Source: Candidatus Solibacter usitatus (GTDB taxonomy: Bacteria; Acidobacteriota; Terriglobia; Bryobacterales; Bryobacteraceae). Taken from it: 64,000 nt of DNA. A model generated the notes under the pieces. That model saw only the letters and a program-made list of their open reading frames with translations. It made no database searches and was not told the DNA's origin. The stretch is taken from positions 1 through 64,000 of the forward strand of contig JACPVQ010000205.1 in the NCBI GenBank assembly GCA_016191645.1, given 5' to 3'. Position 1 is the stretch's first letter, and every line of letters begins with the position of its first letter. This document shows positions 1 through 64,000 of the stretch, one piece after another. The position numbers were made by a program, and so were the translations under genes.

Positions 1-1012
1 GTGCCGGCAAGGTCACCAACTGTCAGCTCGCCGTCTCCCTGGCGGTGGCTACCAAAACCGCGCAGCTGCCCATCGACATGCAACTGTACCTGCCGCAGAG
101 CTGGACCCAGGACCTGGACCGTCGCAGGCTGGTCAAGATTCCCGACGATGTCCCTTTTCTGACAAAACCCCAAATTGCGCTGGAGATGCTTACGCGCGCA
201 CACCTTGCGGGCATCCCTTTGGGTGTGGTGATGGCCGATGCCGCCTATGGCACAAGCTCTGCGTTCCGCGCCGGCATCCGAAAGCTGCCCAAGCACTACA
301 TGGCCGGGGTCAACTCGACGCTGTTGGTCCATGTCGTGGACCGGAAAAAGGGGCTGCTTGCGCCCCAATCTTTGGCTCAGCTGAGACAAAAACTCAAGCC
401 GAACAAGTGGCGGCTGTACCGCTGGCGCCTGGGAAGCAAGGGGGTCATGCAAGCCCGCTTCGCCCTGCTGCAGGTCCGCGTCCCGGACGACGAGGAGGAT
501 TGGACTGTGTGGCTGGTCATCCAACAGATCGGAGAAAAGGACCAGCCCTACAAATATTACTTGTGCAGCTTGCCGGCCCAGACTCCGCGTTTGCGTCTGG
601 TTTACCTGGCCAAGGCCCGGTGGACAACGGAACAGATGTACATGGAATGCAAAGAGGAGCTGGGCCTGGATCACTACGAAGGGCGGAGCTATCCGGGCTG
701 GAACCACCACGTCTCAGCCGTGCTGGCCTGCTATGCCCTGGTCGTCGCGTGCCGAGAGCGCGCTTTTTCCCCCTGCGGACAAAGAGCCTGCCAAAATGGT
801 GCGTACTCAGGAGCGCAAGCAGCGCCATCAACCCGCCTCCATGGCGACGATGTGCGCTCGCTTTGGCAGAGTGCTTTTGGCCTGGCTGCCTCGGTGCCCT
901 CACTGCCACCACGCGGTCGCCTTCGCGCTCACTCCGCTCTTGCCTCCATGGTCGGGTCGCCGCCTTCCTCTACGGGTGTGACGCAGTAATGCTAAGCCGA
1001 GGGATCGCCCCC
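1..1012 (+). mobile_element. Right part of an IS701-like insertion sequence (left end outside window)
   Basis: The segment carries most of a DDE transposase gene and ends where the leftward PQQ-type gene loses family-like sequence. That protein follows its family up to a WKGKSD segment near position 1013 and then turns into unrelated residues, so the element probably ends at about 1005-1015. The exact end and target duplication cannot be fixed because the other end is outside the window. A CTAA, which fits the YTAR target preference of IS701 elements, occurs at 992-995, but it is not shown to be the target. Confidence 0.7.
3..981 (+). pseudogene. IS701-family DDE transposase, 5' partial, probably frameshifted near its C-terminus
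   Basis: The reading frame is open from the window edge, so the N-terminus lies outside. It matches the DDE_5/IS701 fold: an SWTQDLDRRR segment, a catalytic Asp in VMADAAYG at about 225-250, and a later catalytic Glu region reading KEELGLDHYEGRSYPGW at about 652-705. After VVACRERAF (about 765) the frame changes character. The adjacent frame (733-981) then continues with a basic PADKEPAKMVRTQERKQRH segment and an LLAWLPRCPHC motif typical of such C-termini. One extra base in the CTTTTTCCCCC tract at about 761-771 explains this, so this copy is likely inactive unless the tract is an assembly error. Without the shift the frame would run to 989. Confidence 0.75.
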
Positions 1013-1916
1013 TCCTGTCGCTCTTGCCTTTCCATGCCATGCGCATGCCAGGCTTTTCGCTGTCGAGGTGGAACATGACGGGGCCGTTGTAAAAGGCGCT
1101 GACAAACAATTTCGATCCGCTGTGCACGGGCGTGCCGACGGCAAGGCCGTTATTCACTCGCCACGGATGCTGCCAGAACAGGGAGCCCGTTTCCGGATCG
1201 AGTGAAGCTACGCCGCCGGCATGCCATTGGATTACCTGTTGGCGGCCGCCGGCCAGAATCATGATGGGAGGACTGTAGCCGGGCTCGGAATTGGCATCGA
1301 GAGCGCGCCACGCCACCTTGCCCGTCATTTTGTCGAACGCCATCACTTTGGAATTCTCCTCGCCGGCCACCAGGCAGATGAGGCGGTTGCCGGCGACCAG
1401 CGGCGCGGCCGTCATTCCCCACACAGGCACGCGCGTTTTGAAATCCTTGACGTAATCAGCGCTCCACACGATCTCGCCCGTGGCGGCATTGAGGCAAAAC
1501 AGCGCGCCCATTGCGCCTTGCACGTAGACGCGGCCGCCATCGACGGTGGGCGTGGCGCGCGGGCCGATGGCGTAAGTCCCCTGAAGACCCGTGTAATCGG
1601 CGGGCCACTCCCGAGTCCAGAGAACCTTGCCGGTCTTCTCGTCCAAAGCCAGGACTCGTTCCGTTCCGCGATTGCCCTGTTGCTTCCGCCAATCCATCAC
1701 GAAGACCCGGCCATCGGCCACGGCGGGGCCGGCAAAGGAACTGTGCACGGGCACTCGCCAGCGTACGGTGAGTCCGCCATCGGGGAACTTGTCGAGGATG
1801 CCCTCTTCGCGAAATTCCCCTTGGCGGCCTTTGCCTCGCCATTCGGGCCAGTCCTCAGCGAAGGCGATGGGGCAGAGCAGCGGCAACCACGCGATGATGT
1901 GTTTCAAGAAGTTCAC
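1013..1916 (-). pseudogene. Secreted PQQ-type beta-propeller protein, 3' end removed by IS insertion
   Basis: The product starts with a clear signal peptide (MNFLKHIIAWLPLLCPIAFA) followed by an EDWPEWRG motif typical of PQQ-like WD propeller proteins of planctomycetes and acidobacteria. Repeated blades with the motifs LDEKTGKVLWT, LNAATGEIVWS, FDKMTGKVAW and LDPETGSLFW are visible. About 300 residues remain, against about 400 or more in full members. Beyond WKGKSD the frame enters IS sequence and runs to 900 with no family resemblance. The start overlaps the stop of the upstream cysteine hydrolase (ATGA), so both were one transcription unit. The family has no fixed substrate; a periplasmic binding or oxidoreductase-like role is only a guess. 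Confidence 0.75.
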
Positions 1917-2713
1917 TTTCCCAATGCTCCCAGCAATTCCGCGGATGTCGTAGTGGGCGCCCAGTGTTTTTCGATGTGCTCAATGACCAGATCGGTACCG
2001 GCCTGATGGCTCACGTACGGTTTGTCGTTGGGGTCGTACATGGCGTCGGTGAGATCGCGGATGAGAATGCAGCGCATGCCCCATTTCGTCATTTGTTTGA
2101 TGGCGAATGTGCGGTTGAGGATGCACATATTGGTGTGCACGCCCATGACCAGCAAATGCGTGACGCCGCGCAGTTTCAGCGCGCTGTAAACCTCGTCGCC
2201 TTTATCGCTGATGAGATCGCGCGGCCCAATGACGAGAGCGGGATGCTGGCGGCTCCACGCTTTGTAGTTCTTGTCGCCGGTGTCGCAGCCGCCGCGCGCG
2301 GAATCGACGGGCAGTTCCGGATCGGCCAGGTTCAGCGCGGTGGGCGGCGGCGCTTTGGGCATGCCGAGGATCGCCAGACGCTGCGGCGCTTCTTTGTAGA
2401 ACTCCATGGTTTCCGATGGCGCGTGAATGATCAACACATTGCGTTCGCGAAGTTTTCCCAGAACGGCGTTGAAACGATCGACCATTTTGCCGGCACGCTC
2501 CGTCGCTCCGCGGCACCAATGTTTGTCCCACATGTCGCAAATGACCACCGCCGTGCGGTCGAGAGGAAGGGGCTGCGAGAGCCGCGTCTCGCGCCAGTCC
2601 CCGGAACCTTTGTAGAGTTCCACGCGGCTTCGCAGCGGCAGAGAGATCTCCGTGATCGCCGCGGGAAAGGCCGCCGCGGCGAGAAAAAGGAGGACCGTTA
2701 GAACGATGCGCAT
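1913..2713 (-). CDS. Secreted isochorismatase-like cysteine hydrolase
   Basis: This belongs to the isochorismatase/nicotinamidase cysteine hydrolase superfamily, which hydrolyses amides or vinyl ethers through an Asp-Lys-Cys triad. The Asp lies in TAVVICDMWDKHWC and the nucleophilic Cys in VMGVHTNMCI. The Lys candidate is less certain, in ISDKGDEVY. The start at 2713 is chosen over an upstream ATG (2758) because MRIVLTVLLFLAAAAFPAA is a good signal peptide, which places the enzyme outside the cytoplasm; that is uncommon for the family. Its stop overlaps the start of the truncated propeller gene. The natural substrate cannot be read from the sequence. Confidence 0.8.
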   Translation of the reverse strand: MRIVLTVLLFLAAAAFPAAITEISLPLRSRVELYKGSGDWRETRLSQPLPLDRTAVVICDMWDKHWCRGATERAGKMVDRFNAVLGKLRERNVLIIHAPSETMEFYKEAPQRLAILGMPKAPPPTALNLADPELPVDSARGGCDTGDKNYKAWSRQHPALVIGPRDLISDKGDEVYSALKLRGVTHLLVMGVHTNMCILNRTFAIKQMTKWGMRCILIRDLTDAMYDPNDKPYVSHQAGTDLVIEHIEKHWAPTTTSAELLGALGK

Positions 2714-2793
2714 GGTAGCTAATAGATTACGACAGTTCCAGGCCGCCGTTAGAGGCAAGCCTTATCCCCCAAACACACCAGACTCCGCGCAAA

Positions 2794-4281
2794 ATGGCAC
2801 TAGCCCGTCCAGGAGCGCGGCGAAACCATCCATGCTGGTGGATAATTACAGCAGGTCCTTTTTTGCCGGCACGCCGTTCCATCTTTCTGATCGCCTCCTT
2901 CGCGGCCATTTTGGCTGTAGGCGGGCTCTCCGAATTCGAGGTATACCGCAACGCGCGGGATGCGCAGGTGCGAACCATCGCGTTGCACAACAAGGACATG
3001 GAAACGCAGGACGCACTGGATAGCATTCGCACCAGCGTCTATTTGACGGCCATCCTGACACGCGATTTCCGCCTGGAATTGGACACTCCGAATAAGCAGG
3101 AATTCCAAATGCGTTTCCAGACGCTGCGAGCCGGCACGAAGAAACCATTTGAAATCCTTCAGGGCCGTGTCGTCGACGAATCCCAACGGGTCACTTTGCA
3201 GCAACTGCGCGGCGAATTGGACGAATATTTGCGCAATACCGAAGAGATGATGAAATGGGGCCCGGCCGGGAAAAGAACTTTGGCCATGGAATTGTTGCGG
3301 CAGCGGGCGCGCCAGCGCAGCGATATCCTGGCGCTGATCCAGCGCATCGAGCAATTGAACGCACAAAACTCCGCACGGCAAGCCGAGGAGATGGAGAAGG
3401 CCGATAAGGATTTCCGCTCTTCGCTGGTTTGGATCGCCTCAACGGCACTGCTGTTCGGACTGGGAATCTCCGTCGTCACCCTCACCAGAATGCTCTCCCT
3501 GGAGCGCCAATCGCGGGCGGCGGAATCGGAATTACGCTCGCTTGGCGTGGAATTAAGAACGGCGCAGGAACGCGAACGGCGAAACCTTTCGCGCGAGCTG
3601 CACGATCAAGTGGGTCAGATGCTGACGGGGGTGCGCATGGAACTGGCCTGCGCGGCGCGCTTGAACACATGCGGCGATGCCGAACTCGCCTTGCGTCTGG
3701 AACGCGCCAAAAACGAAGTGGAACAAACGTTGGGGATCGTGCGCAATATCGCCATGCTGCTGCGGCCGTCCATGCTGGATGATCTGGGTTTGGCGCCGGC
3801 GCTGGTGTGGCTGGGAAAACAGGTGGCGGAGAACAGCGGCATTGAAATCCACGCCGATGTCGATCCGCGATTGGATACGCTCCCGGATTCGCACCGCACG
3901 TGCCTCTATCGGGTGATGCAGGAGGCGTTGACCAATGTGGCCCGCCATTCCGGCGCGCGGAAGGCGGAAATGCGCGCCGGCGGCGGACCGGATTGGGTGC
4001 GCGCCGTAGTGAGCGACGATGGCCGGGGCTTTCAGTATACGAGCGACAGAAAGAAGGGTTTGGGGTTGCTGGGCATGGAGGAACGCGTGCGGGAATTGGG
4101 CGGGTCTCTCCGCGTACAATCTTCTCCCGGGCGGGGCACCTCCGTGGAGATCAGTTTGCCTAACCCATCGCAGCAGGAGAAAAAGGATGACCAGGATTCT
4201 GATCGCCGACGATCATGGGATCGTGCGGACGGGGCTGAAGCTTCTGCTGGAACGCCTGGACGGCATTCAAGTAGTGGGTGA
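2794..4281 (+). CDS. NarL-class membrane sensor histidine kinase
   Basis: This is a two-transmembrane sensor kinase. TM1 lies at about residues 29-45 and TM2 at about 210-231, enclosing a helical extracytoplasmic domain of about 165 residues that resembles CHASE3/four-helix-bundle sensors. The HisKA_3 dimerisation domain has the phospho-acceptor His270 in RNLSRELHDQVGQ. The ATPase domain shows the N box (QEALTNVARH), G1 (SDDGRGF) and G2 (GLGLLGMEERV). The start is uncertain: ATG 2794 gives an unusual N-terminus and TTG 2863 directly before the first membrane helix is possible. The 3' end overlaps the response regulator gene by 95 bases, so the last 30 or so residues are read out of frame with it. 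The signal is unknown. Confidence 0.85.
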   Translation: MALARPGARRNHPCWWIITAGPFLPARRSIFLIASFAAILAVGGLSEFEVYRNARDAQVRTIALHNKDMETQDALDSIRTSVYLTAILTRDFRLELDTPNKQEFQMRFQTLRAGTKKPFEILQGRVVDESQRVTLQQLRGELDEYLRNTEEMMKWGPAGKRTLAMELLRQRARQRSDILALIQRIEQLNAQNSARQAEEMEKADKDFRSSLVWIASTALLFGLGISVVTLTRMLSLERQSRAAESELRSLGVELRTAQERERRNLSRELHDQVGQMLTGVRMELACAARLNTCGDAELALRLERAKNEVEQTLGIVRNIAMLLRPSMLDDLGLAPALVWLGKQVAENSGIEIHADVDPRLDTLPDSHRTCLYRVMQEALTNVARHSGARKAEMRAGGGPDWVRAVVSDDGRGFQYTSDRKKGLGLLGMEERVRELGGSLRVQSSPGRGTSVEISLPNPSQQEKKDDQDSDRRRSWDRADGAEASAGTPGRHSSSG

Positions 4282-4834
4282 GGCCACGGACGGACGCCAG
4301 GCCGTTCAAATGGCGGAGCAGCTCAACCCCGACATCGTAATCATGGATATCGGAATGCCCTTGTTGAACGGCATGGACGCGACGGCGCGCATTGTGCGCG
4401 AAAACGAGCGTATCGGCGTCATCATGCTCAGCATGCATTCCGACCAGAGCTACATTCTGCGGGCATTGGACGCGGGCGCCAAGGGCTACCTGCTGAAGGA
4501 TAAAGCCGACGAAGACGTGGAAAAGGCCGTGCGCAATGTTGCGGCGGGCCGGCCGTACTTTTCCCCGGCGGTGGCGCAATCGCTGCTGGAAGATTATGTC
4601 CGCCTGATGCGCGACCGCGGCGTCCGAGACTCGTTCGAACTGTTAACGGACCGCGAGCGCGAAATCCTGCAGCTTCTGGCGGAAGGCAGATCCAACAAGG
4701 AAGCCGCCAGCCTGCTCAGCCTCAGCCCGCATACCGTGGAAACGCACCGCACCAATCTTATGCAGAAGCTGGGATTACACAACACGGCGGAGATCGTGTT
4801 GTACGCCGTGCGCAAGGGCATTGTTTCCATGTAG
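4187..4834 (+). CDS. NarL/FixJ-family response regulator
   Basis: The 215-residue protein has a receiver domain with the acidic pair Asp8-Asp9, phospho-acceptor Asp54 in VIMDIGMP and the conserved Lys in KGYLLKDK, followed by a LuxR-type helix-turn-helix (LTDREREILQLLAEG, then SPHTVETHRTNL). The ATG at 4187 is preceded by AGGAG about 6 bases upstream and lies inside the kinase gene, indicating coupled expression. It should be the cognate regulator of the overlapping kinase. Targets are unknown; the glycosyltransferase cluster directly downstream is a reasonable but unproven candidate. Confidence 0.92.
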   Translation: MTRILIADDHGIVRTGLKLLLERLDGIQVVGEATDGRQAVQMAEQLNPDIVIMDIGMPLLNGMDATARIVRENERIGVIMLSMHSDQSYILRALDAGAKGYLLKDKADEDVEKAVRNVAAGRPYFSPAVAQSLLEDYVRLMRDRGVRDSFELLTDREREILQLLAEGRSNKEAASLLSLSPHTVETHRTNLMQKLGLHNTAEIVLYAVRKGIVSM

Positions 4835-4889
4835 CGGCTACGGCATCGGCGGGATTGTTTCCAACACCCTAACCCTACATTCTTACTCC

Positions 4890-5906
4890 ATGGCACAAGG
4901 GAGTGTGGCAATTGCATTTGCCTCCTGCACGGAGGACTTGCAGAAGCCTTTCCTTGCTCAAGTGCGGAATCTGAATCCGGACGCGCGCTTGTACGTTGTT
5001 TCGGAGTTCCCCGTGGAGGGCGCGCACTGGGTTCCGGCGCACCTGGACCGGTCGTGGGCGGAAAATGTGGCGCGGCTGAGAGATACGTTCCGGGGCAGGC
5101 GGGTGTCGTATGCCGGAGTGGTGCTGCAACCCAACCTGCCCTATTGGAAGCTGCGCCTGATTCCGCTTTGGCTTTGGCCGATGCGTACCGTGCTCTATAA
5201 CGAAAACCTGGATCACTTCATGCTGCGTCCCCGTTGCGCGAGTACCATCGTTCGCCACTGCCTTTGGCGAACGCGGAACTTTTTCGCAAGCAGGAAAACG
5301 CAGGCTGTTGCCATCTGGCGTCTGATGACCAATCCCATCGAACGCAGGCGAGTGGCGGCCATCCTTGCGGCGCGCACGGCGGGCGTCGTTGCGGCTGCCC
5401 TAAAAGCGCTACAGCCGCCGATGAGAGATCCGCGGATGACGGTGCGTTTAAAGCCCGGCGTTGCCGTGATTCCCGCCACATCGCCCGCCGCCGTGAATCG
5501 CGCGCTACGAAACGTGCGGTTTTCCCATGTCGTTCTGACCGATGGGAATTCGGCCCCGGAAATCGAATGCATCGAAAAGATGCAGCGCGCCTTCCGCCGC
5601 ATTCCCGATCTGTTTGCCGCAACGACTCGCATGCCGGCGCAACGGGCGTCACCGGGAGGCGAAGATCTGGCTTACGTTTTGCATGGAAGCGCGGACTGCA
5701 CCATGTACGACACCGCAAAGCTACTCACGTTGGGTGGGCTGCCGGACAGCTACGCCACGGAAGAAGTGCGGCACATGGACCTGGGCTATCGCGGATGGTT
5801 CTCACGGCCGCCGCGCAACGCACAACCGGAAGACGCATTTCTGCAACTGACCAGCGGGACCGTTGCCGTTTTCCCCGGGAGGCAATCATCCCTCGGCCGG
5901 TCGTAG
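4890..5906 (+). CDS. Unknown protein of the glycosyltransferase cluster, possibly GT2-like
   Basis: The protein of about 338 residues was not assigned with confidence. Its C-terminal half has the segment FSHVVLTDGNSAP, then a Glu-Glu pair in YATEEVRHMDLGYRGWF and a PEDAFLQL block. These are reminiscent of the acceptor side of family 2 glycosyltransferases, where an (E)DxDL-like motif precedes a later QxxRW-like motif; the DxD metal motif itself is not clear. ATG 4890 is chosen because an upstream start would run through the end of the regulator gene; the ribosome binding site is weak. It overlaps the next glycosyltransferase gene, so a joint role in making a surface glycan is likely. Confidence 0.5.
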   Translation: MAQGSVAIAFASCTEDLQKPFLAQVRNLNPDARLYVVSEFPVEGAHWVPAHLDRSWAENVARLRDTFRGRRVSYAGVVLQPNLPYWKLRLIPLWLWPMRTVLYNENLDHFMLRPRCASTIVRHCLWRTRNFFASRKTQAVAIWRLMTNPIERRRVAAILAARTAGVVAAALKALQPPMRDPRMTVRLKPGVAVIPATSPAAVNRALRNVRFSHVVLTDGNSAPEIECIEKMQRAFRRIPDLFAATTRMPAQRASPGGEDLAYVLHGSADCTMYDTAKLLTLGGLPDSYATEEVRHMDLGYRGWFSRPPRNAQPEDAFLQLTSGTVAVFPGRQSSLGRS

Positions 5907-7084
5907 TCATCGCGGCTCCCTATTTACCATTCCCTCTTTCGCACGGCGGAGCCGTACGAATGTTAAACCTGATGCGGCGCTGTGCCCGCGACTTCGACCA
6001 GGTGCTGGTTAGTTTTGTCGAGGAGCAGCAACCGCCCGCCCCCGAGTTGTTGGATATTTGTGCCGAGGTCGTGCAGGTTCACCGCATCGGGAGCCACCTG
6101 CGCCCGGTCACTTCGCGTCCCGCGATGGTGGAGGAGTTCGCATCAGCCGCCTTCGCCGCCTCGCTGGAACTCGCGGTGAAGAAATGGCGTCCCGCGGTGG
6201 TGCAGCTTGAGTTCACGCACATGGCGCAGTATGCGCGGCATTGCCGTCCGGCGCGGACCATCCTGGTGGAGCACGATATCACAATGGAACTCCACGCGCA
6301 GTTCGCGCGCCTGGAACGAAGCAATCGCGAGACGGAGCGCGAGCGGCAGCGCTGGGAGCAGTTTGAAACCGAAGCGTGGCGTAGTGTGGATGCCGTAGTT
6401 GCGATGTCGGAGGCGGACCGTCAATTGGTTACCGGCGCGCCCTGCGCGGTTATTCCGAACGGCGTGGACCTGCTGCGCTTCCAGCCAGGCCCCGTCGAAC
6501 CGGACCGGGCGCGCATTCTCTTTGTGGGCTCGTTCGCTCATCTTCCGAATGTACTGGCCATCGACTTCTTCCTGCGCGAAGTGTGGGATCAGCTCGGTCC
6601 CCTTCATCCGCGGTTGCACATCATCGCCGGGGCGCGCCATCGCTACTATCTGGAGCGATATCAGGACTTGGTTACCTTGAACCTGGACCGGCCGGATATC
6701 GAAGTGGACGATTTCGTGGCGGATGTCCGGCCCGCCTATCATCGCGCCTCGGTGGTGATCGCGCCGCTTGTGGCCTCGGCGGGTACCAATATCAAGATCA
6801 TGGAAGCGATGGCAATGGGAAAAGCAATTGTCACCACGCGGGCGGGAATTCACGGTCTGGACGAGATTCGCCCAGGCCGCGATGTGGTGGTCGCCAACAC
6901 GGGGGCGGAAATGGCCGCCGGAATCCTTGAAGTGCTGTCAGATCCGCTGCGCCGCCGCGGACTGGAGACGGAAGCGCGTAACGCGGCAGTGGAGCACTAC
7001 GATTGGGAGAAGATCGCCCAACGGCAGGTGGATCTTTACTATGGGATGGCGGGACAACAGACACCACTTTCCGGTGGTGCCTGA
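5888..7084 (+). CDS. GT4 (group 1) glycosyltransferase with non-canonical start
   Basis: This is a GT-B fold, retaining glycosyltransferase. The N-terminal acceptor domain starts with VVVIAAPYLPFPLSHGGAV, the classic glycine-rich first strand and loop. The donor domain has ARILFVGSF, then APLVASAGTNIKIMEAMAMG with the nucleotide-sugar binding Glu. The conserved N-terminus begins within a few codons of position 5888, yet no ATG, GTG or TTG lies there. A GGGAGG sits at 5877-5882, five bases before ATC 5888. The nearest in-frame ATG upstream is at 5796, deep inside the preceding gene. I place the start at ATC 5888 with low certainty. Cytoplasmic; probably acts in extracellular polysaccharide or glycolipid synthesis. 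Confidence 0.8.
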   Translation: MPRPVVVIAAPYLPFPLSHGGAVRMLNLMRRCARDFDQVLVSFVEEQQPPAPELLDICAEVVQVHRIGSHLRPVTSRPAMVEEFASAAFAASLELAVKKWRPAVVQLEFTHMAQYARHCRPARTILVEHDITMELHAQFARLERSNRETERERQRWEQFETEAWRSVDAVVAMSEADRQLVTGAPCAVIPNGVDLLRFQPGPVEPDRARILFVGSFAHLPNVLAIDFFLREVWDQLGPLHPRLHIIAGARHRYYLERYQDLVTLNLDRPDIEVDDFVADVRPAYHRASVVIAPLVASAGTNIKIMEAMAMGKAIVTTRAGIHGLDEIRPGRDVVVANTGAEMAAGILEVLSDPLRRRGLETEARNAAVEHYDWEKIAQRQVDLYYGMAGQQTPLSGGA

Positions 7085-7175
7085 CTCTAGGGGATTGCCA
7101 ATCCTGCCGTTTCAGGCTACATTGCTTGCATTGGCCGTGTTGTTTGGGTGAAGTCAAGTTTCTGGGTGACAAGCG

Positions 7176-8495
7176 GTGATTTTAGAAAATTCGCACAGCG
7201 AACGGATGCCGGCGCGGTTTGCGTTGCTGGTGGCAGCGGCCGTGGCAACGCTTTGCGTGCTCGCCTATGGACGGGCGCTCAGCCTTCCGTTCATCGCCGA
7301 CGATTACTTGCAGATTGAATTGGGACGGCAATTCGCGCCGCCTTCGGGCTGGTCCGCGTTGGCGCTGGACCCGCTGTACAGATGCCGGGCTACGTCGATG
7401 TTCGTCACGTATTGGCTGGACAGCTTGTTCGGACCCAACCCTTTCTACTTTAATCTCGCCAGCCTGTTCCTGCATGTGCTGAACTCCCTGCTCGTCTTCG
7501 CGCTGGGCACGTGGCGGATGGTGGGATGGAAGGTGTCGGCGATTGCGGCGTGCTTCTTCGCCATCTGCCTGCGGCCCAGCGAAGCGGTCATCTGGTTCGC
7601 GGCTGTACCGGAGCTGCTGGTGTTTTTCTTCGTATTGTGCGGGTTCCTCTGCTGGGTGGGTTGGCTGCAGGAGGAGAAGCGGAAAACGCTTTGGCTGGCG
7701 GGAGCGTATGTGTTTTTCCTGCTTGGCCTCGCCTCGAAAGAATCCGCGGTGATATTAACGGCCATGTGTGCAATGGCGGTGTTAGTCCACCGGGAAATGC
7801 CGTTGCGGAGACTGTGGGCCGTCTTGCCGCTCGCGATCATATCAACGGCCTATTTCGCCATTGCATTTTTGGCTCGCGACAGTCATCAGCACTTTAACGA
7901 CGGCACGTTTTCCTTGCAGGCTCCCGTAGTGGAAGTTCTGGTGCGGAGCATGGGAGGCCTGCTTTGGGTGTGGGGGGCGGCGGCGCTGGCGCTGATGGTT
8001 GTGCGCGGAAACTCTTCGCGGCTGAAATTGACGGCCATCGGTTTGGCGTGGATGGTGATTACCCTTCTGCCCTATGCTTTTTTGACTTACATGGTTCGGG
8101 TGCCCAGCCGCCACACCTACCTTGCCAGCGTAGGACTGGCCTTAATAGTGGCTCATGGCCTGTTGCTGCTGCGCGAGTGTTCTTTGCGCTGGCGGCGTCC
8201 CTGGCTGGTTCCGGCCTTCTCCATGGTGATTGTGATTCACCAATTCTCTTATCTTTGGGTGATCCTTCACAACCGTTACGAATTGCGCGCGGAACCGACC
8301 GAAAAGCTGGTTCAGTTGCTGCGGCAGGCGCCGCCGGCCGTCTACGCGAGTTGCTTTCCGTACTCTCCGCAAATCGCCGAATCGGTGGCGCGGGTGATTT
8401 CCACGGAGGTACGGCGGACCAGATTTGTGGAGGGGGCCGAAGCGTCGATGAGAACGGATGCTGTCGATTTCTGCAATTCGCTGGTTCATCATTGA
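7176..8495 (+). CDS. Polytopic membrane protein, GT-C (PMT/ArnT-like) glycosyltransferase candidate
   Basis: The 439-residue protein has about ten hydrophobic segments. After the first helix comes FIADDYLQI, which matches the acidic DD/DE motif in the first extracytoplasmic loop of GT-C enzymes that use polyprenyl-phosphate sugars. The segment YGRALSLPFIADDY-FGPNPFYFNLASLFLH is typical of the large bacterial PMT-like group. The start may be GTG 7176 or ATG 7206; the latter begins directly before the first helix. Together with the two preceding genes it forms a rightward cluster probably for glycan assembly at the inner membrane. The sugar donor and acceptor cannot be told. Confidence 0.7.
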   Translation: MILENSHSERMPARFALLVAAAVATLCVLAYGRALSLPFIADDYLQIELGRQFAPPSGWSALALDPLYRCRATSMFVTYWLDSLFGPNPFYFNLASLFLHVLNSLLVFALGTWRMVGWKVSAIAACFFAICLRPSEAVIWFAAVPELLVFFFVLCGFLCWVGWLQEEKRKTLWLAGAYVFFLLGLASKESAVILTAMCAMAVLVHREMPLRRLWAVLPLAIISTAYFAIAFLARDSHQHFNDGTFSLQAPVVEVLVRSMGGLLWVWGAAALALMVVRGNSSRLKLTAIGLAWMVITLLPYAFLTYMVRVPSRHTYLASVGLALIVAHGLLLLRECSLRWRRPWLVPAFSMVIVIHQFSYLWVILHNRYELRAEPTEKLVQLLRQAPPAVYASCFPYSPQIAESVARVISTEVRRTRFVEGAEASMRTDAVDFCNSLVHH

Positions 8496-8549
8496 TCCGC
8501 GCGGAGCCTGTCTCCGGATTCGATTCAGCCCATGACCGCGCGCACGATA

Positions 8550-8555
8550 TATAAT
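8550..8555 (+). promoter_or_regulatory. Possible -10 element before the TonB receptor gene
   Basis: A perfect TATAAT occurs 17 bases before the start codon of the receptor gene. No convincing -35 was seen at the usual distance, and the implied leader would be very short, so this is a weak call. A G-run (8562-8567) serves as the ribosome binding site. Confidence 0.3.
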
Positions 8556-8571
8556 TGCGCCGGGGGGCTTC

Positions 8572-11500
8572 ATGCCGAAATTCGCGTTTGTGCTGGTTTG
8601 TCTTGCCGCGGCTGAGTGCGCGTGGGCGCAGGGCCAATTCGGATCCATCAACGGTCACGTGAAAGATGAAACCGGAGCGGTGGTTCCCGGCGTGGACCTT
8701 CGTGTAGTGAATGCCGGTACGGGCGTCGATCTGAGCGTTGTCTCGGACGATCAAGGCCGCTACCTTGCGCCGCAACTGCTTCCCGGGACATACAACATTG
8801 TGGTGCGAAGAGACGGCTTCAAGCAGGTATCCATCAACGGATTGAAGCTCGACACAAACGGCAATCTGACACAGGATATTGTGCTCACCGTGGGGGCTGT
8901 AGCGGATAGCGTGCAGGTGTCGGGGCAGACGGCGTTAGTAGATACCGTTACCGGGTCCATCGGTCACATCGTGAACAACAAGTCGGTGCTGGAATTGCCG
9001 TTGAACGGCCGCGCCGCGTACAACCTGGTTGCGTTGACGCCGGGGTCGTTTGTGCGCACGGGCGCGGCGATCTATGTTTCCATCGGCGGCGGGCGCACTC
9101 TTTCGGCGACCAGCGCGCTGGACGGCGTCGTGGGCGGATCGGGCGGCATCTCGCAGCAGACCATCGGCTTCACGCCTTCGGTGGACGCGTTGCAGGAGTA
9201 TCGCGTGGAAGCGAACAGCTTCTCGGCGCAATACGGGCGCTCGAACGCGGGCATCATCAACGCCACGACAAAAAGCGGAACCAACGAATTCCACGGCGTG
9301 CTCTATTGGTTTGTACGCAACGACGCGTTCGATTCGCGCGGGTGGAACTCCGGAGAGCGCGCCAGTTTGCGGCGCAACACATACGGCGGGAGCATCGGCG
9401 GACCAATCCGGAAAAACAAGACCTTCTTTTTTTATAATCTGGAAGGCCTGCGCGAGCGGCGCGGCGTTCCGCAAACGCGCACCGTGCCTCTGGCCGCATG
9501 GCGCAGCGGCGATCTGAGCACGCTGCAACGCGCGGTAACAACGGCGCAAGGCGTGGTGGGGCAACAACTGGTGGTCTATGATCCGGCGGCCAACCAGCAG
9601 CAGGCGTTTGCGGGCAATCGCATTCCAGCGAGCAGACAGGATGCCGTGGCGCTCAATATTATCAAGGCGATTCCCGCGCCCAACCGCGCTCCGGACAATC
9701 CCATTACACAGCAAGGGAATTATCAGGAAGCCGCCGTGACGCCGATCACGCGCGACGTGCACACCATGCGCGTCGATCACACGCTGAGCACGAAGTCGCA
9801 GATCTTCGGACGATACATGGTGGCCAGCCCGAGCATTGCTCCGCTCGCCGGATTCACGCCGGCGTATGGCTCCATCGATCCCAATGCGATCGACATCCGC
9901 GGCCGCAGCCACAGCCTTGCGCTAAGCGTGACGCATATTTTTTCTCCGTCCACATTTCTTTCGGCGAGAGTGGGGGGCGCGCGAACGCCGGAGACGCGGT
10001 CGTCGGCAAGCTTCGGTGAAAACTGGCCGGAGAAACTCGGGTTGAAGGGCGTGGGGCCCGATTCGTTTCCGCGCATTAACCTGCAAGCGGGACTGGTTCC
10101 TCTCACCAACATCGGCACCGGCGGCGCGGGCAACGTGCAGTATCGCTTTTATGCGTTTCAGAATCTGGAGACGCAGTTGAGTCTGACGAAGATCGCGGGC
10201 GCGCATACGTTGAAATTCGGCGGCACGCACATGCGCATCTCGGGGAACGACGAAAACCGCCAGAGCGCATCGGGCATCTTCGGCTTTGGACCGCAGTACA
10301 CCACGGGCCGGACCGCGGCCGGAGGAACCATCGCCAACACGGGTTCCACGATCTCGGATTTGCTGCTCGGCAGGCCGGACTCCGTAACGCTGCGCGCCGC
10401 GCCGATGATGGGCCGCCGCATTCGCCACTACGCCGGTTATTTCGAAGACGACTACCGCGTTGCCAGCCGGCTGACCTTCAACCTGGGCGTGCGCTATGAA
10501 TTGGAATCTCCCTTTTTCGAAGTGAACAATCGCATGAGCAGCCTGGACCCCGGCGCGATCCATCCGCTTGCGGGCAAGGGCGACATTCCGGCCGGGCAAT
10601 TGGGCGCTTTGATTTTTCCCGGCCGCGGCGGGCGCGGGCGCTATCTTGCGAATTGGGACAAGAACAACATCGCGCCGCGTTTCGGATTCGCCTGGCGGCC
10701 CACCGCTTCTAATGAAACTGTAGTCCGCGGCGGCGTGGGTTTGTTCTATGGCAACCCTTACGACAACAACGTGATTCAGACCATGCGCGCAGGTTTCGAA
10801 GGGCAAGGCAACTACGCTTTCCCCGTGCCGTTTACTCTCGCCCAAGGCGTGCCCGCGGGCGCGCTGGTCACGCCTCCGGAATCGGAACTCACCGGCGCGT
10901 TCGGCGCGCGCGGAACCGCCTTTGCCACTTCCAGCATCGACATGATCGATCCGCAACGCCGCACTCAATACAGCATCAATTACAATCTCACCGTGCAACG
11001 CCAGTGGCGCGAAGTGCTGTTCGAGGCGTCCTACTTCGCCAACCTCGGCCGCAAGGTTCCATTCCCGTCGCTCAACGTCAATCAGATTCCCACGGCGCTG
11101 CTGTCGCGCACCGATATTCCGGAACGTCTGAAGCGGCCTTATACGCAGTTCTCCGGCGACCGCGCGGACGTGAATTTGCAGGCGCCGAATTTCGGACTCT
11201 CCAACTACCACGCGTTGGGAGTGAAAGTGGACAAGCGCTTCTCCAAAGGGTTCGGTCTGACGGCGGCCTATACGTTCTCCAAGTGGATCGACAACATTCT
11301 GTTCACCGGCGCCGACGACGCAACCTGGGGCGACAATGACGGATTGCAAAATATCTACGACCTGCGCAATGAGCGCTCCTTGTCCACCAATCATATTCCG
11401 CATCGACTGGTGTTGAGTCCCATCTGGGAGTTGCCCTTTGGAAAAGGAAAGCCCATGGCCAACGCGGGCGGATGGGCGGATTGGCTGATCGGCGGATGGC

Positions 11501-11964
11501 AGGTGTCCACCATTGCGACGATGCAGGCGGGATCGATGTTCGGAACCACGGTGACCAATGGCGCGCGCGATATCCTGGGCGACGCCGCGACGGGACGCGT
11601 GCTGCGGCCGAATCTATCGGCGAATCCGAATGTTGTGGATGGGAAGGGACAACCGGCGCAGGGGCAGCGCGGGATCGCCTGGTTCAACCCCGCCGTGTTT
11701 TCCACGCCTGCGCGGTTTACGCCGGGCAACGCCGCGCGCACTATTATTCAAGCGCCTGGTTTGGTGAATTTCGATTTCGCGATGATGAAGAACTTTCGCC
11801 TGAAAGAGCGCTACCGGCTGCAATTCCGTTGGGAAGCGTTCAACGCCACGAACACTCCGTTCTTCGAAGTGCTGGGCGATGTGGTGGGCCAGGGAAACTT
11901 TGGCGTGGCGACGGCGGGCAACTCCAAACGCGAAATGCAATTCGCGCTCAAGCTGTACTTTTGA
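8572..11964 (+). CDS. Oar-like TonB-dependent outer-membrane receptor
   Basis: The 1130-residue protein has a signal peptide cleaved after about AWAQ (residue 22), a carboxypeptidase-regulatory-like beta-sandwich (about 25-110; GSINGHVKDETGAVVPG, then GRYLAPQLLPGTYNIVV), a plug domain (about 115-230; SVLELPLNGRAAYNLV, QYGRSNAGIINATTKSGTNEFHG) and a long beta-barrel ending in an aromatic residue (LKLYF), as outer-membrane barrels do. This architecture is highly expanded in acidobacteria and probably takes up large oligosaccharides or peptides, driven by TonB. No SusD partner is visible. It converges on, and overlaps by 17 bases, the glycosidase operon on the other strand, which suggests a carbohydrate ligand. 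Confidence 0.92.
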   Translation: MPKFAFVLVCLAAAECAWAQGQFGSINGHVKDETGAVVPGVDLRVVNAGTGVDLSVVSDDQGRYLAPQLLPGTYNIVVRRDGFKQVSINGLKLDTNGNLTQDIVLTVGAVADSVQVSGQTALVDTVTGSIGHIVNNKSVLELPLNGRAAYNLVALTPGSFVRTGAAIYVSIGGGRTLSATSALDGVVGGSGGISQQTIGFTPSVDALQEYRVEANSFSAQYGRSNAGIINATTKSGTNEFHGVLYWFVRNDAFDSRGWNSGERASLRRNTYGGSIGGPIRKNKTFFFYNLEGLRERRGVPQTRTVPLAAWRSGDLSTLQRAVTTAQGVVGQQLVVYDPAANQQQAFAGNRIPASRQDAVALNIIKAIPAPNRAPDNPITQQGNYQEAAVTPITRDVHTMRVDHTLSTKSQIFGRYMVASPSIAPLAGFTPAYGSIDPNAIDIRGRSHSLALSVTHIFSPSTFLSARVGGARTPETRSSASFGENWPEKLGLKGVGPDSFPRINLQAGLVPLTNIGTGGAGNVQYRFYAFQNLETQLSLTKIAGAHTLKFGGTHMRISGNDENRQSASGIFGFGPQYTTGRTAAGGTIANTGSTISDLLLGRPDSVTLRAAPMMGRRIRHYAGYFEDDYRVASRLTFNLGVRYELESPFFEVNNRMSSLDPGAIHPLAGKGDIPAGQLGALIFPGRGGRGRYLANWDKNNIAPRFGFAWRPTASNETVVRGGVGLFYGNPYDNNVIQTMRAGFEGQGNYAFPVPFTLAQGVPAGALVTPPESELTGAFGARGTAFATSSIDMIDPQRRTQYSINYNLTVQRQWREVLFEASYFANLGRKVPFPSLNVNQIPTALLSRTDIPERLKRPYTQFSGDRADVNLQAPNFGLSNYHALGVKVDKRFSKGFGLTAAYTFSKWIDNILFTGADDATWGDNDGLQNIYDLRNERSLSTNHIPHRLVLSPIWELPFGKGKPMANAGGWADWLIGGWQVSTIATMQAGSMFGTTVTNGARDILGDAATGRVLRPNLSANPNVVDGKGQPAQGQRGIAWFNPAVFSTPARFTPGNAARTIIQAPGLVNFDFAMMKNFRLKERYRLQFRWEAFNATNTPFFEVLGDVVGQGNFGVATAGNSKREMQFALKLYF

Positions 11965-14423
11965 CACCTTCCATCCGCACCACGTAGTACGGCTGTTGGA
12001 TCAGATCCGGTCCGAGCCCCGGATAGAGCACGCGCGCATTCGCGCCGGTGGTCACTTCGAAGTAGTAGGCAATGGGAAACGGCGTCGCGGTGTAGGCCGC
12101 CGGAATTGCCGCCAGGAACCGGCCGCCGCGGTCCTCCATGTCCACGGACTCATAACGTTCGGCCTGATTCACGTGACGATAGTACAAGCGAACGGCGGAA
12201 GGCTTCCCAGCAAATGAAATCTCCAATTGCAGCGCCTTCGTGCGCTGAAAAGACTTTGGCCCGGAATGGCGCGCACTCACGGCGGGACGATTCGGACGGC
12301 CTAGCGCGTCCTTGATCGCCCGCGCTACGCGATCCTGCTCCGCGCCGGGTTTTGCGTCATTCAGTTTTTTCTCCAGAGCGGCGATGTCGGCGTCGATGGC
12401 AGGCAAACGGTCCAGCCAATGGCCTCTTAGAAACGGGCGCTCGCCCACGGTGAGATCGGAAACATACGCGTCTTTGGCGCGATTCGCCAACCCTGCCCAA
12501 GCCGCGCGCGCGGCGCGATATTGTTTGAGCGATGCATCGAGTGCGGCCCTGCTTCCGGTCTGTTCGTAAACGCCGTACAAAACTCCGGCGCGGAATTTCG
12601 CGCCGAAGAAGCGGCCGCTGCGGATCGAAAGGGCTCACGTTGCCGAAAACGCGAGGCGTTGGAGTATCGCCATAGACGTTCGCCGGACTCTCAATCATCG
12701 GCTGATTCGTGTACAACTCCGGCCAATACGTATTGTTGGCGGCCGACGCACCGTGCGCCGTGGTCACGATTCCCAGAATGCGGCTGGCGTTTGCGAGCGC
12801 ATCGCCGGCGGCCTGCGCGCCTGTTCCGAACTTGTTCGAAAGATAGCGCTGCCACACATCGCCAGGTGAATCCGGATTGTAGAGCATGCGGCCCCAGACG
12901 CGCAGACTGTATTCGTACTTCTGCCAATCCCACTTCGGCGCGAGCGTTGCATCGGCATATCCGCAGCGATTGCCCGCAATGCCTGAGCCCCTGCGGCCTT
13001 TGAACGAAAGCGGCTCCATGATCTCGACGCCATCGCTATTACAGAACTGAAACGCGCGCGAGTGCGCCGCCGCGGTCAGAGGATCGCCCCACAGCAATAG
13101 ACGCTGCGTGCCCGGCCAGATGCGGTGCAGCACGCCCCACCTTCGGTCTTCCCGCATCAGGTCCGCATAGCCGTAGCGAGTGAAGCTGCGTGTTCCGGTG
13201 CTCAAGTTCATCAACCCCGTGGCGATGCGTCCGGGCCGCGGCCGTTCGAGTTCACGAATGTCCGTCTGATGATAGGTCATGCCCATATGCTCCGCCCAGT
13301 ACTTGGGCGAAACCGTCAGCGGCAAACCTGTGGAGACGCCAAGGTCGAGCATCGTTTGATCCATGCCCTTGGAATGCATGTCGAGATTTACTTTGCGCCC
13401 GCACGACGTCACGCCTTCGAACACGGTCTTCCAGAAATCGTAGCTGCCTTCTTCGACGCCGCTTTCGCCGTGCACGCGAAACGTGACGCCGGTAATGGCG
13501 GGACACGCTTGCAGCAGCGCGCGGATGGCGTCGCGGGAGTATGCCGCGTGGTTCTCCTTGGTCAGTCCTTCGATGGTGTAGTTGGGGTTCGGGCTGTTGA
13601 TCCACTCGTAGCCGTGTGTCCAAATGCCCAGTTGGAATTCCATGCCGCGCGCGACGGTCTGTTCGCTGATGGCGCGCAGCATTTCGAGATTCTTGTCGCG
13701 CTCGGCAGGCGGCAGTTGCGGAACCTTCACGTTGTAACCGGGAACGGAAAGGAAAAACGGGTAGGCGAAAAGAAAGTAGGCGTCGGTAACGCTGCGCAGG
13801 AAATCGTAACCGATGCCGAAGGCGAGATGAAAGCGGTTGAAGCGCTGCGTGGCAAGCAGAGTGAGATATTCCGGCCACATCTCTTTGCTGTGGAACCATG
13901 GCTTGTCTTCGACATCGCTACAAAACAAACGCGACACGCCGCGGATGGCATTTGCGGGCTTCTCCACAATGGGCTTCACAACTTCCAGGGCAGCCAGCGG
14001 CGTGTTGCTCATGCGCACGCGATCATTGAGTTCCAGCAGCGCGTACACAAGGCCGCGCGCATCGGACCCGGCGGCTAATAGAACGCCGCGTCCATTGATT
14101 TTCGCCGCAGCCAGAGCAAGCGCCTCCGCGGTATCAGGAAGATGGACGCCGCCGATTTTCAAAGCATCGCGCCCCGAAACGACCATGATCGCCAGCCGGT
14201 CACGCCCGGCGTCCGCAAGGCGCTTGTGAATCTCCGCCGCTACTCCGCGTTTTGCAAGCGAAGCGGCGAGCTCGTTGGCCGCCCACACCACCGGGGCGGA
14301 AGCGGCAGCGGGATCCAGAATGATGGCGACCCCCGCCGCTGAAGCCGCATTGGCCGCGGAGATGGACCCCGCGGTCAATGCAGCGGTGCGAACAAAGTCG
14401 CGTCTGCGAATCGAGTTTTTCAT
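11948..14423 (-). pseudogene. Tat-exported TIM-barrel glycosidase (GH67/GH20b-like N-terminus), interrupted by a frameshift
   Basis: The first frame begins with a twin-arginine signal (RRRDFVRTAALTAG) and an alpha/beta domain (about 30-150) like the non-catalytic N-terminal domain of GH20/GH67 enzymes, followed by a barrel region with GIWTHGYEW and FRVHGESGVEEG, where catalytic acids could lie. At about 12615-12622 the frame is lost after GNVSPFDP. The adjacent frame continues exactly with SGRFFGAKFRAGVLYGVYEQ and runs to 11948 with a helical and beta-rich C-terminus. A single extra base in the GC-rich tract CCGCAGCGGCCGC would explain it. It is either a decayed gene or a sequencing error. 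It follows the GH5-like gene by 18 bases, so it is in that operon. The specific glycoside is not known; alpha-glucuronidase-like activity is one possibility. Confidence 0.7.
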
Positions 14424-14441
14424 TGCAATGCCTCCCGCGCG

Positions 14442-17099
14442 CTACTCCAACACGATCTCATACCACGGCGAATACTGCTGACCCTCGGCTTGTAAATGCA
14501 AAGTGAGCACGGAGCCCTGCAGCATTGCATGGTCCGGCGAAAGGGCAGGGAGGCGAACGCCCGATCCATCCAGCGGATAAACCGTAGCGCGAGTGGCTGC
14601 GACGTCCAGCGAAACAAAACATTCGACTCGCTCCAGGAACGTGGGCCGCTGTCCGCCATTCATGTCGCCCGAAGGTTTGTTGATTCCCGGCTGCGGCTGC
14701 AACGTCCACCAATCGGAATTGCCGGGGTAGTTGATCAAGCGTTGCGGAGTGTTTGTTCCCGGCTGCGTGCGCAGGGTTTGCCCTGGAACGCTCAACAACA
14801 ACCTTCGCGATTCCGCGAGCGGCAATTGATCCGCCGGCGTCAGCAGGACGCCGGAAAATCCACGCGCCGAATCGGCCAGCCTCAGTTTCAACGGCCCGGC
14901 TTGCTTTTCTTCGCGTCCCATAACACCGATCAAACCCGCCGCGTATTTCGAATGCAGCAGAAACAATTTCGCCGGTGCGTCGTAAGTAAACTCGTCCGTG
15001 TCAGATCGAACGACGCCGGATTTTGCGGCGGTGGATTCCACAGGCAAATCTCCCGCGGCGTCGGCCAGACGCACGGCGTGTTCCACAGCCGCCAGTGCCT
15101 GATAGCCTCGCGTAGAGTTGAGAAACGGAACAATGCCTCCGTTGCGCCGCTCCACCGTCGCTTGTTCGCGATCCGCGCGTGACACGGGAAGGTCCAACGT
15201 CGCGTTCGCCGTGCTGACGGCGCCGCTGCGGAATAGCCACGCCGATTGTCCGAATCCAATCCACTTGGTCCAATCGCCGTTGATGTTGAAACCGTTCGGC
15301 ACGCCGTCATCCCAATTGCGGCTGTGCGAATAGGCGAAGTGCATCACGGAATCCCAATCTTGAAATGCCCCGGCAATAGACACCAGCGGATCGATCTCCG
15401 CGGCCTGCTGATTAGGCCACGGCTGGTTGTACTCGCTCACCGTGAAGGGCTTTCCTCCAACGCGGCTCGCCGCCATGGAGAGGATGGCGCTCAAGCCGCC
15501 ACCGCTGGTGGAGTTGTCGCGAATGCGCCAGTCGCGTCCATCCCATTGCACGTTCGGGAAGTTGTAGTGATCGACATAAAAATGGTTGTCGTGATAATCC
15601 AGGTCGCGGTGCGAATCGATGGTCATCAGGCCGCCGAAGCCGATCTGCGTTCCGGCAACCGGAGTCAGTTCGCCTGTCTTCTCACGAACCGTCGTCAGCA
15701 TTCTGTTCAGATAGGAGCGATCGGTCTCCACCAGAAAGTCGAGAAAATCACGAGTGCGCGTCCGCGCGGAGTACTCCGTGGTTCTCACCAGCGCCACGTT
15801 CGCGCCGGTCAGGCTCTCGTTCGCGCGCAAGCCAATCTCGCCCGCCTCGCGCAGCGATGCCCCGCGAATTTGAACATTCGCGCCGACATTCTCAATAGAC
15901 AATCCGAAACGCCCGATGCCGTCCATGGAAAACGAAGCACGCACTTGCATCGTAAAGCGCTGCCAGCGGTTGCTCACGCCGATGTTCATGCCGGTCTGTG
16001 AGCGCCACGGGCTCACGTCCTGTTTCACATCCCAATACACCGGCCGCGATACGTCTTCGGGAAGATCCGCGCGCATCTCCACTTCGGCCGTGTAGGTGCG
16101 GCCCTGGGTCAGCGAGAAGCCTGTCTGCTTGATGATGATGGTATCTCCGCCGCGAACGAATTCGACGTCGAGCAGTTGGCCTTCCGGCGCGTCAGTGACG
16201 CGCAGATTCGCGCGCGCGGTTGTGTGGAGTTCCGCGACCCAGTTGCGCCCCAGTACTTGAGGACCTGTATCGACGGCCGGCTGCCACGCTTTGCGCAGAT
16301 CTTCGGTGAACGTGTAGCGTCCGCGAAGATAGCTGTTCCACTGCGCCGTGAGTTGGTCCAGGTACGGCCCCTGCTGGAAGTTGTCCAGAGCGGTGACCTG
16401 CCATTCCCACAGCAGCGAATCCTCGTTGCTGATCTCCACCATTGCCAGCGACGGGCTCTCCTGTAATTCCAGAGCGTCGATGGCGAGCCGCGTGAATTCC
16501 TGCTGCAACTCCACCATGCGCGGATAGAAGATGTGCAGCGGCTTGCTTTGATTGGGAATGGCGGGCGTCATGCTAGGGACGCCGTCAATGGTTGGCCGGA
16601 AGGTGTAGCCAACGTGCAGATTGAGATTAACGTAAACTCCTTCGGCGGCAAGAGCGCGGATGAAATTCTTCAGCAACGCCGCCGAGTTGACGTTGATCGT
16701 AGGATAAGGACCTGTAGTGAGCAGACTCGCGGCGTTCGTTGGATTCTGGTCGGGTTGCGTGTCCATGTGATGCAGGCGCACAAGGTTCACGCCTAAGCGC
16801 CGCAAACGTTTGGCGACCCGCTCCGCGTCGGCGGCGTTAGGAAAATTGGCGGAAAACGCAAGGTTCACTCCGAACAAACGCACGCGCTCATCATCGGCGG
16901 TGTTCGGCAAGACATCGGGACCAACGCGATAGAAGTGGCCGTTGCGGACAAACAGGCGGTCCGCCGCGGTCAATGGATGGTTGAGAAAACTGAAGTCGGG
17001 AGCGCCCTGTACGGCGTCCTGATTAATAGAGAAAGGATAGTATTCCGGCTCGGCCGCGAAGGCGAATACGGCCGGCAGAAGAAATGCCAGTGTCCGCAT
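14442..17099 (-). CDS. Large secreted clan GH-A (GH5-like) glycoside hydrolase with inserted carbohydrate-binding-like domain
   Basis: The 885-residue protein has a signal peptide (MRTLAFLLPAVFAFAAE). The barrel begins with RVAKRLRRLGVNLVRLHHMD and continues through a strand with ISNED, in which the Glu is the expected acid/base. The nucleophile candidate is the Glu of FTVSEYNQPWP, about 240 residues later. Between them lies a beta-sandwich-like segment (YTAEVEMRADLP, then WQRFTMQVRASFSMDG and FGLSIENVG) that resembles CBM4/9-type modules, an unusual position inside the barrel. The C-terminal about 250 residues look beta-rich. It lies 9 bases downstream of the sulfatase start-proximal operon partner and 18 bases before the next glycosidase. 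It probably cuts a plant or algal beta-glycan outside the cytoplasm. Confidence 0.8.
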   Translation of the reverse strand: MRTLAFLLPAVFAFAAEPEYYPFSINQDAVQGAPDFSFLNHPLTAADRLFVRNGHFYRVGPDVLPNTADDERVRLFGVNLAFSANFPNAADAERVAKRLRRLGVNLVRLHHMDTQPDQNPTNAASLLTTGPYPTINVNSAALLKNFIRALAAEGVYVNLNLHVGYTFRPTIDGVPSMTPAIPNQSKPLHIFYPRMVELQQEFTRLAIDALELQESPSLAMVEISNEDSLLWEWQVTALDNFQQGPYLDQLTAQWNSYLRGRYTFTEDLRKAWQPAVDTGPQVLGRNWVAELHTTARANLRVTDAPEGQLLDVEFVRGGDTIIIKQTGFSLTQGRTYTAEVEMRADLPEDVSRPVYWDVKQDVSPWRSQTGMNIGVSNRWQRFTMQVRASFSMDGIGRFGLSIENVGANVQIRGASLREAGEIGLRANESLTGANVALVRTTEYSARTRTRDFLDFLVETDRSYLNRMLTTVREKTGELTPVAGTQIGFGGLMTIDSHRDLDYHDNHFYVDHYNFPNVQWDGRDWRIRDNSTSGGGLSAILSMAASRVGGKPFTVSEYNQPWPNQQAAEIDPLVSIAGAFQDWDSVMHFAYSHSRNWDDGVPNGFNINGDWTKWIGFGQSAWLFRSGAVSTANATLDLPVSRADREQATVERRNGGIVPFLNSTRGYQALAAVEHAVRLADAAGDLPVESTAAKSGVVRSDTDEFTYDAPAKLFLLHSKYAAGLIGVMGREEKQAGPLKLRLADSARGFSGVLLTPADQLPLAESRRLLLSVPGQTLRTQPGTNTPQRLINYPGNSDWWTLQPQPGINKPSGDMNGGQRPTFLERVECFVSLDVAATRATVYPLDGSGVRLPALSPDHAMLQGSVLTLHLQAEGQQYSPWYEIVLE

Positions 17100-17108
17100 A
17101 CAATTCCA

Positions 17109-18389
17109 CTATACTCTTGGCTGAGCCTTGCGCCACCTCGCCAAACGCGCGGCCAGCGTTCGCACCACTGCCGGATTCCGCGCCGCCACGTCGCGAGTTT
17201 CGGATGGGTCGCCGGCCAGATCGAAAAGTTGGCGTTCTCCGGTTTGCAGAAACTCAATCAACTTCCAGCGCGCATCGCGAATGGCCATGCTCGATTTGCC
17301 GCCCAGCGCATGGTCCTTCTCCAGCGGGTAATACCAATAGAGGTCGCGAGCTTTCCATTTCGCGGCGGGATTACGCAGCAATGGCGCAAGCGACCTGCCG
17401 TCGGTCCGCGTCACCGACACCTTTGACAAATCAAGAAACGTAGCGTAGTAATCCGTGCTGACCACAGGCGTCGCGCACGTCGCGCCTCTAGGAATCACTC
17501 CCGGCCATCGGGCGATCAACGGCACGCGGATGCCGCCTTCGTAGAGATGCGATTTCCCACTGCGCAGATGCGCATTGGTGGTGACGTTCAACTCGCCACC
17601 GTTGTCGGAGTTGAAAATGACGATGGTGTCGTTGTCGAGATTGCGGCGCGCGAGTTCGCGCAGAATCATCCCCACGCCATCGTCGATCGATTCCAGCATC
17701 GCCGCGAGCACGGGATTGTTTTTTCGCTGCGATGCCCCAGGCCGGTTCTTGTACTTCGCTACTAAATCCGGTTTGCCTTCCAGTCGCGTGTGCGGCGCGT
17801 AATGGGCCAGGTAGAGAAAGAACGGCTGCGTACTGCGCGCGATGAAATCGACCGCCTCCTGATTTAATCGATCGGTCAGATACTCATTGGGCGCGCGTGC
17901 CTCCAGCCCTTGCAGATGCTTGTATGGATGCCAGTAGTATCCTGGGCCGATGTAGCTGGTCTCGGAGCAGATCACTTCGTCGAACCCGTGCAGCTTGGGA
18001 TCGCCGGGGCGCTTCGCATAATCGCCCATCAGGTGCCACTTGCCGATCAGCCCCGTGCGGTATCCGGCCTTCTTGAGCATCTTCGGCAAGGAAGGGAGTG
18101 ACGGTCGTAAGTGATTCGGATCGTCGGCGCGCAGAAAATCCGTGATGCCGACGCGCGCCGGATGTTGGCCGGTCATGATGGAGGCGCGTGTCGGCGAACA
18201 AACGGGCGCGGCGGAATACGCGTTGTGAAAACGCATTCCCTCAGCGGCCAGCCGGTCGAGGTTCGGTGTCTGATTAAACGTGTTGCCGTAGCAGCCCAGC
18301 TCACCCCAACCGAGATCGTCGGCAAGAATGAAGATGATGTTCGGCGGCCGGCGAACCAGAGCGAGGTATGCAAACTCGCGGCGTGTCAT
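17109..18389 (-). CDS. Type I sulfatase (formylglycine-dependent)
   Basis: The protein has the sulfatase signature CSPTR at residues 64-68; Cys64 would be converted to formylglycine by a separate maturase not seen in this window. The metal-binding pair lies in FILADDLGWGELG, and GKWHLM and the FNSDNGGE segment complete the active site. No strong signal peptide is visible: the N-terminus MTRREFAYLALVRRPPN begins like a short Tat-type sequence, so export is uncertain, or the true start lies elsewhere. It is the first gene of the sulfatase-glycosidase operon. It presumably removes sulfate esters from a polysaccharide or glycosaminoglycan so that the glycosidases can act. Confidence 0.9.
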   Translation of the reverse strand: MTRREFAYLALVRRPPNIIFILADDLGWGELGCYGNTFNQTPNLDRLAAEGMRFHNAYSAAPVCSPTRASIMTGQHPARVGITDFLRADDPNHLRPSLPSLPKMLKKAGYRTGLIGKWHLMGDYAKRPGDPKLHGFDEVICSETSYIGPGYYWHPYKHLQGLEARAPNEYLTDRLNQEAVDFIARSTQPFFLYLAHYAPHTRLEGKPDLVAKYKNRPGASQRKNNPVLAAMLESIDDGVGMILRELARRNLDNDTIVIFNSDNGGELNVTTNAHLRSGKSHLYEGGIRVPLIARWPGVIPRGATCATPVVSTDYYATFLDLSKVSVTRTDGRSLAPLLRNPAAKWKARDLYWYYPLEKDHALGGKSSMAIRDARWKLIEFLQTGERQLFDLAGDPSETRDVAARNPAVVRTLAARLARWRKAQPRV

Positions 18390-18427
18390 GGTTGTATGAT
18401 TTGTACCACAAGACTCTAAAACCTTTG

Positions 18428-18567
18428 TGTGGGGTCAGGTCTCCAGACCTGCCGCGGGATCTCAAGATCCCGCATGGCCTCGCAGAGGCCATCGGCCGCT
18501 TTCTCAATTTCTGCCGGCAGAGCCGGTCTGGAGACCGGCTCGCAGATCTGGAGATCTGCCCCACAGA
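18428..18567. repeat. Modular hairpin element, copy A
   Basis: Five perfect hairpins lie in tandem: 18436-18451 (CAGGTCT-CC-AGACCTG), 18454-18473 (GCGGGATCT-CA-AGATCCCGC), 18476-18490 (GGCCT-CGCAG-AGGCC), 18520-18541 (a 10-base stem with GG centre) and 18542-18559 (GCAGATCT-GG-AGATCTGC). The right end reads CTGCCCCACAG. The left hairpins have CC or CA centres within TCT..AGA and the right ones GG, so the whole element is roughly inverted-symmetric. A conserved CCGGCAGAG precedes the right pair. It lies downstream of the parvulin gene and upstream of the sulfatase gene, both leftward. Confidence 0.85.
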
Positions 18568-18576
18568 GGAAAGATA

Positions 18577-19623
18577 TTATTTCTTGCCCCAGTTGTCCGA
18601 TACTTTGATGGCAAAGAAGTTCATCACGCGGGCGTCGTTGCGGGCAACCTCGTAGTAAACTGCGCGCAGCAGTTGATCTTTGCGGTTGATCAACTGATCG
18701 CGGATGCTCTGCTGCACGCGCGGATCGTTCAACTCCCGCTGGCCCGCGGGTTCCTTGGACATCACTTTCAAAATGCGATACTCGTTGTCGCTGCGGATGG
18801 CCGGAGAAACCTGTCCCGGCGACAATGCCATCACCATCTTGCGCAACTCGGGGTTCGTCTTATCCAATGACGATTCGCCGATGAATCCCATGTCGCCGCC
18901 ATTGGGAGCGCTGTTGGGATCTTCGGAAAAATTCTGCGCCAGCATGGCGAAGTCTTCGCCGCCGCGCGCGCGCGCTTCCAGGTTGAGCACTTTCTTGCGC
19001 GCCTGTTCGTCGTTCTTCGCCTTATCGCGCTTCAGGTTGCGCACGTTGGGATCGGGTTTCGAGGTGACCACAATCTGCGCCAGGTGAACATGCGGTTCCG
19101 CCAAATGGAAGCTGGCTTTGTTGGCGTTGTAGAAATCCGTAACCTCTTTGTCGTTGATGGCGATCTTCGACGTGATCTCCTTATTGAACAGCTTTTGAAT
19201 ACTCAGGTCGCGGCGCAACTGCGTTTTGAGGTCTTCCACGCTCATGTTGCGCGCTTGCAGCTGTTTCTGCCACTCCTCCTGCGTGTAGGGCGCTTTCAGT
19301 TCGTTGAACTTCGCGTCCACTTCCGGCTCGGTGGCCATCAGGTTCAGTTTCTCCGCGCGCTGCAACATGATTTCGTTGTCCACCAGCGTGCGCAGCAACT
19401 CCAGCTTTTGATAGTTGGTTTGCTCCTCGCTCGGCTTGTCGCCTTGCTTGTCGGGCGCTGTGCCGAATTGAAAGCGGAACTGCTTGTCCACCTCGGCATA
19501 ACTCACGGGGCGGCCGTTGACGGTTGCCGCGACATCGGCGGGAGGCTTGCTCTTGCACCCGGTCAGGCCAACGGCGGCAGCCAGGAAAGCGGCCGGCAAG
19601 TAGGTGTGAAGCAGGACTCTCAT
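18577..19623 (-). CDS. SurA/PpiC-like parvulin peptidyl-prolyl isomerase lipoprotein
   Basis: The 348-residue protein has a lipoprotein signal ending in LTGC (Cys about residue 23), a SurA_N-like helical chaperone region (about 30-170; VNGRPVSYAEVDKQF, LRTLVDNEIMLQRAE) and a parvulin domain (about 175-300; VHLAQIVV, FAMLAQNFSEDPNSAPNGGDMGFI). Known relatives help outer-membrane proteins fold in the periplasm. It follows holB by 8 bases in a leftward operon. The membrane anchor points to the outer or inner membrane periplasmic face, as in PrsA-like proteins. Confidence 0.9.
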   Translation of the reverse strand: MRVLLHTYLPAAFLAAAVGLTGCKSKPPADVAATVNGRPVSYAEVDKQFRFQFGTAPDKQGDKPSEEQTNYQKLELLRTLVDNEIMLQRAEKLNLMATEPEVDAKFNELKAPYTQEEWQKQLQARNMSVEDLKTQLRRDLSIQKLFNKEITSKIAINDKEVTDFYNANKASFHLAEPHVHLAQIVVTSKPDPNVRNLKRDKAKNDEQARKKVLNLEARARGGEDFAMLAQNFSEDPNSAPNGGDMGFIGESSLDKTNPELRKMVMALSPGQVSPAIRSDNEYRILKVMSKEPAGQRELNDPRVQQSIRDQLINRKDQLLRAVYYEVARNDARVMNFFAIKVSDNWGKK

Positions 19624-19631
19624 GCGTCTGG

Positions 19632-20663
19632 TTATTCTACCAATCCTGCGGCGAACGCGTCGAGGGCGATGCCTTTCTGCACATTGCGCCGCGAAAACTC
19701 CACCAGTTCATCGGTGCGCGCCGCAGCCGCGCGCAGCCATTCAAAAGTGCTGTTTGCCGCGATCCGCCGCAGGCGCGGACTGAGGTCCGGATTGTTGCGC
19801 GCGTCCAATCCCTCGCGCAACAAAAGAATGTCCTCCAGCAATCCATACAGAGGCTTCAAATAGAATTCGAGTTTCTCGCCGCGGCTTGCGGAGATCTTTT
19901 CCGAATGGCCAATCCAATCGGAAAACTTCGACTGATGGGCGGCCGTTTCGAGCAGCGCCAGCATGCGTTCGCGGCGCTTGTCCCATATCTCCAGATCCAT
20001 GGACGCGGCAACTCCCGGCGATCCGCCGGCAAGAGGAATGCGGCGGTCCTGGGCATTCATACCGCGCGTTTTGGCAAACGCCTGCATATCCGCGGCGGAA
20101 AGCGTGTGCATGGAAAAGCTCACGGAGCGCGAGCGAATGGTGGGCAGCAGATCGTAGTCGTTCTCCGCCGTCAGGATGAGGATGAGATGGGCGGGCGGCT
20201 CTTCCAACAGCTTCAGCAGCGAATTGGCGGCTTGTTCGTTGGCGCGGTCGATGCGATCGATGAGGAAGATGCGATGTTGTCCTTTGGACGGACTGAATGC
20301 CGAGCGTTCTTTCAACAGGCGGGTTTGTTGAATGGAGATTTGGCGCAAGGGGCCATCGGGAGGAAGCGTAATAAAATCGGGATGCGAGGCCAGCAGCAGA
20401 GGATCGTCGGCGCGTTTGTCCGAAGGCAGCTTCTCGCGTTCGGCGAGAAGTTCCAGATTAGCGGGCAGGCTCAAATCGTCCAACTCGATCTTGTCAGCGC
20501 CGCCCAGAAGCGCCGCCGCGAACCTTCTTGCCAGCGTCGCTTTGCCAATTCCCTCGGCGCCCACAAACAGCAGCGTTTGGGGAATGCGATTCTGGCGCAC
20601 CATGTTGTCCAGCGCCGCGGCAGTGGCGCTATTGCCGAAGAAATCCGGAAACGCGCCGCTCAT
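19632..20663 (-). CDS. holB: DNA polymerase III delta' subunit
   Basis: This 343-residue AAA+ clamp-loader subunit has a Walker A-like GAEGIGKATLARRF, IFLIDRIDRANEQAANSLLKLLEEPPAHLILIL (Walker B region and the characteristic LLKLLEEPP) and the SRC-like arginine motif as TIRSRSVSF. The usual four-cysteine zinc module is not obvious, with few Cys residues present. That is seen in some bacterial delta' proteins. Its start overlaps the stop of the hybrid kinase gene (ATGA). It acts in the cytoplasm, loading the beta clamp. No tmk gene, its common partner, is seen nearby. Confidence 0.85.
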   Translation of the reverse strand: MSGAFPDFFGNSATAAALDNMVRQNRIPQTLLFVGAEGIGKATLARRFAAALLGGADKIELDDLSLPANLELLAEREKLPSDKRADDPLLLASHPDFITLPPDGPLRQISIQQTRLLKERSAFSPSKGQHRIFLIDRIDRANEQAANSLLKLLEEPPAHLILILTAENDYDLLPTIRSRSVSFSMHTLSAADMQAFAKTRGMNAQDRRIPLAGGSPGVAASMDLEIWDKRRERMLALLETAAHQSKFSDWIGHSEKISASRGEKLEFYLKPLYGLLEDILLLREGLDARNNPDLSPRLRRIAANSTFEWLRAAAARTDELVEFSRRNVQKGIALDAFAAGLVE

Positions 20664-21814
20664 GCTTCCAGCGCCGTTCGCAAGGTTTCGGCAAGTTTGG
20701 CCAGGCGATACGGCTTCTGCAAAAAGCCTTTTGCGCCGGCGGCAATCAGCGCGTCGATCGCCGCGTCGCGATTGTAACCGCTGGTCAGCACAATCCGCAC
20801 CGAGGGGTCGATCTCGCGCAACTGCTCAAACAATTGCCCGCCGCTCAGGCCGGGCATGACCAAGTCTACGATGACGATGTCGATTTCGCATCCGCGCTCC
20901 TGATAATAATCGAGCGCCGCCTGCGCGTCGCGCACGCAGACCGCCGTGTAACCCGCGCTGGCCAGCATGCGCACCGCCACTTGCCGCACCACTTCCTCGT
21001 CGTCCACCACCAGCACGCATCCGCGGCCCTTTTGCGCGGCCGCCGCGGCGGGTTCGCCGCTCAGCGGCGCGCGGTCGCGCGCAAGCGGAAGCAATACGTG
21101 GAAACATGCGCCAGGGCCGCTATCATCCAACTCGATACTGCCGCCATGCGCGCGCACAATGCTCTGCACGACGGTGAGGCCCATGCCTGTCCCTTTTCCC
21201 GGATCTTTAGTAGTGAAAAACGGTTCGAAGATGCGTCCGCGAATGGGTTCGGGAATTCCCGGGCCGGTGTCGCTCACCAGCACGCGCACCGATCCGCCGG
21301 CGTTCTCCGTGCCCAGTGTCAGCGTGCCGCCTTCGGACATGGCATCGCGGGCGTTCAGCGCGAGGTTGAGAAAGACTTGAAAAATCTGGCTCGCCTCGCC
21401 CATCACGCGCGGCGTGGCCGCTTCCAGTTTTGATTCCAGGCGAATGTTTTTGTCGATGGTGTGTCGCAGCAGGTCGGCGACTTCAGAGAGCGTATGATGC
21501 ACATCGACGCGCGTGCGGCGGCCTGTGCCACGCCGCGCAAAGCCAAGAATTTGCGCCGTCAATTGCGAGGCGCGTTCGGCGGCTTTCTCGATTACGTCGA
21601 GCGCTTCCAGCACATGCGGCGGAATGGCGGGATCTTCGCGCAGCACACTGGCATAGCCCAGAATTGCGGTCAGCAGATTGTTGAAGTCATGCGCGACGCC
21701 GCCCGCAAGCGACCCGATGGCCAGCAGTTTCTGCGCCTGGGCAAGTTGCGATTCGAGATCTTCCACTCGCCGGCGCAATTGGGTTTCGGTGCTCTGCGAC
21801 GATTCCCGTGTCAT
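20660..21814 (-). CDS. Soluble hybrid histidine kinase with C-terminal receiver domain
   Basis: The 384-residue protein starts with a short coiled coil (about 8-35), then HisKA with phospho-acceptor His in LAGGVAHDFNNLL (about residue 42) and HATPase_c (NLALNARDAM; SDTGPGIP; FFTTKDPGKGTGMGL). A receiver domain of about 120 residues follows (VLVVDDEEVVRQVA; phospho-Asp in DIVIVDLVMPG; Lys in KGFLQKPY). There is no membrane segment and no recognisable sensor domain, so the input must come from another protein. This GGVAHDFNNLL class is common in myxobacteria and acidobacteria. It is the first gene of a coupled operon with holB and the parvulin gene. Confidence 0.92.
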   Translation of the reverse strand: MTRESSQSTETQLRRRVEDLESQLAQAQKLLAIGSLAGGVAHDFNNLLTAILGYASVLREDPAIPPHVLEALDVIEKAAERASQLTAQILGFARRGTGRRTRVDVHHTLSEVADLLRHTIDKNIRLESKLEAATPRVMGEASQIFQVFLNLALNARDAMSEGGTLTLGTENAGGSVRVLVSDTGPGIPEPIRGRIFEPFFTTKDPGKGTGMGLTVVQSIVRAHGGSIELDDSGPGACFHVLLPLARDRAPLSGEPAAAAAQKGRGCVLVVDDEEVVRQVAVRMLASAGYTAVCVRDAQAALDYYQERGCEIDIVIVDLVMPGLSGGQLFEQLREIDPSVRIVLTSGYNRDAAIDALIAAGAKGFLQKPYRLAKLAETLRTALEA

Positions 21815-21841
21815 GGTTTGCGCTAACTGTCATCTTAGCAG

Positions 21842-21946
21842 GGTGGGGCAGATCTCCAGATCTGCGGAGGGGTCTCCAGACCCCGACTCGTTCGCGCAGC
21901 GAACGATGGCCGCTGCGCGGCCATGCGGGATCTGGAGATCCCGCTG
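21842..21946. repeat. Modular hairpin element, copy B/C, left half
   Basis: The left outer flank GTGGGGCAG is followed by hairpins at 21848-21865 (GCAGATCT-CC-AGATCTGC), 21869-21884 (GGGGTCT-CC-AGACCCC), 21889-21905 (CGTTCG-CGCAG-CGAACG), 21906-21924 (ATGGCCGC-TGC-GCGGCCAT) and 21925-21944 (GCGGGATCT-GG-AGATCCCGC). The series stops exactly at the inverted repeat of the insertion sequence. The missing right half lies at the other side of that IS, at 23709-23799. Confidence 0.85.
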
Positions 21947-21962
21947 CTCGACTTTGGCCTTT
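21947..21962. repeat. IS terminal inverted repeat, left
   Basis: CTCGACTTTGGCCTTT matches the reverse complement of the right end (CTCGGCTTTGGCCTTT) at 15 of 16 positions. It begins two bases after the last hairpin of the left repeat half. Confidence 0.8.
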
Positions 21963-21968
21963 TGTCCT

Positions 21969-23596
21969 TCACCCATTGGCGTAGCAAACAGCGGATGCGA
22001 TAGGGAAAGAGTATTTCTCCGGCTTCCTATCTGCGGGCGGTTTCGACGCGAAGCCGGAGAAACTATCAATGCCGAGGCCGCGTCCCCAAACCTCGGCACG
22101 CAAGTTATGCAGCAGTTGTTGTGTTGAGTTGCGTGGGCCCTTGGAACTGGCAGCCCATTTGGGTTGGGGCAGCAAGCCCTCGCTGGAATGGCCGAAGGCG
22201 CGCTGCCCGGCGACCAGCAGCATGCCATAAGCAGCGACGGTGAGTGCTGGGGCGGATTCGACGGAGGTCTCCGCTCGCACCTGTGCTTGGCCAACACCGA
22301 GCAGAGTCTTCTCGTCACGGAAGTTTACCTCGATGTCCCAGCGCTGGAAGTACGATTCGATGATCGTGCGCGGGTCCAGTTCCGGGTCGGTGCAGATGAG
22401 GAATGCGGGATCGCGATAGAGCAGTTTGGAGCCTTTGCGCAAACGGTAGGCAAGCGGCCGGATGACGATCAGTTGCAGCAACTGGGCACCCGTTGTGCGC
22501 CATAACAGATGGGGAATGCGTTTATAGCAGAGTGTATGACTGATGCCGGAATGGACGAACGTCATGGTTTCCCAGGGTTGGGAATCACTGCTGCGGAATT
22601 GATCGGGAGTGGGAGCGGCAGCGCCGTAAACAAGACGGCGGCCCTGAGCTTTCCTCTGGTCAGAGTCCGGCGGAAAACACAGATTGGCATCTTTTCGAAT
22701 TCGTCCGATACAGACGGTGTGAGGTGGAATTTGCTTCAACACAGTGGAGTTGGTGAAGCCGCCGTCGAAAGCGAGTAATAAGGTGCGGTTGCGGCCACCG
22801 GGATCCAGATCCAGGGACTGGCGGAGTAGAATCATCTGCTGGGCAGCACGCAGACTGAGCCGGGACGAACTTGCGTCCAGACGGTATTGGGTGCGGTCGG
22901 CGTCGGTAGCCTGACGACCCGGTTTGGGCGGCGTGGGAGCGTGAAGGAAGGCAATGGGAGCCAACCGGAATGCTCCTTCTTTGCCGGGCATGGCGGCGGA
23001 GATCTGAAGAAAGCGCTGTGCACGTACGAAGTTGGTCTGGAAGCGCGGCCCGAGCGGATCTCGTCGCCAAGCCACTCCTGGCGTATGCAGACCGGAGCGG
23101 CGCAGGAGTGTATCGTCGATGACGGCGCGAAACGGTGCGCCGGCGGGCAGTTCGTCGGCGATCGCACGGCGGACGACAGAGAACATCTCCGGCAGGGGAA
23201 GCCGATCATGAGAGAAGAGTCTATAGGAAGCGCTCCAATCGCGAAACTGAGAGCCGGAAGTGGTGAGTAGGCCAGTGACGGTGCGGCGGCCGAGACAGAG
23301 AAGAGAGCTCAGCGCGAGGGTTTGCGCGTGATCGGCGACACGGCGCTGTGGGAAGGCGGGGAGGCATTGGTTCCAGAGGTGCTCGAACTGGGGGAGGAGA
23401 CCGGCGGAGTTTTTTTTAAAGCGGACGGCGGAGGATCGCGACGATGCAGGGCAAGCAGGGCCTTATTCTCGACAATCCACTCGACGGTTTCGCCGCGAGA
23501 GAACTCCATCGCCTGAGCGAGAGCAGAGGGAAAGTTGATATACCACTGCTCGCTGGCAGCGCGTTTGATGAGTTGGACTTTGGTGGGGAACCCCAT
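21969..23596 (-). CDS. IS transposase (DDE, IS4/IS701-like) made by -1 frameshifting
   Basis: The first frame runs from ATG 23596 to 23309 and holds an AbrB-like N-terminal domain (VQLIKRAASEQWYINFPSAL, then EFSRGETVEWIVENKALL). At an A8 tract (23410-23417) a -1 shift joins it to the second frame, which reads LKKNSAGLLPQFEHLWNQCL and continues without a stop to 21969. The catalytic domain has Asp in FRAVIDDTLL, Asp in LLLAFDGGFTN and Glu in IEVNFRDEKTLLGVG. The joined product is about 542 residues, and similar transposases that I recall carry this N-terminal domain and catalytic domain in one chain. Without the shift the first frame ends after a low-complexity tail and the second lacks its first about 135 residues. 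Confidence 0.8.
23411..23417 (-). other. Slippery heptamer A_AAA_AAA for -1 frameshifting in the transposase gene
   Basis: Read on the minus strand the zero frame is TTA AAA AAA ACT. A one-base backward slip gives TTA AAA AAA AAC TCC and enters the catalytic frame. A AAA AAA C is an efficient slippery sequence in several IS families, and A8 also allows transcriptional slippage. An inactivating one-base deletion would look the same. Confidence 0.6.
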
Positions 23597-23692
23597 GGAA
23601 GATCCTTTCGGTCACACTCTAGTCATATAACTAGATACCACAATTCAAGCAGAGATACAACATGGGTCGCAAGAAATGTTTTTTATCTAGTG

Positions 23693-23708
23693 AAAGGCCA
23701 AAGCCGAG
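23693..23708. repeat. IS terminal inverted repeat, right
   Basis: AAAGGCCAAAGCCGAG is the right-hand partner of the left inverted repeat (one mismatch). It lies about 97 bases upstream of the transposase start and directly abuts the right half of the hairpin element. Confidence 0.8.
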
Positions 23709-23799
23709 TCGGCCGCGAAGCGGCCGCCTGGGAGATTCCGTTGCTACCGGCAGAGACGGTCTGGAGACCGTCTCGCAGATCTGGAGATCTGCCCCACAG
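23709..23799. repeat. Modular hairpin element, copy B/C, right half
   Basis: Hairpins at 23711-23725 (GGCCGC-GAA-GCGGCC), 23753-23774 (10-base stem with GG centre) and 23775-23792 (GCAGATCT-GG-AGATCTGC) are followed by the right outer flank CTGCCCCACAG. The conserved CCGGCAGAG precedes the last two, as in copies A and D. The leftward Rieske reading frame runs into this half and ends inside it at 23744. Confidence 0.85.
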
Positions 23800-24832
23800 C
23801 GAGGAACTCCTCTAACAGAAGGTGGAAATGGTGTACGCCGTTTTCCCGTTTCACGGAGTAACGTCCGCGATCGTACGAGCGTGATTGCAACCCCTTCTGC
23901 ACGGATTCACAGATGCGGATATCTTCCTGTTGGATCTCATCGCTGAAGGCAATTGCCGCCGGGTCCAACTCCTTCCCGGCGTAACTGAACCATTCAAAAA
24001 TCGTCAACGTCCGGTCGTGACCCAGCGGAAGGATGATGTTGACGCTCAGATTGTCCGGGTAGATGTTCAACATCAAGTTGGGAAAAACCCAATAATAAAG
24101 CGCCTGTTGACCAGCCGCCGCATCATCGTAGCGGCGAGGTTCATCGCGCCCGGACCGCGGCGGACGGATGGGCGCGTACTGTGACGAATAGTAGCGCGCG
24201 GTATCGACGCGATATGCGTTGTAGTCGAGCTCGCGAAACAACGACGGATGCGCGGCGGGCAGATGGTAGCCCTCCAGATAGTTGTCGACGTAAACCTTCC
24301 AGTTGCAGGCGATCGTGTAATCCCGCCTGTGGGCGAAATGCAGCCGCTGAGCGTGTTCAGGAATGCCTTGAATCATCTCAGCGAACGGAATTGCCTGCGC
24401 GTCGAGATTGACAAAAACGTATGGACCCCACTCCGTCAAACCATACGCCGGCAAGCGCACATCTTCCTTCTTCCAACACTCGACGCCCTCAAATTCCGGT
24501 GCGTTCAACAGGTTGCCATCCAAGGCGTAGGTCCACGCGTGATAAGGGCAGCGAAGCGATTTCGCATTCCCGTGCTCTGAAAGAATCACGGATGCGCGGT
24601 GGCGGCACACATTGGAGAACGCTCGCAATATTCCATCGTGCCCACGTACAACGGCGACAGGCTCGCCGGCAATCTCACCGGCGCAATAATCTCCGACATT
24701 TGCAACCTGTGCCCGGTGGCAAAGAGGCTGCCAGGTTCGCCAGAAAACACCTTCCTTTTCAGCGTTTAGAAAAGACGGGTCCGTATACCATTGCGAAGGA
24801 ATTGTGGACGCGCGTGCTAGGTTGGGCTCCAT
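23744..24832 (-). CDS. Rieske non-heme iron oxygenase, alpha subunit
   Basis: The protein of about 362 residues has the Rieske [2Fe-2S] motif CxH (CRHRAS) and CxxH (CPYH) at about 75-100, and the mononuclear iron site in the C-terminal half (VDNYLEGYHLPAAHP, two His plus a later acidic ligand). The overall pattern resembles the betaine/carnitine/choline monooxygenase branch of the ring-hydroxylating oxygenase family. ATG 24832 is chosen because the upstream extension is arginine-rich and overlaps the divergent permease gene. The natural C-terminus probably ended near HHFHLLLEEFLA; the last about 17 residues (VGQISRSARRSPDRLCR) are translated from the hairpin repeat. A reductase partner is not encoded nearby. 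The substrate is unknown; a quaternary amine is plausible. Confidence 0.85.
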   Translation of the reverse strand: MEPNLARASTIPSQWYTDPSFLNAEKEGVFWRTWQPLCHRAQVANVGDYCAGEIAGEPVAVVRGHDGILRAFSNVCRHRASVILSEHGNAKSLRCPYHAWTYALDGNLLNAPEFEGVECWKKEDVRLPAYGLTEWGPYVFVNLDAQAIPFAEMIQGIPEHAQRLHFAHRRDYTIACNWKVYVDNYLEGYHLPAAHPSLFRELDYNAYRVDTARYYSSQYAPIRPPRSGRDEPRRYDDAAAGQQALYYWVFPNLMLNIYPDNLSVNIILPLGHDRTLTIFEWFSYAGKELDPAAIAFSDEIQQEDIRICESVQKGLQSRSYDRGRYSVKRENGVHHFHLLLEEFLAVGQISRSARRSPDRLCR

Positions 24833-24855
24833 GGCTCGTATGCTAGTATGCCGCA

Positions 24856-26151
24856 ATGACTCAGCAGCGGTACGAATTGCAGCGTGCATTGGGTACCGCG
24901 TTCGGCGTTGCGGTGGGCGTCGGAACCATGATCGGCGTTGGGATCTTGCGCAGGCCCGGCGAAATCGCAAAGCTGCTCGGTGAGCCATGGGCCATCTACG
25001 CCATCTGGCTTGCGGGCGCTCTCTATTCCTTTCTCGGCGCACTCTGCGTAGCGGAACTGGCGACGATGATTCCGCGCGCGGGAGCGTTCACTGTTTATGC
25101 GCGCCAGGCATTGGGGCCGACGGCCGGCTTCGCGGTGGGTTGGACCGATTGGTTGTTGAACTCCGCTTCCCTAGCCTATGGAACCATCGCGGTGGCGGAG
25201 CTGATTCCGAGATTCTGGCCGCGGACGGGAGGCTGGACCGTACCCGCCGCGCTTCTGCTGGTCGCATCCCTCGCTTTCGTCCAATACAAAGGAATCGGAG
25301 CGAACAGCCTCGCCCAACAATCGCTGAGCCTTCTGGTGTTCCTTGTTTTTGCAGGCCTCATCGCGGCATGTTTTCTTCATGCGCCGGCAAGCGCTTCTTC
25401 CGGCGGCGGCGCGGCGGGCGCCGGTCTATGGCTGCTGGCCTTCCGTTCGATCCTGGTTTCCTACGACGGATGGTATCAGCCGGCGTACTTCACGGAAGAG
25501 AACCGCGATCCTGGCCGCGGATTGCCGCGGGCGCTCTTCGGCGGGCTTGCGACGGTGACTGCGGTCTATCTTCTCATCAACGCCGCTCTTCTTCACATCT
25601 TTCCCGTTGCAACGCTGGCCGCATCCGCGATGCCGGTGAGCGACGCCGCGAGGTTGGTTGCGGGCCAATCGGGCGATGCCGTCATCGCTCTCCTCTCTTC
25701 CTGCGCGCTGCTGAGCATGGCGAACGCTTCACTCGCGGGCGGCGCTCGCATTCTGTTGGGTGCAACGCGGGCACTTCCCGGATGGGACGGCATCACGGAA
25801 GTGCGAAATACCGGCACGCCATGGGCCGCTACCATGGCGACGGAGCTCACAGCCGCGGCGATGATAGTGAGCGGAGCGTTCGACACGCTGTTGAATCTGG
25901 CGGGGGTATTACTGGTGGTCCTGTACAGCTCCGCCTACATCTCGCTGGTCGTTCTGCGCCGTCGCGAACCTGCCGCGCCGCGCCCGTTCCGGACGCCTGC
26001 GTATTCCGTTGTCACCGGCGTGCTGCTTGTTTCGGGAGCGGCATTCCTCTGCGGCATCGCGATGGAAGACGGGCGTACGTTTCTTGCCGCCATCGCCTGC
26101 ATCGGAGTGAGCTTTCTGTTGCTCGTTGCCCGGCGCTACACTCGGCAATAG
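24856..26151 (+). CDS. APC-superfamily amino acid permease
   Basis: The 431-residue inner-membrane protein has about 12 transmembrane segments. The first holds the hallmark unwound helix GVGTMIGVGILRRPGEI, followed by AGALYSFLGALCVAELATMIPRAGAFTVYAR, characteristic of APC transporters. It starts 23 bases from the divergent Rieske oxygenase gene and ends 12 bases before the PLP enzyme gene. This suggests import of the amino acid or amine that those enzymes process. The substrate specificity cannot be read. Confidence 0.9.
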   Translation: MTQQRYELQRALGTAFGVAVGVGTMIGVGILRRPGEIAKLLGEPWAIYAIWLAGALYSFLGALCVAELATMIPRAGAFTVYARQALGPTAGFAVGWTDWLLNSASLAYGTIAVAELIPRFWPRTGGWTVPAALLLVASLAFVQYKGIGANSLAQQSLSLLVFLVFAGLIAACFLHAPASASSGGGAAGAGLWLLAFRSILVSYDGWYQPAYFTEENRDPGRGLPRALFGGLATVTAVYLLINAALLHIFPVATLAASAMPVSDAARLVAGQSGDAVIALLSSCALLSMANASLAGGARILLGATRALPGWDGITEVRNTGTPWAATMATELTAAAMIVSGAFDTLLNLAGVLLVVLYSSAYISLVVLRRREPAAPRPFRTPAYSVVTGVLLVSGAAFLCGIAMEDGRTFLAAIACIGVSFLLLVARRYTRQ

Positions 26152-26163
26152 AGGACCTCGCTT

Positions 26164-27393
26164 ATGTCCGTCAAACAACGTCCGCCAACGGCAATTCTCA
26201 CCCGCGGCTTCGATCCGACGCTCTCCGTCGGTTCCGCCCGTCCGGCGGTGTTTCGCAGTTCTACTTATGTTTTCTCAAGCCCAGAGGCCGCCGAGCGGGC
26301 ATTCGACATCATGGCGGGACGCGCCGCGGCCACACCCGGGGAAAATGTCGATCTTGTCTACAGCCGGTTCAATCATCCCAACGCCGAGATTCTGGAAGAT
26401 CAAATCGTTCCGTTGGAGCGTGGAGCCGCCGCGGCCGCGGCGTTCAACTCCGGCATGGCGGCCATCATGACGGCCATCCTGGCGTTCACGCGCCCGGGCG
26501 ATCATATTGTTTTCACCGTGCCCATCTACGGCGGCACGGAGCACTTCATCCATGAATTCCTGCAGCCTTTCGGCATTTCCAGCACCGCCGTCCGCGCCGG
26601 CTGCAACGGCGATCTTGCCGCTGCCATTCGCAACGCGCCGAACTTGCGCGTGGTGTTGATTGAAACCCCGGCCAACCCGACGCTCGTCATGACCGATATC
26701 CGGCAGGCGGTGGAGGCCTCGGCTGCGCACAATCCGCGGCCGCTCGTAATGGTGGATAACACCTTCCTCGGGCCGTGCTTCCAGCATCCGTTGGTTTGCG
26801 GCGCGGACGTCGTGCTCTATTCCGCCACGAAGTATCTGGGAGGCTTCAGCGATCTGCTCGGCGGTATCGCGTTGACGCGGGATCCGGAACTGATTCGCAA
26901 GATCAAGAGCTGGCGCGGATTGTTTGGAAACATTTTGCAGCCCGATGAATGCTGGATGCTCGATTCGCGCCTGCCCACGGTAACGCTGCGCATGAACCGT
27001 GCGAGTAAGAACGCGCAGCGCATCGCCGAGCGCCTGGCGGCTCACAGGAACATCCGCCGCATCTATTACCCGACGCTGTTTGAAGACCCGGAGCAAGTGC
27101 GCATTCGTCTCGCGCAATGCGACTATCCCGGCGCAATCATCTCCTTGGACCTCAAAGGAGGTAAGCCGGCGGCGTTTGAATTCCTGCGCAATGTGAAACT
27201 CGCGCGCAACGCCGTTTCATTGGGCGGCGTGGAAACACTTGCCTGCCACCCAAAATCAACGACGCACTCCGCCGTTTCCGCGGAAGAGCTCGAGATCGCC
27301 GGCGTCACCGATGGCTTGGTGCGCATTTCCATTGGCGTGGAAGACTGGCGCGACTTGCTGGCGGATTTCGAGCAGGCATTGGATTCCATTTGA
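26164..27393 (+). CDS. Cys/Met-metabolism PLP enzyme (methionine gamma-lyase / cystathionine gamma-synthase family)
   Basis: The 409-residue fold-type I PLP enzyme has the Schiff-base Lys in VLYSATKYLGGFSDLLGG (about residue 225), the phosphate-binding YSRFNHPN segment with Tyr/Arg donated by the neighbouring subunit, FNSGMAAI, and the PLP ring-binding Asp in MVDNTFLG. Members either break C-S bonds of methionine, homocysteine or cystathionine or carry out gamma-replacement; the exact reaction is not decided by these motifs. Its stop overlaps the TTG start of the next gene. No sulfur-assimilation genes lie nearby, so a degradative lyase is more likely than a biosynthetic role. Confidence 0.85.
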   Translation: MSVKQRPPTAILTRGFDPTLSVGSARPAVFRSSTYVFSSPEAAERAFDIMAGRAAATPGENVDLVYSRFNHPNAEILEDQIVPLERGAAAAAAFNSGMAAIMTAILAFTRPGDHIVFTVPIYGGTEHFIHEFLQPFGISSTAVRAGCNGDLAAAIRNAPNLRVVLIETPANPTLVMTDIRQAVEASAAHNPRPLVMVDNTFLGPCFQHPLVCGADVVLYSATKYLGGFSDLLGGIALTRDPELIRKIKSWRGLFGNILQPDECWMLDSRLPTVTLRMNRASKNAQRIAERLAAHRNIRRIYYPTLFEDPEQVRIRLAQCDYPGAIISLDLKGGKPAAFEFLRNVKLARNAVSLGGVETLACHPKSTTHSAVSAEELEIAGVTDGLVRISIGVEDWRDLLADFEQALDSI

Positions 27394-28502
27394 AGATCAC
27401 ACGCATCGAGACGATTCCGGTCCGTGTTCCCATCCATGCGCGTCTGGCGATTCGCGGCAAAGGCGGCATGCATGCCGTGTCGCCGTTTCTCTTAGTGAAA
27501 GTACACACATCCGAAGGAATATGCGGCCTGGGCGAAGTGTCGGCAACGCCGCGCTGGAGCTGGGAAGATCAGGTCACGGCGGCGCATTTTATCGAGAGCA
27601 TCTTCGCGCCCTTGCTCGTCGGCCAAGACCCGAGCGAGGTAGAGACGCTGAGTGCGCGAACTCGTGCGGCGCTGTTTGGCAATACGTTCACTAAGGCTGC
27701 AATCGAGATGGCGCTGTGGGACATCGCGGGCAAAGCCGCGGGCGTGCCAGTGTGCCGACTGCTGGGCGGACCGGTACGCGCGCGCATTCCCATCAAGTGG
27801 TCTATTTCGGGCGTCGATCCCGTGCGCGCATCGGAGATCGCCGCGTGGGCGCTGGAAAAAGGATTCCGCACGATGAAGGTGAAGGTCGGCATCGATGCGG
27901 AGCAGGATATCGCTCGCGTGCGCGCCGTAAGGGATGTGGTTGGCGCGGAGGTCAGGCTCGGGGTGGATGCCAATGGCGCATGGGATGTTCCCACGGCGAT
28001 CCGAATGATTCGCGCGCTCGGCGAATTCGAAATCTACTTTGCGGAGCAGCCTGTCGCCCCCGGCGATCCGGAGCGCATGGCCGAAGTGCGCCGGAGCGTC
28101 GATATTCCGGTGCTCGCCGATGAGAGCGTGTGTTCGGTGGACGACGCCGCGATGTTGATTCGCGCGTCCGCTGCGAGCGCCTTTTCCATCTACGTCGGCA
28201 AATCGGCGGGCATCGGGCCCGCGCGTACCATCGCAGCCACTGCCGCCGCTGCCGGAAGACCCTGTACCGTTGGAAGCAATTTAGAGCTTGGTGTCGCCAC
28301 TGCGGCGATGATTCATCTTGCGGCAGCGACGCACGGCATCGATGCGGAACAGTTTCCGTGCGACATCATCGGACCTCTTTTCTACACCGAAGAAATTCTG
28401 CGCGAGCCGCTTAGGATTGCCGATGGGCACGCGGACCTGCCGCAAGGAATCGGGCTAGGCGTCGAACTGGATGACGATGCAGTCCTCCGCTTTCGCGTCT
28501 AG
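27390..28502 (+). CDS. Enolase-superfamily epimerase/racemase (mandelate racemase / muconate lactonizing group)
   Basis: The 370-residue protein has the capping domain and the (beta/alpha)7 barrel with a KxK acid/base motif (TMKVKVG). The Mg ligands lie in GVDANGAWD (Asp), YFAEQP (Glu) and LADES (Asp or Glu), and the opposite-face Lys in YVGKSAGIG. This arrangement is typical of dipeptide epimerases, N-acylamino acid racemases and proline-betaine epimerases, which invert a carbon next to a carboxylate. The start is TTG 27390, whose TGA overlap with the preceding stop signals coupled translation. Convergent with the following gene, with no base between the two stop codons. Confidence 0.88.
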   Translation: MKITRIETIPVRVPIHARLAIRGKGGMHAVSPFLLVKVHTSEGICGLGEVSATPRWSWEDQVTAAHFIESIFAPLLVGQDPSEVETLSARTRAALFGNTFTKAAIEMALWDIAGKAAGVPVCRLLGGPVRARIPIKWSISGVDPVRASEIAAWALEKGFRTMKVKVGIDAEQDIARVRAVRDVVGAEVRLGVDANGAWDVPTAIRMIRALGEFEIYFAEQPVAPGDPERMAEVRRSVDIPVLADESVCSVDDAAMLIRASAASAFSIYVGKSAGIGPARTIAATAAAAGRPCTVGSNLELGVATAAMIHLAAATHGIDAEQFPCDIIGPLFYTEEILREPLRIADGHADLPQGIGLGVELDDDAVLRFRV

Positions 28503-29288
28503 TTAGTTCTGCCCTTTCTTGCCGCCCACGCGTCTGCCCACAATCATTTTGACGATCAAGTGATCGGTGTTTCGCGTCACTCCGACTCCAACGCCGAAAT
28601 TAACATCCCACTTTCCAGCGACGGTGAAATCGATGGTCGGAACGAATTGATGCTCCTGCTCCTTCAAAGGTTCGAAATTGCGCAGCGCGCCCAAACCGCC
28701 GTAATACTCCATGCCAAAAGCTGCATTCTTGAACACTTTATACGATGTCTTCACGCCGGGTGCAAAATCGAATCCCGCGTTTTGATTCGGTCCTTTGAAA
28801 GACTTGCCGATCACGGGATTGACTGCCCAGTAAAACTTTCCCATCTCTTTGTCAATCACCGGCCTGATTTCCCAGGCCCAGGAGTCGCCAACATATTTAG
28901 CCCTTCTGTAGCCGAACTCCGTCGACAAACTCAATCCGACCGGAAGATTCCACGAATCCGGAGCGCGCACGCGCGGGCGGAAGTGGGAACCGACATACTG
29001 CCATCCGCGGCCCTTGTTGATGCTGGAAAACACATAAACGGCCGATTCGAACCAGTCCGTGAAGCCGTGCGTGATTTCCAGAGTTTCATGGAAGGCATGG
29101 TGAGTGGGAACGGTCCCACCTTCGGGATTCTTGGATCCCTTGAACGTAAAGTTGTGGTGGGTCTCAATCCGTGTGGCTCCCTTGGGAACGGTGGGCGAGG
29201 CGTAAACTTGAATCTCGTAATTGTCTTGCGCGTACGCCCCAACAAAGCAACCGGAGGTAAGAACGAAAGCCCAGAAAGAAAGACGCAT
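28503..29288 (-). CDS. Secreted outer-membrane-like beta-barrel protein of unknown function
   Basis: ATG 29288 gives a signal peptide (MRLSFWAFVLTSGCFVGAYAQ) and a mature protein of about 240 residues with alternating beta-strand pattern: TRIETHHNFTF, HETLEITHGFTDWFESAVYVF, WNLPVGLSLSTEFGYRR, KYVGDSWAWEIRPVI and FAPGVKTSYKVF. These look like transmembrane strands of a 10- to 12-stranded outer-membrane barrel. I do not recognise a named family beyond a resemblance to MipA/OmpV- or copper-resistance-like barrels. A longer frame from 29405 lacks a sensible N-terminus. Confidence 0.6.
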   Translation of the reverse strand: MRLSFWAFVLTSGCFVGAYAQDNYEIQVYASPTVPKGATRIETHHNFTFKGSKNPEGGTVPTHHAFHETLEITHGFTDWFESAVYVFSSINKGRGWQYVGSHFRPRVRAPDSWNLPVGLSLSTEFGYRRAKYVGDSWAWEIRPVIDKEMGKFYWAVNPVIGKSFKGPNQNAGFDFAPGVKTSYKVFKNAAFGMEYYGGLGALRNFEPLKEQEHQFVPTIDFTVAGKWDVNFGVGVGVTRNTDHLIVKMIVGRRVGGKKGQN

Positions 29289-29317
29289 TCTTTTCACTAT
29301 ACGACAGGCGCGGCGTC

Positions 29318-29782
29318 TCACACGCGTTCGAGCAGCAGCCTTCGCGGACCTTCCCATCGGCATTTGCGGCAGGCCTGTGCAAAGGGAAGCCAATCCGTTT
29401 TCCAATCTCCTGGAACGCGCGCGAAGAGACTTGCATGTGCGGGAATGCCTTCATGCCCGCGCAGAACAACGCCCCGGCCGTAGACGAAACACACCTCACC
29501 GACGGGTTTCCGCGCGCCCACCGCGCCTTTTCCTTCGTCGAAAAAATAAAGCAGTTCCCCGGGCAAGGGTAGATTCACCATGTTCTCCGCGGGCGCGGGC
29601 TGTGGCTTGTCGACAAGGACAAACACCTCCGCGCCGGAGTACATCCCATGAATCGCTTTACCCTCGATAGGAAGCGAATTCCAGATGAGGTCGCACACAC
29701 CCGGCGCATCCTGCTCCAATAAATCGGCGATGACGGACTCTCCAGCCTCCGGGAAGCTCAATCGAATGCGGCGTGTTTCCAC
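29318..29782 (-). CDS. DUF3830 (cyclophilin-like fold) protein
   Basis: The protein of about 154 residues matches the DUF3830 pattern: RRIRLSFPEAGESVIADLLEQDAP, then VCDLIWNSLPIEGKAIHGMYSGAEVF and LYFFDEG. The family has a cyclophilin-like barrel without clear isomerase residues; its function is not established, though members often sit with amidohydrolase or amino-acid catabolic genes. GTG 29782 is chosen as the start because the conserved domain begins three residues later. It is divergent from the succinate dehydrogenase operon, with 32 bases between the start codons. Confidence 0.75.
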   Translation of the reverse strand: METRRIRLSFPEAGESVIADLLEQDAPGVCDLIWNSLPIEGKAIHGMYSGAEVFVLVDKPQPAPAENMVNLPLPGELLYFFDEGKGAVGARKPVGEVCFVYGRGVVLRGHEGIPAHASLFARVPGDWKTDWLPFAQACRKCRWEGPRRLLLERV

Positions 29783-29814
29783 ACTGGAATGATACACTGT
29801 TCGCTTCGCCCCAC

Positions 29815-30543
29815 ATGGCCGCAATAGAGGAGAATCAGTATCGCGTCCGCGTGGCCAGATCCGCCTCAAGCGGCATTGCCACGGAGTTCGCGGTTGTCCT
29901 GGAAGAGCGCATGACCGTGCTCGATGCGTTGTTCTCCATCCAGAGAAATCAGGACGCATCGCTCTCTTTCCGCTGCGCTTGCCGCGTGGGAATGTGCGGC
30001 ACGTGCGCGGTGAACATCAATGGTGTGCCGCGTCTGGCTTGCCGCACGCGCGTGAAAACTTTGGGAACGCAGGTAGTGAGCGTTCAGCCGCTGCCGAATC
30101 TTCCCGTGATTAAGGACCTTGTCGTTTCGCTGGAGCCGTTCTTCGCGCAATGGAAAAAGATCAAGCCCGCTCTTCGCCCAAAGGACCCCGCATCGAAGGA
30201 GCTTGTAAGAGTGCCGCACGATTCCAACTACGCGCGCAATAGCGCGGGAAAGCGCGATTGCATCACCTGCGGTGCTTGCTACGGGGCATGCGGAGTCAAA
30301 GAGTCGAGTGAGGAGTACCTTGGTCCCGCCGCCATCAACCGCGCCTATTTGCGGCTGCTCGATCCGCGCGACAGCGCGATGAAGGAGCGCTGGCAGGCGC
30401 TCAACGAAGAGCGCGGCGGCATCTGGCGGTGTCATACGCAGATGAATTGCACTTCCGTTTGTCCGAAGGGAATCACGCTTACGGATACCATCACGCGGCT
30501 AAAGCGGGCGGCGCTGTCTCCGGGTCAATTCGAGAATCGATGA
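29815..30543 (+). CDS. sdhB: Succinate dehydrogenase / fumarate reductase iron-sulfur subunit
   Basis: The 242-residue protein has the N-terminal [2Fe-2S] ferredoxin domain (SFRCACRVGMCGTCAVNINGVPRLAC, Cys spacing typical of SdhB) and the C-terminal di-cluster domain with CITCGACYGAC and CHTQMNCTSVCPKG, ligating [4Fe-4S] and [3Fe-4S] clusters. It carries electrons from the flavoprotein to quinone at the inner membrane. ATG 29815 is chosen over 29773 because the domain starts shortly after. Its stop overlaps the sdhC start. This subunit comes first in the operon, whereas most bacterial operons are ordered C-D-A-B. Confidence 0.93.
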   Translation: MAAIEENQYRVRVARSASSGIATEFAVVLEERMTVLDALFSIQRNQDASLSFRCACRVGMCGTCAVNINGVPRLACRTRVKTLGTQVVSVQPLPNLPVIKDLVVSLEPFFAQWKKIKPALRPKDPASKELVRVPHDSNYARNSAGKRDCITCGACYGACGVKESSEEYLGPAAINRAYLRLLDPRDSAMKERWQALNEERGGIWRCHTQMNCTSVCPKGITLTDTITRLKRAALSPGQFENR

Positions 30544-30893
30544 ACGTCTATACGGGCAAGCTCGCGCAGATTCTGCAACGGATCACCGGTGTTCTGCTGT
30601 TGATCTATCTGCTGCTGCATGTGCACACCATCCGCGAACTGCGGGAGGGGCCTGCCGCGTTCAACGCCGCCCTGGCGACATTTCGCAATCCGTTCTTCAA
30701 GCTGTTGGAGATCGCATTGCTGGGCACGGTAATTCTGCACGCGCTGAACGGGGTGCGCATCACGCTGATCGACCTTGGAATTGGGCACACAAGACACGTG
30801 AAGCTGTTTTGGTACGGAGCCGTTGGTTTTGGATTGCTGCTGTTTCTTGCCGGCGCAATCCCGATGTTTCTGCAAGGAGTGTTGAAGGTCTGA
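30540..30893 (+). CDS. sdhC: Succinate dehydrogenase cytochrome b subunit (SdhC-like)
   Basis: This small membrane protein of about 117 residues has three hydrophobic helices. LQRITGVLLLIYLLLHVHTI holds the quinone-site region and a possible heme-ligating His, and ILHALNGVRITLID is the second His-containing helix. The sequence LAQILQRITGV is a family hallmark. It starts inside the sdhB stop (ATGA) and ends 2 bases before the sdhD-like gene. It anchors the SdhAB dimer and takes part in quinone reduction. Confidence 0.88.
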   Translation: MNVYTGKLAQILQRITGVLLLIYLLLHVHTIRELREGPAAFNAALATFRNPFFKLLEIALLGTVILHALNGVRITLIDLGIGHTRHVKLFWYGAVGFGLLLFLAGAIPMFLQGVLKV

Positions 30894-30895
30894 AC

Positions 30896-31237
30896 ATGGG
30901 CAGCGTCATCGGATGGTATTTGCAACGAATCACCGGCGCGGCGCTCTTGCTGCTGCTGGTGGCGCATTTCTGGGTTGAGCATTTTCTCACCGCGGAACTA
31001 CGCCGGGGCGAAATCACCTATGAAGCGATCTTGTCGCGAATCTCCAATCCGCTGTGGCAGGGGATCGATATCGCCTTCTTGTTGGTTGCGCTCTACCACG
31101 GTTTGAATGGCCTTCGAAACATCCTTCTCGACTACAGCAGAATCGGCGCGGGCGCGGCGCGCTTCATCACTGGCGGCCTCATCGTGATCGGTCTGGTGTG
31201 GGCCTGGTGGGGAATCGACGCCTTCCGGAATCTTTGA
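30896..31237 (+). CDS. sdhD: Succinate dehydrogenase membrane anchor (SdhD-like)
   Basis: The 113-residue membrane protein has three helices. WYLQRITGAALLLLLVAHFW parallels the first helix of SdhC, showing the two anchors are paralogous, and ALYHGLNGLRNILLDY carries the second His. GTG or upstream starts are rejected because ATG 30896 directly follows the sdhC stop. Its stop overlaps the sdhA ATG. Together with SdhC it forms the quinone and heme site. Confidence 0.85.
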   Translation: MGSVIGWYLQRITGAALLLLLVAHFWVEHFLTAELRRGEITYEAILSRISNPLWQGIDIAFLLVALYHGLNGLRNILLDYSRIGAGAARFITGGLIVIGLVWAWWGIDAFRNL

Positions 31238-32946
31238 TGCAGAATCTTCCGGTAGACCATCTCGACGCGGACATCCTTATCCTGGGGGCGGGCGGAGCGG
31301 GTCTACTGGCCGCGATGCACGCGCACGAAATCAGCAGGAAGCTGCGTATCGTCATCGCCGTGAAGGGGCTCCTGGGGCAAAGCGGTTGCACGCGTATGGT
31401 GCAAGGCGGTTACAACGCTGTTCTGCATCCTGACGACTCACTGGAAAAGCATTATCGCGACACCATCGTAGGCGGAGCTTACCTAAATCATCAGGAGCTT
31501 GCGTGGAAGCTGGTGGAAGAAGCCCCGCGGCGCATTATCGAATTGGAGAACAAAGCGGGCTGCCTGTTTGATCGCAACGCGGATGGGACCATTCATCAAA
31601 AAGCGTTCGCCGGACAATCGTTCGACCGCACGGTTCACAAAGGCGATCTCACCGGAATCGAGATCATGTCCAACTTGCGGGACTACATTCTGGAAGCGGA
31701 TATTCGCGTGTTGCAGGAAACCAGTGGACTCGATCTCTTCGCATCCAATGGCGCGGTGGGTGGGGCTTTGCTTCTGGATCATCGCAAAGGCAGTCTGGTG
31801 GCGGTGCGCGCGCGGGCCACGCTTCTGGCTACCGGCGGCGGCGCAACCATGTATCGCATCTCTTCTCCGTCGCTGGAAAAATCCGGCGACGGCATGGCGA
31901 TGGCGTACCGCGCCGGCGCCACCTTCGTCGACATGGAGATGCTGCAATTCCATCCGACCGGGTTGCTGGTGGGAAAATCGATGGCGACCGGAGGATTGCT
32001 GGAAGAAGGTTTGCGAGGCGTCGGCGCACGGCTGTTCAACGGGCGCGGCGAGCGCTACATGGAGCGATACGATGCGGTCAATATGGAGCGCGCCACCCGC
32101 GACGTCATCTCCCGTTCCAGCTATCTTGAAATCATGGCTGGCCGCGGTACTCCTTCGGGCGGTGTTTATGTTGATTTGAGCCACCTCGATCACGACGTTG
32201 TCCGCAATAGTTTTCCGGGCATGGTGGAACGCTGCCGCGATTATGGATTCGATCTTGTGCATGAGCGTGTGGAGGTTTCGCCAAGCGCGCATTATCAGAT
32301 GGGCGGCGTCGCCATCGACGTCGATTGCCGCACGAATCTGACTTGCCTCTTCGCCGCGGGCGAAGATGCCGGCGGCGTCCACGGAGCGAATCGACTGGGT
32401 GGAAACGGAGTGGCCGACTCCATCGTATTCGGCGGCCGCGCCGGAGACAGCATGGCGGATTTCGTGATTGGACGCGACTTGCCCGCCGTGCCGCAGGCGC
32501 AGATCATGCAACTCGCGGAACGGTGGCAAACGGCGCTTACAAAGGACAAGGGTGGCAATCCGTTCACGCTGCGCGCAAAACTGGAAGACCTCATGTGGGA
32601 GAAGGCCGGAGTGGTACGCAATGGAAAGGATTTGTCGGCAGCGGCGGCGGAACTTCATCAATTGCGTGAGGAGGCTGCCGCCGTGCGCGTGCGCGGCGGG
32701 CCGGAATCGAATCCGGAATGGAGCGAGTCGATCAACCTCACCAATCTCTGCCACGTGGCAACCCTGCTGGTGGAATCGGCGCGCATTCGCACGGAAAGCC
32801 GCGGCGCGCATTACCGTCAGGACTTTCCATCCAGCAGCGATGCATGGTTGAAAAATATTTTCCTTACCTTGACCGATCATGGTGTGCGCGTTGAGAAGAA
32901 GCCCGTCAAGTTCACGCGCCCGCCGGCGAGGCAGGATCCAAAATGA
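31237..32946 (+). CDS. sdhA: Succinate dehydrogenase / fumarate reductase flavoprotein subunit
   Basis: The 569-residue protein has an FAD-binding Rossmann motif (ADILILGAGGAGLLAAMHA), a substrate/FAD region with GQSFDRTVHKGD, LQFHPTGLLV, RDVISRSSYLEI, and the C-terminal HYQMGGVAIDVDCRTNLTCLFAAGEDAGGVHGANRLGGNG block. It oxidises succinate to fumarate and passes electrons to SdhB. Start ATG 31237 overlaps the sdhD stop and its stop overlaps the fumarase alpha start, so fumarate goes straight to the next enzyme of the same operon. Confidence 0.94.
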   Translation: MQNLPVDHLDADILILGAGGAGLLAAMHAHEISRKLRIVIAVKGLLGQSGCTRMVQGGYNAVLHPDDSLEKHYRDTIVGGAYLNHQELAWKLVEEAPRRIIELENKAGCLFDRNADGTIHQKAFAGQSFDRTVHKGDLTGIEIMSNLRDYILEADIRVLQETSGLDLFASNGAVGGALLLDHRKGSLVAVRARATLLATGGGATMYRISSPSLEKSGDGMAMAYRAGATFVDMEMLQFHPTGLLVGKSMATGGLLEEGLRGVGARLFNGRGERYMERYDAVNMERATRDVISRSSYLEIMAGRGTPSGGVYVDLSHLDHDVVRNSFPGMVERCRDYGFDLVHERVEVSPSAHYQMGGVAIDVDCRTNLTCLFAAGEDAGGVHGANRLGGNGVADSIVFGGRAGDSMADFVIGRDLPAVPQAQIMQLAERWQTALTKDKGGNPFTLRAKLEDLMWEKAGVVRNGKDLSAAAAELHQLREEAAAVRVRGGPESNPEWSESINLTNLCHVATLLVESARIRTESRGAHYRQDFPSSSDAWLKNIFLTLTDHGVRVEKKPVKFTRPPARQDPK

Positions 32947-33842
32947 ACGACATCTACGAAACCATCGAAATCGTTTCGCGGGATCTGTACTGGGCCGCGT
33001 TGAAGGACATTCCGCAGGACGTCCGGAGTGCTATCGCCGGGGGGTTGCAGGCGGAGAAGGAGGGTGGCAACACCACGGCCGAGCAGGTGATGTTCACCAT
33101 TCTGCGCAACATTCAGGCGGCCGATGAGCAGAACACGCTGGTCTGCCAGGACACGGGGCTTGCGGTCTATCGAGTGCGCGTCGGCAACCGCCTTCACCTC
33201 GACATGGTGGAGTTGAAGCGCCGCATTCGCCGCGGCTGCGAGCGAGCTACGGCTGAGTATCCGCTGCGCTCCAACTCCGTGCACCCGCTGACGCGCAAGA
33301 ACACGGGCACGAATGCGGGCGAGGGGCTGCCCATCATCAAACTCGATTTTGTTCCTGACTCCAGCGAGATTGAGATCAGCATGGCGCCAAAAGGCTCGGG
33401 CTCGGAGAACATGAGTTTTCTGAAAATGCTGAATCCTTCCGAAGGGCTGAAAGGCGTCAAGAAATTTGTCATCCAATGCATCTTTGAATCCGGCGCGCGC
33501 CCGTGCCCGCCCATGATCGTCGGAATCGGCATTGGCGGCACGTCGGATGTTGCGATGCAGTTGGCCAAGGAGGCGAGTACGTTCCGGCGCATTGGTTCGT
33601 CGAGCGCGGACCCCGACATCGCCGCTCTGGAGAAAGACCTACTCGGGAGAATCAATGAGACCGGCATCGGCCCGCAGGGGTTGGGAGGCGCGACCACGGC
33701 TCTGGCGGTGAACATCGAATGGGCTCACACGCACATCAGTCAATGCCCCGTCGCCGTCAACGTGCAATGCTGGCGCGGGGAACGCGCGCAAGCCGTGATT
33801 GGCGCAACCGGTGAAGTGAGGTATGGCGATGGCGCACTTTGA
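32943..33842 (+). CDS. Class I fumarate hydratase (or tartrate dehydratase-type) alpha subunit
   Basis: The 299-residue protein corresponds to the N-terminal domain of iron-sulfur class I fumarases. Cluster cysteines are in LVCQDTGLAVY, FVIQCIFESGARPC and PVAVNVQCWR. The motifs NTGTNAGEGLPI and GIGIGGTSDVA are family signatures. The cytoplasmic [4Fe-4S] enzyme hydrates fumarate to L-malate. L(+)-tartrate dehydratases share the fold, but the position after sdhA supports fumarase. Start overlaps the sdhA stop (ATGA). Confidence 0.9.
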   Translation: MNDIYETIEIVSRDLYWAALKDIPQDVRSAIAGGLQAEKEGGNTTAEQVMFTILRNIQAADEQNTLVCQDTGLAVYRVRVGNRLHLDMVELKRRIRRGCERATAEYPLRSNSVHPLTRKNTGTNAGEGLPIIKLDFVPDSSEIEISMAPKGSGSENMSFLKMLNPSEGLKGVKKFVIQCIFESGARPCPPMIVGIGIGGTSDVAMQLAKEASTFRRIGSSSADPDIAALEKDLLGRINETGIGPQGLGGATTALAVNIEWAHTHISQCPVAVNVQCWRGERAQAVIGATGEVRYGDGAL

Positions 33843-34407
33843 GTTGCACACGCCGCTGACGGAAGCGGACATCCGGCAATTGAAACTGGAGGACACCGTC
33901 TCCATCGACGGTACTATCTTCGGAATCCGCGACGCTACGCAAATTCGTATTTTCGATGAAGGCATCGCGCCGCCCGCCGATCTCACGGGAGGCATCTGCC
34001 TCCACACCGCGCCGGGCGTTCGCAAACGCGCGGACGGCACATACGAGAAGCTCTCCATCGGCACTACGACCAGTACGCGCATGGATCGCTTTGCGCCGGG
34101 TCTCATCGAGACGTACGGCGTGCGCGCCATCGTAGGGAAAGGCGGATTGCTGGAAGGCAGCATCGACGCAATGAAGCGGACGGGCGCGGCCTACTTCGCC
34201 ATTGTCGGCGGCGCGGCGGCGCTCGAAACCATGCAGATCGAAGAGATCGAACAAGTGTGGTGGGAAGACCTGATGCCGGAGTGTTTGTGGAAGTTTCGCG
34301 TCAAGTCGTTTGGACCGCTTATTGTCGCCATCGATTCTCACGGCAATAGTTTGTACCGGCGCGTGCAGGAAGAGGCCGCGGCCCGCATCGCGGCTATGCA
34401 GTTGTGA
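33823..34407 (+). CDS. Class I fumarate hydratase beta subunit
   Basis: The 194-residue protein matches the C-terminal swivelling domain of class I fumarases (FumA C-terminus). Visible motifs are LEDTVSIDGTIFGIRDATQIR, IGTTTSTRMD, and VGKGGL with a TGAAYFAIVGGAAAL segment. Either ATG 33823 or 33829 is the start; both lie within the alpha gene's last codons. The two subunits together make the active site. It ends overlapping the GTG start of the acetyltransferase gene. Confidence 0.9.
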   Translation: MAMAHFELHTPLTEADIRQLKLEDTVSIDGTIFGIRDATQIRIFDEGIAPPADLTGGICLHTAPGVRKRADGTYEKLSIGTTTSTRMDRFAPGLIETYGVRAIVGKGGLLEGSIDAMKRTGAAYFAIVGGAAALETMQIEEIEQVWWEDLMPECLWKFRVKSFGPLIVAIDSHGNSLYRRVQEEAAARIAAMQL

Positions 34408-35234
34408 GCGCGCCCTTCTGCGACATCCAACTTGCCCGGCGTCTGGAGCGCGCGGAAGGACATGCCTGCGCGCAGTTTGCATTGGCGCGCCGCAAACTTT
34501 TCCCGGCGAGCGGCGCTGAGGTGATGGAACATGCGGGCGCCTATGCGGTCTTCGACGCCATCGGCTCCGCGGTCACGCAGAGTTTCGGCCTCGGCATCTT
34601 CGAAGAGCTGAGCGCGGAAACACTGGATGCGATAGAGCGCTTTTTTCGCGACCGATGGGCGGATGTGGACCTTGAAGTGAGCCCTCTCGCCGGGGTGGCA
34701 GCGTTGAGTTTGCTCTGTGAAAGAGGGTACAGGCCCATCGAGATCAGCAATGTTATGTACCGACCTGTTGAAGAGCCGTCATCAGGCGCCGGGGATGGCA
34801 TCAAAGTTCGAGTGGCGGGGCCGGGAGAGATGCAACTCTGGAACACAACAGCCGCAAAGGCCTGGGTGTACGAACACCCCGAACTGGAGGAGTTCTTCCG
34901 TGAATTCGGCGCGATCGCCTCGGCACGCGAGGCGTGCGTATGTTTTCTCGCTGAGTATGACGGCCAGCCCGGGGCTTCAGGCGCACTCTCCATCCATGAA
35001 GGGGTGGCGTTGTTCGCCGGTGCGGCCACTGTGCCTGAGTTGCGGCGTCGCGGACTGCAGGCGGCGTTGTTGCAAGAGCGTATGCGCTACGCATTTGAGC
35101 ATGGCTGCGACTTGGCGATGATGGCGGCGGAGGCGGGAAGCAACTCCCAACGCAACGCCGAGCGCAAAGGATTTCGCGTCGCCTACACGCGCACCAAATG
35201 GCGCTTAAGTCCACGCTGCACTACTACCCTCTAG
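34404..35234 (+). CDS. GNAT-family acetyltransferase
   Basis: The 276-residue protein has a degenerate N-terminal half (possibly a second GNAT-like repeat) and a C-terminal GNAT domain with acetyl-CoA binding motif VPELRRRGLQAALLQERM and the later GSNSQRNAERKGFRVAYTRTKW. GTG 34404 overlaps the fumarase beta stop, so it is the last gene of the sdh-fum operon. Whether it modifies one of those enzymes or a small molecule cannot be told. Confidence 0.8.
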   Translation: MSAPFCDIQLARRLERAEGHACAQFALARRKLFPASGAEVMEHAGAYAVFDAIGSAVTQSFGLGIFEELSAETLDAIERFFRDRWADVDLEVSPLAGVAALSLLCERGYRPIEISNVMYRPVEEPSSGAGDGIKVRVAGPGEMQLWNTTAAKAWVYEHPELEEFFREFGAIASAREACVCFLAEYDGQPGASGALSIHEGVALFAGAATVPELRRRGLQAALLQERMRYAFEHGCDLAMMAAEAGSNSQRNAERKGFRVAYTRTKWRLSPRCTTTL

Positions 35235-35241
35235 AATCTTT

Positions 35242-35360
35242 GGTGGGGCAGGCCTCCAGGCCTGCAAGGCGGTCTCCAGACCGCCTTTGCGGAGTAATCG
35301 TACTTCCGGCAGAGGCGATCTGGAGATCGCCTCGCAGGTCTGGAGACCTGCCCCACAGAG
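35242..35360. repeat. Modular hairpin element, copy D (most complete and compact)
   Basis: A 9-base outer inverted repeat (GTGGGGCAG at 35243-35251, CTGCCCCAC at 35348-35356) encloses four hairpins: 35248-35265 (GCAGGCCT-CC-AGGCCTGC), 35266-35287 (10-base stem, CC centre), 35312-35333 (10-base stem, GG centre) and 35334-35351 (GCAGGTCT-GG-AGACCTGC). The spacer holds the conserved CCGGCAGAG. It lies between the convergent ends of the acetyltransferase gene and the SDR gene, which fits a two-way terminator or mRNA end-protection role. Confidence 0.9.
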
Positions 35361-35375
35361 CAGAAGAAGGTTCGA

Positions 35376-36095
35376 CTACATGGCGGTCCAGCCGCCATCC
35401 ACGGGAATGATCGCGCCCGTGATGTACGACGACGCATCCGAAGCGAGGAACAACGCGGCGTAGGCCACCTCGCGCGGATCGCCCGTGCGGCCGAGAAAAG
35501 TCTTGCCGATCTGACGCGCGTGCAGTTCGTCACCGGGCTTCGGCGAAATGCGGGTTTGAATTGCTCCGGGGCAGATGGCGTTGCATCGCACGCCGTGGAG
35601 CCCGTAGTCGTAAGCGACGCTGCGTGTATATCCCGCGAGCGCGTGTTTGAGGCTCGTGTATGCCGCCGAAGTTCGCGCGCCTACCATGCCCTGCACCGAC
35701 GATATGTTAATGATCGAACCGCTCTGTTGGCGGATCATGTGCGGCAACACAGCCTTCGTGAAATGCTGCGTGCCCATCAGCGAAACGGCGAAACATCGCT
35801 CGAATTCCGCTTCGTCCGCTTCCAATGCGCCATGCACCTGGCCGAGATAAGCGGCGTTGTTGCAAAGCACGTCGATGCGGCCGGAAACGGCAAGCGCCTC
35901 TTCCACCACGCGCACGGCATCGGCCGAGATGGACACGTCCGCGCACAAACAGCGGATGCCTTCCATCGCGGAAGCTTCCTCGATATCCGCCACAACCACA
36001 CTCGCGCCGGCATCGCGAAACAGTTCGGCGATCGCGCGTCCGATGCCGTTTGCGCCACCCGTAACAATCGCCGTTTTGCCGTTGAGGTGGATCAT
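35376..36095 (-). CDS. Short-chain dehydrogenase/reductase
   Basis: The 239-residue classical SDR has the cofactor motif TGGANGIG near the N-terminus, structural CNNAAYLG, catalytic Ser in IINISSVQG, and YTSLKHA with the Tyr and Lys. The Asp in VVVADIEEA after strand 2 favours NAD(H). The C-terminus ends with the usual DGGWT. It uses an alcohol or ketone substrate of unknown identity. Start overlaps the stop of the SMP-30 gene (ATGA), so both probably act on a common sugar-acid or alcohol pathway. Confidence 0.9.
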   Translation of the reverse strand: MIHLNGKTAIVTGGANGIGRAIAELFRDAGASVVVADIEEASAMEGIRCLCADVSISADAVRVVEEALAVSGRIDVLCNNAAYLGQVHGALEADEAEFERCFAVSLMGTQHFTKAVLPHMIRQQSGSIINISSVQGMVGARTSAAYTSLKHALAGYTRSVAYDYGLHGVRCNAICPGAIQTRISPKPGDELHARQIGKTFLGRTGDPREVAYAALFLASDASSYITGAIIPVDGGWTAM

Positions 36096-36898
36096 CGTTG
36101 ATTGGCCAGCTGCCTTCCCGTCCGTCCAACTGGCGCGCGCGCGATGGTGTTGCGGCCGAAATTCGCGGCATAGAGATGGCCGCCGTGAAACGCGATGTTG
36201 GTGGGCCTGCTCAGCTTGATCGCCCAGCGATCATAGGCGAAGAGCGTCACACTTCCCGAACGGTCGACGCGATGAATGTCATCGGAGGCGTAGCATGAAA
36301 CATAAAGATTGCCCTCTGTGTCCAAAGCCAGCCCATCCGGCAGGCGGCCGGTGTTCTCCGCGTAGACTCTATGCACTCCCGTAACCAGATCCACGCTGAC
36401 CACGCGATCGGCATCGCTTTCGGCAACGTACAGCACTCCTGCATCTTCATCCAACGCGAGCCCGTTTGCAAATCCCATCGGCGCAAGAACGGTCTCCATC
36501 CCGCCGCCGGCGTCGAAGCGCAGCACGCGGCCATTTGCCTTCTGCCAATTGCCGGAGTCGCTGACGTAGTAAGTTCCATCGCTATGGAACACACCATAGT
36601 TGGGACAGATCATCCCCTTCGCAAAAACTTTCCATTTGCCCTCGCGCGTCACGCTCACAACGCCATGAGCCGGGTTGCAGACATACAACTCGGCGTCATC
36701 GGGCGTCCATGCCAGCCCGCCGCAAAAACCGCCCAGTTCCGCAACCGTCTCCACGCGGCCATCCATCGCAATGCGATAGACCTGCCCCGCTTCGCCTCCC
36801 GCCCACAACATGCCCTCACGATCAAATGCGATGCACTCGGGATGATCGAGCCCGGTGGCGAAGATCTCGAATTGCTCGATGGGAATTTCCGGCGTCAA
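36092..36898 (-). CDS. SMP-30/gluconolactonase-family protein
   Basis: The protein of about 268 residues folds as a six-bladed propeller with calcium-dependent lactonase motifs: LDHPECIAFDREGMLWAGGE, FCGGLAWTPDDAELYVCNP, MGFANGLALDEDAGVLYVAES and LPDGLALDTEGNLYVSCY. TTG 36898 is taken as start because its TTGA overlaps the stop of the upstream gamma-glutamyltransferase gene and the domain starts within 10 residues. A longer ATG start (36949) would lie inside that gene and add a basic tail. Cytoplasmic; hydrolysis of a sugar lactone is likely, but unproven. Confidence 0.8.
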   Translation of the reverse strand: MTPEIPIEQFEIFATGLDHPECIAFDREGMLWAGGEAGQVYRIAMDGRVETVAELGGFCGGLAWTPDDAELYVCNPAHGVVSVTREGKWKVFAKGMICPNYGVFHSDGTYYVSDSGNWQKANGRVLRFDAGGGMETVLAPMGFANGLALDEDAGVLYVAESDADRVVSVDLVTGVHRVYAENTGRLPDGLALDTEGNLYVSCYASDDIHRVDRSGSVTLFAYDRWAIKLSRPTNIAFHGGHLYAANFGRNTIARAPVGRTGRQLANQR

Positions 36899-38388
36899 TA
36901 TCCCGCCGCCTTTCCTTCGCGGCGCGGATCGACTGCGCCTTCCAGCCACTCCCCAGCGGCGAGAATGAGATTCATGTCGTTGTTCGATCCGCGCAACTCG
37001 ACACGATATCCTTTTTCGCGCAGGATGGCCAGCGTGTCGGGCGAGAAGCCGGGCTCAACAAACACCACGTCCGGCCGCCACTGATGATGGACGCGCGGCG
37101 TATTGATCGCCTGCTGCGCGTTGTGGCCGAAGTCGATCACATTTACGATGCCTTGCAGCACGGCGCTCACAATGGTGGGACCGCCAGGCGTGCCGATCAC
37201 CATATGAAGCCTGCCGTCCTTCTCGACAATGGTTGGCGTCATGGAGGAGGCAGGGCGCTTGCGCGGCGCGATCGCGTTCGCCTCGCCTTGCACCAGCCCG
37301 TACTGATTCGCGCCGCCCGGATTGGCGGCGAAGTTGTCCATGTTGTTGTTCAGCAGGAATCCAAGACCGGGCACCGTAACTCCGCTTCCGTAGAGCATGT
37401 TCAGCGTGATGGTCGCCGCGACAGCGTTGCCCGCGGCATCGACTACACCGTAGTGCGTCGTGTTGCCGGATTTGGCGCTGAGCAGCTTTTCATAGGGAAT
37501 GCTGACGAACTCCGGATCGCCGAAATATTCGGCGCGATCGGCGAAACTGCGCCGCATCGCCTCCACCAACACTCCGATACTCGTGGCAGAGCCGCAACCC
37601 ATCGCCGGCAGATCGGCCGTTTCGATGAGGCCAAGCATTTGCAACAAACCGAGTCCGCCGGAACTGCTTCCGGCGGCGGTGGTCACATCGAATCCGCGGT
37701 AACTTCCGCGCAGCGGCTGCGGCGTTGAGACGCGGAACGTACGCAAATCCTCCAGCGTTACGTGCCCTCCGTGCGCGGACATCGCGGTGGCCAATTTCGA
37801 TGCCGTCTCGCCGAGATAGAACTCCTCCGCGCCGTTGTTCGCGATCCGTTCCAGAGTCGCCGCAAGTTCGGGTTGGCGGTGAAGTTCATCCGGCTCCAGG
37901 TACTTCCCGTTGTTCAAGAAGACGCGCGTCGATTCCGGGTCGGCATGGAGCGCCTCCGATTGACGCATGCTCTCTGCGCGCTGCCAGGTGACGGCATGAC
38001 CTTGCGCCGCAATCACCGTCGCTGGCATCAGCAACTCGCGCCACGGCAATTGTCCGTGTTGTTTATGCAGCGCCGACATTCCAGCGACATGGCCCGGCGT
38101 GGCCGCCGCCCGCCAGCCGGTGACGCTCTCTCCCGTCAGCTGTCCGTTCGCGTCTTTAAACATGTCGCGCGAAGCAGAGGCGGGCGCTTGCTCGCGAAAG
38201 TCGAAAAAGTTGAATCTGCCGTCTCTGGTGCGAACCAGGACATTGCCTCCGCCGCCCAAACCGCACATTGCCGAATGCGTCACGGAGAGAACGAAGCTCA
38301 TGGCCACGGCCGCATCGACGGCATTGCCGCCTCGCTGCAGCACAGCCAGCCCAACGTCCGTAGCGTAGGTATCGCCGCTCGCCACCAT
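36895..38388 (-). CDS. Gamma-glutamyltransferase (short type)
   Basis: The Ntn hydrolase has the small-subunit start NTTHYGVVDAAGN; Thr310 is the autoprocessing and catalytic nucleophile. N-terminal motifs GGNAVDAAVAMSFVLSV and GLGGGGNVLV are family hallmarks, as is the C-terminal MTPTIVEKDGRL. At 497 residues it is shorter than the approximately 580 of E. coli Ggt and shows no signal peptide from ATG 38388. The preceding in-frame sequence (GAQPVRSRRAM) resembles the family N-terminus, so translation may start upstream at a non-ATG codon. It cleaves gamma-glutamyl amides such as glutathione. It is in a leftward operon with proteases. Confidence 0.85.
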   Translation of the reverse strand: MVASGDTYATDVGLAVLQRGGNAVDAAVAMSFVLSVTHSAMCGLGGGGNVLVRTRDGRFNFFDFREQAPASASRDMFKDANGQLTGESVTGWRAAATPGHVAGMSALHKQHGQLPWRELLMPATVIAAQGHAVTWQRAESMRQSEALHADPESTRVFLNNGKYLEPDELHRQPELAATLERIANNGAEEFYLGETASKLATAMSAHGGHVTLEDLRTFRVSTPQPLRGSYRGFDVTTAAGSSSGGLGLLQMLGLIETADLPAMGCGSATSIGVLVEAMRRSFADRAEYFGDPEFVSIPYEKLLSAKSGNTTHYGVVDAAGNAVAATITLNMLYGSGVTVPGLGFLLNNNMDNFAANPGGANQYGLVQGEANAIAPRKRPASSMTPTIVEKDGRLHMVIGTPGGPTIVSAVLQGIVNVIDFGHNAQQAINTPRVHHQWRPDVVFVEPGFSPDTLAILREKGYRVELRGSNNDMNLILAAGEWLEGAVDPRREGKAAGY

Positions 38389-38437
38389 GGCGCGCCGCGA
38401 GCGTACGGGCTGCGCGCCGAATATCAGTTGCGGTGTT

Positions 38438-38809
38438 CTATTGATGGACAGAGTACGGAGCCTGTGGCGGGTTCAGTTTGATTTCGATCGTCTTCTCTTC
38501 TTCATTGACTTCGAAGACCTGACCGAACGTCTGATAGCCGCTGGCGATCACCGTAACTTTGATGTTGCCCTGCGGAATGGAAGGAAGCTTCGCCACGCCG
38601 TCCTGCCCGGTCTTGGTTTCCCAATGCGTGCGCGCCTTGCGGCCGAGTTTCACCACCGAACGGCTGCCCTTGAAATCCAGCACCACGCTGGCGCGCTCAA
38701 TCGGCTTGTCCTTCAACGTTTTCACTTCCACGCGAAGCGTCGTCATGGGGGGATCGGCCGGCAGTGGAAGCGTTACTAGAAATGCCAGCGCAAGCAAACG
38801 GAGTCGCAT
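38438..38809 (-). CDS. Small secreted carboxypeptidase-regulatory/PEGA-like beta-sandwich protein
   Basis: ATG 38809 gives a signal peptide (MRLRLLALAFLVTLPLPA) and a mature domain of about 105 residues with VKTLKDKPIERASVVLDF, GQDGVAKLPSIPQGNIKVTVIASGYQTF. This is a prealbumin-like beta-sandwich as found in CarboxypepD_reg or PEGA domains. It probably binds a protein or the envelope. It sits between the tricorn protease and the gamma-glutamyltransferase gene in one transcription direction. Confidence 0.75.
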   Translation of the reverse strand: MRLRLLALAFLVTLPLPADPPMTTLRVEVKTLKDKPIERASVVLDFKGSRSVVKLGRKARTHWETKTGQDGVAKLPSIPQGNIKVTVIASGYQTFGQVFEVNEEEKTIEIKLNPPQAPYSVHQ

Positions 38810-38845
38810 GACTTTATTATCACCCGGCTGAGCCGCCGCTTCCAC

Positions 38846-41800
38846 TCACTTGTTTTCCGTGGCCGCGGATTTGCCCCTGGAGGCCTCCAATTGCTGCAAT
38901 AGTTCGCGCACCGCCGCATCCAACTGGCTATCCTTGCCGGAATAGCTTTCGCCAACGGGGCGCTGCACCGGCACATCCACCGGCCTCGGGTGCATTTCCA
39001 TCAACACCCCGTCGTTATCGAACACTTTTGTGCGCGGCATGCGCAAAGAGGAGCCGTCGATCAAGGTCTGATTCCACGTGTAGACGATCCAACCCGCGGT
39101 CGGCTCTCCCACGACCTTGCCCAATTTGAGCCGGCGGTATCCTTCGGTGAAATCCTCGGCGTCGGAAAGAGAATGCTGGTTGGTGACCAGAATCGTCGGC
39201 AACTCCAGCGAACGCTGGCCCAGAAGGCTGCGCGCGGGTGAGGCTCGCCTGCCGCGTTCGAGAAACGTCAGGTATGGCTTCCGCGCAAAGACGTCGAGAG
39301 CATAGGCGTTTACAAAGCCGCCGTTATTGGCGCGAACGTCGATCACAACTCCCTCTTTGGAATGATTACCGGCATCGAGATCGACGTAGAGGCGCGACAG
39401 CGAATCCGCCCCCATGTCGAGCATGTGTACGTAGCCGAGTTTTCCACTGCTGATTTTTTCAACGTAGGCGCGTCGGCTTTCCACCCACGCACGGTAGAGC
39501 AGGTTTTTCTCGGCGGCGTTGCCGATGGGCTGCACGGCGACGGTTCGCGTTTTCCCGTCGGTGCCCGCTACGGTTAGTTCGACGCGCTTGCCGGACGTGT
39601 AAGCGAGAAGCTCCTGTAGGTTCGTGTCGCGTCCCAATGCTTTACCGCCGAGGGTCAGCAGCGTGTCTCCCGGCCTGATTCCGGAGATCGCCGCCGGACC
39701 AAGGGGAATTACTTCGTTGATCAGGAATTTGCCGCCGGCCAACGCTGCGGAATCGAAGCGAAGGCCAATCGCGCCCGCCGTGGATTCGCGGTTCGGCGCA
39801 GCGCCAATCCCCGAATGCGACGCGTTCAACTCACCGATCATGAGGTTGACCAGCCGGTACAAATCGGACGATGTGCGCGCCGAATCCACCAGCGGTTCGT
39901 ACGTTGCGCGAAGAGCGTTCCAATCCGCGCCGTTAAATCGGTCGTCGAAGAAATGATCCCGCTGATAGGTCCAAGCCTGTTGGAAAACCTCCTTCTTCTG
40001 CTGATGGAAATCGATGTCCATCTCGGCGGTGACGTTGACCGCCCGCGCGGCGCGCGTATCCAGCGCGACGGATTGTATTCTGCCGCGTTCCAGATAGACG
40101 GCCTCCTTTGCGCCCGCGGCGAATTGCGCGTGCGATTTGTTTCCCGCCGTGGTGGTCACCTGCACGGCCACAGCTTCTTCGCGGGCCGTTTCGTCGATTG
40201 CGTAAGTGAAGAGATTCTCGCGGCCTGCAAGAGCCGCTGTAATGAGCAGACGCTTACCATCCGCGCTCATGTCGAAGTCGTTCACGTCCAGCCCCAGATT
40301 CAGCAGACTCAACCTTCCGCGAATGCCCTCGAAGACAATTTCGACAGGACCCGGCTTCGCGGCAAGTTCCACGGGCGGGGCCACTGCGCGAAAAAGATCG
40401 CTGAATCGATCTTCGCGAAAGCGCGGCGTGCGCAAAACCAGGTCGACGCGCGCGATCCGTTGCTCTTCCGTTCGCTGCCCCGTTTGAAAAAAGATTTGCT
40501 TTCCGTCGCTGCTCCACGCGACGCCGCGGACATTCGCATTGGCAAGAAATGATACGGGCGCCGGCGCGCCGCCTTCCAACGGAGTCACCATGACGTTGGT
40601 GAATCCGCGAGTGCCGCGTGTTGCAAACGCCAGCCACTTACTGTCGGGCGACCACGCGAGCGTTTTCGCGGAGACCAACGGCAGGCGGCCAAATTCACCG
40701 GGGGCGAGCATTCGCTCCTGTTTGCTTTCGAACGTGTAAACCCAAACGGATTTGCCGCCTCGCAGATAGGCCAGGTGTTTGCCATCGGGTGAAAATCGTG
40801 GCGCGGCATCGGGCTCCGCATTCGATGTCAACCGCGTTTCCACGCCGCTCCCAAAATCGTAAAGATAGATGTGACTCGCTCCGCCACGCGAGGAAACATA
40901 GACAAGCTTTCTGCTATCCGGCGACCAGGAAACCTGCTGCTCCAAAGCAGAGGTTCGCGTCACGCGCTGTGCGTCGCCACCGTCTTTCCCCGCGGCGAAT
41001 ACTTCCCCGCGCACCACGAACGCGATCTTCTTGCCGTCGGGCGAGAGCGACAGTTCGCTAAATTCGCTGTTCAAGCTGACATGCGTGATGGACGGCGTTG
41101 CGGAGGACCCGCGCAGGTGAATGGGAATCTGCGCCATTTTCGCGTGCAGCGTATCCATCTTCCAGATGCCGAACCCCCGCTCGAAGACGATCATCTTTCC
41201 GTCGTAGGTGATATTGGGCCACAACAACCGGCCGTCTTTGAAAGCAGTCACTTGGCGCGAAGTCCCGCCCAAGGGTTGACGCCATATGTTCTCCACTCCC
41301 GTACGATCCGAAACGAAGAATAACGATTTTCCATCGGGCGTCCACATCGGCCAAATCTCTTTCGCGCCGCCATCGGTGACGCGCTCATAGACTGGCGGAG
41401 AACCCTTCACCAGAAGGATTTCACTAAGGTCGAGATTGCTGTGCCCGTTGCGCCACCATTGCCGCGAGGCGATACCGCGCGCATTGATGGCTACGGCCAA
41501 TCCATCGGGCGATGGGGCTGCGAAAAACTCGCTGGCGTAACGATCGGCCGCAACGGGAATGGGCGTTCCGCCGCTCGCGCGGACTTTGTAGACGTCGTTC
41601 ATGGAAGAGATGTCGCCGCTTGCGGAATGGAAGAAAAGCCATTGTCCGTCGCGGCTCCACGAGTCGAGTTGATCGAGCCCGTCCTGAAAGGTCAGGCGCT
41701 TCAATTCGCCGCTCGACATGGTGAGCACGTAGATGTCGCCGCCGCCGGTGCGCGTGGATACGAATGCCAGCTTCGTACCATCGGGCGATAGCAGCGGCCG

Positions 41801-41977
41801 CGATTCGTCCGCCGGGTGAGACACCAGCAGCGATGCCTCTCCGCCATTCGGCGGCACGCGCCAGATGTCGCCGCCGGATACAAACACGATCTCGCCTTTC
41901 TCCGTTGCCATGTGCGGTTCGGAGACCGTTTGGCTAAAGGCGCATAGAGAAAGCGCGGGGAGCAGAAGTAATTTCAT
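38846..41977 (-). CDS. Secreted tricorn-type protease (S41)
   Basis: The 1043-residue protein has a short signal peptide, two beta-propellers made of PD40/WD-like repeats (about 25-320 and 330-640; repeated SPDGKKIAFV and WSPDSRKLVYV motifs), a tricorn C1 helical domain, a PDZ domain (about 750-840; ISGIRPGDTLLTLGGKAL) and the S41 core with nucleophile Ser in TNQHSLSDAEDF. The C-terminus MEMHPRPVDVPVQRP is typical. Tricorn breaks oligopeptides into di- and tripeptides. The signal peptide places this version in the periplasm or outside, unlike archaeal tricorn. It lies 6 bases downstream of an S9 peptidase gene, so both probably work in sequence on peptides. Confidence 0.92.
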   Translation of the reverse strand: MKLLLLPALSLCAFSQTVSEPHMATEKGEIVFVSGGDIWRVPPNGGEASLLVSHPADESRPLLSPDGTKLAFVSTRTGGGDIYVLTMSSGELKRLTFQDGLDQLDSWSRDGQWLFFHSASGDISSMNDVYKVRASGGTPIPVAADRYASEFFAAPSPDGLAVAINARGIASRQWWRNGHSNLDLSEILLVKGSPPVYERVTDGGAKEIWPMWTPDGKSLFFVSDRTGVENIWRQPLGGTSRQVTAFKDGRLLWPNITYDGKMIVFERGFGIWKMDTLHAKMAQIPIHLRGSSATPSITHVSLNSEFSELSLSPDGKKIAFVVRGEVFAAGKDGGDAQRVTRTSALEQQVSWSPDSRKLVYVSSRGGASHIYLYDFGSGVETRLTSNAEPDAAPRFSPDGKHLAYLRGGKSVWVYTFESKQERMLAPGEFGRLPLVSAKTLAWSPDSKWLAFATRGTRGFTNVMVTPLEGGAPAPVSFLANANVRGVAWSSDGKQIFFQTGQRTEEQRIARVDLVLRTPRFREDRFSDLFRAVAPPVELAAKPGPVEIVFEGIRGRLSLLNLGLDVNDFDMSADGKRLLITAALAGRENLFTYAIDETAREEAVAVQVTTTAGNKSHAQFAAGAKEAVYLERGRIQSVALDTRAARAVNVTAEMDIDFHQQKKEVFQQAWTYQRDHFFDDRFNGADWNALRATYEPLVDSARTSSDLYRLVNLMIGELNASHSGIGAAPNRESTAGAIGLRFDSAALAGGKFLINEVIPLGPAAISGIRPGDTLLTLGGKALGRDTNLQELLAYTSGKRVELTVAGTDGKTRTVAVQPIGNAAEKNLLYRAWVESRRAYVEKISSGKLGYVHMLDMGADSLSRLYVDLDAGNHSKEGVVIDVRANNGGFVNAYALDVFARKPYLTFLERGRRASPARSLLGQRSLELPTILVTNQHSLSDAEDFTEGYRRLKLGKVVGEPTAGWIVYTWNQTLIDGSSLRMPRTKVFDNDGVLMEMHPRPVDVPVQRPVGESYSGKDSQLDAAVRELLQQLEASRGKSAATENK

Positions 41978-41983
41978 GGTGTC

Positions 41984-43972
41984 CTACAACTTCAAATAGG
42001 TCTGCAGCCAGTCTACCCACCTGCGCATCACGTCGCGAGTGTGAACGGGGTCCGTGGGGCTGTGGCCAGCCACCGGGTATGCGAAAAACCGCACAGGAAC
42101 GCCGTTGTCCCGCAGTGCATTGTACAGCCGGTAGGATTGTGAAATGGGTACACGGTAATCGCCGGTGGTGGCAAGAATCAATGTTGGCGTTTTGATGCGG
42201 CTTGCTTCGGCCATCGGCGATTGCTTGCGGTACTCCGCCATGCGCGCGGCGTCGGTGTAGGGCGACCCGCCAAATGCCGTTCCGCGCCGCACGTTCGCGT
42301 CACCCAAGTTGTATTGATCCATCCAATCCGTCACCGCGGCGCCAGCCACCGCCGCGCGCCAAACATCCGGGTAGTGGCCAATCAGCCACGACGTCATGTA
42401 GCCGCCATACGACCATCCCGACACCGCAATGCGAGTATCGTCGACGAACCCGCGCCTCTTTAACAGATCGACTCCCGACATCACGTCGCGGCCCGGACCG
42501 TCTCCCGCGTTGTTCCAAATTGCGGATTGAAACGCGTTTCCCAAATTGTCACTGCCGCGGTAGTTCGGCTCAAACACCACCCAGCCTTGCGCGGAGAACA
42601 ATTGCGCGTAGTTGGAAAACGCCTCCTTCGAAGCCGACCGCGGTCCGCCATGCACATACAACACCAGCGGATATTTGCGGCCCGCTTGAAAACCGGGCGG
42701 ATAGGTGACCACGCCATCCATCTGCAAACCATCGGGACCTTTCCACTGAATCGATTCCGGCCGCCCCAACTCCATCGCGGCAATTTCCTTGTTGAATTCC
42801 GTCAAGCGCACTGGCCCGGCGGCAGCCGATTCCACAAAGTAAAGTTCCGCCGGCCACATCGGTTCACTGCCCACAAAAGCGATGCGTCCTTGCGGATTCA
42901 CGGAGGCATCCAGCCAGAACCCCGTGGTTGGAACCACTTTGCCGGTTTGGATGCGCTTCGCCGGCCCATCCACCGGTTGAATCCACATGGCGACCCCTGT
43001 GCCGTCGTTCGCGCTCACCAACAGCGATCGCGAATCGGCCATCCAGATGGCGCGCTGCACATTGCGGTCCAGCGGGCGCGTGACGGAACGTCCTTCCCCA
43101 CCCGCAAACGGCGCGACCATCACTTCGTTTACGTTCTTGCTTTGGCCATCGCGGGGATACCAATAGGCAACGTACTGCCCGTCCGGCGAAATCAGCGGCT
43201 GGCCCTCATCTGTCTTGTGGCTGGTCAATTGCCGCATCGCGCCGCTCGCCACGTCCAAAACCTGCACGGTCGATTGATTGAAATCGCCGGAATACGGCGT
43301 GGCCACTTTGACGATCGTCACCGATTTTCCATCCGGAGTCCAGGAAAGCGGCGCCGCGGGTGGGCTTGGCGGAAAGCTGATAGGCAGCGTCCAATTGCCT
43401 GAGGTGATGCGCGATGCATTTCCGCCATCGGACGCAATGATCCATAAATGCGATGGCCGCGGATGCGTTGTCGTCAGAAAATCGTTATGCGCGGCTTCAA
43501 ACGATTTGTTGTGCCGCTCCACGCCTTCCACTTTCGGCGGGTCGTCGAAGGTGACGAATGCGATGCGCTTCCCGTCCGGGCTCCAACTGAACTGCTGCAC
43601 GCCTTGCGGCGTCCTGGTGAGCGCGAATGCGTCGCCGCCGTCGAACGGCAAAATGTGGATTTGCGTCTTACCATCCACCGTTGCGAGAAATCCCAACCGG
43701 TTTCCCGTGGGGGACCAGCGAGGTTGCGCAACGCCGCGGCGATCCCGCGTCAGCGTTCGTTGTTGCCGGCTGGCAACGTCGATGAGGACCAGATTCGCGT
43801 CCGTTCGATTCTCTTCGAAGTTCGACCTGGACACGATGACCGCGATGGATTTTCCATCGGGAGAAATCTGTGGATCGGAAAGCCGCACGATGCGGCCCGG
43901 CGTATTGATATCGAAGCGCGCCGCAAAGGCCGCCAATGCGAGCACGGCGGCGAGAACCAAACGGATGATCAT
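41984..43972 (-). CDS. Secreted S9 prolyl oligopeptidase-family peptidase
   Basis: The protein of about 662 residues has a signal peptide (MIIRLVLAAVLALAAFA), a propeller (about 25-400; SDPQISPDGKSIAVIVSR and related repeats) and an alpha/beta-hydrolase domain with Ser in VSGWSYGGYM, Asp in TGDYRVP and His in VAGHSP. It resembles acylaminoacyl-peptidases and dipeptidyl peptidases. ATG 43972 is preceded by AGGAGG (43980-43985 on the minus strand) 7 bases away, which decides this start over ATG 44011. It is the first gene of the leftward peptide-degradation operon. Confidence 0.92.
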   Translation of the reverse strand: MIIRLVLAAVLALAAFAARFDINTPGRIVRLSDPQISPDGKSIAVIVSRSNFEENRTDANLVLIDVASRQQRTLTRDRRGVAQPRWSPTGNRLGFLATVDGKTQIHILPFDGGDAFALTRTPQGVQQFSWSPDGKRIAFVTFDDPPKVEGVERHNKSFEAAHNDFLTTTHPRPSHLWIIASDGGNASRITSGNWTLPISFPPSPPAAPLSWTPDGKSVTIVKVATPYSGDFNQSTVQVLDVASGAMRQLTSHKTDEGQPLISPDGQYVAYWYPRDGQSKNVNEVMVAPFAGGEGRSVTRPLDRNVQRAIWMADSRSLLVSANDGTGVAMWIQPVDGPAKRIQTGKVVPTTGFWLDASVNPQGRIAFVGSEPMWPAELYFVESAAAGPVRLTEFNKEIAAMELGRPESIQWKGPDGLQMDGVVTYPPGFQAGRKYPLVLYVHGGPRSASKEAFSNYAQLFSAQGWVVFEPNYRGSDNLGNAFQSAIWNNAGDGPGRDVMSGVDLLKRRGFVDDTRIAVSGWSYGGYMTSWLIGHYPDVWRAAVAGAAVTDWMDQYNLGDANVRRGTAFGGSPYTDAARMAEYRKQSPMAEASRIKTPTLILATTGDYRVPISQSYRLYNALRDNGVPVRFFAYPVAGHSPTDPVHTRDVMRRWVDWLQTYLKL

Positions 43973-44017
43973 AGGAACCCCTCCTGCAACGTACAGTGAT
44001 AACATACTCATGAATCC

Positions 44018-44024
44018 AGGAGGT
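44018..44024 (+). promoter_or_regulatory. Strong ribosome binding site of the aldo/keto reductase gene
   Basis: AGGAGGT, a near-perfect anti-Shine-Dalgarno match, lies 5 bases before ATG 44030. The divergent S9 peptidase gene has an equally strong AGGAGG on the other strand at 43980-43985. The 57 bases between the two starts must hold both promoters; no clear consensus pair was identified. Confidence 0.7.
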
Positions 44025-44029
44025 TACCC

Positions 44030-45001
44030 ATGCCTATTTCACGGCGGCAGTTTTTGGAATCCGCGGCGGCGGCTTCGTTCGCGGCGGAGGTTGTCTACGG
44101 GGCTCAAGCCGACAAGAAGACCGGCATTCCCATGCGCATCTTCGGCAAGACCGGAGCGCGTATCCCGTGCATCACCTTCGGATGCGGCAGCCGGTTCCTC
44201 ATGTACAAACAGGAAGACAAAGCGCTGGAAGCGGTGAATCGCGCCATCGATCTCGGCATTACCTATTTGGATACCGCCTTTAGCTACGGCAATGGTCAAA
44301 GTGAAGAACGGCTCGGCAAGGTCATGAAGACTCGCCGCAAGGAAGTCTGGCTCACCACCAAAATCAACAAGCGCACCTACGACGAAGGGATGTCCATCAT
44401 CGAAGGCAGTTTGAAGCGCCTGCAGACGGACAGGATCGACCTCATCCACGTGCATAGCCTGACGGACATGGACGACCTAAAGGCGGTGGAATCGGGTTTG
44501 CTGAAGGCCTTGTACAAGGCTCGCGATCAGAAAATGACGCGGTTCATCGGCGTGACTTCGCACACCGATCCCACCGTGCTCAAGCTGGCACTGGAACGCC
44601 ACGACTTCGATTGCACGCAGATGGCGCTCAACGCCGCCCGCGTTGGCATGAAGAGCGGTAAGGGCGGAATGGAGGTCAACGAGGCGATGAAAGAGAGCTT
44701 CGAATTGACCGCCCTTCCAGCGGCGCTGAAAAAGAAAATGGGCGTGACGGCGATGAAGATTTTCGGCCAGGAGGCTCTCGTCGGAAAGGCTTCGGTTGAA
44801 AAACTGATCCGCTATGCGCTTTCTCTGCCCGTCGCCGCGGCTACACTCGGCATGCCGAAACTGGAATTTCTCGAAGAAAACGTGAAGATCGCCAAAGCAT
44901 TCAAGCCGCTCCCCAAGAATGAAATGCATAGCCTGGCAACGCAGCTGTTACCGCAGAAAGCGATGATGGATCGCTTCTTTGCCACCCACATCGACGCCTG
45001 A
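44030..45001 (+). CDS. Tat-exported aldo/keto reductase
   Basis: The 323-residue protein starts with a twin-arginine signal (MPISRRQFLESAAAASF), so it is folded with its cofactor before export. The AKR barrel has Asp and Tyr in YLDTAFSYGNGQSEERLG, Lys in LTTKINKRT and His in LIHVHS. NADPH would have to be bound before export. Such Tat-type AKRs are common in acidobacteria and planctomycetes and may use a non-dissociable cofactor; the substrate is unknown. The C-terminal segment (about 280-323) is extended and helical. Confidence 0.88.
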   Translation: MPISRRQFLESAAAASFAAEVVYGAQADKKTGIPMRIFGKTGARIPCITFGCGSRFLMYKQEDKALEAVNRAIDLGITYLDTAFSYGNGQSEERLGKVMKTRRKEVWLTTKINKRTYDEGMSIIEGSLKRLQTDRIDLIHVHSLTDMDDLKAVESGLLKALYKARDQKMTRFIGVTSHTDPTVLKLALERHDFDCTQMALNAARVGMKSGKGGMEVNEAMKESFELTALPAALKKKMGVTAMKIFGQEALVGKASVEKLIRYALSLPVAAATLGMPKLEFLEENVKIAKAFKPLPKNEMHSLATQLLPQKAMMDRFFATHIDA

Positions 45002-45058
45002 TTAGGCGACGCAGGCCTTTAGAGTGATACGATCAAAATAGCCCTCTTAGGCCTCCCC

Positions 45059-45748
45059 ATGCGCGAAAACACTCTGGCTGAAATCCTCCCGTCGATCCTT
45101 TCAGCCGATTTTGCGCGTCTAGGAGAAGAAATTTCGAGCGTCGAACGTGCCGGAATCCGCATGCTCCATATCGATGTGATGGACGGTCATTTTGTGCCGA
45201 ACCTGACTCTGGGCCCTCCAGTGGTCAAGTCGGTGCGGAGGATCACGAAACTGACATTGGATGTTCACCTGATGATTACTGACCCGGACCGTTACGCTCC
45301 CATCTTCATCGAAGCCGGAGCGGATATGGTTTCCGTACATCAGGAGGCGTGCACGCATCTGGATCGCACGCTGCGCATGATTCAGAGCGAAGGAGCGCGG
45401 GCTGGTGTGGTCCTGAATCCCGCGACGCCTGTCTCCACTCTGGACGAAGTGTTGGAGTTGGCTGACTACGTGCTCATTATGAGCGTCAATCCTGGATTCG
45501 GCGGACAGGCGTTTCTTCCGCACACGCTGCGCAAAGTGCGTACGTTGGAGGAAAAGCGGCGGCGCGGGAAGATGAACTTTTCCATTGAGATGGATGGGGG
45601 GCTGGGGCCGGACAATGTGGTGGAAGCGGTGCAGGCGGGCTGCGATTGGATAGTGGCCGGGTCCAGCGTCTTTCACAGTGAAAATGCGGAGACAGCCGTG
45701 AAGCGGCTGCAACAGTTGGTTCGCCAGGCGGTAACCGCCAGTGCGTAG
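45059..45748 (+). CDS. rpe: Ribulose-phosphate 3-epimerase
   Basis: The 229-residue TIM barrel shows PSILSADFARLGEEI, the metal-binding MLHIDVMDGHFVPNLTLGPP (His and Asp), VHLMITDPDRY, LIMSVNPGFGGQAFLP and MDGGLGPDNV, then AGSSVFH. These are complete family signatures for interconversion of ribulose-5-phosphate and xylulose-5-phosphate in the pentose phosphate pathway. It ends 21 bases before the BamD-like gene, so they may be co-transcribed. Confidence 0.95.
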   Translation: MRENTLAEILPSILSADFARLGEEISSVERAGIRMLHIDVMDGHFVPNLTLGPPVVKSVRRITKLTLDVHLMITDPDRYAPIFIEAGADMVSVHQEACTHLDRTLRMIQSEGARAGVVLNPATPVSTLDEVLELADYVLIMSVNPGFGGQAFLPHTLRKVRTLEEKRRRGKMNFSIEMDGGLGPDNVVEAVQAGCDWIVAGSSVFHSENAETAVKRLQQLVRQAVTASA

Positions 45749-45769
45749 ATTTTTGATGAGGTTGTGCTT

Positions 45770-46966
45770 ATGATGCTTTCGCGTAATTGGTTCTTGAAGC
45801 TGCTGGTGCTGGCGTGCTGCATCGGCGTTCTCTCTTCCTGTGGCTTCCGCCGCAAGAAATATGAGAACCCCATCACCAAGGACACGCAACAGCCGGACAA
45901 GGTCCTCTTTGACAAGGCGGTGCGGGACCTGGAGAAGAACCGTTTCGAAATCGCCCGTCTGACGCTGCAGACGCTGATCAATACATATGATTCCAGCGAG
46001 TTTCTGGCGAAGGCGAAGCTGGCCATCGCCGACAGCTGGTTCCGCGAGGGCGGCTCCCACGGCTTGGCGCAAGCGGAAGCGGAGTACAAGGATTTCATCC
46101 TGTTTTATCCAACCCTTGAAGAATCGGCCGAGGCGCAGGAGCGCGTTTGCATGATCCACTACCGGCAGATGGAGAAGTCGGATCGCGACCCCAATCACGC
46201 CTTGAAGGCGGAGGAAGAATGCCGCAACCTGCTCACGCAATTCCCTAACAGCAAGTTCGCGCCGCGCGTGGCTCAGTTGCTGCGCAACATCCAGGAAGTG
46301 GTTGGCGACAACGAATTCAAGATCGGCGATTACTACCACCACAAAGGGAGCAATGCCGCCGCCAGCAACCGCTTGCAGGGCTTGGTGGATCAGTATCCGC
46401 TCTATAGCAAGTCGGATGCGGCGCTGTGGCTGATGGGCGATTCGTATTCCAAGATGGGTCCGCGCTTCCGCGACAAGACGGGCACGGCGTATTCCCGCAT
46501 CGTGAAAGAGTATCCGCTGAGCAACTACGTCGAGGACGCGAAGAGGAAACTCAAGGAAATGGAGATGGACATTCCCGAGGCCGATCCCGTCGCCGTGGCG
46601 CGCATGAAGTATGAACAGGAGAATCGCATTAAGCGTGGAATGATGACCAAGGCAACCGGCATCTTCCGCAAGAGCCCGGACACCACGACGGCCGCTAAGT
46701 CGGGCGCTCCGGCCATGACGCGCAACCAACCGAGCCTTCCCGCTACTGTGCCTCTGCCCGCCGCCGCCGGCGCGGGCGTGACCGACGTCAGTGTTTCCAC
46801 GGTCACCGATTCGTCGACCCTTGATTCGAAGCCCGACGCCCGCCAGAATCCTCCCAAGCCGGAAGAGGAAAAGAAGAGCGCTCTTTCCGGCGAACAAGCG
46901 AAACAGGCGGAACAGCAACAGGAAATGAATAAGACCAAGGCCAAGAAAAAGAAGGCCAAGAAGTAG
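45770..46966 (+). CDS. bamD: BamD-like outer-membrane assembly lipoprotein with long C-terminal tail
   Basis: The lipoprotein signal ends in LSSC. TPR-type helical repeats (about 45-265; LFDKAVRDLEKNRFEIARLTLQTLI, AEAEYKDFILFYPTLEESAEAQERV, AEEECRNLLTQFPNSKFAPRV) match BamD, the essential helper of BamA. The core is followed by about 120 low-complexity residues ending in KTKAKKKKAKK; E. coli BamD stops at about 245 residues. ATG 45770 is chosen because GAGG at 45758-45761 is at good distance; GTG 45764 is possible. Inner leaflet of the outer membrane. Confidence 0.85.
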   Translation: MMLSRNWFLKLLVLACCIGVLSSCGFRRKKYENPITKDTQQPDKVLFDKAVRDLEKNRFEIARLTLQTLINTYDSSEFLAKAKLAIADSWFREGGSHGLAQAEAEYKDFILFYPTLEESAEAQERVCMIHYRQMEKSDRDPNHALKAEEECRNLLTQFPNSKFAPRVAQLLRNIQEVVGDNEFKIGDYYHHKGSNAAASNRLQGLVDQYPLYSKSDAALWLMGDSYSKMGPRFRDKTGTAYSRIVKEYPLSNYVEDAKRKLKEMEMDIPEADPVAVARMKYEQENRIKRGMMTKATGIFRKSPDTTTAAKSGAPAMTRNQPSLPATVPLPAAAGAGVTDVSVSTVTDSSTLDSKPDARQNPPKPEEEKKSALSGEQAKQAEQQQEMNKTKAKKKKAKK

Positions 46967-46977
46967 CCGTACGTCCG

Positions 46978-47505
46978 ATGCCCCGTGTATTGTTGGCCGA
47001 CGACAGCCCGCACGCGCAGCGCATGGGCGAGCGAATTCTGCGCGAAGAAGGCTTCGAAGTTGTCTCGGTTACGGACGGCGATGCGGCCATGCAGCGGCTG
47101 GCCGATTCGGACCCCGACGTGATGGTGGTGGATGCGTTTCTTCCACGCCGCTCCGGATTCGATTTGTGCCGCGAGGTGAAAAGCAACGCCGGCATGCGTC
47201 ACGTTCAGGTGGTGTTGACGGCCGGCGTTTTGGAATTGCTGGACGAGACGGAAGCGATGCGCGCCGGCAGCGACGCGCTGTTGAAGAAGCCGTTCGAAGC
47301 GTCGGCTATGATGGATACCCTGCAGCCGCTGGTGGAAGCGGCGAGGATGGCTCGCGAGCAGGCCGCCCGCGGAACCGGACCCGCGGCGCGATTTGATTTG
47401 GAAGATGAGCGCGTGCGCGCAGCCGTTACGCTTGCCGTCGACGCATCCATGCCTACGCTGGTGGACGAGATCACCAGACAAGTGCTCTCCGCATTGAAGA
47501 AATAG
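46978..47505 (+). CDS. Receiver-domain protein with short C-terminal extension
   Basis: The 175-residue protein has a complete receiver domain (LLADDSPHAQ; phospho-Asp in VMVVDAFLPRRSGFD; Lys in LLKKPFEA) and about 50 residues with a helix MPTLVDEITRQVLSALKK. No DNA-binding domain is present. Similar stand-alone receivers with such a terminal helix occur in delta-proteobacteria and acidobacteria, and may dock on a partner. Its place between bamD and yajQ gives no clear pathway. Confidence 0.85.
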   Translation: MPRVLLADDSPHAQRMGERILREEGFEVVSVTDGDAAMQRLADSDPDVMVVDAFLPRRSGFDLCREVKSNAGMRHVQVVLTAGVLELLDETEAMRAGSDALLKKPFEASAMMDTLQPLVEAARMAREQAARGTGPAARFDLEDERVRAAVTLAVDASMPTLVDEITRQVLSALKK

Positions 47506-47529
47506 AATTAGAAATAGAGTTTCCAACCC

Positions 47530-48030
47530 ATGCCTGAAAATACGTTCGACATCGTCTCCGTGGTGGAGATGCCTGAAGTGGTGAATGCCATCAACCAGGC
47601 GATGAAAGAGATCACCACACGCTACGACTTGAAAGACTCGCACAGCGCGATCGACTTGAACGAAAAGGACAAGAAGATCACCTTGACCACCAAGGATGAA
47701 TTCAAACTGAAGAGCATCACCGAGATCTTCGAGCAGAAATTGGTCAAGCGCAAAGTTTCCTTGAAGGCCTTAACCTATGCGCCCATGCAGCAGGCCGCGG
47801 GATCCACGGTGAGACAGGAAGTGACCTTGCAGAGCGGCATCGCCACGGAGAAATCGCGGGAAATTGTGAAGGCCATCAAGGACACCAAGAAAAAGGTGCA
47901 GGCGTCCATTCAGGGCGACTTGGTGCGCGTGAGCAGCAAAGATCGCGATACGCTGCAGGACATCATCCAATTCCTGCGCCAGGCCGATTTCGGAATCGAC
48001 ATTCAGTTCACCAACTATCGCTCCAACTGA
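47530..48030 (+). CDS. yajQ: YajQ-family nucleotide-binding protein
   Basis: The 166-residue protein matches YajQ throughout: FDIVSVVEMPEVVNAINQAMKEI, RYDLKDSHSAIDL, LTTKDEFKLKSI, and VRVSSKDRDTLQDIIQFLR with the ending FGIDIQFTNYR. The two-domain ferredoxin-like fold binds RNA or nucleotides, and in Xanthomonas a homologue binds cyclic di-GMP. The length is that of the family (about 163). Ends 4 bases before the hydrolase gene. Confidence 0.95.
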   Translation: MPENTFDIVSVVEMPEVVNAINQAMKEITTRYDLKDSHSAIDLNEKDKKITLTTKDEFKLKSITEIFEQKLVKRKVSLKALTYAPMQQAAGSTVRQEVTLQSGIATEKSREIVKAIKDTKKKVQASIQGDLVRVSSKDRDTLQDIIQFLRQADFGIDIQFTNYRSN

Positions 48031-48034
48031 CAAC

Positions 48035-48658
48035 GTGGCACGGCGCATCGAATCGCTCTTCCTTCCCGGTCCCGCCGGTCAATTGGAAGCGTTGCTGGAA
48101 GAACCGGAAGATAGTGAACCGCTGAAGGCGGCCGTGGTGTGTCATCCACATCCGCTGTACGGCGGCACGATGCACAACAAAGTGGTCCACCGCATGGCCC
48201 GCGGCCTGAGGCGATCGGGCCATGTTGTCTTGCGCTTCAACTTTCGCGGCGTCAACCGCAGTGAAGGAAAACACGACAACGGCGTCGGCGAAGTGGAGGA
48301 TGCGCGAGCGGCGCTGATGGCACTGCGCGGCCGCTATCCGGAGCTTCCCTTTCGTCTTGCGGGCTTCAGCTTTGGCTCATTAGCCGCGCTGCGTTTGGCG
48401 CACTCCATTCCGGAAACGGAAGCCATTATCGCCACCGGCTTTCCGGCCCACTATGTGACGCCGGACATGCCTCTCGATTCCTCCGTGCGGCGCGTCTTCC
48501 TACACAGCCGTCACGATGCGCTCTGCAAGCCGGATGCCGCGCGGACCTTCTACGAATCGCTTGCCGGGCCGAAAGACTGGCACTGGGTGGAAGCGAGCGA
48601 CCACTTTTTCAGTGACGCGCTGCCGCAACTGGAAGAGTTAGTTGTCTCGCTTGGCTGA
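48035..48658 (+). CDS. Alpha/beta hydrolase
   Basis: The 207-residue protein starts from GTG 48035. It has the oxyanion-region VVCHPHPLYGGTMHNKVV, nucleophile Ser in LAGFSFGSLA, Asp in SRHDALC and His in ASDHFFSD. The HPHPLYGGTM signature marks a compact family of dienelactone-hydrolase-like serine hydrolases found in many bacteria, mostly uncharacterised. Cytoplasmic, no signal peptide. Its end overlaps the convergent S9 peptidase gene by 21 bases. Confidence 0.88.
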   Translation: MARRIESLFLPGPAGQLEALLEEPEDSEPLKAAVVCHPHPLYGGTMHNKVVHRMARGLRRSGHVVLRFNFRGVNRSEGKHDNGVGEVEDARAALMALRGRYPELPFRLAGFSFGSLAALRLAHSIPETEAIIATGFPAHYVTPDMPLDSSVRRVFLHSRHDALCKPDAARTFYESLAGPKDWHWVEASDHFFSDALPQLEELVVSLG

Positions 48659-51019
48659 CAACGGCGGCGCGTTCTTCACGTATTTGTCGAACCATTCGAT
48701 CATTTCTGCGAGCGTGTGTTCCACCGATTCCTTTCCCACGTAGCCGTGGGACTCATTGGGCAGAAAGACCAGCCGCACTTTGCCGCCATTGCCGCGCACC
48801 GCCTGATACATGCGGTCCGATTGTATGGGGAATGTTCCGGCGTTGTTATCCGCCTCGCCGTGAATCAATAGCAGCGGCTCGTTGATCTTGTTGGCCACCA
48901 TGAACGGCGACATTTTGAGATAGAGCTCCGGCGCTTGCCAGATGGTTCTACGCTCGCTTTGAAACCCGAACGGCGTGAGCGTGCGGTTGTAAGCGCCGCT
49001 GCGGGCAACGCCGGCGCGGAAGAGATCGGAATGCGCCAGGAGATTGGCGGTCATGAAAGCACCGTAACTGTGCCCGCCCACGCCCACGCGGTCGCGGTCG
49101 GTCACGCCAATCTCGACGGCTTTGTCGATGGCCGCCTTGGCACTGGCCACAATCTGCTCGACGTAAGTATTGTTGACCACGGCAGGCTCACCCACCACGG
49201 GCATGCTGGCGTCGTCCAACACCGCGTAGCCTGCAAGAAGATAGAACAGATGCGAAGTGCTTGTGATAGTTGTGAACCTTTCCGTGGATCCGCCAAACTG
49301 CCCCGCCGTGCCGGCATCGACGTATTCGCGAGGATAGGCCCAGACCACCGTTGGCAGGCGCGTGCCTTCTTTGTAATCCGGAGGTAAATAAAGGGTGAAG
49401 GAGAGGTCCACGCCGTCGGGGCGTTTGTAGGTGACCAACTGTTTCCTGATCTTTCGCAGCTGCGGCGTCGGATCGGTGAAGTGCGTGAGCGCTTTTGCTT
49501 CTCCGCCGCTGGAGGAGATGTAGAAGTTAATAGGCTCCGTGGTACTCTCGCGCTCGCTGAGCCAGCGGGAGCCATCGGCGGAGAGAAGCGCGAGCGGACG
49601 CTCGTAGGACTTTTCGGCCGAACGGAACAAACGGGACGTCTCGCCGGTCTTCACGTTGTAGCGGTCCAGAAAGGGCCGCGCGCCGGTGGGCGTTGCTCCC
49701 AACGCGTTGAGGAAAATGTGATCGCCATCCTGTTCCAGCATGCGATGGCCTGTTGACGAGATGTGTTCGATGGGCGTGCCCGGATCGCGATAGCGGTCCT
49801 GCGAGCTTCTGCTAACGGCAACCTTAGGCATCGCGCCTCGGTCGCTCAGATTCAGAATCATCGTTCTGGTCCAGCGGCGGTTCCGTTCTTCGTCGCGCAC
49901 CAGTGCGAATCCCTTTCCCCAATCGATGCCGCGGAAGCGATGCTCCAACTTCATCCACTCCGCCGCCTGCCCGCCAATCTTGCGCGTCATCAACCGGTCG
50001 CGGAACGGGGCCTTCCTTGCCGGATCTCCGCTATCGAGCGCCTCCACCCAAAACAGCGTCGCCGGTTCATCGGGACGCCATGACAGCGAACGCGGACCCG
50101 GGGCGACGCCTTCAATGGCCACGCCATCCTCCATCCCTTTTTCAAAAAGCTTCTCTTCTTCACGACCGTTGGGATCCAAAAGAAGAGTGGTTTGCGGGAA
50201 GGAGTTCCATGTATGAAGCAGCGAATAAGGTCTGTGAATACGCACCAGGAAGACATGCCGGCCATCCGGGGAGGGTTCGATGGTGGAATAGAGGCCGGGT
50301 TGGTAATACGGCGTGAACTTTCCGGTTTGCACCTCCACCATCAACAGCTGCGACGTCATGTAGTAATCGAATAAATCCATGTCGTGCGCGCTGGTGAGCA
50401 GATCCTGCAGCGTACGAACGGGGGCGCGTCTACCGGCGCTTTCCTGAATGCGCGGCCCGGACGGAACCAGCGGGGCCTCCGGCGGATTACCCCGCTTGGG
50501 AATCGATTTCACCAGCAGGTGGCGGCTGTCCGGCATCCATTGAATGGTTTCCGAAATCGCGGCGTTGACGTTGATGCCGGGAACGGCCCGCACTTTGCCG
50601 GTCGCCGTTTCACAGAGCATCAGATCGATGCGGTTGGTCAGCGTGCTGGTGAAAGCGAACCACTTCCCGTCCGAACTCCAGCGGGGCATGCCGAAAACAC
50701 CGTCCTTCGGAAGCGCCAGCGGAACCGTCTGGCCATCGGCGGCGCGAAGCAGTGTGAACTCGACGAAGGTGATTCCCAGGTGCGGTCCATTGGTGCGCGG
50801 GTTCGTGCGCAGACCCGCCAGCCGCAGCATGGGCTGCGACACTTGCGCGATGGAAGGATAGCGCCCGCGGCGGAGCAGAAGTACGTGCGTGCGCGAAGGA
50901 TTCACCTGCGCCGTGGGCGCCATGGGCGCATTGAGAACATCTAGAACCGGTTGCGGAGGCTTCTTATAGCCGTCCTCCGCATGTGCCATTCCAGCGAGCA
51001 AGAGCAGCGTCAACATCAT
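48638..51019 (-). CDS. Secreted S9 peptidase (glutamyl endopeptidase-like)
   Basis: The 793-residue protein has a short signal peptide (MMLTLLLLAGMAHA). After YKKPPQPVLDVLNAPMAP comes a propeller and then the catalytic domain with Ser in VGVGGHSYGAFM, Asp near HGEADNNAG and His in NESHGY. This arrangement resembles the plant chloroplast glutamyl endopeptidase group of S9 enzymes. It starts 15 bases after the last ABC permease gene in the same direction and so may be co-expressed with the exporter. Confidence 0.88.
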   Translation of the reverse strand: MMLTLLLLAGMAHAEDGYKKPPQPVLDVLNAPMAPTAQVNPSRTHVLLLRRGRYPSIAQVSQPMLRLAGLRTNPRTNGPHLGITFVEFTLLRAADGQTVPLALPKDGVFGMPRWSSDGKWFAFTSTLTNRIDLMLCETATGKVRAVPGINVNAAISETIQWMPDSRHLLVKSIPKRGNPPEAPLVPSGPRIQESAGRRAPVRTLQDLLTSAHDMDLFDYYMTSQLLMVEVQTGKFTPYYQPGLYSTIEPSPDGRHVFLVRIHRPYSLLHTWNSFPQTTLLLDPNGREEEKLFEKGMEDGVAIEGVAPGPRSLSWRPDEPATLFWVEALDSGDPARKAPFRDRLMTRKIGGQAAEWMKLEHRFRGIDWGKGFALVRDEERNRRWTRTMILNLSDRGAMPKVAVSRSSQDRYRDPGTPIEHISSTGHRMLEQDGDHIFLNALGATPTGARPFLDRYNVKTGETSRLFRSAEKSYERPLALLSADGSRWLSERESTTEPINFYISSSGGEAKALTHFTDPTPQLRKIRKQLVTYKRPDGVDLSFTLYLPPDYKEGTRLPTVVWAYPREYVDAGTAGQFGGSTERFTTITSTSHLFYLLAGYAVLDDASMPVVGEPAVVNNTYVEQIVASAKAAIDKAVEIGVTDRDRVGVGGHSYGAFMTANLLAHSDLFRAGVARSGAYNRTLTPFGFQSERRTIWQAPELYLKMSPFMVANKINEPLLLIHGEADNNAGTFPIQSDRMYQAVRGNGGKVRLVFLPNESHGYVGKESVEHTLAEMIEWFDKYVKNAPPLSAKRDN

Positions 51020-51034
51020 GGAGCAAAGTTACCA

Positions 51035-52186
51035 CTAGTCGAGGCGTTTGTGGAATCGCAACGCGCTAAGACTCAGAATGGCCACTCCGAAGATGGCGAG
51101 GGCCACGAATTGCGGCCATAGGACATCGATCCCGCTGCCCTTCAAGAAGACGCCGCGGCAAATCTCAATGAAATAGCGGATGGGGTTGATCATCGTCAGG
51201 TACTGCACCGGCTCCGGCATGCTTCGGATGGGAAATGCGAAGCCGCTCAACATGAAGGCGGGCTGGAAGAAAAAGAAGGTGGATAGACTCGCCTGCATTT
51301 GTGTGTTCGACACCGTGGAGATGAAGATTCCGGCGCCCAGCGTCGTCATCATGAACAGGACCGCGGCGCAAAATAGAAGCAGAACGTTGCCTTGGAACGG
51401 GATGTGAAACACAGTCATCCCCAGGACGATGATCACTCCCAGATCGAACAGGCCGACGATAGCGAACGGCAACGTCTTGCCCAGCATCAGCTCCATGGGA
51501 CGAATGGGCGTGACCATCAATTGCTCCATAGTGCCGATCTCTTTTTCGCGCACGATGGCCATCGATGTGAGCATCAGCGTGACGATCGTGATGATGTTCA
51601 CGGCGACACCCGGAATGAAGTAGTTGCGGCTTTTCAATTCCGGGTTGAACCAAACGCGCTGTTGAAAATCGATGCCCGGCGCATTCACGCGCGCGATTGC
51701 GCCGCCGCGCGCCATGCGCTTCTGCGTCACCAGATGGACAATCTGTCCGTTGGCGAAAGTGCGTCCGATTTCGGCGGCGTAGTTCGCCAGAATGGAAGCC
51801 GTATTGGAATTGCTGCCTTCCACCAGCACTTGAATCCTGGTCTGCCGGCCGCGCGCAAGATCCTCGCCGAACCCCGGTGGAATCGCGATGGCGGAATGGA
51901 TCTCGTCGCGATCCAGAAGGTCCTGCATTTGCTTGGGATTGGCCGGGCTGTGCGTCACCGTGAAATATTTGGACGAAGTAAACGCGTCGCGCAGCTCGCG
52001 GCTTTGCGGCGAATTGTCCTGGTCCAGCCAGGCGAGACGGGAGCGATCGACATCGAGATTGACAATGAATCCGAACACCATGAACTGAACAATCGGCGGC
52101 ACCAGAACCATTCCGCGCATGCGCGGATCGCGAAAAGTAACGCGCAGTTCCTTGCGAATAATCTCTTTGATGCGTTCCCAGTTCAT
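51035..52186 (-). CDS. ABC-2 type exporter permease (YbhR-like)
   Basis: The protein of about 383 residues has one N-terminal transmembrane helix (MVLVPPIVQFMVFGFIVNLD), a periplasmic domain of about 150 residues and five C-terminal helices. The hallmark EKEIGTMEQLMVTPIRPMELMLGK loop and SGFAFPIRSMPEPVQY are typical of the YbhS/YbhR/YhhJ group. ATG 52186 overlaps the stop of the paralogous permease gene. It should pair with that permease to form one transmembrane channel. Confidence 0.9.
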   Translation of the reverse strand: MNWERIKEIIRKELRVTFRDPRMRGMVLVPPIVQFMVFGFIVNLDVDRSRLAWLDQDNSPQSRELRDAFTSSKYFTVTHSPANPKQMQDLLDRDEIHSAIAIPPGFGEDLARGRQTRIQVLVEGSNSNTASILANYAAEIGRTFANGQIVHLVTQKRMARGGAIARVNAPGIDFQQRVWFNPELKSRNYFIPGVAVNIITIVTLMLTSMAIVREKEIGTMEQLMVTPIRPMELMLGKTLPFAIVGLFDLGVIIVLGMTVFHIPFQGNVLLLFCAAVLFMMTTLGAGIFISTVSNTQMQASLSTFFFFQPAFMLSGFAFPIRSMPEPVQYLTMINPIRYFIEICRGVFLKGSGIDVLWPQFVALAIFGVAILSLSALRFHKRLD

Positions 52187-53319
52187 GCTATTTTCATCCT
52201 CAGCTTGCGAGTCAGAAAGAAGAAGACCACCGTGGCGTACAGCAACAGAAACGCCAGTTCGGCCCACAGGATCTCCAGGCCGACGCCTTTTTGAAAAATG
52301 CCTTTCATCATCGCCACAAAGTAGCGCGCGGGAATGACATAGCTGATGAGGCGGGGAATCAAGGGCATGCTATCGATGGAGTAGACGAAGCCCGACAACA
52401 GAAACGCGGGCAGGAACGAGCTGAGCAGGCCCAATTGATTCGCCATCGCCTGGTTGCGCGTGATGGCGCTCAGAAACAGGCCCCACGCCAGTGCGCCGAA
52501 GAGGAAAATACCGCCGCTGAGAAAGAGCAGCCACACACTGCCGCGCATGGGAACTCCAAACACGAAGATGCCGGCAATCACCGCCGTAATCATGTCGGCC
52601 AAGCCGAGCAGAAAATAGGCCGACAGCTTGCCGATGGCCACTTCCGCCGGACGCAGCGGCGTGGAAAGCAACTCCTCCATGGTGCCGTTCTCCCATTCGC
52701 GGGCGATGGCAAGCGAGGTGAGCATGGAGGCGATGATCATCATGATCACCGCGATCAATCCAGGCACAATGTAGTTCTTCGATTTCAACTCGCTGTTGAA
52801 CATCACGCGCAGTTGGGGATCCACAGGGGGCTTGATCTTCCCCGCTCCATGGCGGATTTGATACTCGGTGCGCACCTGGCTGGAATAGCCTGCGGCCAAA
52901 GCGCGCGCATATCCCAGCGCGATGCTCGCGGTGTTCGAATCGGTGCCATCCAGCAAAAATTGAACGGGCGCTTGGGAACCGGAGAGCAGACGCTTGGCGA
53001 AATCCGTCCGCACTACCAATACGCCCATCACCTTGCCGCCGGTGAGTCCGGTCTCCGCCTGCTTGTAATTGTCGATGTCGCCCAGCGTGGTGAAGAAACG
53101 GGAGCCGCGGAATTGGCCCGTGAACTCATGGCTCTGCGGCGTGCGGTCCTGGTCGAAGATGTAGATGGGGATCTGGTCCACATCCAGAGAAAGCGCATAG
53201 CCGAACAACATCAGCATGATGGCGGGCAGAGCGAGCGCCAGATACATGCTGCGCGTGTCGCGCAGAATGTGCAGCAGCTCCTTGCGGATCATGGCGCGCG
53301 TGCGGCGCAAGCTGATCAT
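52183..53319 (-). CDS. ABC-2 type exporter permease (YbhS-like)
   Basis: This 378-residue paralogue of the next gene has an N-terminal helix (MYLALALPAIMLMLFGYALSLD), a periplasmic domain and five C-terminal helices with WENGTMEELLSTPLRPAEVAIGK and SGFVYSIDSMPLIPRLISYVIPARYF. Start overlaps the stop of the downstream ATPase gene (ATGA) and its stop overlaps the start of the second permease. The two permeases with the two ATPases form a heteromeric exporter. Confidence 0.9.
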   Translation of the reverse strand: MISLRRTRAMIRKELLHILRDTRSMYLALALPAIMLMLFGYALSLDVDQIPIYIFDQDRTPQSHEFTGQFRGSRFFTTLGDIDNYKQAETGLTGGKVMGVLVVRTDFAKRLLSGSQAPVQFLLDGTDSNTASIALGYARALAAGYSSQVRTEYQIRHGAGKIKPPVDPQLRVMFNSELKSKNYIVPGLIAVIMMIIASMLTSLAIAREWENGTMEELLSTPLRPAEVAIGKLSAYFLLGLADMITAVIAGIFVFGVPMRGSVWLLFLSGGIFLFGALAWGLFLSAITRNQAMANQLGLLSSFLPAFLLSGFVYSIDSMPLIPRLISYVIPARYFVAMMKGIFQKGVGLEILWAELAFLLLYATVVFFFLTRKLRMKIA

Positions 53320-54083
53320 GCGGCGGCCTCGCGTTCCTCGCGTTCAATCATGGAAACGAAAACGTCTTCCATCGACGGCTCCGGCAGATCGGGGGTAGCG
53401 AGGTTTTGGCGCAAATCGTGCGGCGTGCCCAGAGCGATGACACGTCCGCGATACATCAATGCGAGCCGGTGGCAGTACTCGGCCTCTTCCATGTAATGCG
53501 TGGTCACGAAGACCGTGTGTCCGGCGTGAGAGAGATCGTTGATGAGATCCCAGAAGGAGCGGCGCGCCACCGGGTCGACGCCCGACGTCGGTTCGTCGAG
53601 AAAGATCACGGGAGGCTCGTGCAAAATAGCGCAGCCCAAGGCCAGACGTTGTTTCCAGCCGCCGCTGAGTAAATGCGTCACGGTGCCGGCCTTGTCTGTG
53701 AGGCCCGCCATGCCCAGGGCGTAGGATTTGCGCGCCTCGCGCTTATCGCGCGGAACTCCGTATACGCCGCTGAAAAAATCGATGTTCTCTTCCACCGTCA
53801 AATCGTCGTAGAGAGAGAATTTCTGCGACATGTAACCGATGCTGGTTTTCACCGCTTCCGGCTGCCGCGCGACGTCGTATCCGGCGACGTTCGCCGATCC
53901 CGAAGTGGGAGCAAGCAGAGCGCACAGAATGCGAATGGTGGTGGATTTGCCGGCCCCATTGGGTCCGAGGAATCCAAAGATTTCTCCGCGCTTTACGGTG
54001 AGGCTGACGTCGTCGACGGCGACAAAGTCTCCGAAGCGCTTGACCAGTTTGTCGATGACCACCGTGGTTTCACGCGGCGTCAC
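53316..54083 (-). CDS. ABC exporter ATPase, second subunit
   Basis: The 255-residue ATPase has Walker A GPNGAGKST, Q-loop region GYMSQKFSLYDDLTVEENI, signature LSGGWKQR, Walker B VIFLDEPTSGVDP and the His switch in VTTHYMEEAEYC. It matches the C-terminal ATPase half of E. coli YbhF. It overlaps the upstream ATPase gene by 14 bases. It hydrolyses ATP on the cytoplasmic side to drive export. Confidence 0.93.
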   Translation of the reverse strand: MTPRETTVVIDKLVKRFGDFVAVDDVSLTVKRGEIFGFLGPNGAGKSTTIRILCALLAPTSGSANVAGYDVARQPEAVKTSIGYMSQKFSLYDDLTVEENIDFFSGVYGVPRDKREARKSYALGMAGLTDKAGTVTHLLSGGWKQRLALGCAILHEPPVIFLDEPTSGVDPVARRSFWDLINDLSHAGHTVFVTTHYMEEAEYCHRLALMYRGRVIALGTPHDLRQNLATPDLPEPSMEDVFVSMIEREEREAAA

Positions 54084-54984
54084 GGGAAACCCCTTTGCGC
54101 ACGGTGGCGATGAAAACGTCTTCGAGCGAAGGAAGCACGCGCCGCAAGGAGTGACCGGCTGTGGCCTTCATGACCTGCTCTTCGGACACGCCGGGCTTTA
54201 CAAACACGTGCAATGTGTTCCCAGCCAGTTCGACGTTTGAGACCTCAGGCAGCGTGCGCAGATAGTCCCGCGTGGGACGAAGATTGTCGCCGCGCACTTC
54301 GTAACAGGATTCGGGAAGCTGCTCGCGCAGCGCGAGAGGGGTGTCCATGAGAATCAGGCGGCCGTAGTTCATGAGGGCCACGCGGTCGCAGCGCTCCGCC
54401 TCATCGAGGTAAGCGGTGGTGACCATGACGGTGAGTCCATCTTTAACCAACTGCTGCAGGATGGCCCAGAAATCGCGGCGGGAGACAGGGTCCACGCCGT
54501 TGGTCGGCTCGTCCAAAAAGAGAATCTCCGGCTTGTGGAGCAGTGTGCACATCAGGGCGAGCTTCTGTTTCATTCCCCCGGAAAGTTTCGCCGCCGGGCG
54601 ATGGAGAAAAGGCTGCATGCGCGTCATCTGCAAGAGGCGCGCGGTCAATTCGTCACGCTCTTTTCCGACGATGCCGAAGAGATCGGAATAGAAACGCATG
54701 TTCTCGTTCACGGTTAGGTCGCCATAGAGGCCGAACTTCTGTGCCATGTAACCAATTCGATCTTTCACAGCATCGGGATTGCGCGCCACATCGTATCCAG
54801 CCACGCTCATCTCGCCAGCGGTAGGGTTCATGAGGCCGCAGAGCATGCGCAGAGTCGTGGTTTTCCCCGCGCCGTCGGGCCCCACGAGTCCAAATACTTC
54901 GCCCTTGGCTACGGAAAAGTTGACGCAGTCCACCGCTGTCAGCGATCCGAATTGCCGCGTCAGGTTCGATGCTTGAATCTGCAT
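54070..54984 (-). CDS. ABC exporter ATPase, first subunit
   Basis: The 304-residue ATPase has Walker A GPDGAGKTTTL, signature LSGGMKQK, Walker B ILFLDEPTNGVDP and a switch region VTTAYLDEAERC, where the usual switch His is replaced by Ala. This is a known feature of the N-terminal half of YbhF-type exporters and suggests a degenerate ATP site. A C-terminal extension of about 75 residues (VRGDNLRPTRDYLRTLPEVSNV) follows. ATG 54984 overlaps the stop of the membrane-fusion gene. Confidence 0.92.
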   Translation of the reverse strand: MQIQASNLTRQFGSLTAVDCVNFSVAKGEVFGLVGPDGAGKTTTLRMLCGLMNPTAGEMSVAGYDVARNPDAVKDRIGYMAQKFGLYGDLTVNENMRFYSDLFGIVGKERDELTARLLQMTRMQPFLHRPAAKLSGGMKQKLALMCTLLHKPEILFLDEPTNGVDPVSRRDFWAILQQLVKDGLTVMVTTAYLDEAERCDRVALMNYGRLILMDTPLALREQLPESCYEVRGDNLRPTRDYLRTLPEVSNVELAGNTLHVFVKPGVSEEQVMKATAGHSLRRVLPSLEDVFIATVRKGVSRDAA

Positions 54985-56159
54985 CAAAGAACCAGCTCCG
55001 CATCCACAGGCATGTTGGCTTTGAGCTCCTGGTTGGGGTTGTCCACCAGGATTTTGACTTTGTACACCAGCTTCACGCGTTCGTCTTGTGTCTGAATTTG
55101 CTTCGGAGTGAACTCCGCTTCGGAAGCAATGAAAATGACTTCTCCCGCGTAGACTTTGCCGGGATAGGAATCGGTAGTCAGCTTCACCTTTGTGCCCAGC
55201 TTTACGCGGCCCAGATCCTTTTCAGAAATGTAGGCGCGAAGCCAAGGGCGCGCCAGGTCGCCGATACTCGCCACGGTCGCTCCGGCGGCGATGGTCTCCC
55301 CCGGCTCGGCCGATTTCACCAACACGACGCCGTCGATGGGCGAGGTAATCAACGAATCGTCGAGCTGTGTGTCGATCACGGCGATGTTGGCGGCGGCGCG
55401 GCGAATTTCCGCGCGCCTCACGTCGATTTCCTGTTCGCGGCGTTTCAAGTCGATGCGATTGGCTTCGGCAAGCCGGATGGCTGCCTTGGCGCGGTCCACT
55501 TGTGCGCGAGAGGATTCAATCGTCAACTTGCGCGGCCCTTCTTCCAATAGCGCCATCCTCTGTTCAGCCTGGCGCAGGGTTTGAGACTGGCTTTCGAACT
55601 TCGACCGGAACTGTTCATGTTGCGCCCGGGAGATGTCTTCATCTTTAAACAATGTCTGCGCGCGATCCCAATCGCGTTTCGCCTGATCGAGCCACGTGCG
55701 CATATCGTCCACTTGGGCGCGCGCGGTCTGCAATTCCTGCGGGCGCGCGCCTGCCTGAAGATCGGCGAGATTGGCCTCGGCGGCTCGCAGTTCGGCGCGA
55801 CGCAATTGCAAGTCGCCTTCGATGGTTTCGCGCTGCAACTGCAATGCAGTCTCGGCCTGCGCCAGTTGCGCCTGCGCGGATTGCAGCCCTGCCTGTTCGC
55901 GTGTTTTCTGTTTTTCCACCGATGCCAGATCGATACGCGCGATAGCCATGCCCTTGGTGACTCGCGACCCCTCGCGGATTTCCAAAGCAATCAACCGCCC
56001 GGGCACCTTGAAGGAGAGATCGACTTGCGTCAACTCGATGTTGCCGCTGAGACGAATGATGTTGGGGTCATTTTTCTTGAAGAACCCCGCGCGGGAGAGT
56101 CCGACACCCGCGGCCGCCAGAAGCGCCAAAACTACTACGATACGAATCCCTGTTTTCAC
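54984..56159 (-). CDS. HlyD/YbhG-type membrane-fusion protein
   Basis: The 391-residue protein has an N-terminal membrane anchor (VVVLALLAAAGVGLSRAG), a lipoyl half (LSFKVPGRLIALEIREGSRVTKGMAIARID), a long coiled-coil hairpin (about 75-260, with heptads rich in Ala, Gln, Arg and Leu) and the second lipoyl half with a barrel domain (DSLITSPIDGVVLVKSAEPGE). It bridges the inner-membrane ABC exporter to an outer-membrane channel. The start overlaps the stop of the TolC-family gene. Confidence 0.92.
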   Translation of the reverse strand: MKTGIRIVVVLALLAAAGVGLSRAGFFKKNDPNIIRLSGNIELTQVDLSFKVPGRLIALEIREGSRVTKGMAIARIDLASVEKQKTREQAGLQSAQAQLAQAETALQLQRETIEGDLQLRRAELRAAEANLADLQAGARPQELQTARAQVDDMRTWLDQAKRDWDRAQTLFKDEDISRAQHEQFRSKFESQSQTLRQAEQRMALLEEGPRKLTIESSRAQVDRAKAAIRLAEANRIDLKRREQEIDVRRAEIRRAAANIAVIDTQLDDSLITSPIDGVVLVKSAEPGETIAAGATVASIGDLARPWLRAYISEKDLGRVKLGTKVKLTTDSYPGKVYAGEVIFIASEAEFTPKQIQTQDERVKLVYKVKILVDNPNQELKANMPVDAELVL

Positions 56160-57475
56160 GGTAAATACCTTTCCACGCTGCCCATGGCAGTACCTAAATC
56201 GAGACGGGCCAGATTATGCGCGAACAACGCAATGACTCGGGTGTCGCGGGCGCGAGCGAGGCGGGTTTGCGCGTCCGTCACTTCGATGTGCGGAGCGACA
56301 CCGGCCTTATAGCGGCGCTCCGCCTGATCGTATTCCTTTTGCGCCAGTGCCAAGCCTTGTTCGGCGGTTGCCACCTGGAGATCCGAAGAGCGAAGGCTGT
56401 CGAAGGCGATGCGCAGTTCGAACTCCATTTGCTCGCGCAAGTCGCGAGTGCGGATGCGCTCCTGCCGCAATTGCGAGGCGGATTCGGCGCGGCGGGCATC
56501 TCGGCGGCCGCCGTCGAAGATGGGTACGCGCAACGAAAGGCCTACAGAGCGTGTGGCGCGCGATTCGGCGAACTCTCGTCCGATGGAGCCGTAATCGCCG
56601 AAGGCGGCAATGGAGGGCAAACGATCAAGCGCATTGGCCTGGTAGCTGATTTGCGCCACGCGTTCGCGCTCCTGCTGGGCTTTCAGGTCCGAGCGCGCGG
56701 CAAGCGCCGCCATAACGGCCTGTTCGATGGCGATGGGCTCCAGAGGCGTATAGGACAATTTGTCCGTGAGTTCGACGGCAGTGTCCAGGCGCAGATCCAT
56801 GGCGCGAAGCAGCTGCAATTGCGCCTTGTTGTATTCGTTGCGGGCGATGCTCAGACGGCCGTGCTCATTGGATAGTTGCACCTCCGCCCGCGTCACTTCG
56901 ATGCCCGTACCCGATCCGGCGTTCTTCTGAGAGAGCGCGAGCGCGCGGATGGATTCGGCGAGAGCGACGTTCGCCTTTGCCGCATCTACTTGCGCGGCGC
57001 TGCGCAGTGCGCCGAGATAGGCGCGCGCCACTTGATCGGTAACCTGCGTCCGCACATGCGACTGTTCCTGCCTGGCGACTCCGACCGCGGTGCGCGCCGA
57101 TTGATAGCGGCGGACGTTTCCGAAGTCGAGGACACTCTGGGTCACGTTGGCGCGCGCGTCCAGGATGCCGAACGGCCCGGCAAACGAGGAAAAACGAAAT
57201 CCCGGGAACGAGGGGAACGTAAAACCAAAAGCATTGAGGTTGCGGGTCATGTCGGCGTACGACACCACGCCGTCCAGATTCGGGAGCAGCGCGGCGCGCG
57301 CAAGCGACCGGCGGGCCTCGGCCTGATGAATGATCTCCTGGGCGATCTCGATGCGCGTATTGCCTTCCGGAGCGAGCGCGATTTCGATCGACTTGCGAAG
57401 ACTCAACGGCAGCGGAATTTTGTCCTGCGCGTGGGCCGTCGCCGCGGTTACAAGGATTGCCACTAGGAACTTCAT
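56156..57475 (-). CDS. TolC-family outer-membrane efflux protein
   Basis: The 439-residue protein has a signal peptide (MKFLVAILVTAATAHA) and two repeats of the outer-membrane efflux domain. Long helices (IAQEIIHQAEARRSLARAALLPNLDGVVSY; LALAQKEYDQAERRYKAGVAPHIEVTDAQTRLARAR) and the RYKAGVA-type motif are characteristic. It provides the outer-membrane exit for the exporter. It is preceded by the TetR gene with an ATGA overlap, so regulator and exporter share one transcript. Confidence 0.92.
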   Translation of the reverse strand: MKFLVAILVTAATAHAQDKIPLPLSLRKSIEIALAPEGNTRIEIAQEIIHQAEARRSLARAALLPNLDGVVSYADMTRNLNAFGFTFPSFPGFRFSSFAGPFGILDARANVTQSVLDFGNVRRYQSARTAVGVARQEQSHVRTQVTDQVARAYLGALRSAAQVDAAKANVALAESIRALALSQKNAGSGTGIEVTRAEVQLSNEHGRLSIARNEYNKAQLQLLRAMDLRLDTAVELTDKLSYTPLEPIAIEQAVMAALAARSDLKAQQERERVAQISYQANALDRLPSIAAFGDYGSIGREFAESRATRSVGLSLRVPIFDGGRRDARRAESASQLRQERIRTRDLREQMEFELRIAFDSLRSSDLQVATAEQGLALAQKEYDQAERRYKAGVAPHIEVTDAQTRLARARDTRVIALFAHNLARLDLGTAMGSVERYLP

Positions 57476-58110
57476 AGTCCTGCTCCTAAGCTGGGGGCGC
57501 GGAATCCCGCAGCCGTGAATTGGATCAATTGACGCAGCGCTTCTTCTCTGGTGGGGGCGTGCATGCGGCCTTCGCTCACAACCTCCATCGTGCCGGAGCC
57601 GGCCGCCAACTGCGCGAACGCTCCCATGGTGAACTGCATGCGAAGAAACGCCTCTTCCGGCTTGAGATGCGGGAGCGCCTTTCGCAAAGCGGGAGCAAAA
57701 CGGTTCGCCACAGGCTTGAAGTGCGTCTCATAGATCGCCCGGAAGGTTTCGCGCGCTTCCAGGTAATGAAAACGCACCATCATCCGCGGCACCAATACGT
57801 TGCATTCGGTTACCGGGCGAAAGAACGCCTCCAGGAGCTCGTCGATCGGGATGGGTTCGTTTCGCAGTTTTTCCTCAAGCTGTTGCAGAGCCTCTATCCG
57901 GCGCTGGTTGATGGGCCCGGCACGGCGGGCGACCACGGCATGGAGAAGGGCGTCTTTTGATTGGAAATGGTAATTTACGGAAGCAAGGTTCACACCGGCT
58001 TCGGCTGTGATGGCGCGGAGGGAGGTCGCCTCGAAGCCATCGTTGGCAAAGAGGAGTTCCGCAGCATCGAGGATGCGGTCTTTGGTGGAGATAGGAGCTA
58101 GTGCAGTCAT
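57472..58110 (-). CDS. TetR-family repressor of the exporter operon (CecR-like)
   Basis: The protein of about 212 residues has an N-terminal helix-turn-helix (STKDRILDAAELLFANDGFEATSLRAITAEAGVNLASVNYHFQSKD) and a ligand-binding C-terminal half similar to CecR/YbiH-type regulators. ATG 58110 is chosen because it fits the family N-terminus and lies 17 bases from a perfect palindrome. As the first gene of the exporter operon it very probably represses itself and the pump, and is released by the exported compound. Confidence 0.88.
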   Translation of the reverse strand: MTALAPISTKDRILDAAELLFANDGFEATSLRAITAEAGVNLASVNYHFQSKDALLHAVVARRAGPINQRRIEALQQLEEKLRNEPIPIDELLEAFFRPVTECNVLVPRMMVRFHYLEARETFRAIYETHFKPVANRFAPALRKALPHLKPEEAFLRMQFTMGAFAQLAAGSGTMEVVSEGRMHAPTREEALRQLIQFTAAGFRAPSLGAGL

Positions 58111-58127
58111 ACAATCGAACAATTGAA

Positions 58128-58148
58128 ACAAACGTTTGTATCATACAA
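58128..58148. promoter_or_regulatory. Probable TetR operator (overlapping palindromes)
   Basis: A perfect 12-base palindrome ACAAACGTTTGT (58128-58139) overlaps a second palindrome TTGTAT-C-ATACAA (58136-58148). The direct repeats TCATACAAT at 58107-58115 and 58141-58149 flank the first. The region lies between the TetR start (58110) and the divergent DUF2157 gene (58212), where a repressor would block promoters in both directions. Confidence 0.7.
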
Positions 58149-58211
58149 TAGTTTTATGTGCCCCGTCAAGACTCTTGATTTGGCTAACAAAATGCTCTAC
58201 AGTTTCCTCGT

Positions 58212-59273
58212 ATGACTTCTTGGGAGTCCTGGCTGAAGCGCTGGCAGGATGCCGCGCTCATTGACACGGAGCTTGCCAGTCGTATCCGCGAGTTTGAAAA
58301 CCGGCAAACGGATTCGGGCAGACTCCGCTGGCCCGCAGTCTTGGCTCTTTCGCTAGGGGGCTTGCTCATCGGCGCGGGCGTCATCCTATTCGTCTCCTCT
58401 CATTGGGATGAGATTTCGCCGCTTTCGCGCATGGTGTTGCTGCTAGCGACCTTGTTGGGCTTTCATGGCGCGGCAATCGTTCTTAAACCGAAGATGCCTA
58501 TCCTCAGCACGGTAATGCATTTCTTGGGAACCGTTTCGCTCGGCGGGGGCATTCAATTGGCGGGACAAACCTTCAACGTGCAGGAGCACTGGCCAACAGG
58601 AATCCTCCTCTGGGCGATCGGCGCCTGGGTGGGACTGCTTCTGCTGCGCGACTGGCCGCAGGCGGGACTTGCTGCGTTGTTGACTCCGGCGTGGATGGTG
58701 TCGGAATGGCGTATTCCCGCAACGCTCCTGCTGCTCGCTTTATGCTATGCATCGGCAAGATCTTCGACTCAGGATGCGGCGTGGAGGCGCGTCCTGACAT
58801 GGATGGGGATGCTGGCCGTGTTTCCCGTCGCCTTTTGGTTGGTTTTCGAATCCAGCTCCAATTCTTTGAAGGGGCGCTGGCTTGCGGATCTGATTGCGCT
58901 TGCCCCCGCGGCCATTTTCTTCTTTTGGCTAAAGCGCAATCAAATTCCCAACGTCGCGGCCGCCGTGGCTTGGGTTTTGCTGCTGCGGCTGCTGGCTGAT
59001 GACAAACAGATGCTTGGTGCAATCGCGTGGTGCGGATTGGGTTCCGCGGGCATGATCGCGTGGGGAGTTCTGGAAGAGCGCGTGGAACGGGTCAATCTAG
59101 GAGTGGCGGCGTTTGCAGTCACCGTGGTGAGTTTCTACGTTTCGCAACTGATGGACCAGTTGGGCCGCTCGCTCAGCCTGATCGGATTAGGCGTTCTCTT
59201 TTTGTTGGGGGGATGGCAGTTGGAAGTGTTGCGCCGCAGGTTGGTGGGGCGCATTACAGAGGTCCGGCCATGA
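58212..59273 (+). CDS. DUF2157 polytopic membrane protein
   Basis: The 353-residue protein has a short soluble N-terminus (WLKRWQDAALIDTELASRIREFE), typical of DUF2157, and about ten membrane helices starting at LRWPAVLALSLGGLLIGAGVILFVSSHW. The family is widespread and uncharacterised and is usually followed by a GDYXXLXY-domain gene, as here. Divergent from the TetR gene, so it may share the operator region. The stop overlaps the next start (ATGA). Confidence 0.82.
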   Translation: MTSWESWLKRWQDAALIDTELASRIREFENRQTDSGRLRWPAVLALSLGGLLIGAGVILFVSSHWDEISPLSRMVLLLATLLGFHGAAIVLKPKMPILSTVMHFLGTVSLGGGIQLAGQTFNVQEHWPTGILLWAIGAWVGLLLLRDWPQAGLAALLTPAWMVSEWRIPATLLLLALCYASARSSTQDAAWRRVLTWMGMLAVFPVAFWLVFESSSNSLKGRWLADLIALAPAAIFFFWLKRNQIPNVAAAVAWVLLLRLLADDKQMLGAIAWCGLGSAGMIAWGVLEERVERVNLGVAAFAVTVVSFYVSQLMDQLGRSLSLIGLGVLFLLGGWQLEVLRRRLVGRITEVRP

Positions 59274-59734
59274 GGAACGCAATTCTGGTTGGCCTCATCC
59301 AAGCGGCCGTCTTGTTGAGCATTACGGGAAAGTTTCTTTATGACCGCGAGCGCCTTCCGCGCGTTTGGGTGAAGGTTGCTCCCGTTGATCCGAATCATTT
59401 GCTGCGCGGCAGGTACGTGCGCTTCCATGTTTTCGTAGAGCCGGCGAATCTCGAGGCCACGCTCATGGTCCACGTGAGGCTGTCTGTCGAAGGCGAGCGG
59501 CTGAAGGTATATAGGAACGATTCGTCTCCGCTCAATATCGTTCCCGCGGGCAAAGAATTCCGGCTCAATGAACCGCTCGCTTTCTACATTCCCGAGCACA
59601 TCCCCGACCCGTCGCGCCGGCCGGCTGGCGAAGAGTTGTGGGTGGAGGCGACCATTCCTCCCAAAGGCCCGCCGCGGCCGTTGCGTCTTGGGATCAAGAA
59701 AGATGGAGTCCTGACTCCACTGGTCACGCGATAA
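59270..59734 (+). CDS. GDYXXLXY-domain protein
   Basis: The 154-residue protein has an N-terminal membrane helix (AILVGLIQAAVLLSITGKFLY) and the family region VKVAPVDPNHLLRGRYVRFHV. In most members the signature is GDYxxLxY; here it is GRYVRFHV, so Asp is replaced by Arg, Leu by Phe and Tyr by Val. The domain is expected outside the membrane. Function unknown, but it is genetically tied to DUF2157. Its stop abuts the stop of the convergent dGTPase gene with no base between. Confidence 0.8.
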   Translation: MRNAILVGLIQAAVLLSITGKFLYDRERLPRVWVKVAPVDPNHLLRGRYVRFHVFVEPANLEATLMVHVRLSVEGERLKVYRNDSSPLNIVPAGKEFRLNEPLAFYIPEHIPDPSRRPAGEELWVEATIPPKGPPRPLRLGIKKDGVLTPLVTR

Positions 59735-60865
59735 TCAGGCTTTGCAGAACTGATTCCAGGTGCGCCAAAAGTAGCCGTCCGTCATGCCGGCGATGTAATC
59801 GCAAGTGACGAAATGGGGCGCTCTGCCCAACTCGACTTCTTCCCGATAGTTGGGCGGGAGGTTCTCCGGGTGGTTCTGGAATAAATGGAACAGATCGTCG
59901 ATCGCCGCGTTGGAGCGCTTACGGTCGGAAATCAAAGCCTCCGTCCCATAGACGTGTTTGTGCAGAAACCCCTTCAGCGCGGCGTTGGTGAGTGCATCCT
60001 CCGGCGACAGGCAGGCCAATCTTTCGCCGCTATCGCGAACATCATCCACAGTCTGCGCGCCCATGGCCAGCGTTTTATCGTATGTTCCGCGAATCAACGC
60101 CGAAACGAGCACATCCACCAATCCGCGGATGCATTCCAGAAACTGAATTCGCGCCGGAGCTCCCGGGTACATGGTCTCCGCCGATTCCCGCCGCCGCGCA
60201 AACTCCGGCACTTCCTGCGACAGAATGTCGACATCAATCAATCCCGCAGAGTGCGCGTCATCCAGATCGGCGGTGTTGTACCCGATCTCATCGGCGAGGT
60301 CGATGAGCTGTGCTTCCAGCGTTGGCTTCTTTCCGGGAAGGTACTCTTCCAGGTTCTCGTCATCTCCGGCATGAAGTTCCGACGAATGCTTGACGATTCC
60401 CTCGCGCACCTCGAACGTCAGATTCAAGCCGGGAAAGGGCGCGTAGCGCTGCTCGAAGGATTCCACCAGCCGCAGCGCATGAAGGTTGTGATTGAAGCGC
60501 GCGCCGAAGCGGCGCATATGCCGGTCCAGCGCCATTTCGCCGGAGTGGCCAAAGGGAGGATGGCCAATGTCGTGGGCGAGGGCGAGAGCTTCGGTAAGAT
60601 CCTCGTCGAGTCCCAAGACGGCCGAGACCGTGCGGGAAAGCTGCGCCACTTCCATGGTGTGGGTCAGGCGGTTGCGGAAATGGTCGGAAATGCCGGCGGT
60701 GAAGACCTGCGTCTTGTTTTCCAGGCGGCGAAAAGCACGGGAATGGATGATACGGTCGCGATCGCGTTGAAAATCGTTGCGATAGCGGTGCGGAGGCTCA
60801 GGGAAGCGGCGGCCACTGGTGCCGGTTACGGGAAAACGGAGATAGGAGAGCGCTGCGGGCCCCAC
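59735..60865 (-). CDS. dgt: Deoxyguanosinetriphosphate triphosphohydrolase-like HD protein
   Basis: The 376-residue HD-domain phosphohydrolase has RDRIIHSRAFRRLENKTQVF, RNRLTHTMEVAQLSR (first metal His), LAHDIGHPPFGHSGE (His-Asp pair) and LIDLADEIGYNTADLDDA (last Asp). It cleaves dNTPs to the deoxynucleoside and triphosphate, with roles in dNTP balance. The length is that of the short dGTPase-like type 2 proteins. It starts 7 bases after the stop of the TPR gene, same direction. Gene symbol by family only. Confidence 0.9.
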   Translation of the reverse strand: MGPAALSYLRFPVTGTSGRRFPEPPHRYRNDFQRDRDRIIHSRAFRRLENKTQVFTAGISDHFRNRLTHTMEVAQLSRTVSAVLGLDEDLTEALALAHDIGHPPFGHSGEMALDRHMRRFGARFNHNLHALRLVESFEQRYAPFPGLNLTFEVREGIVKHSSELHAGDDENLEEYLPGKKPTLEAQLIDLADEIGYNTADLDDAHSAGLIDVDILSQEVPEFARRRESAETMYPGAPARIQFLECIRGLVDVLVSALIRGTYDKTLAMGAQTVDDVRDSGERLACLSPEDALTNAALKGFLHKHVYGTEALISDRKRSNAAIDDLFHLFQNHPENLPPNYREEVELGRAPHFVTCDYIAGMTDGYFWRTWNQFCKA

Positions 60866-60872
60866 GAGCTTG

Positions 60873-61589
60873 TTACTTCGGCGGCGAGATCTGGTTCAAT
60901 TCGCCGAGCAGACCAACCGCGGCCCGCGTCACAGCCGAGCGGTCGGCGTTCTGCAACTGCTCGAGAATCGACCGGGCTTCCTGCGGTTTGGAGCGAATGA
61001 TCGTCTTCACCAACAGAATCTGGGCCTGCTCTTTCGAAACCAGCGGCGTCGGGTTGGCGATCAGTTCGCGGCACAGTTTTTCCGCCTCGGCCAGCTTTTT
61101 CTGGCCGTGATACAACGACACCAGGGATACTTTGGCGACAGAGGCAATCTGCGCATGACTGCCATTGGCCGCTTCTTTCAGCCCGCTTTCACATTCGGCG
61201 GTTTTGCCCATATCACAGAGCTGAGAGGATGCCTGCACACGAGCAATCAGGCCCTCCATGGACCCGGAATGCTTGAGAGCGACCTCGTTGAATGCCTTCA
61301 TCGCGGCGGTGTCTTTTTCTTCCTGCGTCTTAAACATCTGCGCGCCGGGAGGCCCGCTGACGCCAATGATGCCGTCCAAAACCAGGGAGGCCTTGCGAAG
61401 GTCCTCTTGCCGCTGGTTCTTGCGCCAATTCAGAAAGCCGTAAATAGATCCGGCGACCAGGAGAACCGCCAACACGATTGCGCCATTGCGCAGAACGCCA
61501 GCCTTGTGCGTAGTGACGTATTCGAAAATGTTCTCGATCTGTTCGACAAAAGTGTCGTGCTTGATTTGTTCTTTTAACTGCTTGTCCAC
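60873..61589 (-). CDS. YfgM-like TPR membrane protein
   Basis: The 238-residue protein has an N-terminal cytoplasmic stretch, one membrane helix (about 33-52; GAIVLAVLLVAGSIYGFL) and a periplasmic region of TPR-like helices (FNEVALKHSGSMEGLIARVQASSQL; SLVSLYHGQKKLAEAEKLCRELI). The architecture matches YfgM/DUF2133-type tetratricopeptide proteins linked with the Sec translocon and periplasmic chaperones. It is followed by dgt. No signal peptide cleavage is predicted. Confidence 0.78.
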   Translation of the reverse strand: MDKQLKEQIKHDTFVEQIENIFEYVTTHKAGVLRNGAIVLAVLLVAGSIYGFLNWRKNQRQEDLRKASLVLDGIIGVSGPPGAQMFKTQEEKDTAAMKAFNEVALKHSGSMEGLIARVQASSQLCDMGKTAECESGLKEAANGSHAQIASVAKVSLVSLYHGQKKLAEAEKLCRELIANPTPLVSKEQAQILLVKTIIRSKPQEARSILEQLQNADRSAVTRAAVGLLGELNQISPPK

Positions 61590-61673
61590 GGATACCCTTC
61601 AGGAAGGAAAACGCTTTGAAAATAACAGGTTACCACAAGGTTTCCGACTTCCAAAAGGGAAGGAAGCCGCATC

Positions 61674-62018
61674 CTATTTCCGGCGCGCGCCCCTGGCCGG
61701 AGCGGCGTGCCGGTATCCGGCCCGCAGCAGATCAGGCAGCGCGTCCATGGACACGCTGGTCAACCGCACCAGAATCCACGGATAGTTCCGGTAATGCTCG
61801 GTGACGTAGTAAGTCAGCGGTTCAGCGGCCATAAGTTCCTCACGCTGATCGAACGGCATGCGCAAGACGATGGAGTCCAGGTCTGGCCGCAGCCGCACGA
61901 ACAAACTGCCTCTTATCTTCAACGCCGGAGTTCCGTACGATGTGCCTTCCTCAACGTCCGGCATCCTTAGCGCGAGAAGGCGAACCGTGTCGTAGGTCAC
62001 CCGTTCTTTTTTCTTCAC
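61674..62018 (-). CDS. MmcQ/YjbR-family protein
   Basis: The 114-residue protein matches the MmcQ/YjbR fold: VRLLALRMPDVEEGTSYGTPALKI, FVRLRPDLDSIVLRMPFDQREELMAAEP, and YVTEHYRNYPWILVRLTSVSMDALPDLL with the conserved aromatic WILVRL. This is a CyaY-like alpha/beta DNA-binding-type fold without known activity. It lies 3 bases downstream of ribA in the same direction. Confidence 0.82.
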   Translation of the reverse strand: MKKKERVTYDTVRLLALRMPDVEEGTSYGTPALKIRGSLFVRLRPDLDSIVLRMPFDQREELMAAEPLTYYVTEHYRNYPWILVRLTSVSMDALPDLLRAGYRHAAPARGARRK

Positions 62019-62021
62019 GGC

Positions 62022-62636
62022 CTAATCCATGTCCAGCAAATGGCCGAGCTTTTCTTTTTTCGTTCTCAGGTAGTCCTCGCTCGTCTCTTGAAAGGGAACG
62101 ATGCAGGGGACACGCTCGGTCACTGTAACGCCGGCTCTCTCCAGGGCTTCAATCTTTCCCGGATTGTTGGAAAGCAGACGCACGCGGGAAAGCCCGAGAT
62201 GAGAAAGAATCGCCCCCGGAAGCTCGTAATTGCGCAGATCGGCTTCGAAACCGAGTTGCTCGTTGGCTTCGACGGTGTCCGCGCCTTGATCCTGCAAGGC
62301 GTAGGCGCGCAGCTTGTTCATCAGGCCGATGCCTCTGCCTTCCTGCATTTCGTAGAGCAGAATTCCGCGCCCTTCGGCGGCAATCATGCGCAGCGCGAGT
62401 TCGAGTTGCGAGCGGCAATCGCAGCGCAGGCTATGGAACACGTCGCCTGTCAAGCACTGGGAATGAATGCGCACCAGCGGCGGGTCGCTGGTAACGTCGC
62501 CCATCACCAGAACGGCCGCCTCTTCCACGCGATCGGCGAAATGGCCGACGAAACCGAAGATGCGGAAGACGCCGAATCGCGTGGGGAATTCCGCTTCGGC
62601 CATTTTTTCAAGCCGCATGGTTGTTACAGGATGCAT
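62022..62636 (-). CDS. ribA: GTP cyclohydrolase II
   Basis: The 204-residue stand-alone RibA has the zinc ligands in SQCLTGDVFHSLRCDCRSQ, the active-site EGRGIGLMNKLRAY and the catalytic Arg/Asp region RLLSNNPGKIEAL. It converts GTP to 2,5-diamino-6-ribosylamino-pyrimidinone phosphate, the first step of riboflavin synthesis. No RibB domain is fused, unlike many RibBA proteins. ATG 62636 is chosen because the upstream part of the frame is unrelated. No FMN riboswitch was seen upstream. Confidence 0.92.
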   Translation of the reverse strand: MHPVTTMRLEKMAEAEFPTRFGVFRIFGFVGHFADRVEEAAVLVMGDVTSDPPLVRIHSQCLTGDVFHSLRCDCRSQLELALRMIAAEGRGILLYEMQEGRGIGLMNKLRAYALQDQGADTVEANEQLGFEADLRNYELPGAILSHLGLSRVRLLSNNPGKIEALERAGVTVTERVPCIVPFQETSEDYLRTKKEKLGHLLDMD

Positions 62637-62664
62637 GGGTGGAGAGTACAGGGAAGCACTATCA

Positions 62665-62672
62665 ATTATAAT
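62665..62672. promoter_or_regulatory. Possible bidirectional -10 element between ribA and the LytS-type kinase gene
   Basis: The sequence ATTATAAT contains TATAAT on both strands and lies 28 bases from the ribA start and 15 bases from the kinase start. No -35 was recognised on either side. It is the only AT-rich stretch in the 51-base divergent gap. Confidence 0.35.
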
Positions 62673-62687
62673 GACGATCGCGGGTCC

Positions 62688-64000
62688 ATGCTGGAGCAAT
62701 ACCTTGTCAACCTCTTTGTCAAACTGGCTGTAGCGGCCTCGCTGGCAACCATACTGGTGAGGCTCGATTTCATTCCCCGGCTGCTGATGGAAGAAGAGCG
62801 CACGCTGCCCAAGCGCATGTTGCTGGCGCTGGCGTTCGCCATTGTTTTCGGTACCAGCGTGGCCATTCGCGTGCTCAGCCGCAACGGATACCAAGCGGTA
62901 GATCTTGGCCTGGAGGGAAGCCTTCTTTGCGGCCTGGTGGGCGGCTACGTGTGCGGACTGACCAGCGGAATTCTGATCGCGATTCCCGCGATGTTGAACG
63001 GTGAATTGCTCACCATGCCGCTATTTGCAGGGCTTGGAGTGACCGGCGGTCTGCTGCGCGACCTGGCTCCGGAAAAAGAAGAGATGTGGAGGTTCTCGCC
63101 CTTTTTCGACGTCGTGTTCGTGCGCATGCTGAGGCACCGCATTGATCCGCCGCGGGTGTTATTTCACGTTACCTTTTTGTTCACCATCTTCTTCGCGGAA
63201 TTCGTCCGGCTGAATTTGGCGAAGTCTTTTGGCGCGCGCTTTCTTTTCGTCCTGTACCCGCAGGCGGAGTCGACGGTCTGGCTGTCGGTGGCCACTTACA
63301 GCGCAACGCTCTTCGCCGTGACGCTGCCGCTGAAGGTCTGGAACAACACGCGCAACGAGCGGAAGCTGGAAGCCCAACAGGCCTTGCTCACGGAGGCCCG
63401 GCTGGCCGCACTGACGCGCCAGATCAACCCGCATTTCCTGTTCAACACGCTGAATTCCGTGGCCAGCCTCATCCGCACCAATCAGGAGCAGGCGCGCACC
63501 ATGATTACACGGCTTTCCAACATTCTTCGCCGCCTTCTACGCAAGCAGGAAAACATGTCGTCTCTGCGCGAAGAACTCTCCTTCATCGACGATTACCTGG
63601 CCATCGAGATGGTGCGTTTTGGGTCCAAGCTCAAGTTCGAGAAAACCGTGGACCCGCGCACGCTCGACATGCTTGCGCCGAGCATGGTCTTGCAGCCGAT
63701 TGTGGAAAACAGCATCAAGCACGGACTCAGCAGCAAGGTGGAGGGGGGATGCATTCGATTCGTGAGCATGCCCGCGGGCAGCCGCCTGTTGATGATCATT
63801 GAAGACGACGGCGTTGGCATCGCCGAGGAACGGCTGGACGATTTGTTTCTGCATGGAATCGGGATGAGTAACGTCAAGGAAAGGCTGAAAGTTTTGTACG
63901 GCGATGACTACCGGCTGAGCGTCATCAGCCGTTTGGGGGAGGGCACGAGAACGGAAATCGAAGTGCCCCAACTCAAAGTGCCGCTGGCGGCGGTATCCTA
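62688..64000 (+). CDS. LytS-type sensor histidine kinase, runs to the window edge
   Basis: The open frame from ATG 62688 reaches the last base of the window; the final two bases are TA, so the stop may be one base away. About six membrane helices (LYT-type sensor; GSLLCGLVGGYVCGLTSGILIAIPAML) are followed by the His_kinase domain with His in ALTRQINPHFLFNTLNSV and an ATPase domain (IVENSIKHGL; EDDGVGIAEERL; GIGMSNVKERL). About 437 residues are visible, close to the full length of this type. Such kinases normally pair with a LytTR-type regulator, which would be expected just outside the window. No stop lies in the window. Confidence 0.9.
   Translation, partial: MLEQYLVNLFVKLAVAASLATILVRLDFIPRLLMEEERTLPKRMLLALAFAIVFGTSVAIRVLSRNGYQAVDLGLEGSLLCGLVGGYVCGLTSGILIAIPAMLNGELLTMPLFAGLGVTGGLLRDLAPEKEEMWRFSPFFDVVFVRMLRHRIDPPRVLFHVTFLFTIFFAEFVRLNLAKSFGARFLFVLYPQAESTVWLSVATYSATLFAVTLPLKVWNNTRNERKLEAQQALLTEARLAALTRQINPHFLFNTLNSVASLIRTNQEQARTMITRLSNILRRLLRKQENMSSLREELSFIDDYLAIEMVRFGSKLKFEKTVDPRTLDMLAPSMVLQPIVENSIKHGLSSKVEGGCIRFVSMPAGSRLLMIIEDDGVGIAEERLDDLFLHGIGMSNVKERLKVLYGDDYRLSVISRLGEGTRTEIEVPQLKVPLAAVS

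Follow-up and report, generated by a model that had tools for sequence, protein, structure and literature searches.

A hairpin element between convergent genes and its putative RAYT transposase point to a REPIN-RAYT system in a Bryobacterales genome

Results

Copy D is a double-armed hairpin between two convergent genes

The window, that is, the whole stretch of 64,000 nt that we analysed, contains a GNAT acetyltransferase gene (34404-35234, plus strand) and, convergent with it, a short-chain dehydrogenase gene (SDR, 35376-36095, minus strand). Between them lies a 114-nt element, here named copy D (35243-35356), with the stop codon of the GNAT gene 8 nt before it and that of the SDR gene 19 nt past it. 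Copy D consists of two inverted arms (35243-35287 and 35312-35356), each composed of two hairpins with TGGA/TCCA loops and a GTGGGG foot. On the plus strand, the left outer REP unit (35243-35265) comprises the foot GTGGGG and the hairpin GCAGGCC-TCCA-GGCCTGC, and is followed by the left inner hairpin (35266-35287, AAGGCGGTC-TCCA-GACCGCCTT). After a spacer of 24 nt (35288-35311, TGCGGAGTAATCGTACTTCCGGCA), the right arm runs on the minus strand, with the inner hairpin (35312-35333, GAGGCGATC-TGGA-GATCGCCTC) and the outer REP unit (35334-35356, GCAGGTC-TGGA-GACCTGC, then CCCAC, the GTGGGG foot of the minus strand). The two halves can pair into a single long hairpin with calculated energies of -52.7 kcal/mol as DNA and -100.8 kcal/mol as RNA (z of -12 and -13.8, respectively; 0 of 200 shuffles were equally stable). 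The initial annotation had described copy D as GC-rich, nearly symmetric and placed between convergent genes, and this description was confirmed.

The end of the GNAT gene together with the flank of copy D (35217-35243, CACTACTACCCTCTAGAATCTTTG) is similar to a tract, TGTACTACTACTCTCTAGAATC, that adjoins other copies. From this resemblance, the neighbourhood of copy D may have shaped the GNAT C-terminus. When we searched relatives for an empty site, GNAT homologues were found, but fumarase and SDR genes were not beside them; since the flanking genes are non-syntenic in these relatives, no orthologous empty site for copy D was obtained.

Three more copies are present in the window. Copy A (18429-18564) is a REPIN with a decayed left inner hairpin, located between a SurA/parvulin gene (18577-19623) and a sulfatase gene (17109-18389), both on the minus strand. 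Copy B (21843-21947) is a REPIN without the last outer unit and lies about 28 nt after a DDE_5 transposase-like gene (21969-23186, minus strand). Copy C (about 23709-23797) represents the right half of a REPIN and overlaps the 3' end of a Rieske oxygenase open reading frame (ORF, 23744-24589, minus strand). Copy A had been described as following the parvulin gene, which is correct (it lies about 14 nt past it), but it is also located about 37 nt upstream of the sulfatase start. The single 'copy B/C' said to follow the Rieske gene merged two things: copy B comes after the DDE_5 gene, and copy C overlaps the Rieske 3' end. Across the window, TCTGGAGA occurred 15 times versus 1.2 expected, with a maximum of 5 among shuffled sequences.

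Two side observations concern these copies. The last codons and the stop of the Rieske ORF come from copy C (23744-23797). The DDE_5 gene is flanked by the partial REPINs B and C; REPs have been reported as insertion sites of other elements (PMC1525189).

The element belongs to a large family in one genome

The palindromic core GGTCTGGAGACC was found at 310 exact sites in the 4.47 Mb source assembly (G000), and its reversed-letter control at none. Among 60 relatives, the same core occurred 0-7 times per genome, and 0-3 times in the 11 congeners included. The sequence TCTGGAGANCTGCCCC gave only single stray matches elsewhere in the class, with one genome (G137) excepted. This genome, from another genus of the same family, holds a small related set (L245, L247, L249, L251, L253, L255) that ends in GGTCTGGAGACCTGCCCCAC and whose hairpins are partly different.

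In a sample of 1.39 Mb, enriched because some contigs were picked for their hits, 259 tetraloop hairpins had TGGA/TCCA loops, while the next tetraloop was seen 15 times. The same enriched sample contained 107 element clusters, of which 40 showed the most frequent layout, two inverted hairpin pairs ('--++'). Full-length REPINs in the assembly measure 99-222 nt, and their spacers often contain one or two extra hairpins. In copy D, as at most element ends, GTGG(GG) precedes the outer hairpin. With 297 outer-end matches genome-wide and the 107 clusters, we estimate a few hundred REPIN loci; since the assembly is 79% complete and its contigs break at elements, these counts are lower bounds.

The stems are maintained as pairs. 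In the outer hairpin, the variable pair was Watson-Crick in 115 of 117 units (A-T 83, G-C 31, T-A 1) versus 69 expected if both positions were independent. For the variable pairs of the inner hairpin, 94-161 of 163 were Watson-Crick versus 58-87 expected, a count that is somewhat inflated because only inner units with at least 6 of 8 matching pairs were included. As the loop was part of the covariation search pattern, its constancy rests on the tetraloop count instead. Judged from these sequences, stem pairing is either selected or restored by copying, and either is compatible with an element processed as a hairpin. A strong fold with covariation could also mark a conserved structured RNA such as a regulator or riboswitch. 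However, an Rfam search with the element gave no match, the genes ahead of the copies are unrelated, the copies are dispersed in either orientation, and a transposase gene is bracketed by the same arms (see below), so that we regard such an RNA as extremely improbable.

Elements prefer convergent gaps

Genes were called with a purpose-written codon model (89% coding). Only 3 of the 93 sampled elements lay within called genes; the family is extragenic. Occupancy of intergenic gaps was about 39% for convergent, 9% for tandem and 3.5% for divergent gaps. Counted over the first 1.39 Mb and gaps with a net length of at least 40 nt, elements were present in 29 of 75 convergent, 31 of 299 tandem and 4 of 144 divergent gaps (P=2e-12 by gap number, P=2e-9 by available bases). 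These contigs were mostly picked for containing hits, which raises element density and should not favour a gap type. An additional 237 kb contributed 3, 2 and 2, respectively. In 1.63 Mb, 72 elements were intergenic (32 convergent, 34 tandem and 6 divergent). Elements in tandem gaps were located at a median of 46 nt from the upstream stop and 43 nt from the downstream start. The proposal that all hairpins lie at gene 3' ends captured a strong tendency, not a rule, given the 34 tandem and 6 divergent cases among the 72. A 3'-end bias, whose absence from the genome-wide set would have counted against the initial annotation, does exist (P of about 1e-9 to 1e-12).

If the elements were retained as bidirectional transcription terminators or attenuators at gene 3' ends, strong enrichment in convergent gaps and a hairpin that is highly stable in both directions would be expected, and both were observed. 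But at copy D we found no T-run terminator, and we rejected it as an intrinsic (Rho-independent) terminator, which would combine hairpin and T-run. Among element ends, a T-run followed in 1 of 147. In convergent gaps, ordinary T-run terminators were equally frequent whether an element was present (7 of 26) or absent (16 of 58). Taken together, the scarcity of T-runs and the equal terminator rates mean that the elements neither resemble nor replace intrinsic terminators, and the terminator reading offered earlier finds no support in the sequence. Many copies moreover lie in co-directional gaps, often less than 50 nt from the next start, and exclusion from promoters gives the same bias. We therefore consider retention as terminators highly unlikely; Rho-dependent or attenuation effects may occur.

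By analogy with E. coli REPs, hairpins in transcribed 3' regions might keep 3' exonucleases from degrading the upstream mRNA, or might serve as binding sites of gyrase or IHF, and this benefit might maintain the family. Transcription from at least one side is expected for most copies, and compensatory changes maintain the stems. In tandem gaps, asymmetric elements weakly prefer one orientation to transcription (23:8, P=0.011). However, this test was post hoc and sensitive to calling (19:3 under stricter calling), and fresh contigs yielded one callable tandem element, a sample too small for confirmation. Local GC skew predicts gene strand weakly (654:507), so that replication strand and transcription are inseparable as causes, and the bias could be linked to either replication or RNA. 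Compensatory changes are equally expected if a RAYT requires a hairpin of single-stranded DNA, and the family is absent from the congeners (0-3 core sites each). In our judgement, an RNA- or protein-binding benefit that maintains the family is unlikely. Unrelated REP families occupy mostly convergent or unidirectional gaps, which has been taken to hint at an RNA function (PMC3733652). For the present family, a 3'-end bias would also result if insertions into promoters and genes were selected against, and removal of insertions from promoters explains the bias at least as well as function does.

A RAYT gene is bracketed by the same arms

Contig C62 of the source assembly encodes a 189-aa protein of the HUH/Y1 type (P0001, C62:81-647) whose gene is bracketed by double-hairpin arms: it starts shortly past the left arm and ends shortly before the right one. 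The left arm is, base for base, the reverse complement of the right arm of copy D. The adjoining bases, TGCCGGAAGT, are also found in the spacer of copy D, the right part of which (as reverse complement) matches the start of the C62 unit. From the arm identity and the TGCCGGAAGT match, copy D looks like the C62 RAYT unit minus its gene.

P0001 was recognized as Y1_Tnp (5.7e-10), and a profile of the RAYT family retrieved E. coli TnpA_REP in the RAYT-REP complex 4ER8 (8e-12). The same structure was the best fold match for the AlphaFold model of a homologue that is 60% identical to P0001 (L161, pLDDT 85). Aligned with 4ER8, P0001 conserves NHVH, the catalytic tyrosine and the WQ-D-R contact residues, and it carries the motif YIAANP (YIxxNP). 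The residues W94, Q95, E100, H101 and R104, which contact the GTAG foot in E. coli TnpA_REP (roles according to PMC6006769), correspond to W142, Q143, D148, R149 and R152. With a predicted Y1 HUH fold, an HUH motif, the tyrosine and the guide contacts, the C62 protein can be classified as a putative RAYT (TnpA_REP).

Only two Y1_Tnp genes were found in the source assembly, on contigs C62 and C167, i.e. one RAYT per repeat family. The second RAYT (contig C167, L062 1998-2660) has the repeat GCAAGC-TGAA-GCTTGC-CCCAC, with a TGAA loop, which is rare in this assembly. Like the C62 family, the C167 repeat ends in CCCCAC.

RAYTs and hairpins are paired across Bryobacterales

RAYT homologues of other Bryobacterales sit inside inverted GTGGGG...CCCCAC hairpins that differ in stems and loops. 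Inverted arms that match exactly over at least 14 nt were detected at 21 of 41 RAYT loci, 15 of them with a GTRG foot, compared to 1 of 620 control windows from the same contigs; half of the homologues are without detectable exact arms. When the RAYT-adjacent hairpins of three genomes were each searched in six genomes, they occurred 129, 61 and 12 times at home and 0-6 times elsewhere. A one-RAYT-one-repeat relation is the rule in REP systems (PMC6006769), and the copy counts of these three genomes conform to it. In the congeners, RAYTs are patchy, with an identity of at most 56%.

RAYTs have been described as single-copy, non-transposing, vertically inherited genes (PMC8049555). Genome G428 contains two whole RAYT units with both arms (L284 on contig C296 and L285 on contig C223) that are 92% identical over 745 bp. 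Both have open frames, and their outer flanks differ. These two dispersed units suggest movement of the RAYT gene itself. Such movement, and a RAYT gene located in a unit whose ends match those of the short copies, would fit an ordinary insertion sequence of the IS200/IS605 type that has miniature derivatives, instead of a domesticated RAYT. Against this speak the TnpA_REP-type motifs (NHVH, WQ, YIxxNP), 4ER8 as best match for both family profile and fold, the single RAYT per repeat family in the source assembly and a very high ratio of miniatures to genes. We think that the system is probably not an ordinary insertion sequence of this kind.

Beyond their arms, the two G428 units are common for about 30 nt on the left and 17 nt on the right, and then diverge. 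In the source assembly, an outer flank of 20-60 bp was common to another end at 37% of element ends versus 0.6% of controls, with three main classes. These tracts (AGAGCAGCACAGCCGCAACCAAAG..., ACAAAxTCGGCAAATGTCC... and ATCGGTTTTCATCxCGATTCGTGGGCCCC...) recur beside elements and almost nowhere else; examples are L065:15991, L072:11741 and L115:3468. Together with the shared margins in G428, the shared flanks suggest that the REPIN extends past the hairpins to its true ends, as do IS200/IS605 elements; the alternative is a target preference.

Discussion

We conclude that copy D is very probably a REPIN of a REPIN-RAYT system in a genome of the Bryobacterales (Acidobacteriota). The resemblance to REP elements pointed out in the initial annotation can thereby be made specific: the units are inverted, 310 core sites exist, and the C62 gene lies between the arms. 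By sequence, the family combines the features of REPs and REPINs, namely a GT[AG]G foot, an inverted doublet, a high extragenic copy number and a cognate RAYT. The repeat family has almost certainly been spread by its own transposase.

Several known systems are similar. REPIN-RAYT systems of Pseudomonas fluorescens SBW25 and others (PMC3116915) share inverted REP doublets that form one hairpin of about 100 nt, high copy number, an extragenic position and a RAYT flanked by the same repeat. In contrast to those, the present elements have two hairpins per arm, other stem and loop sequences, a RAYT gene at the spacer position of the full-length unit and an acidobacterial host. E. coli REP/BIME elements and TnpA_REP (4ER8; PMC8266576) have in common with our system a GTRG foot, the hairpin, an HUH-Y1 enzyme, the pattern WQ...(E/D)(H/R)..R and a location near gene ends. 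Here, however, the foot is GTGG and not GTAG, the stems are perfect without the E. coli bulge, and identity in the fold alignment is 19%. REP families tagged with GTAG/CGTC (PMC3733652) likewise form dimers with tags often outside, in convergent or unidirectional gaps near ORF ends, and some of them lie within shared flanking tracts; they differ in sequence, whereas ours carries a GTGG tag and resides in an acidobacterial host. Within the same phylum, class 3 TnpA_Y1 of Solibacter usitatus is a Y1 transposase surrounded by high-copy hairpins (about 600 copies reported, PMC6006769). That class is characterized by a CnGA foot and Y----Q, while the present family has a GTGG foot and YIAANP (YIxxNP), and we do not assign it to class 3. 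In our literature search for REPs or REPINs in Acidobacteria, PMC6006769 and PMC3733652 were the only relevant reports, and no RAYT-REPIN pair of the present kind was described for the phylum. Thus, the REPIN-RAYT system is of a known kind, and its host group is new for such a class within the literature searched.

How might such a family spread? The most likely target of the C62 RAYT is single-stranded DNA with the GTGG foot and the hairpin, and the enzyme would copy the element into new sites by transposition. Copies would then persist where they do least harm, in convergent gaps more than in co-directional ones and rarely at divergent promoters, with negative selection as the presumed cause of the location bias. 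A benefit at the RNA level, if any, would be secondary.

For the Bryobacterales RAYTs, we tentatively consider a further scenario, which is possible though somewhat less probable than its negation. RAYTs would then be more than domesticated single-copy enzymes: enclosed in a full-length REPIN, the gene would form part of an autonomous travelling unit of about 0.7 kb, from which miniatures arise. In each lineage, the GTGG foot would have been retained while stem and loop were exchanged along with the RAYT, so that matched pairs of enzyme and hairpin would have arisen as a natural series.

What had been an unexplained hairpin can now be assigned to a mobile family that is defined together with its enzyme. 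The 3'-end bias of hairpins is, by itself, not evidence for termination or RNA stability. Matched RAYT-hairpin pairs within one bacterial order could reveal how RAYTs choose their repeats.
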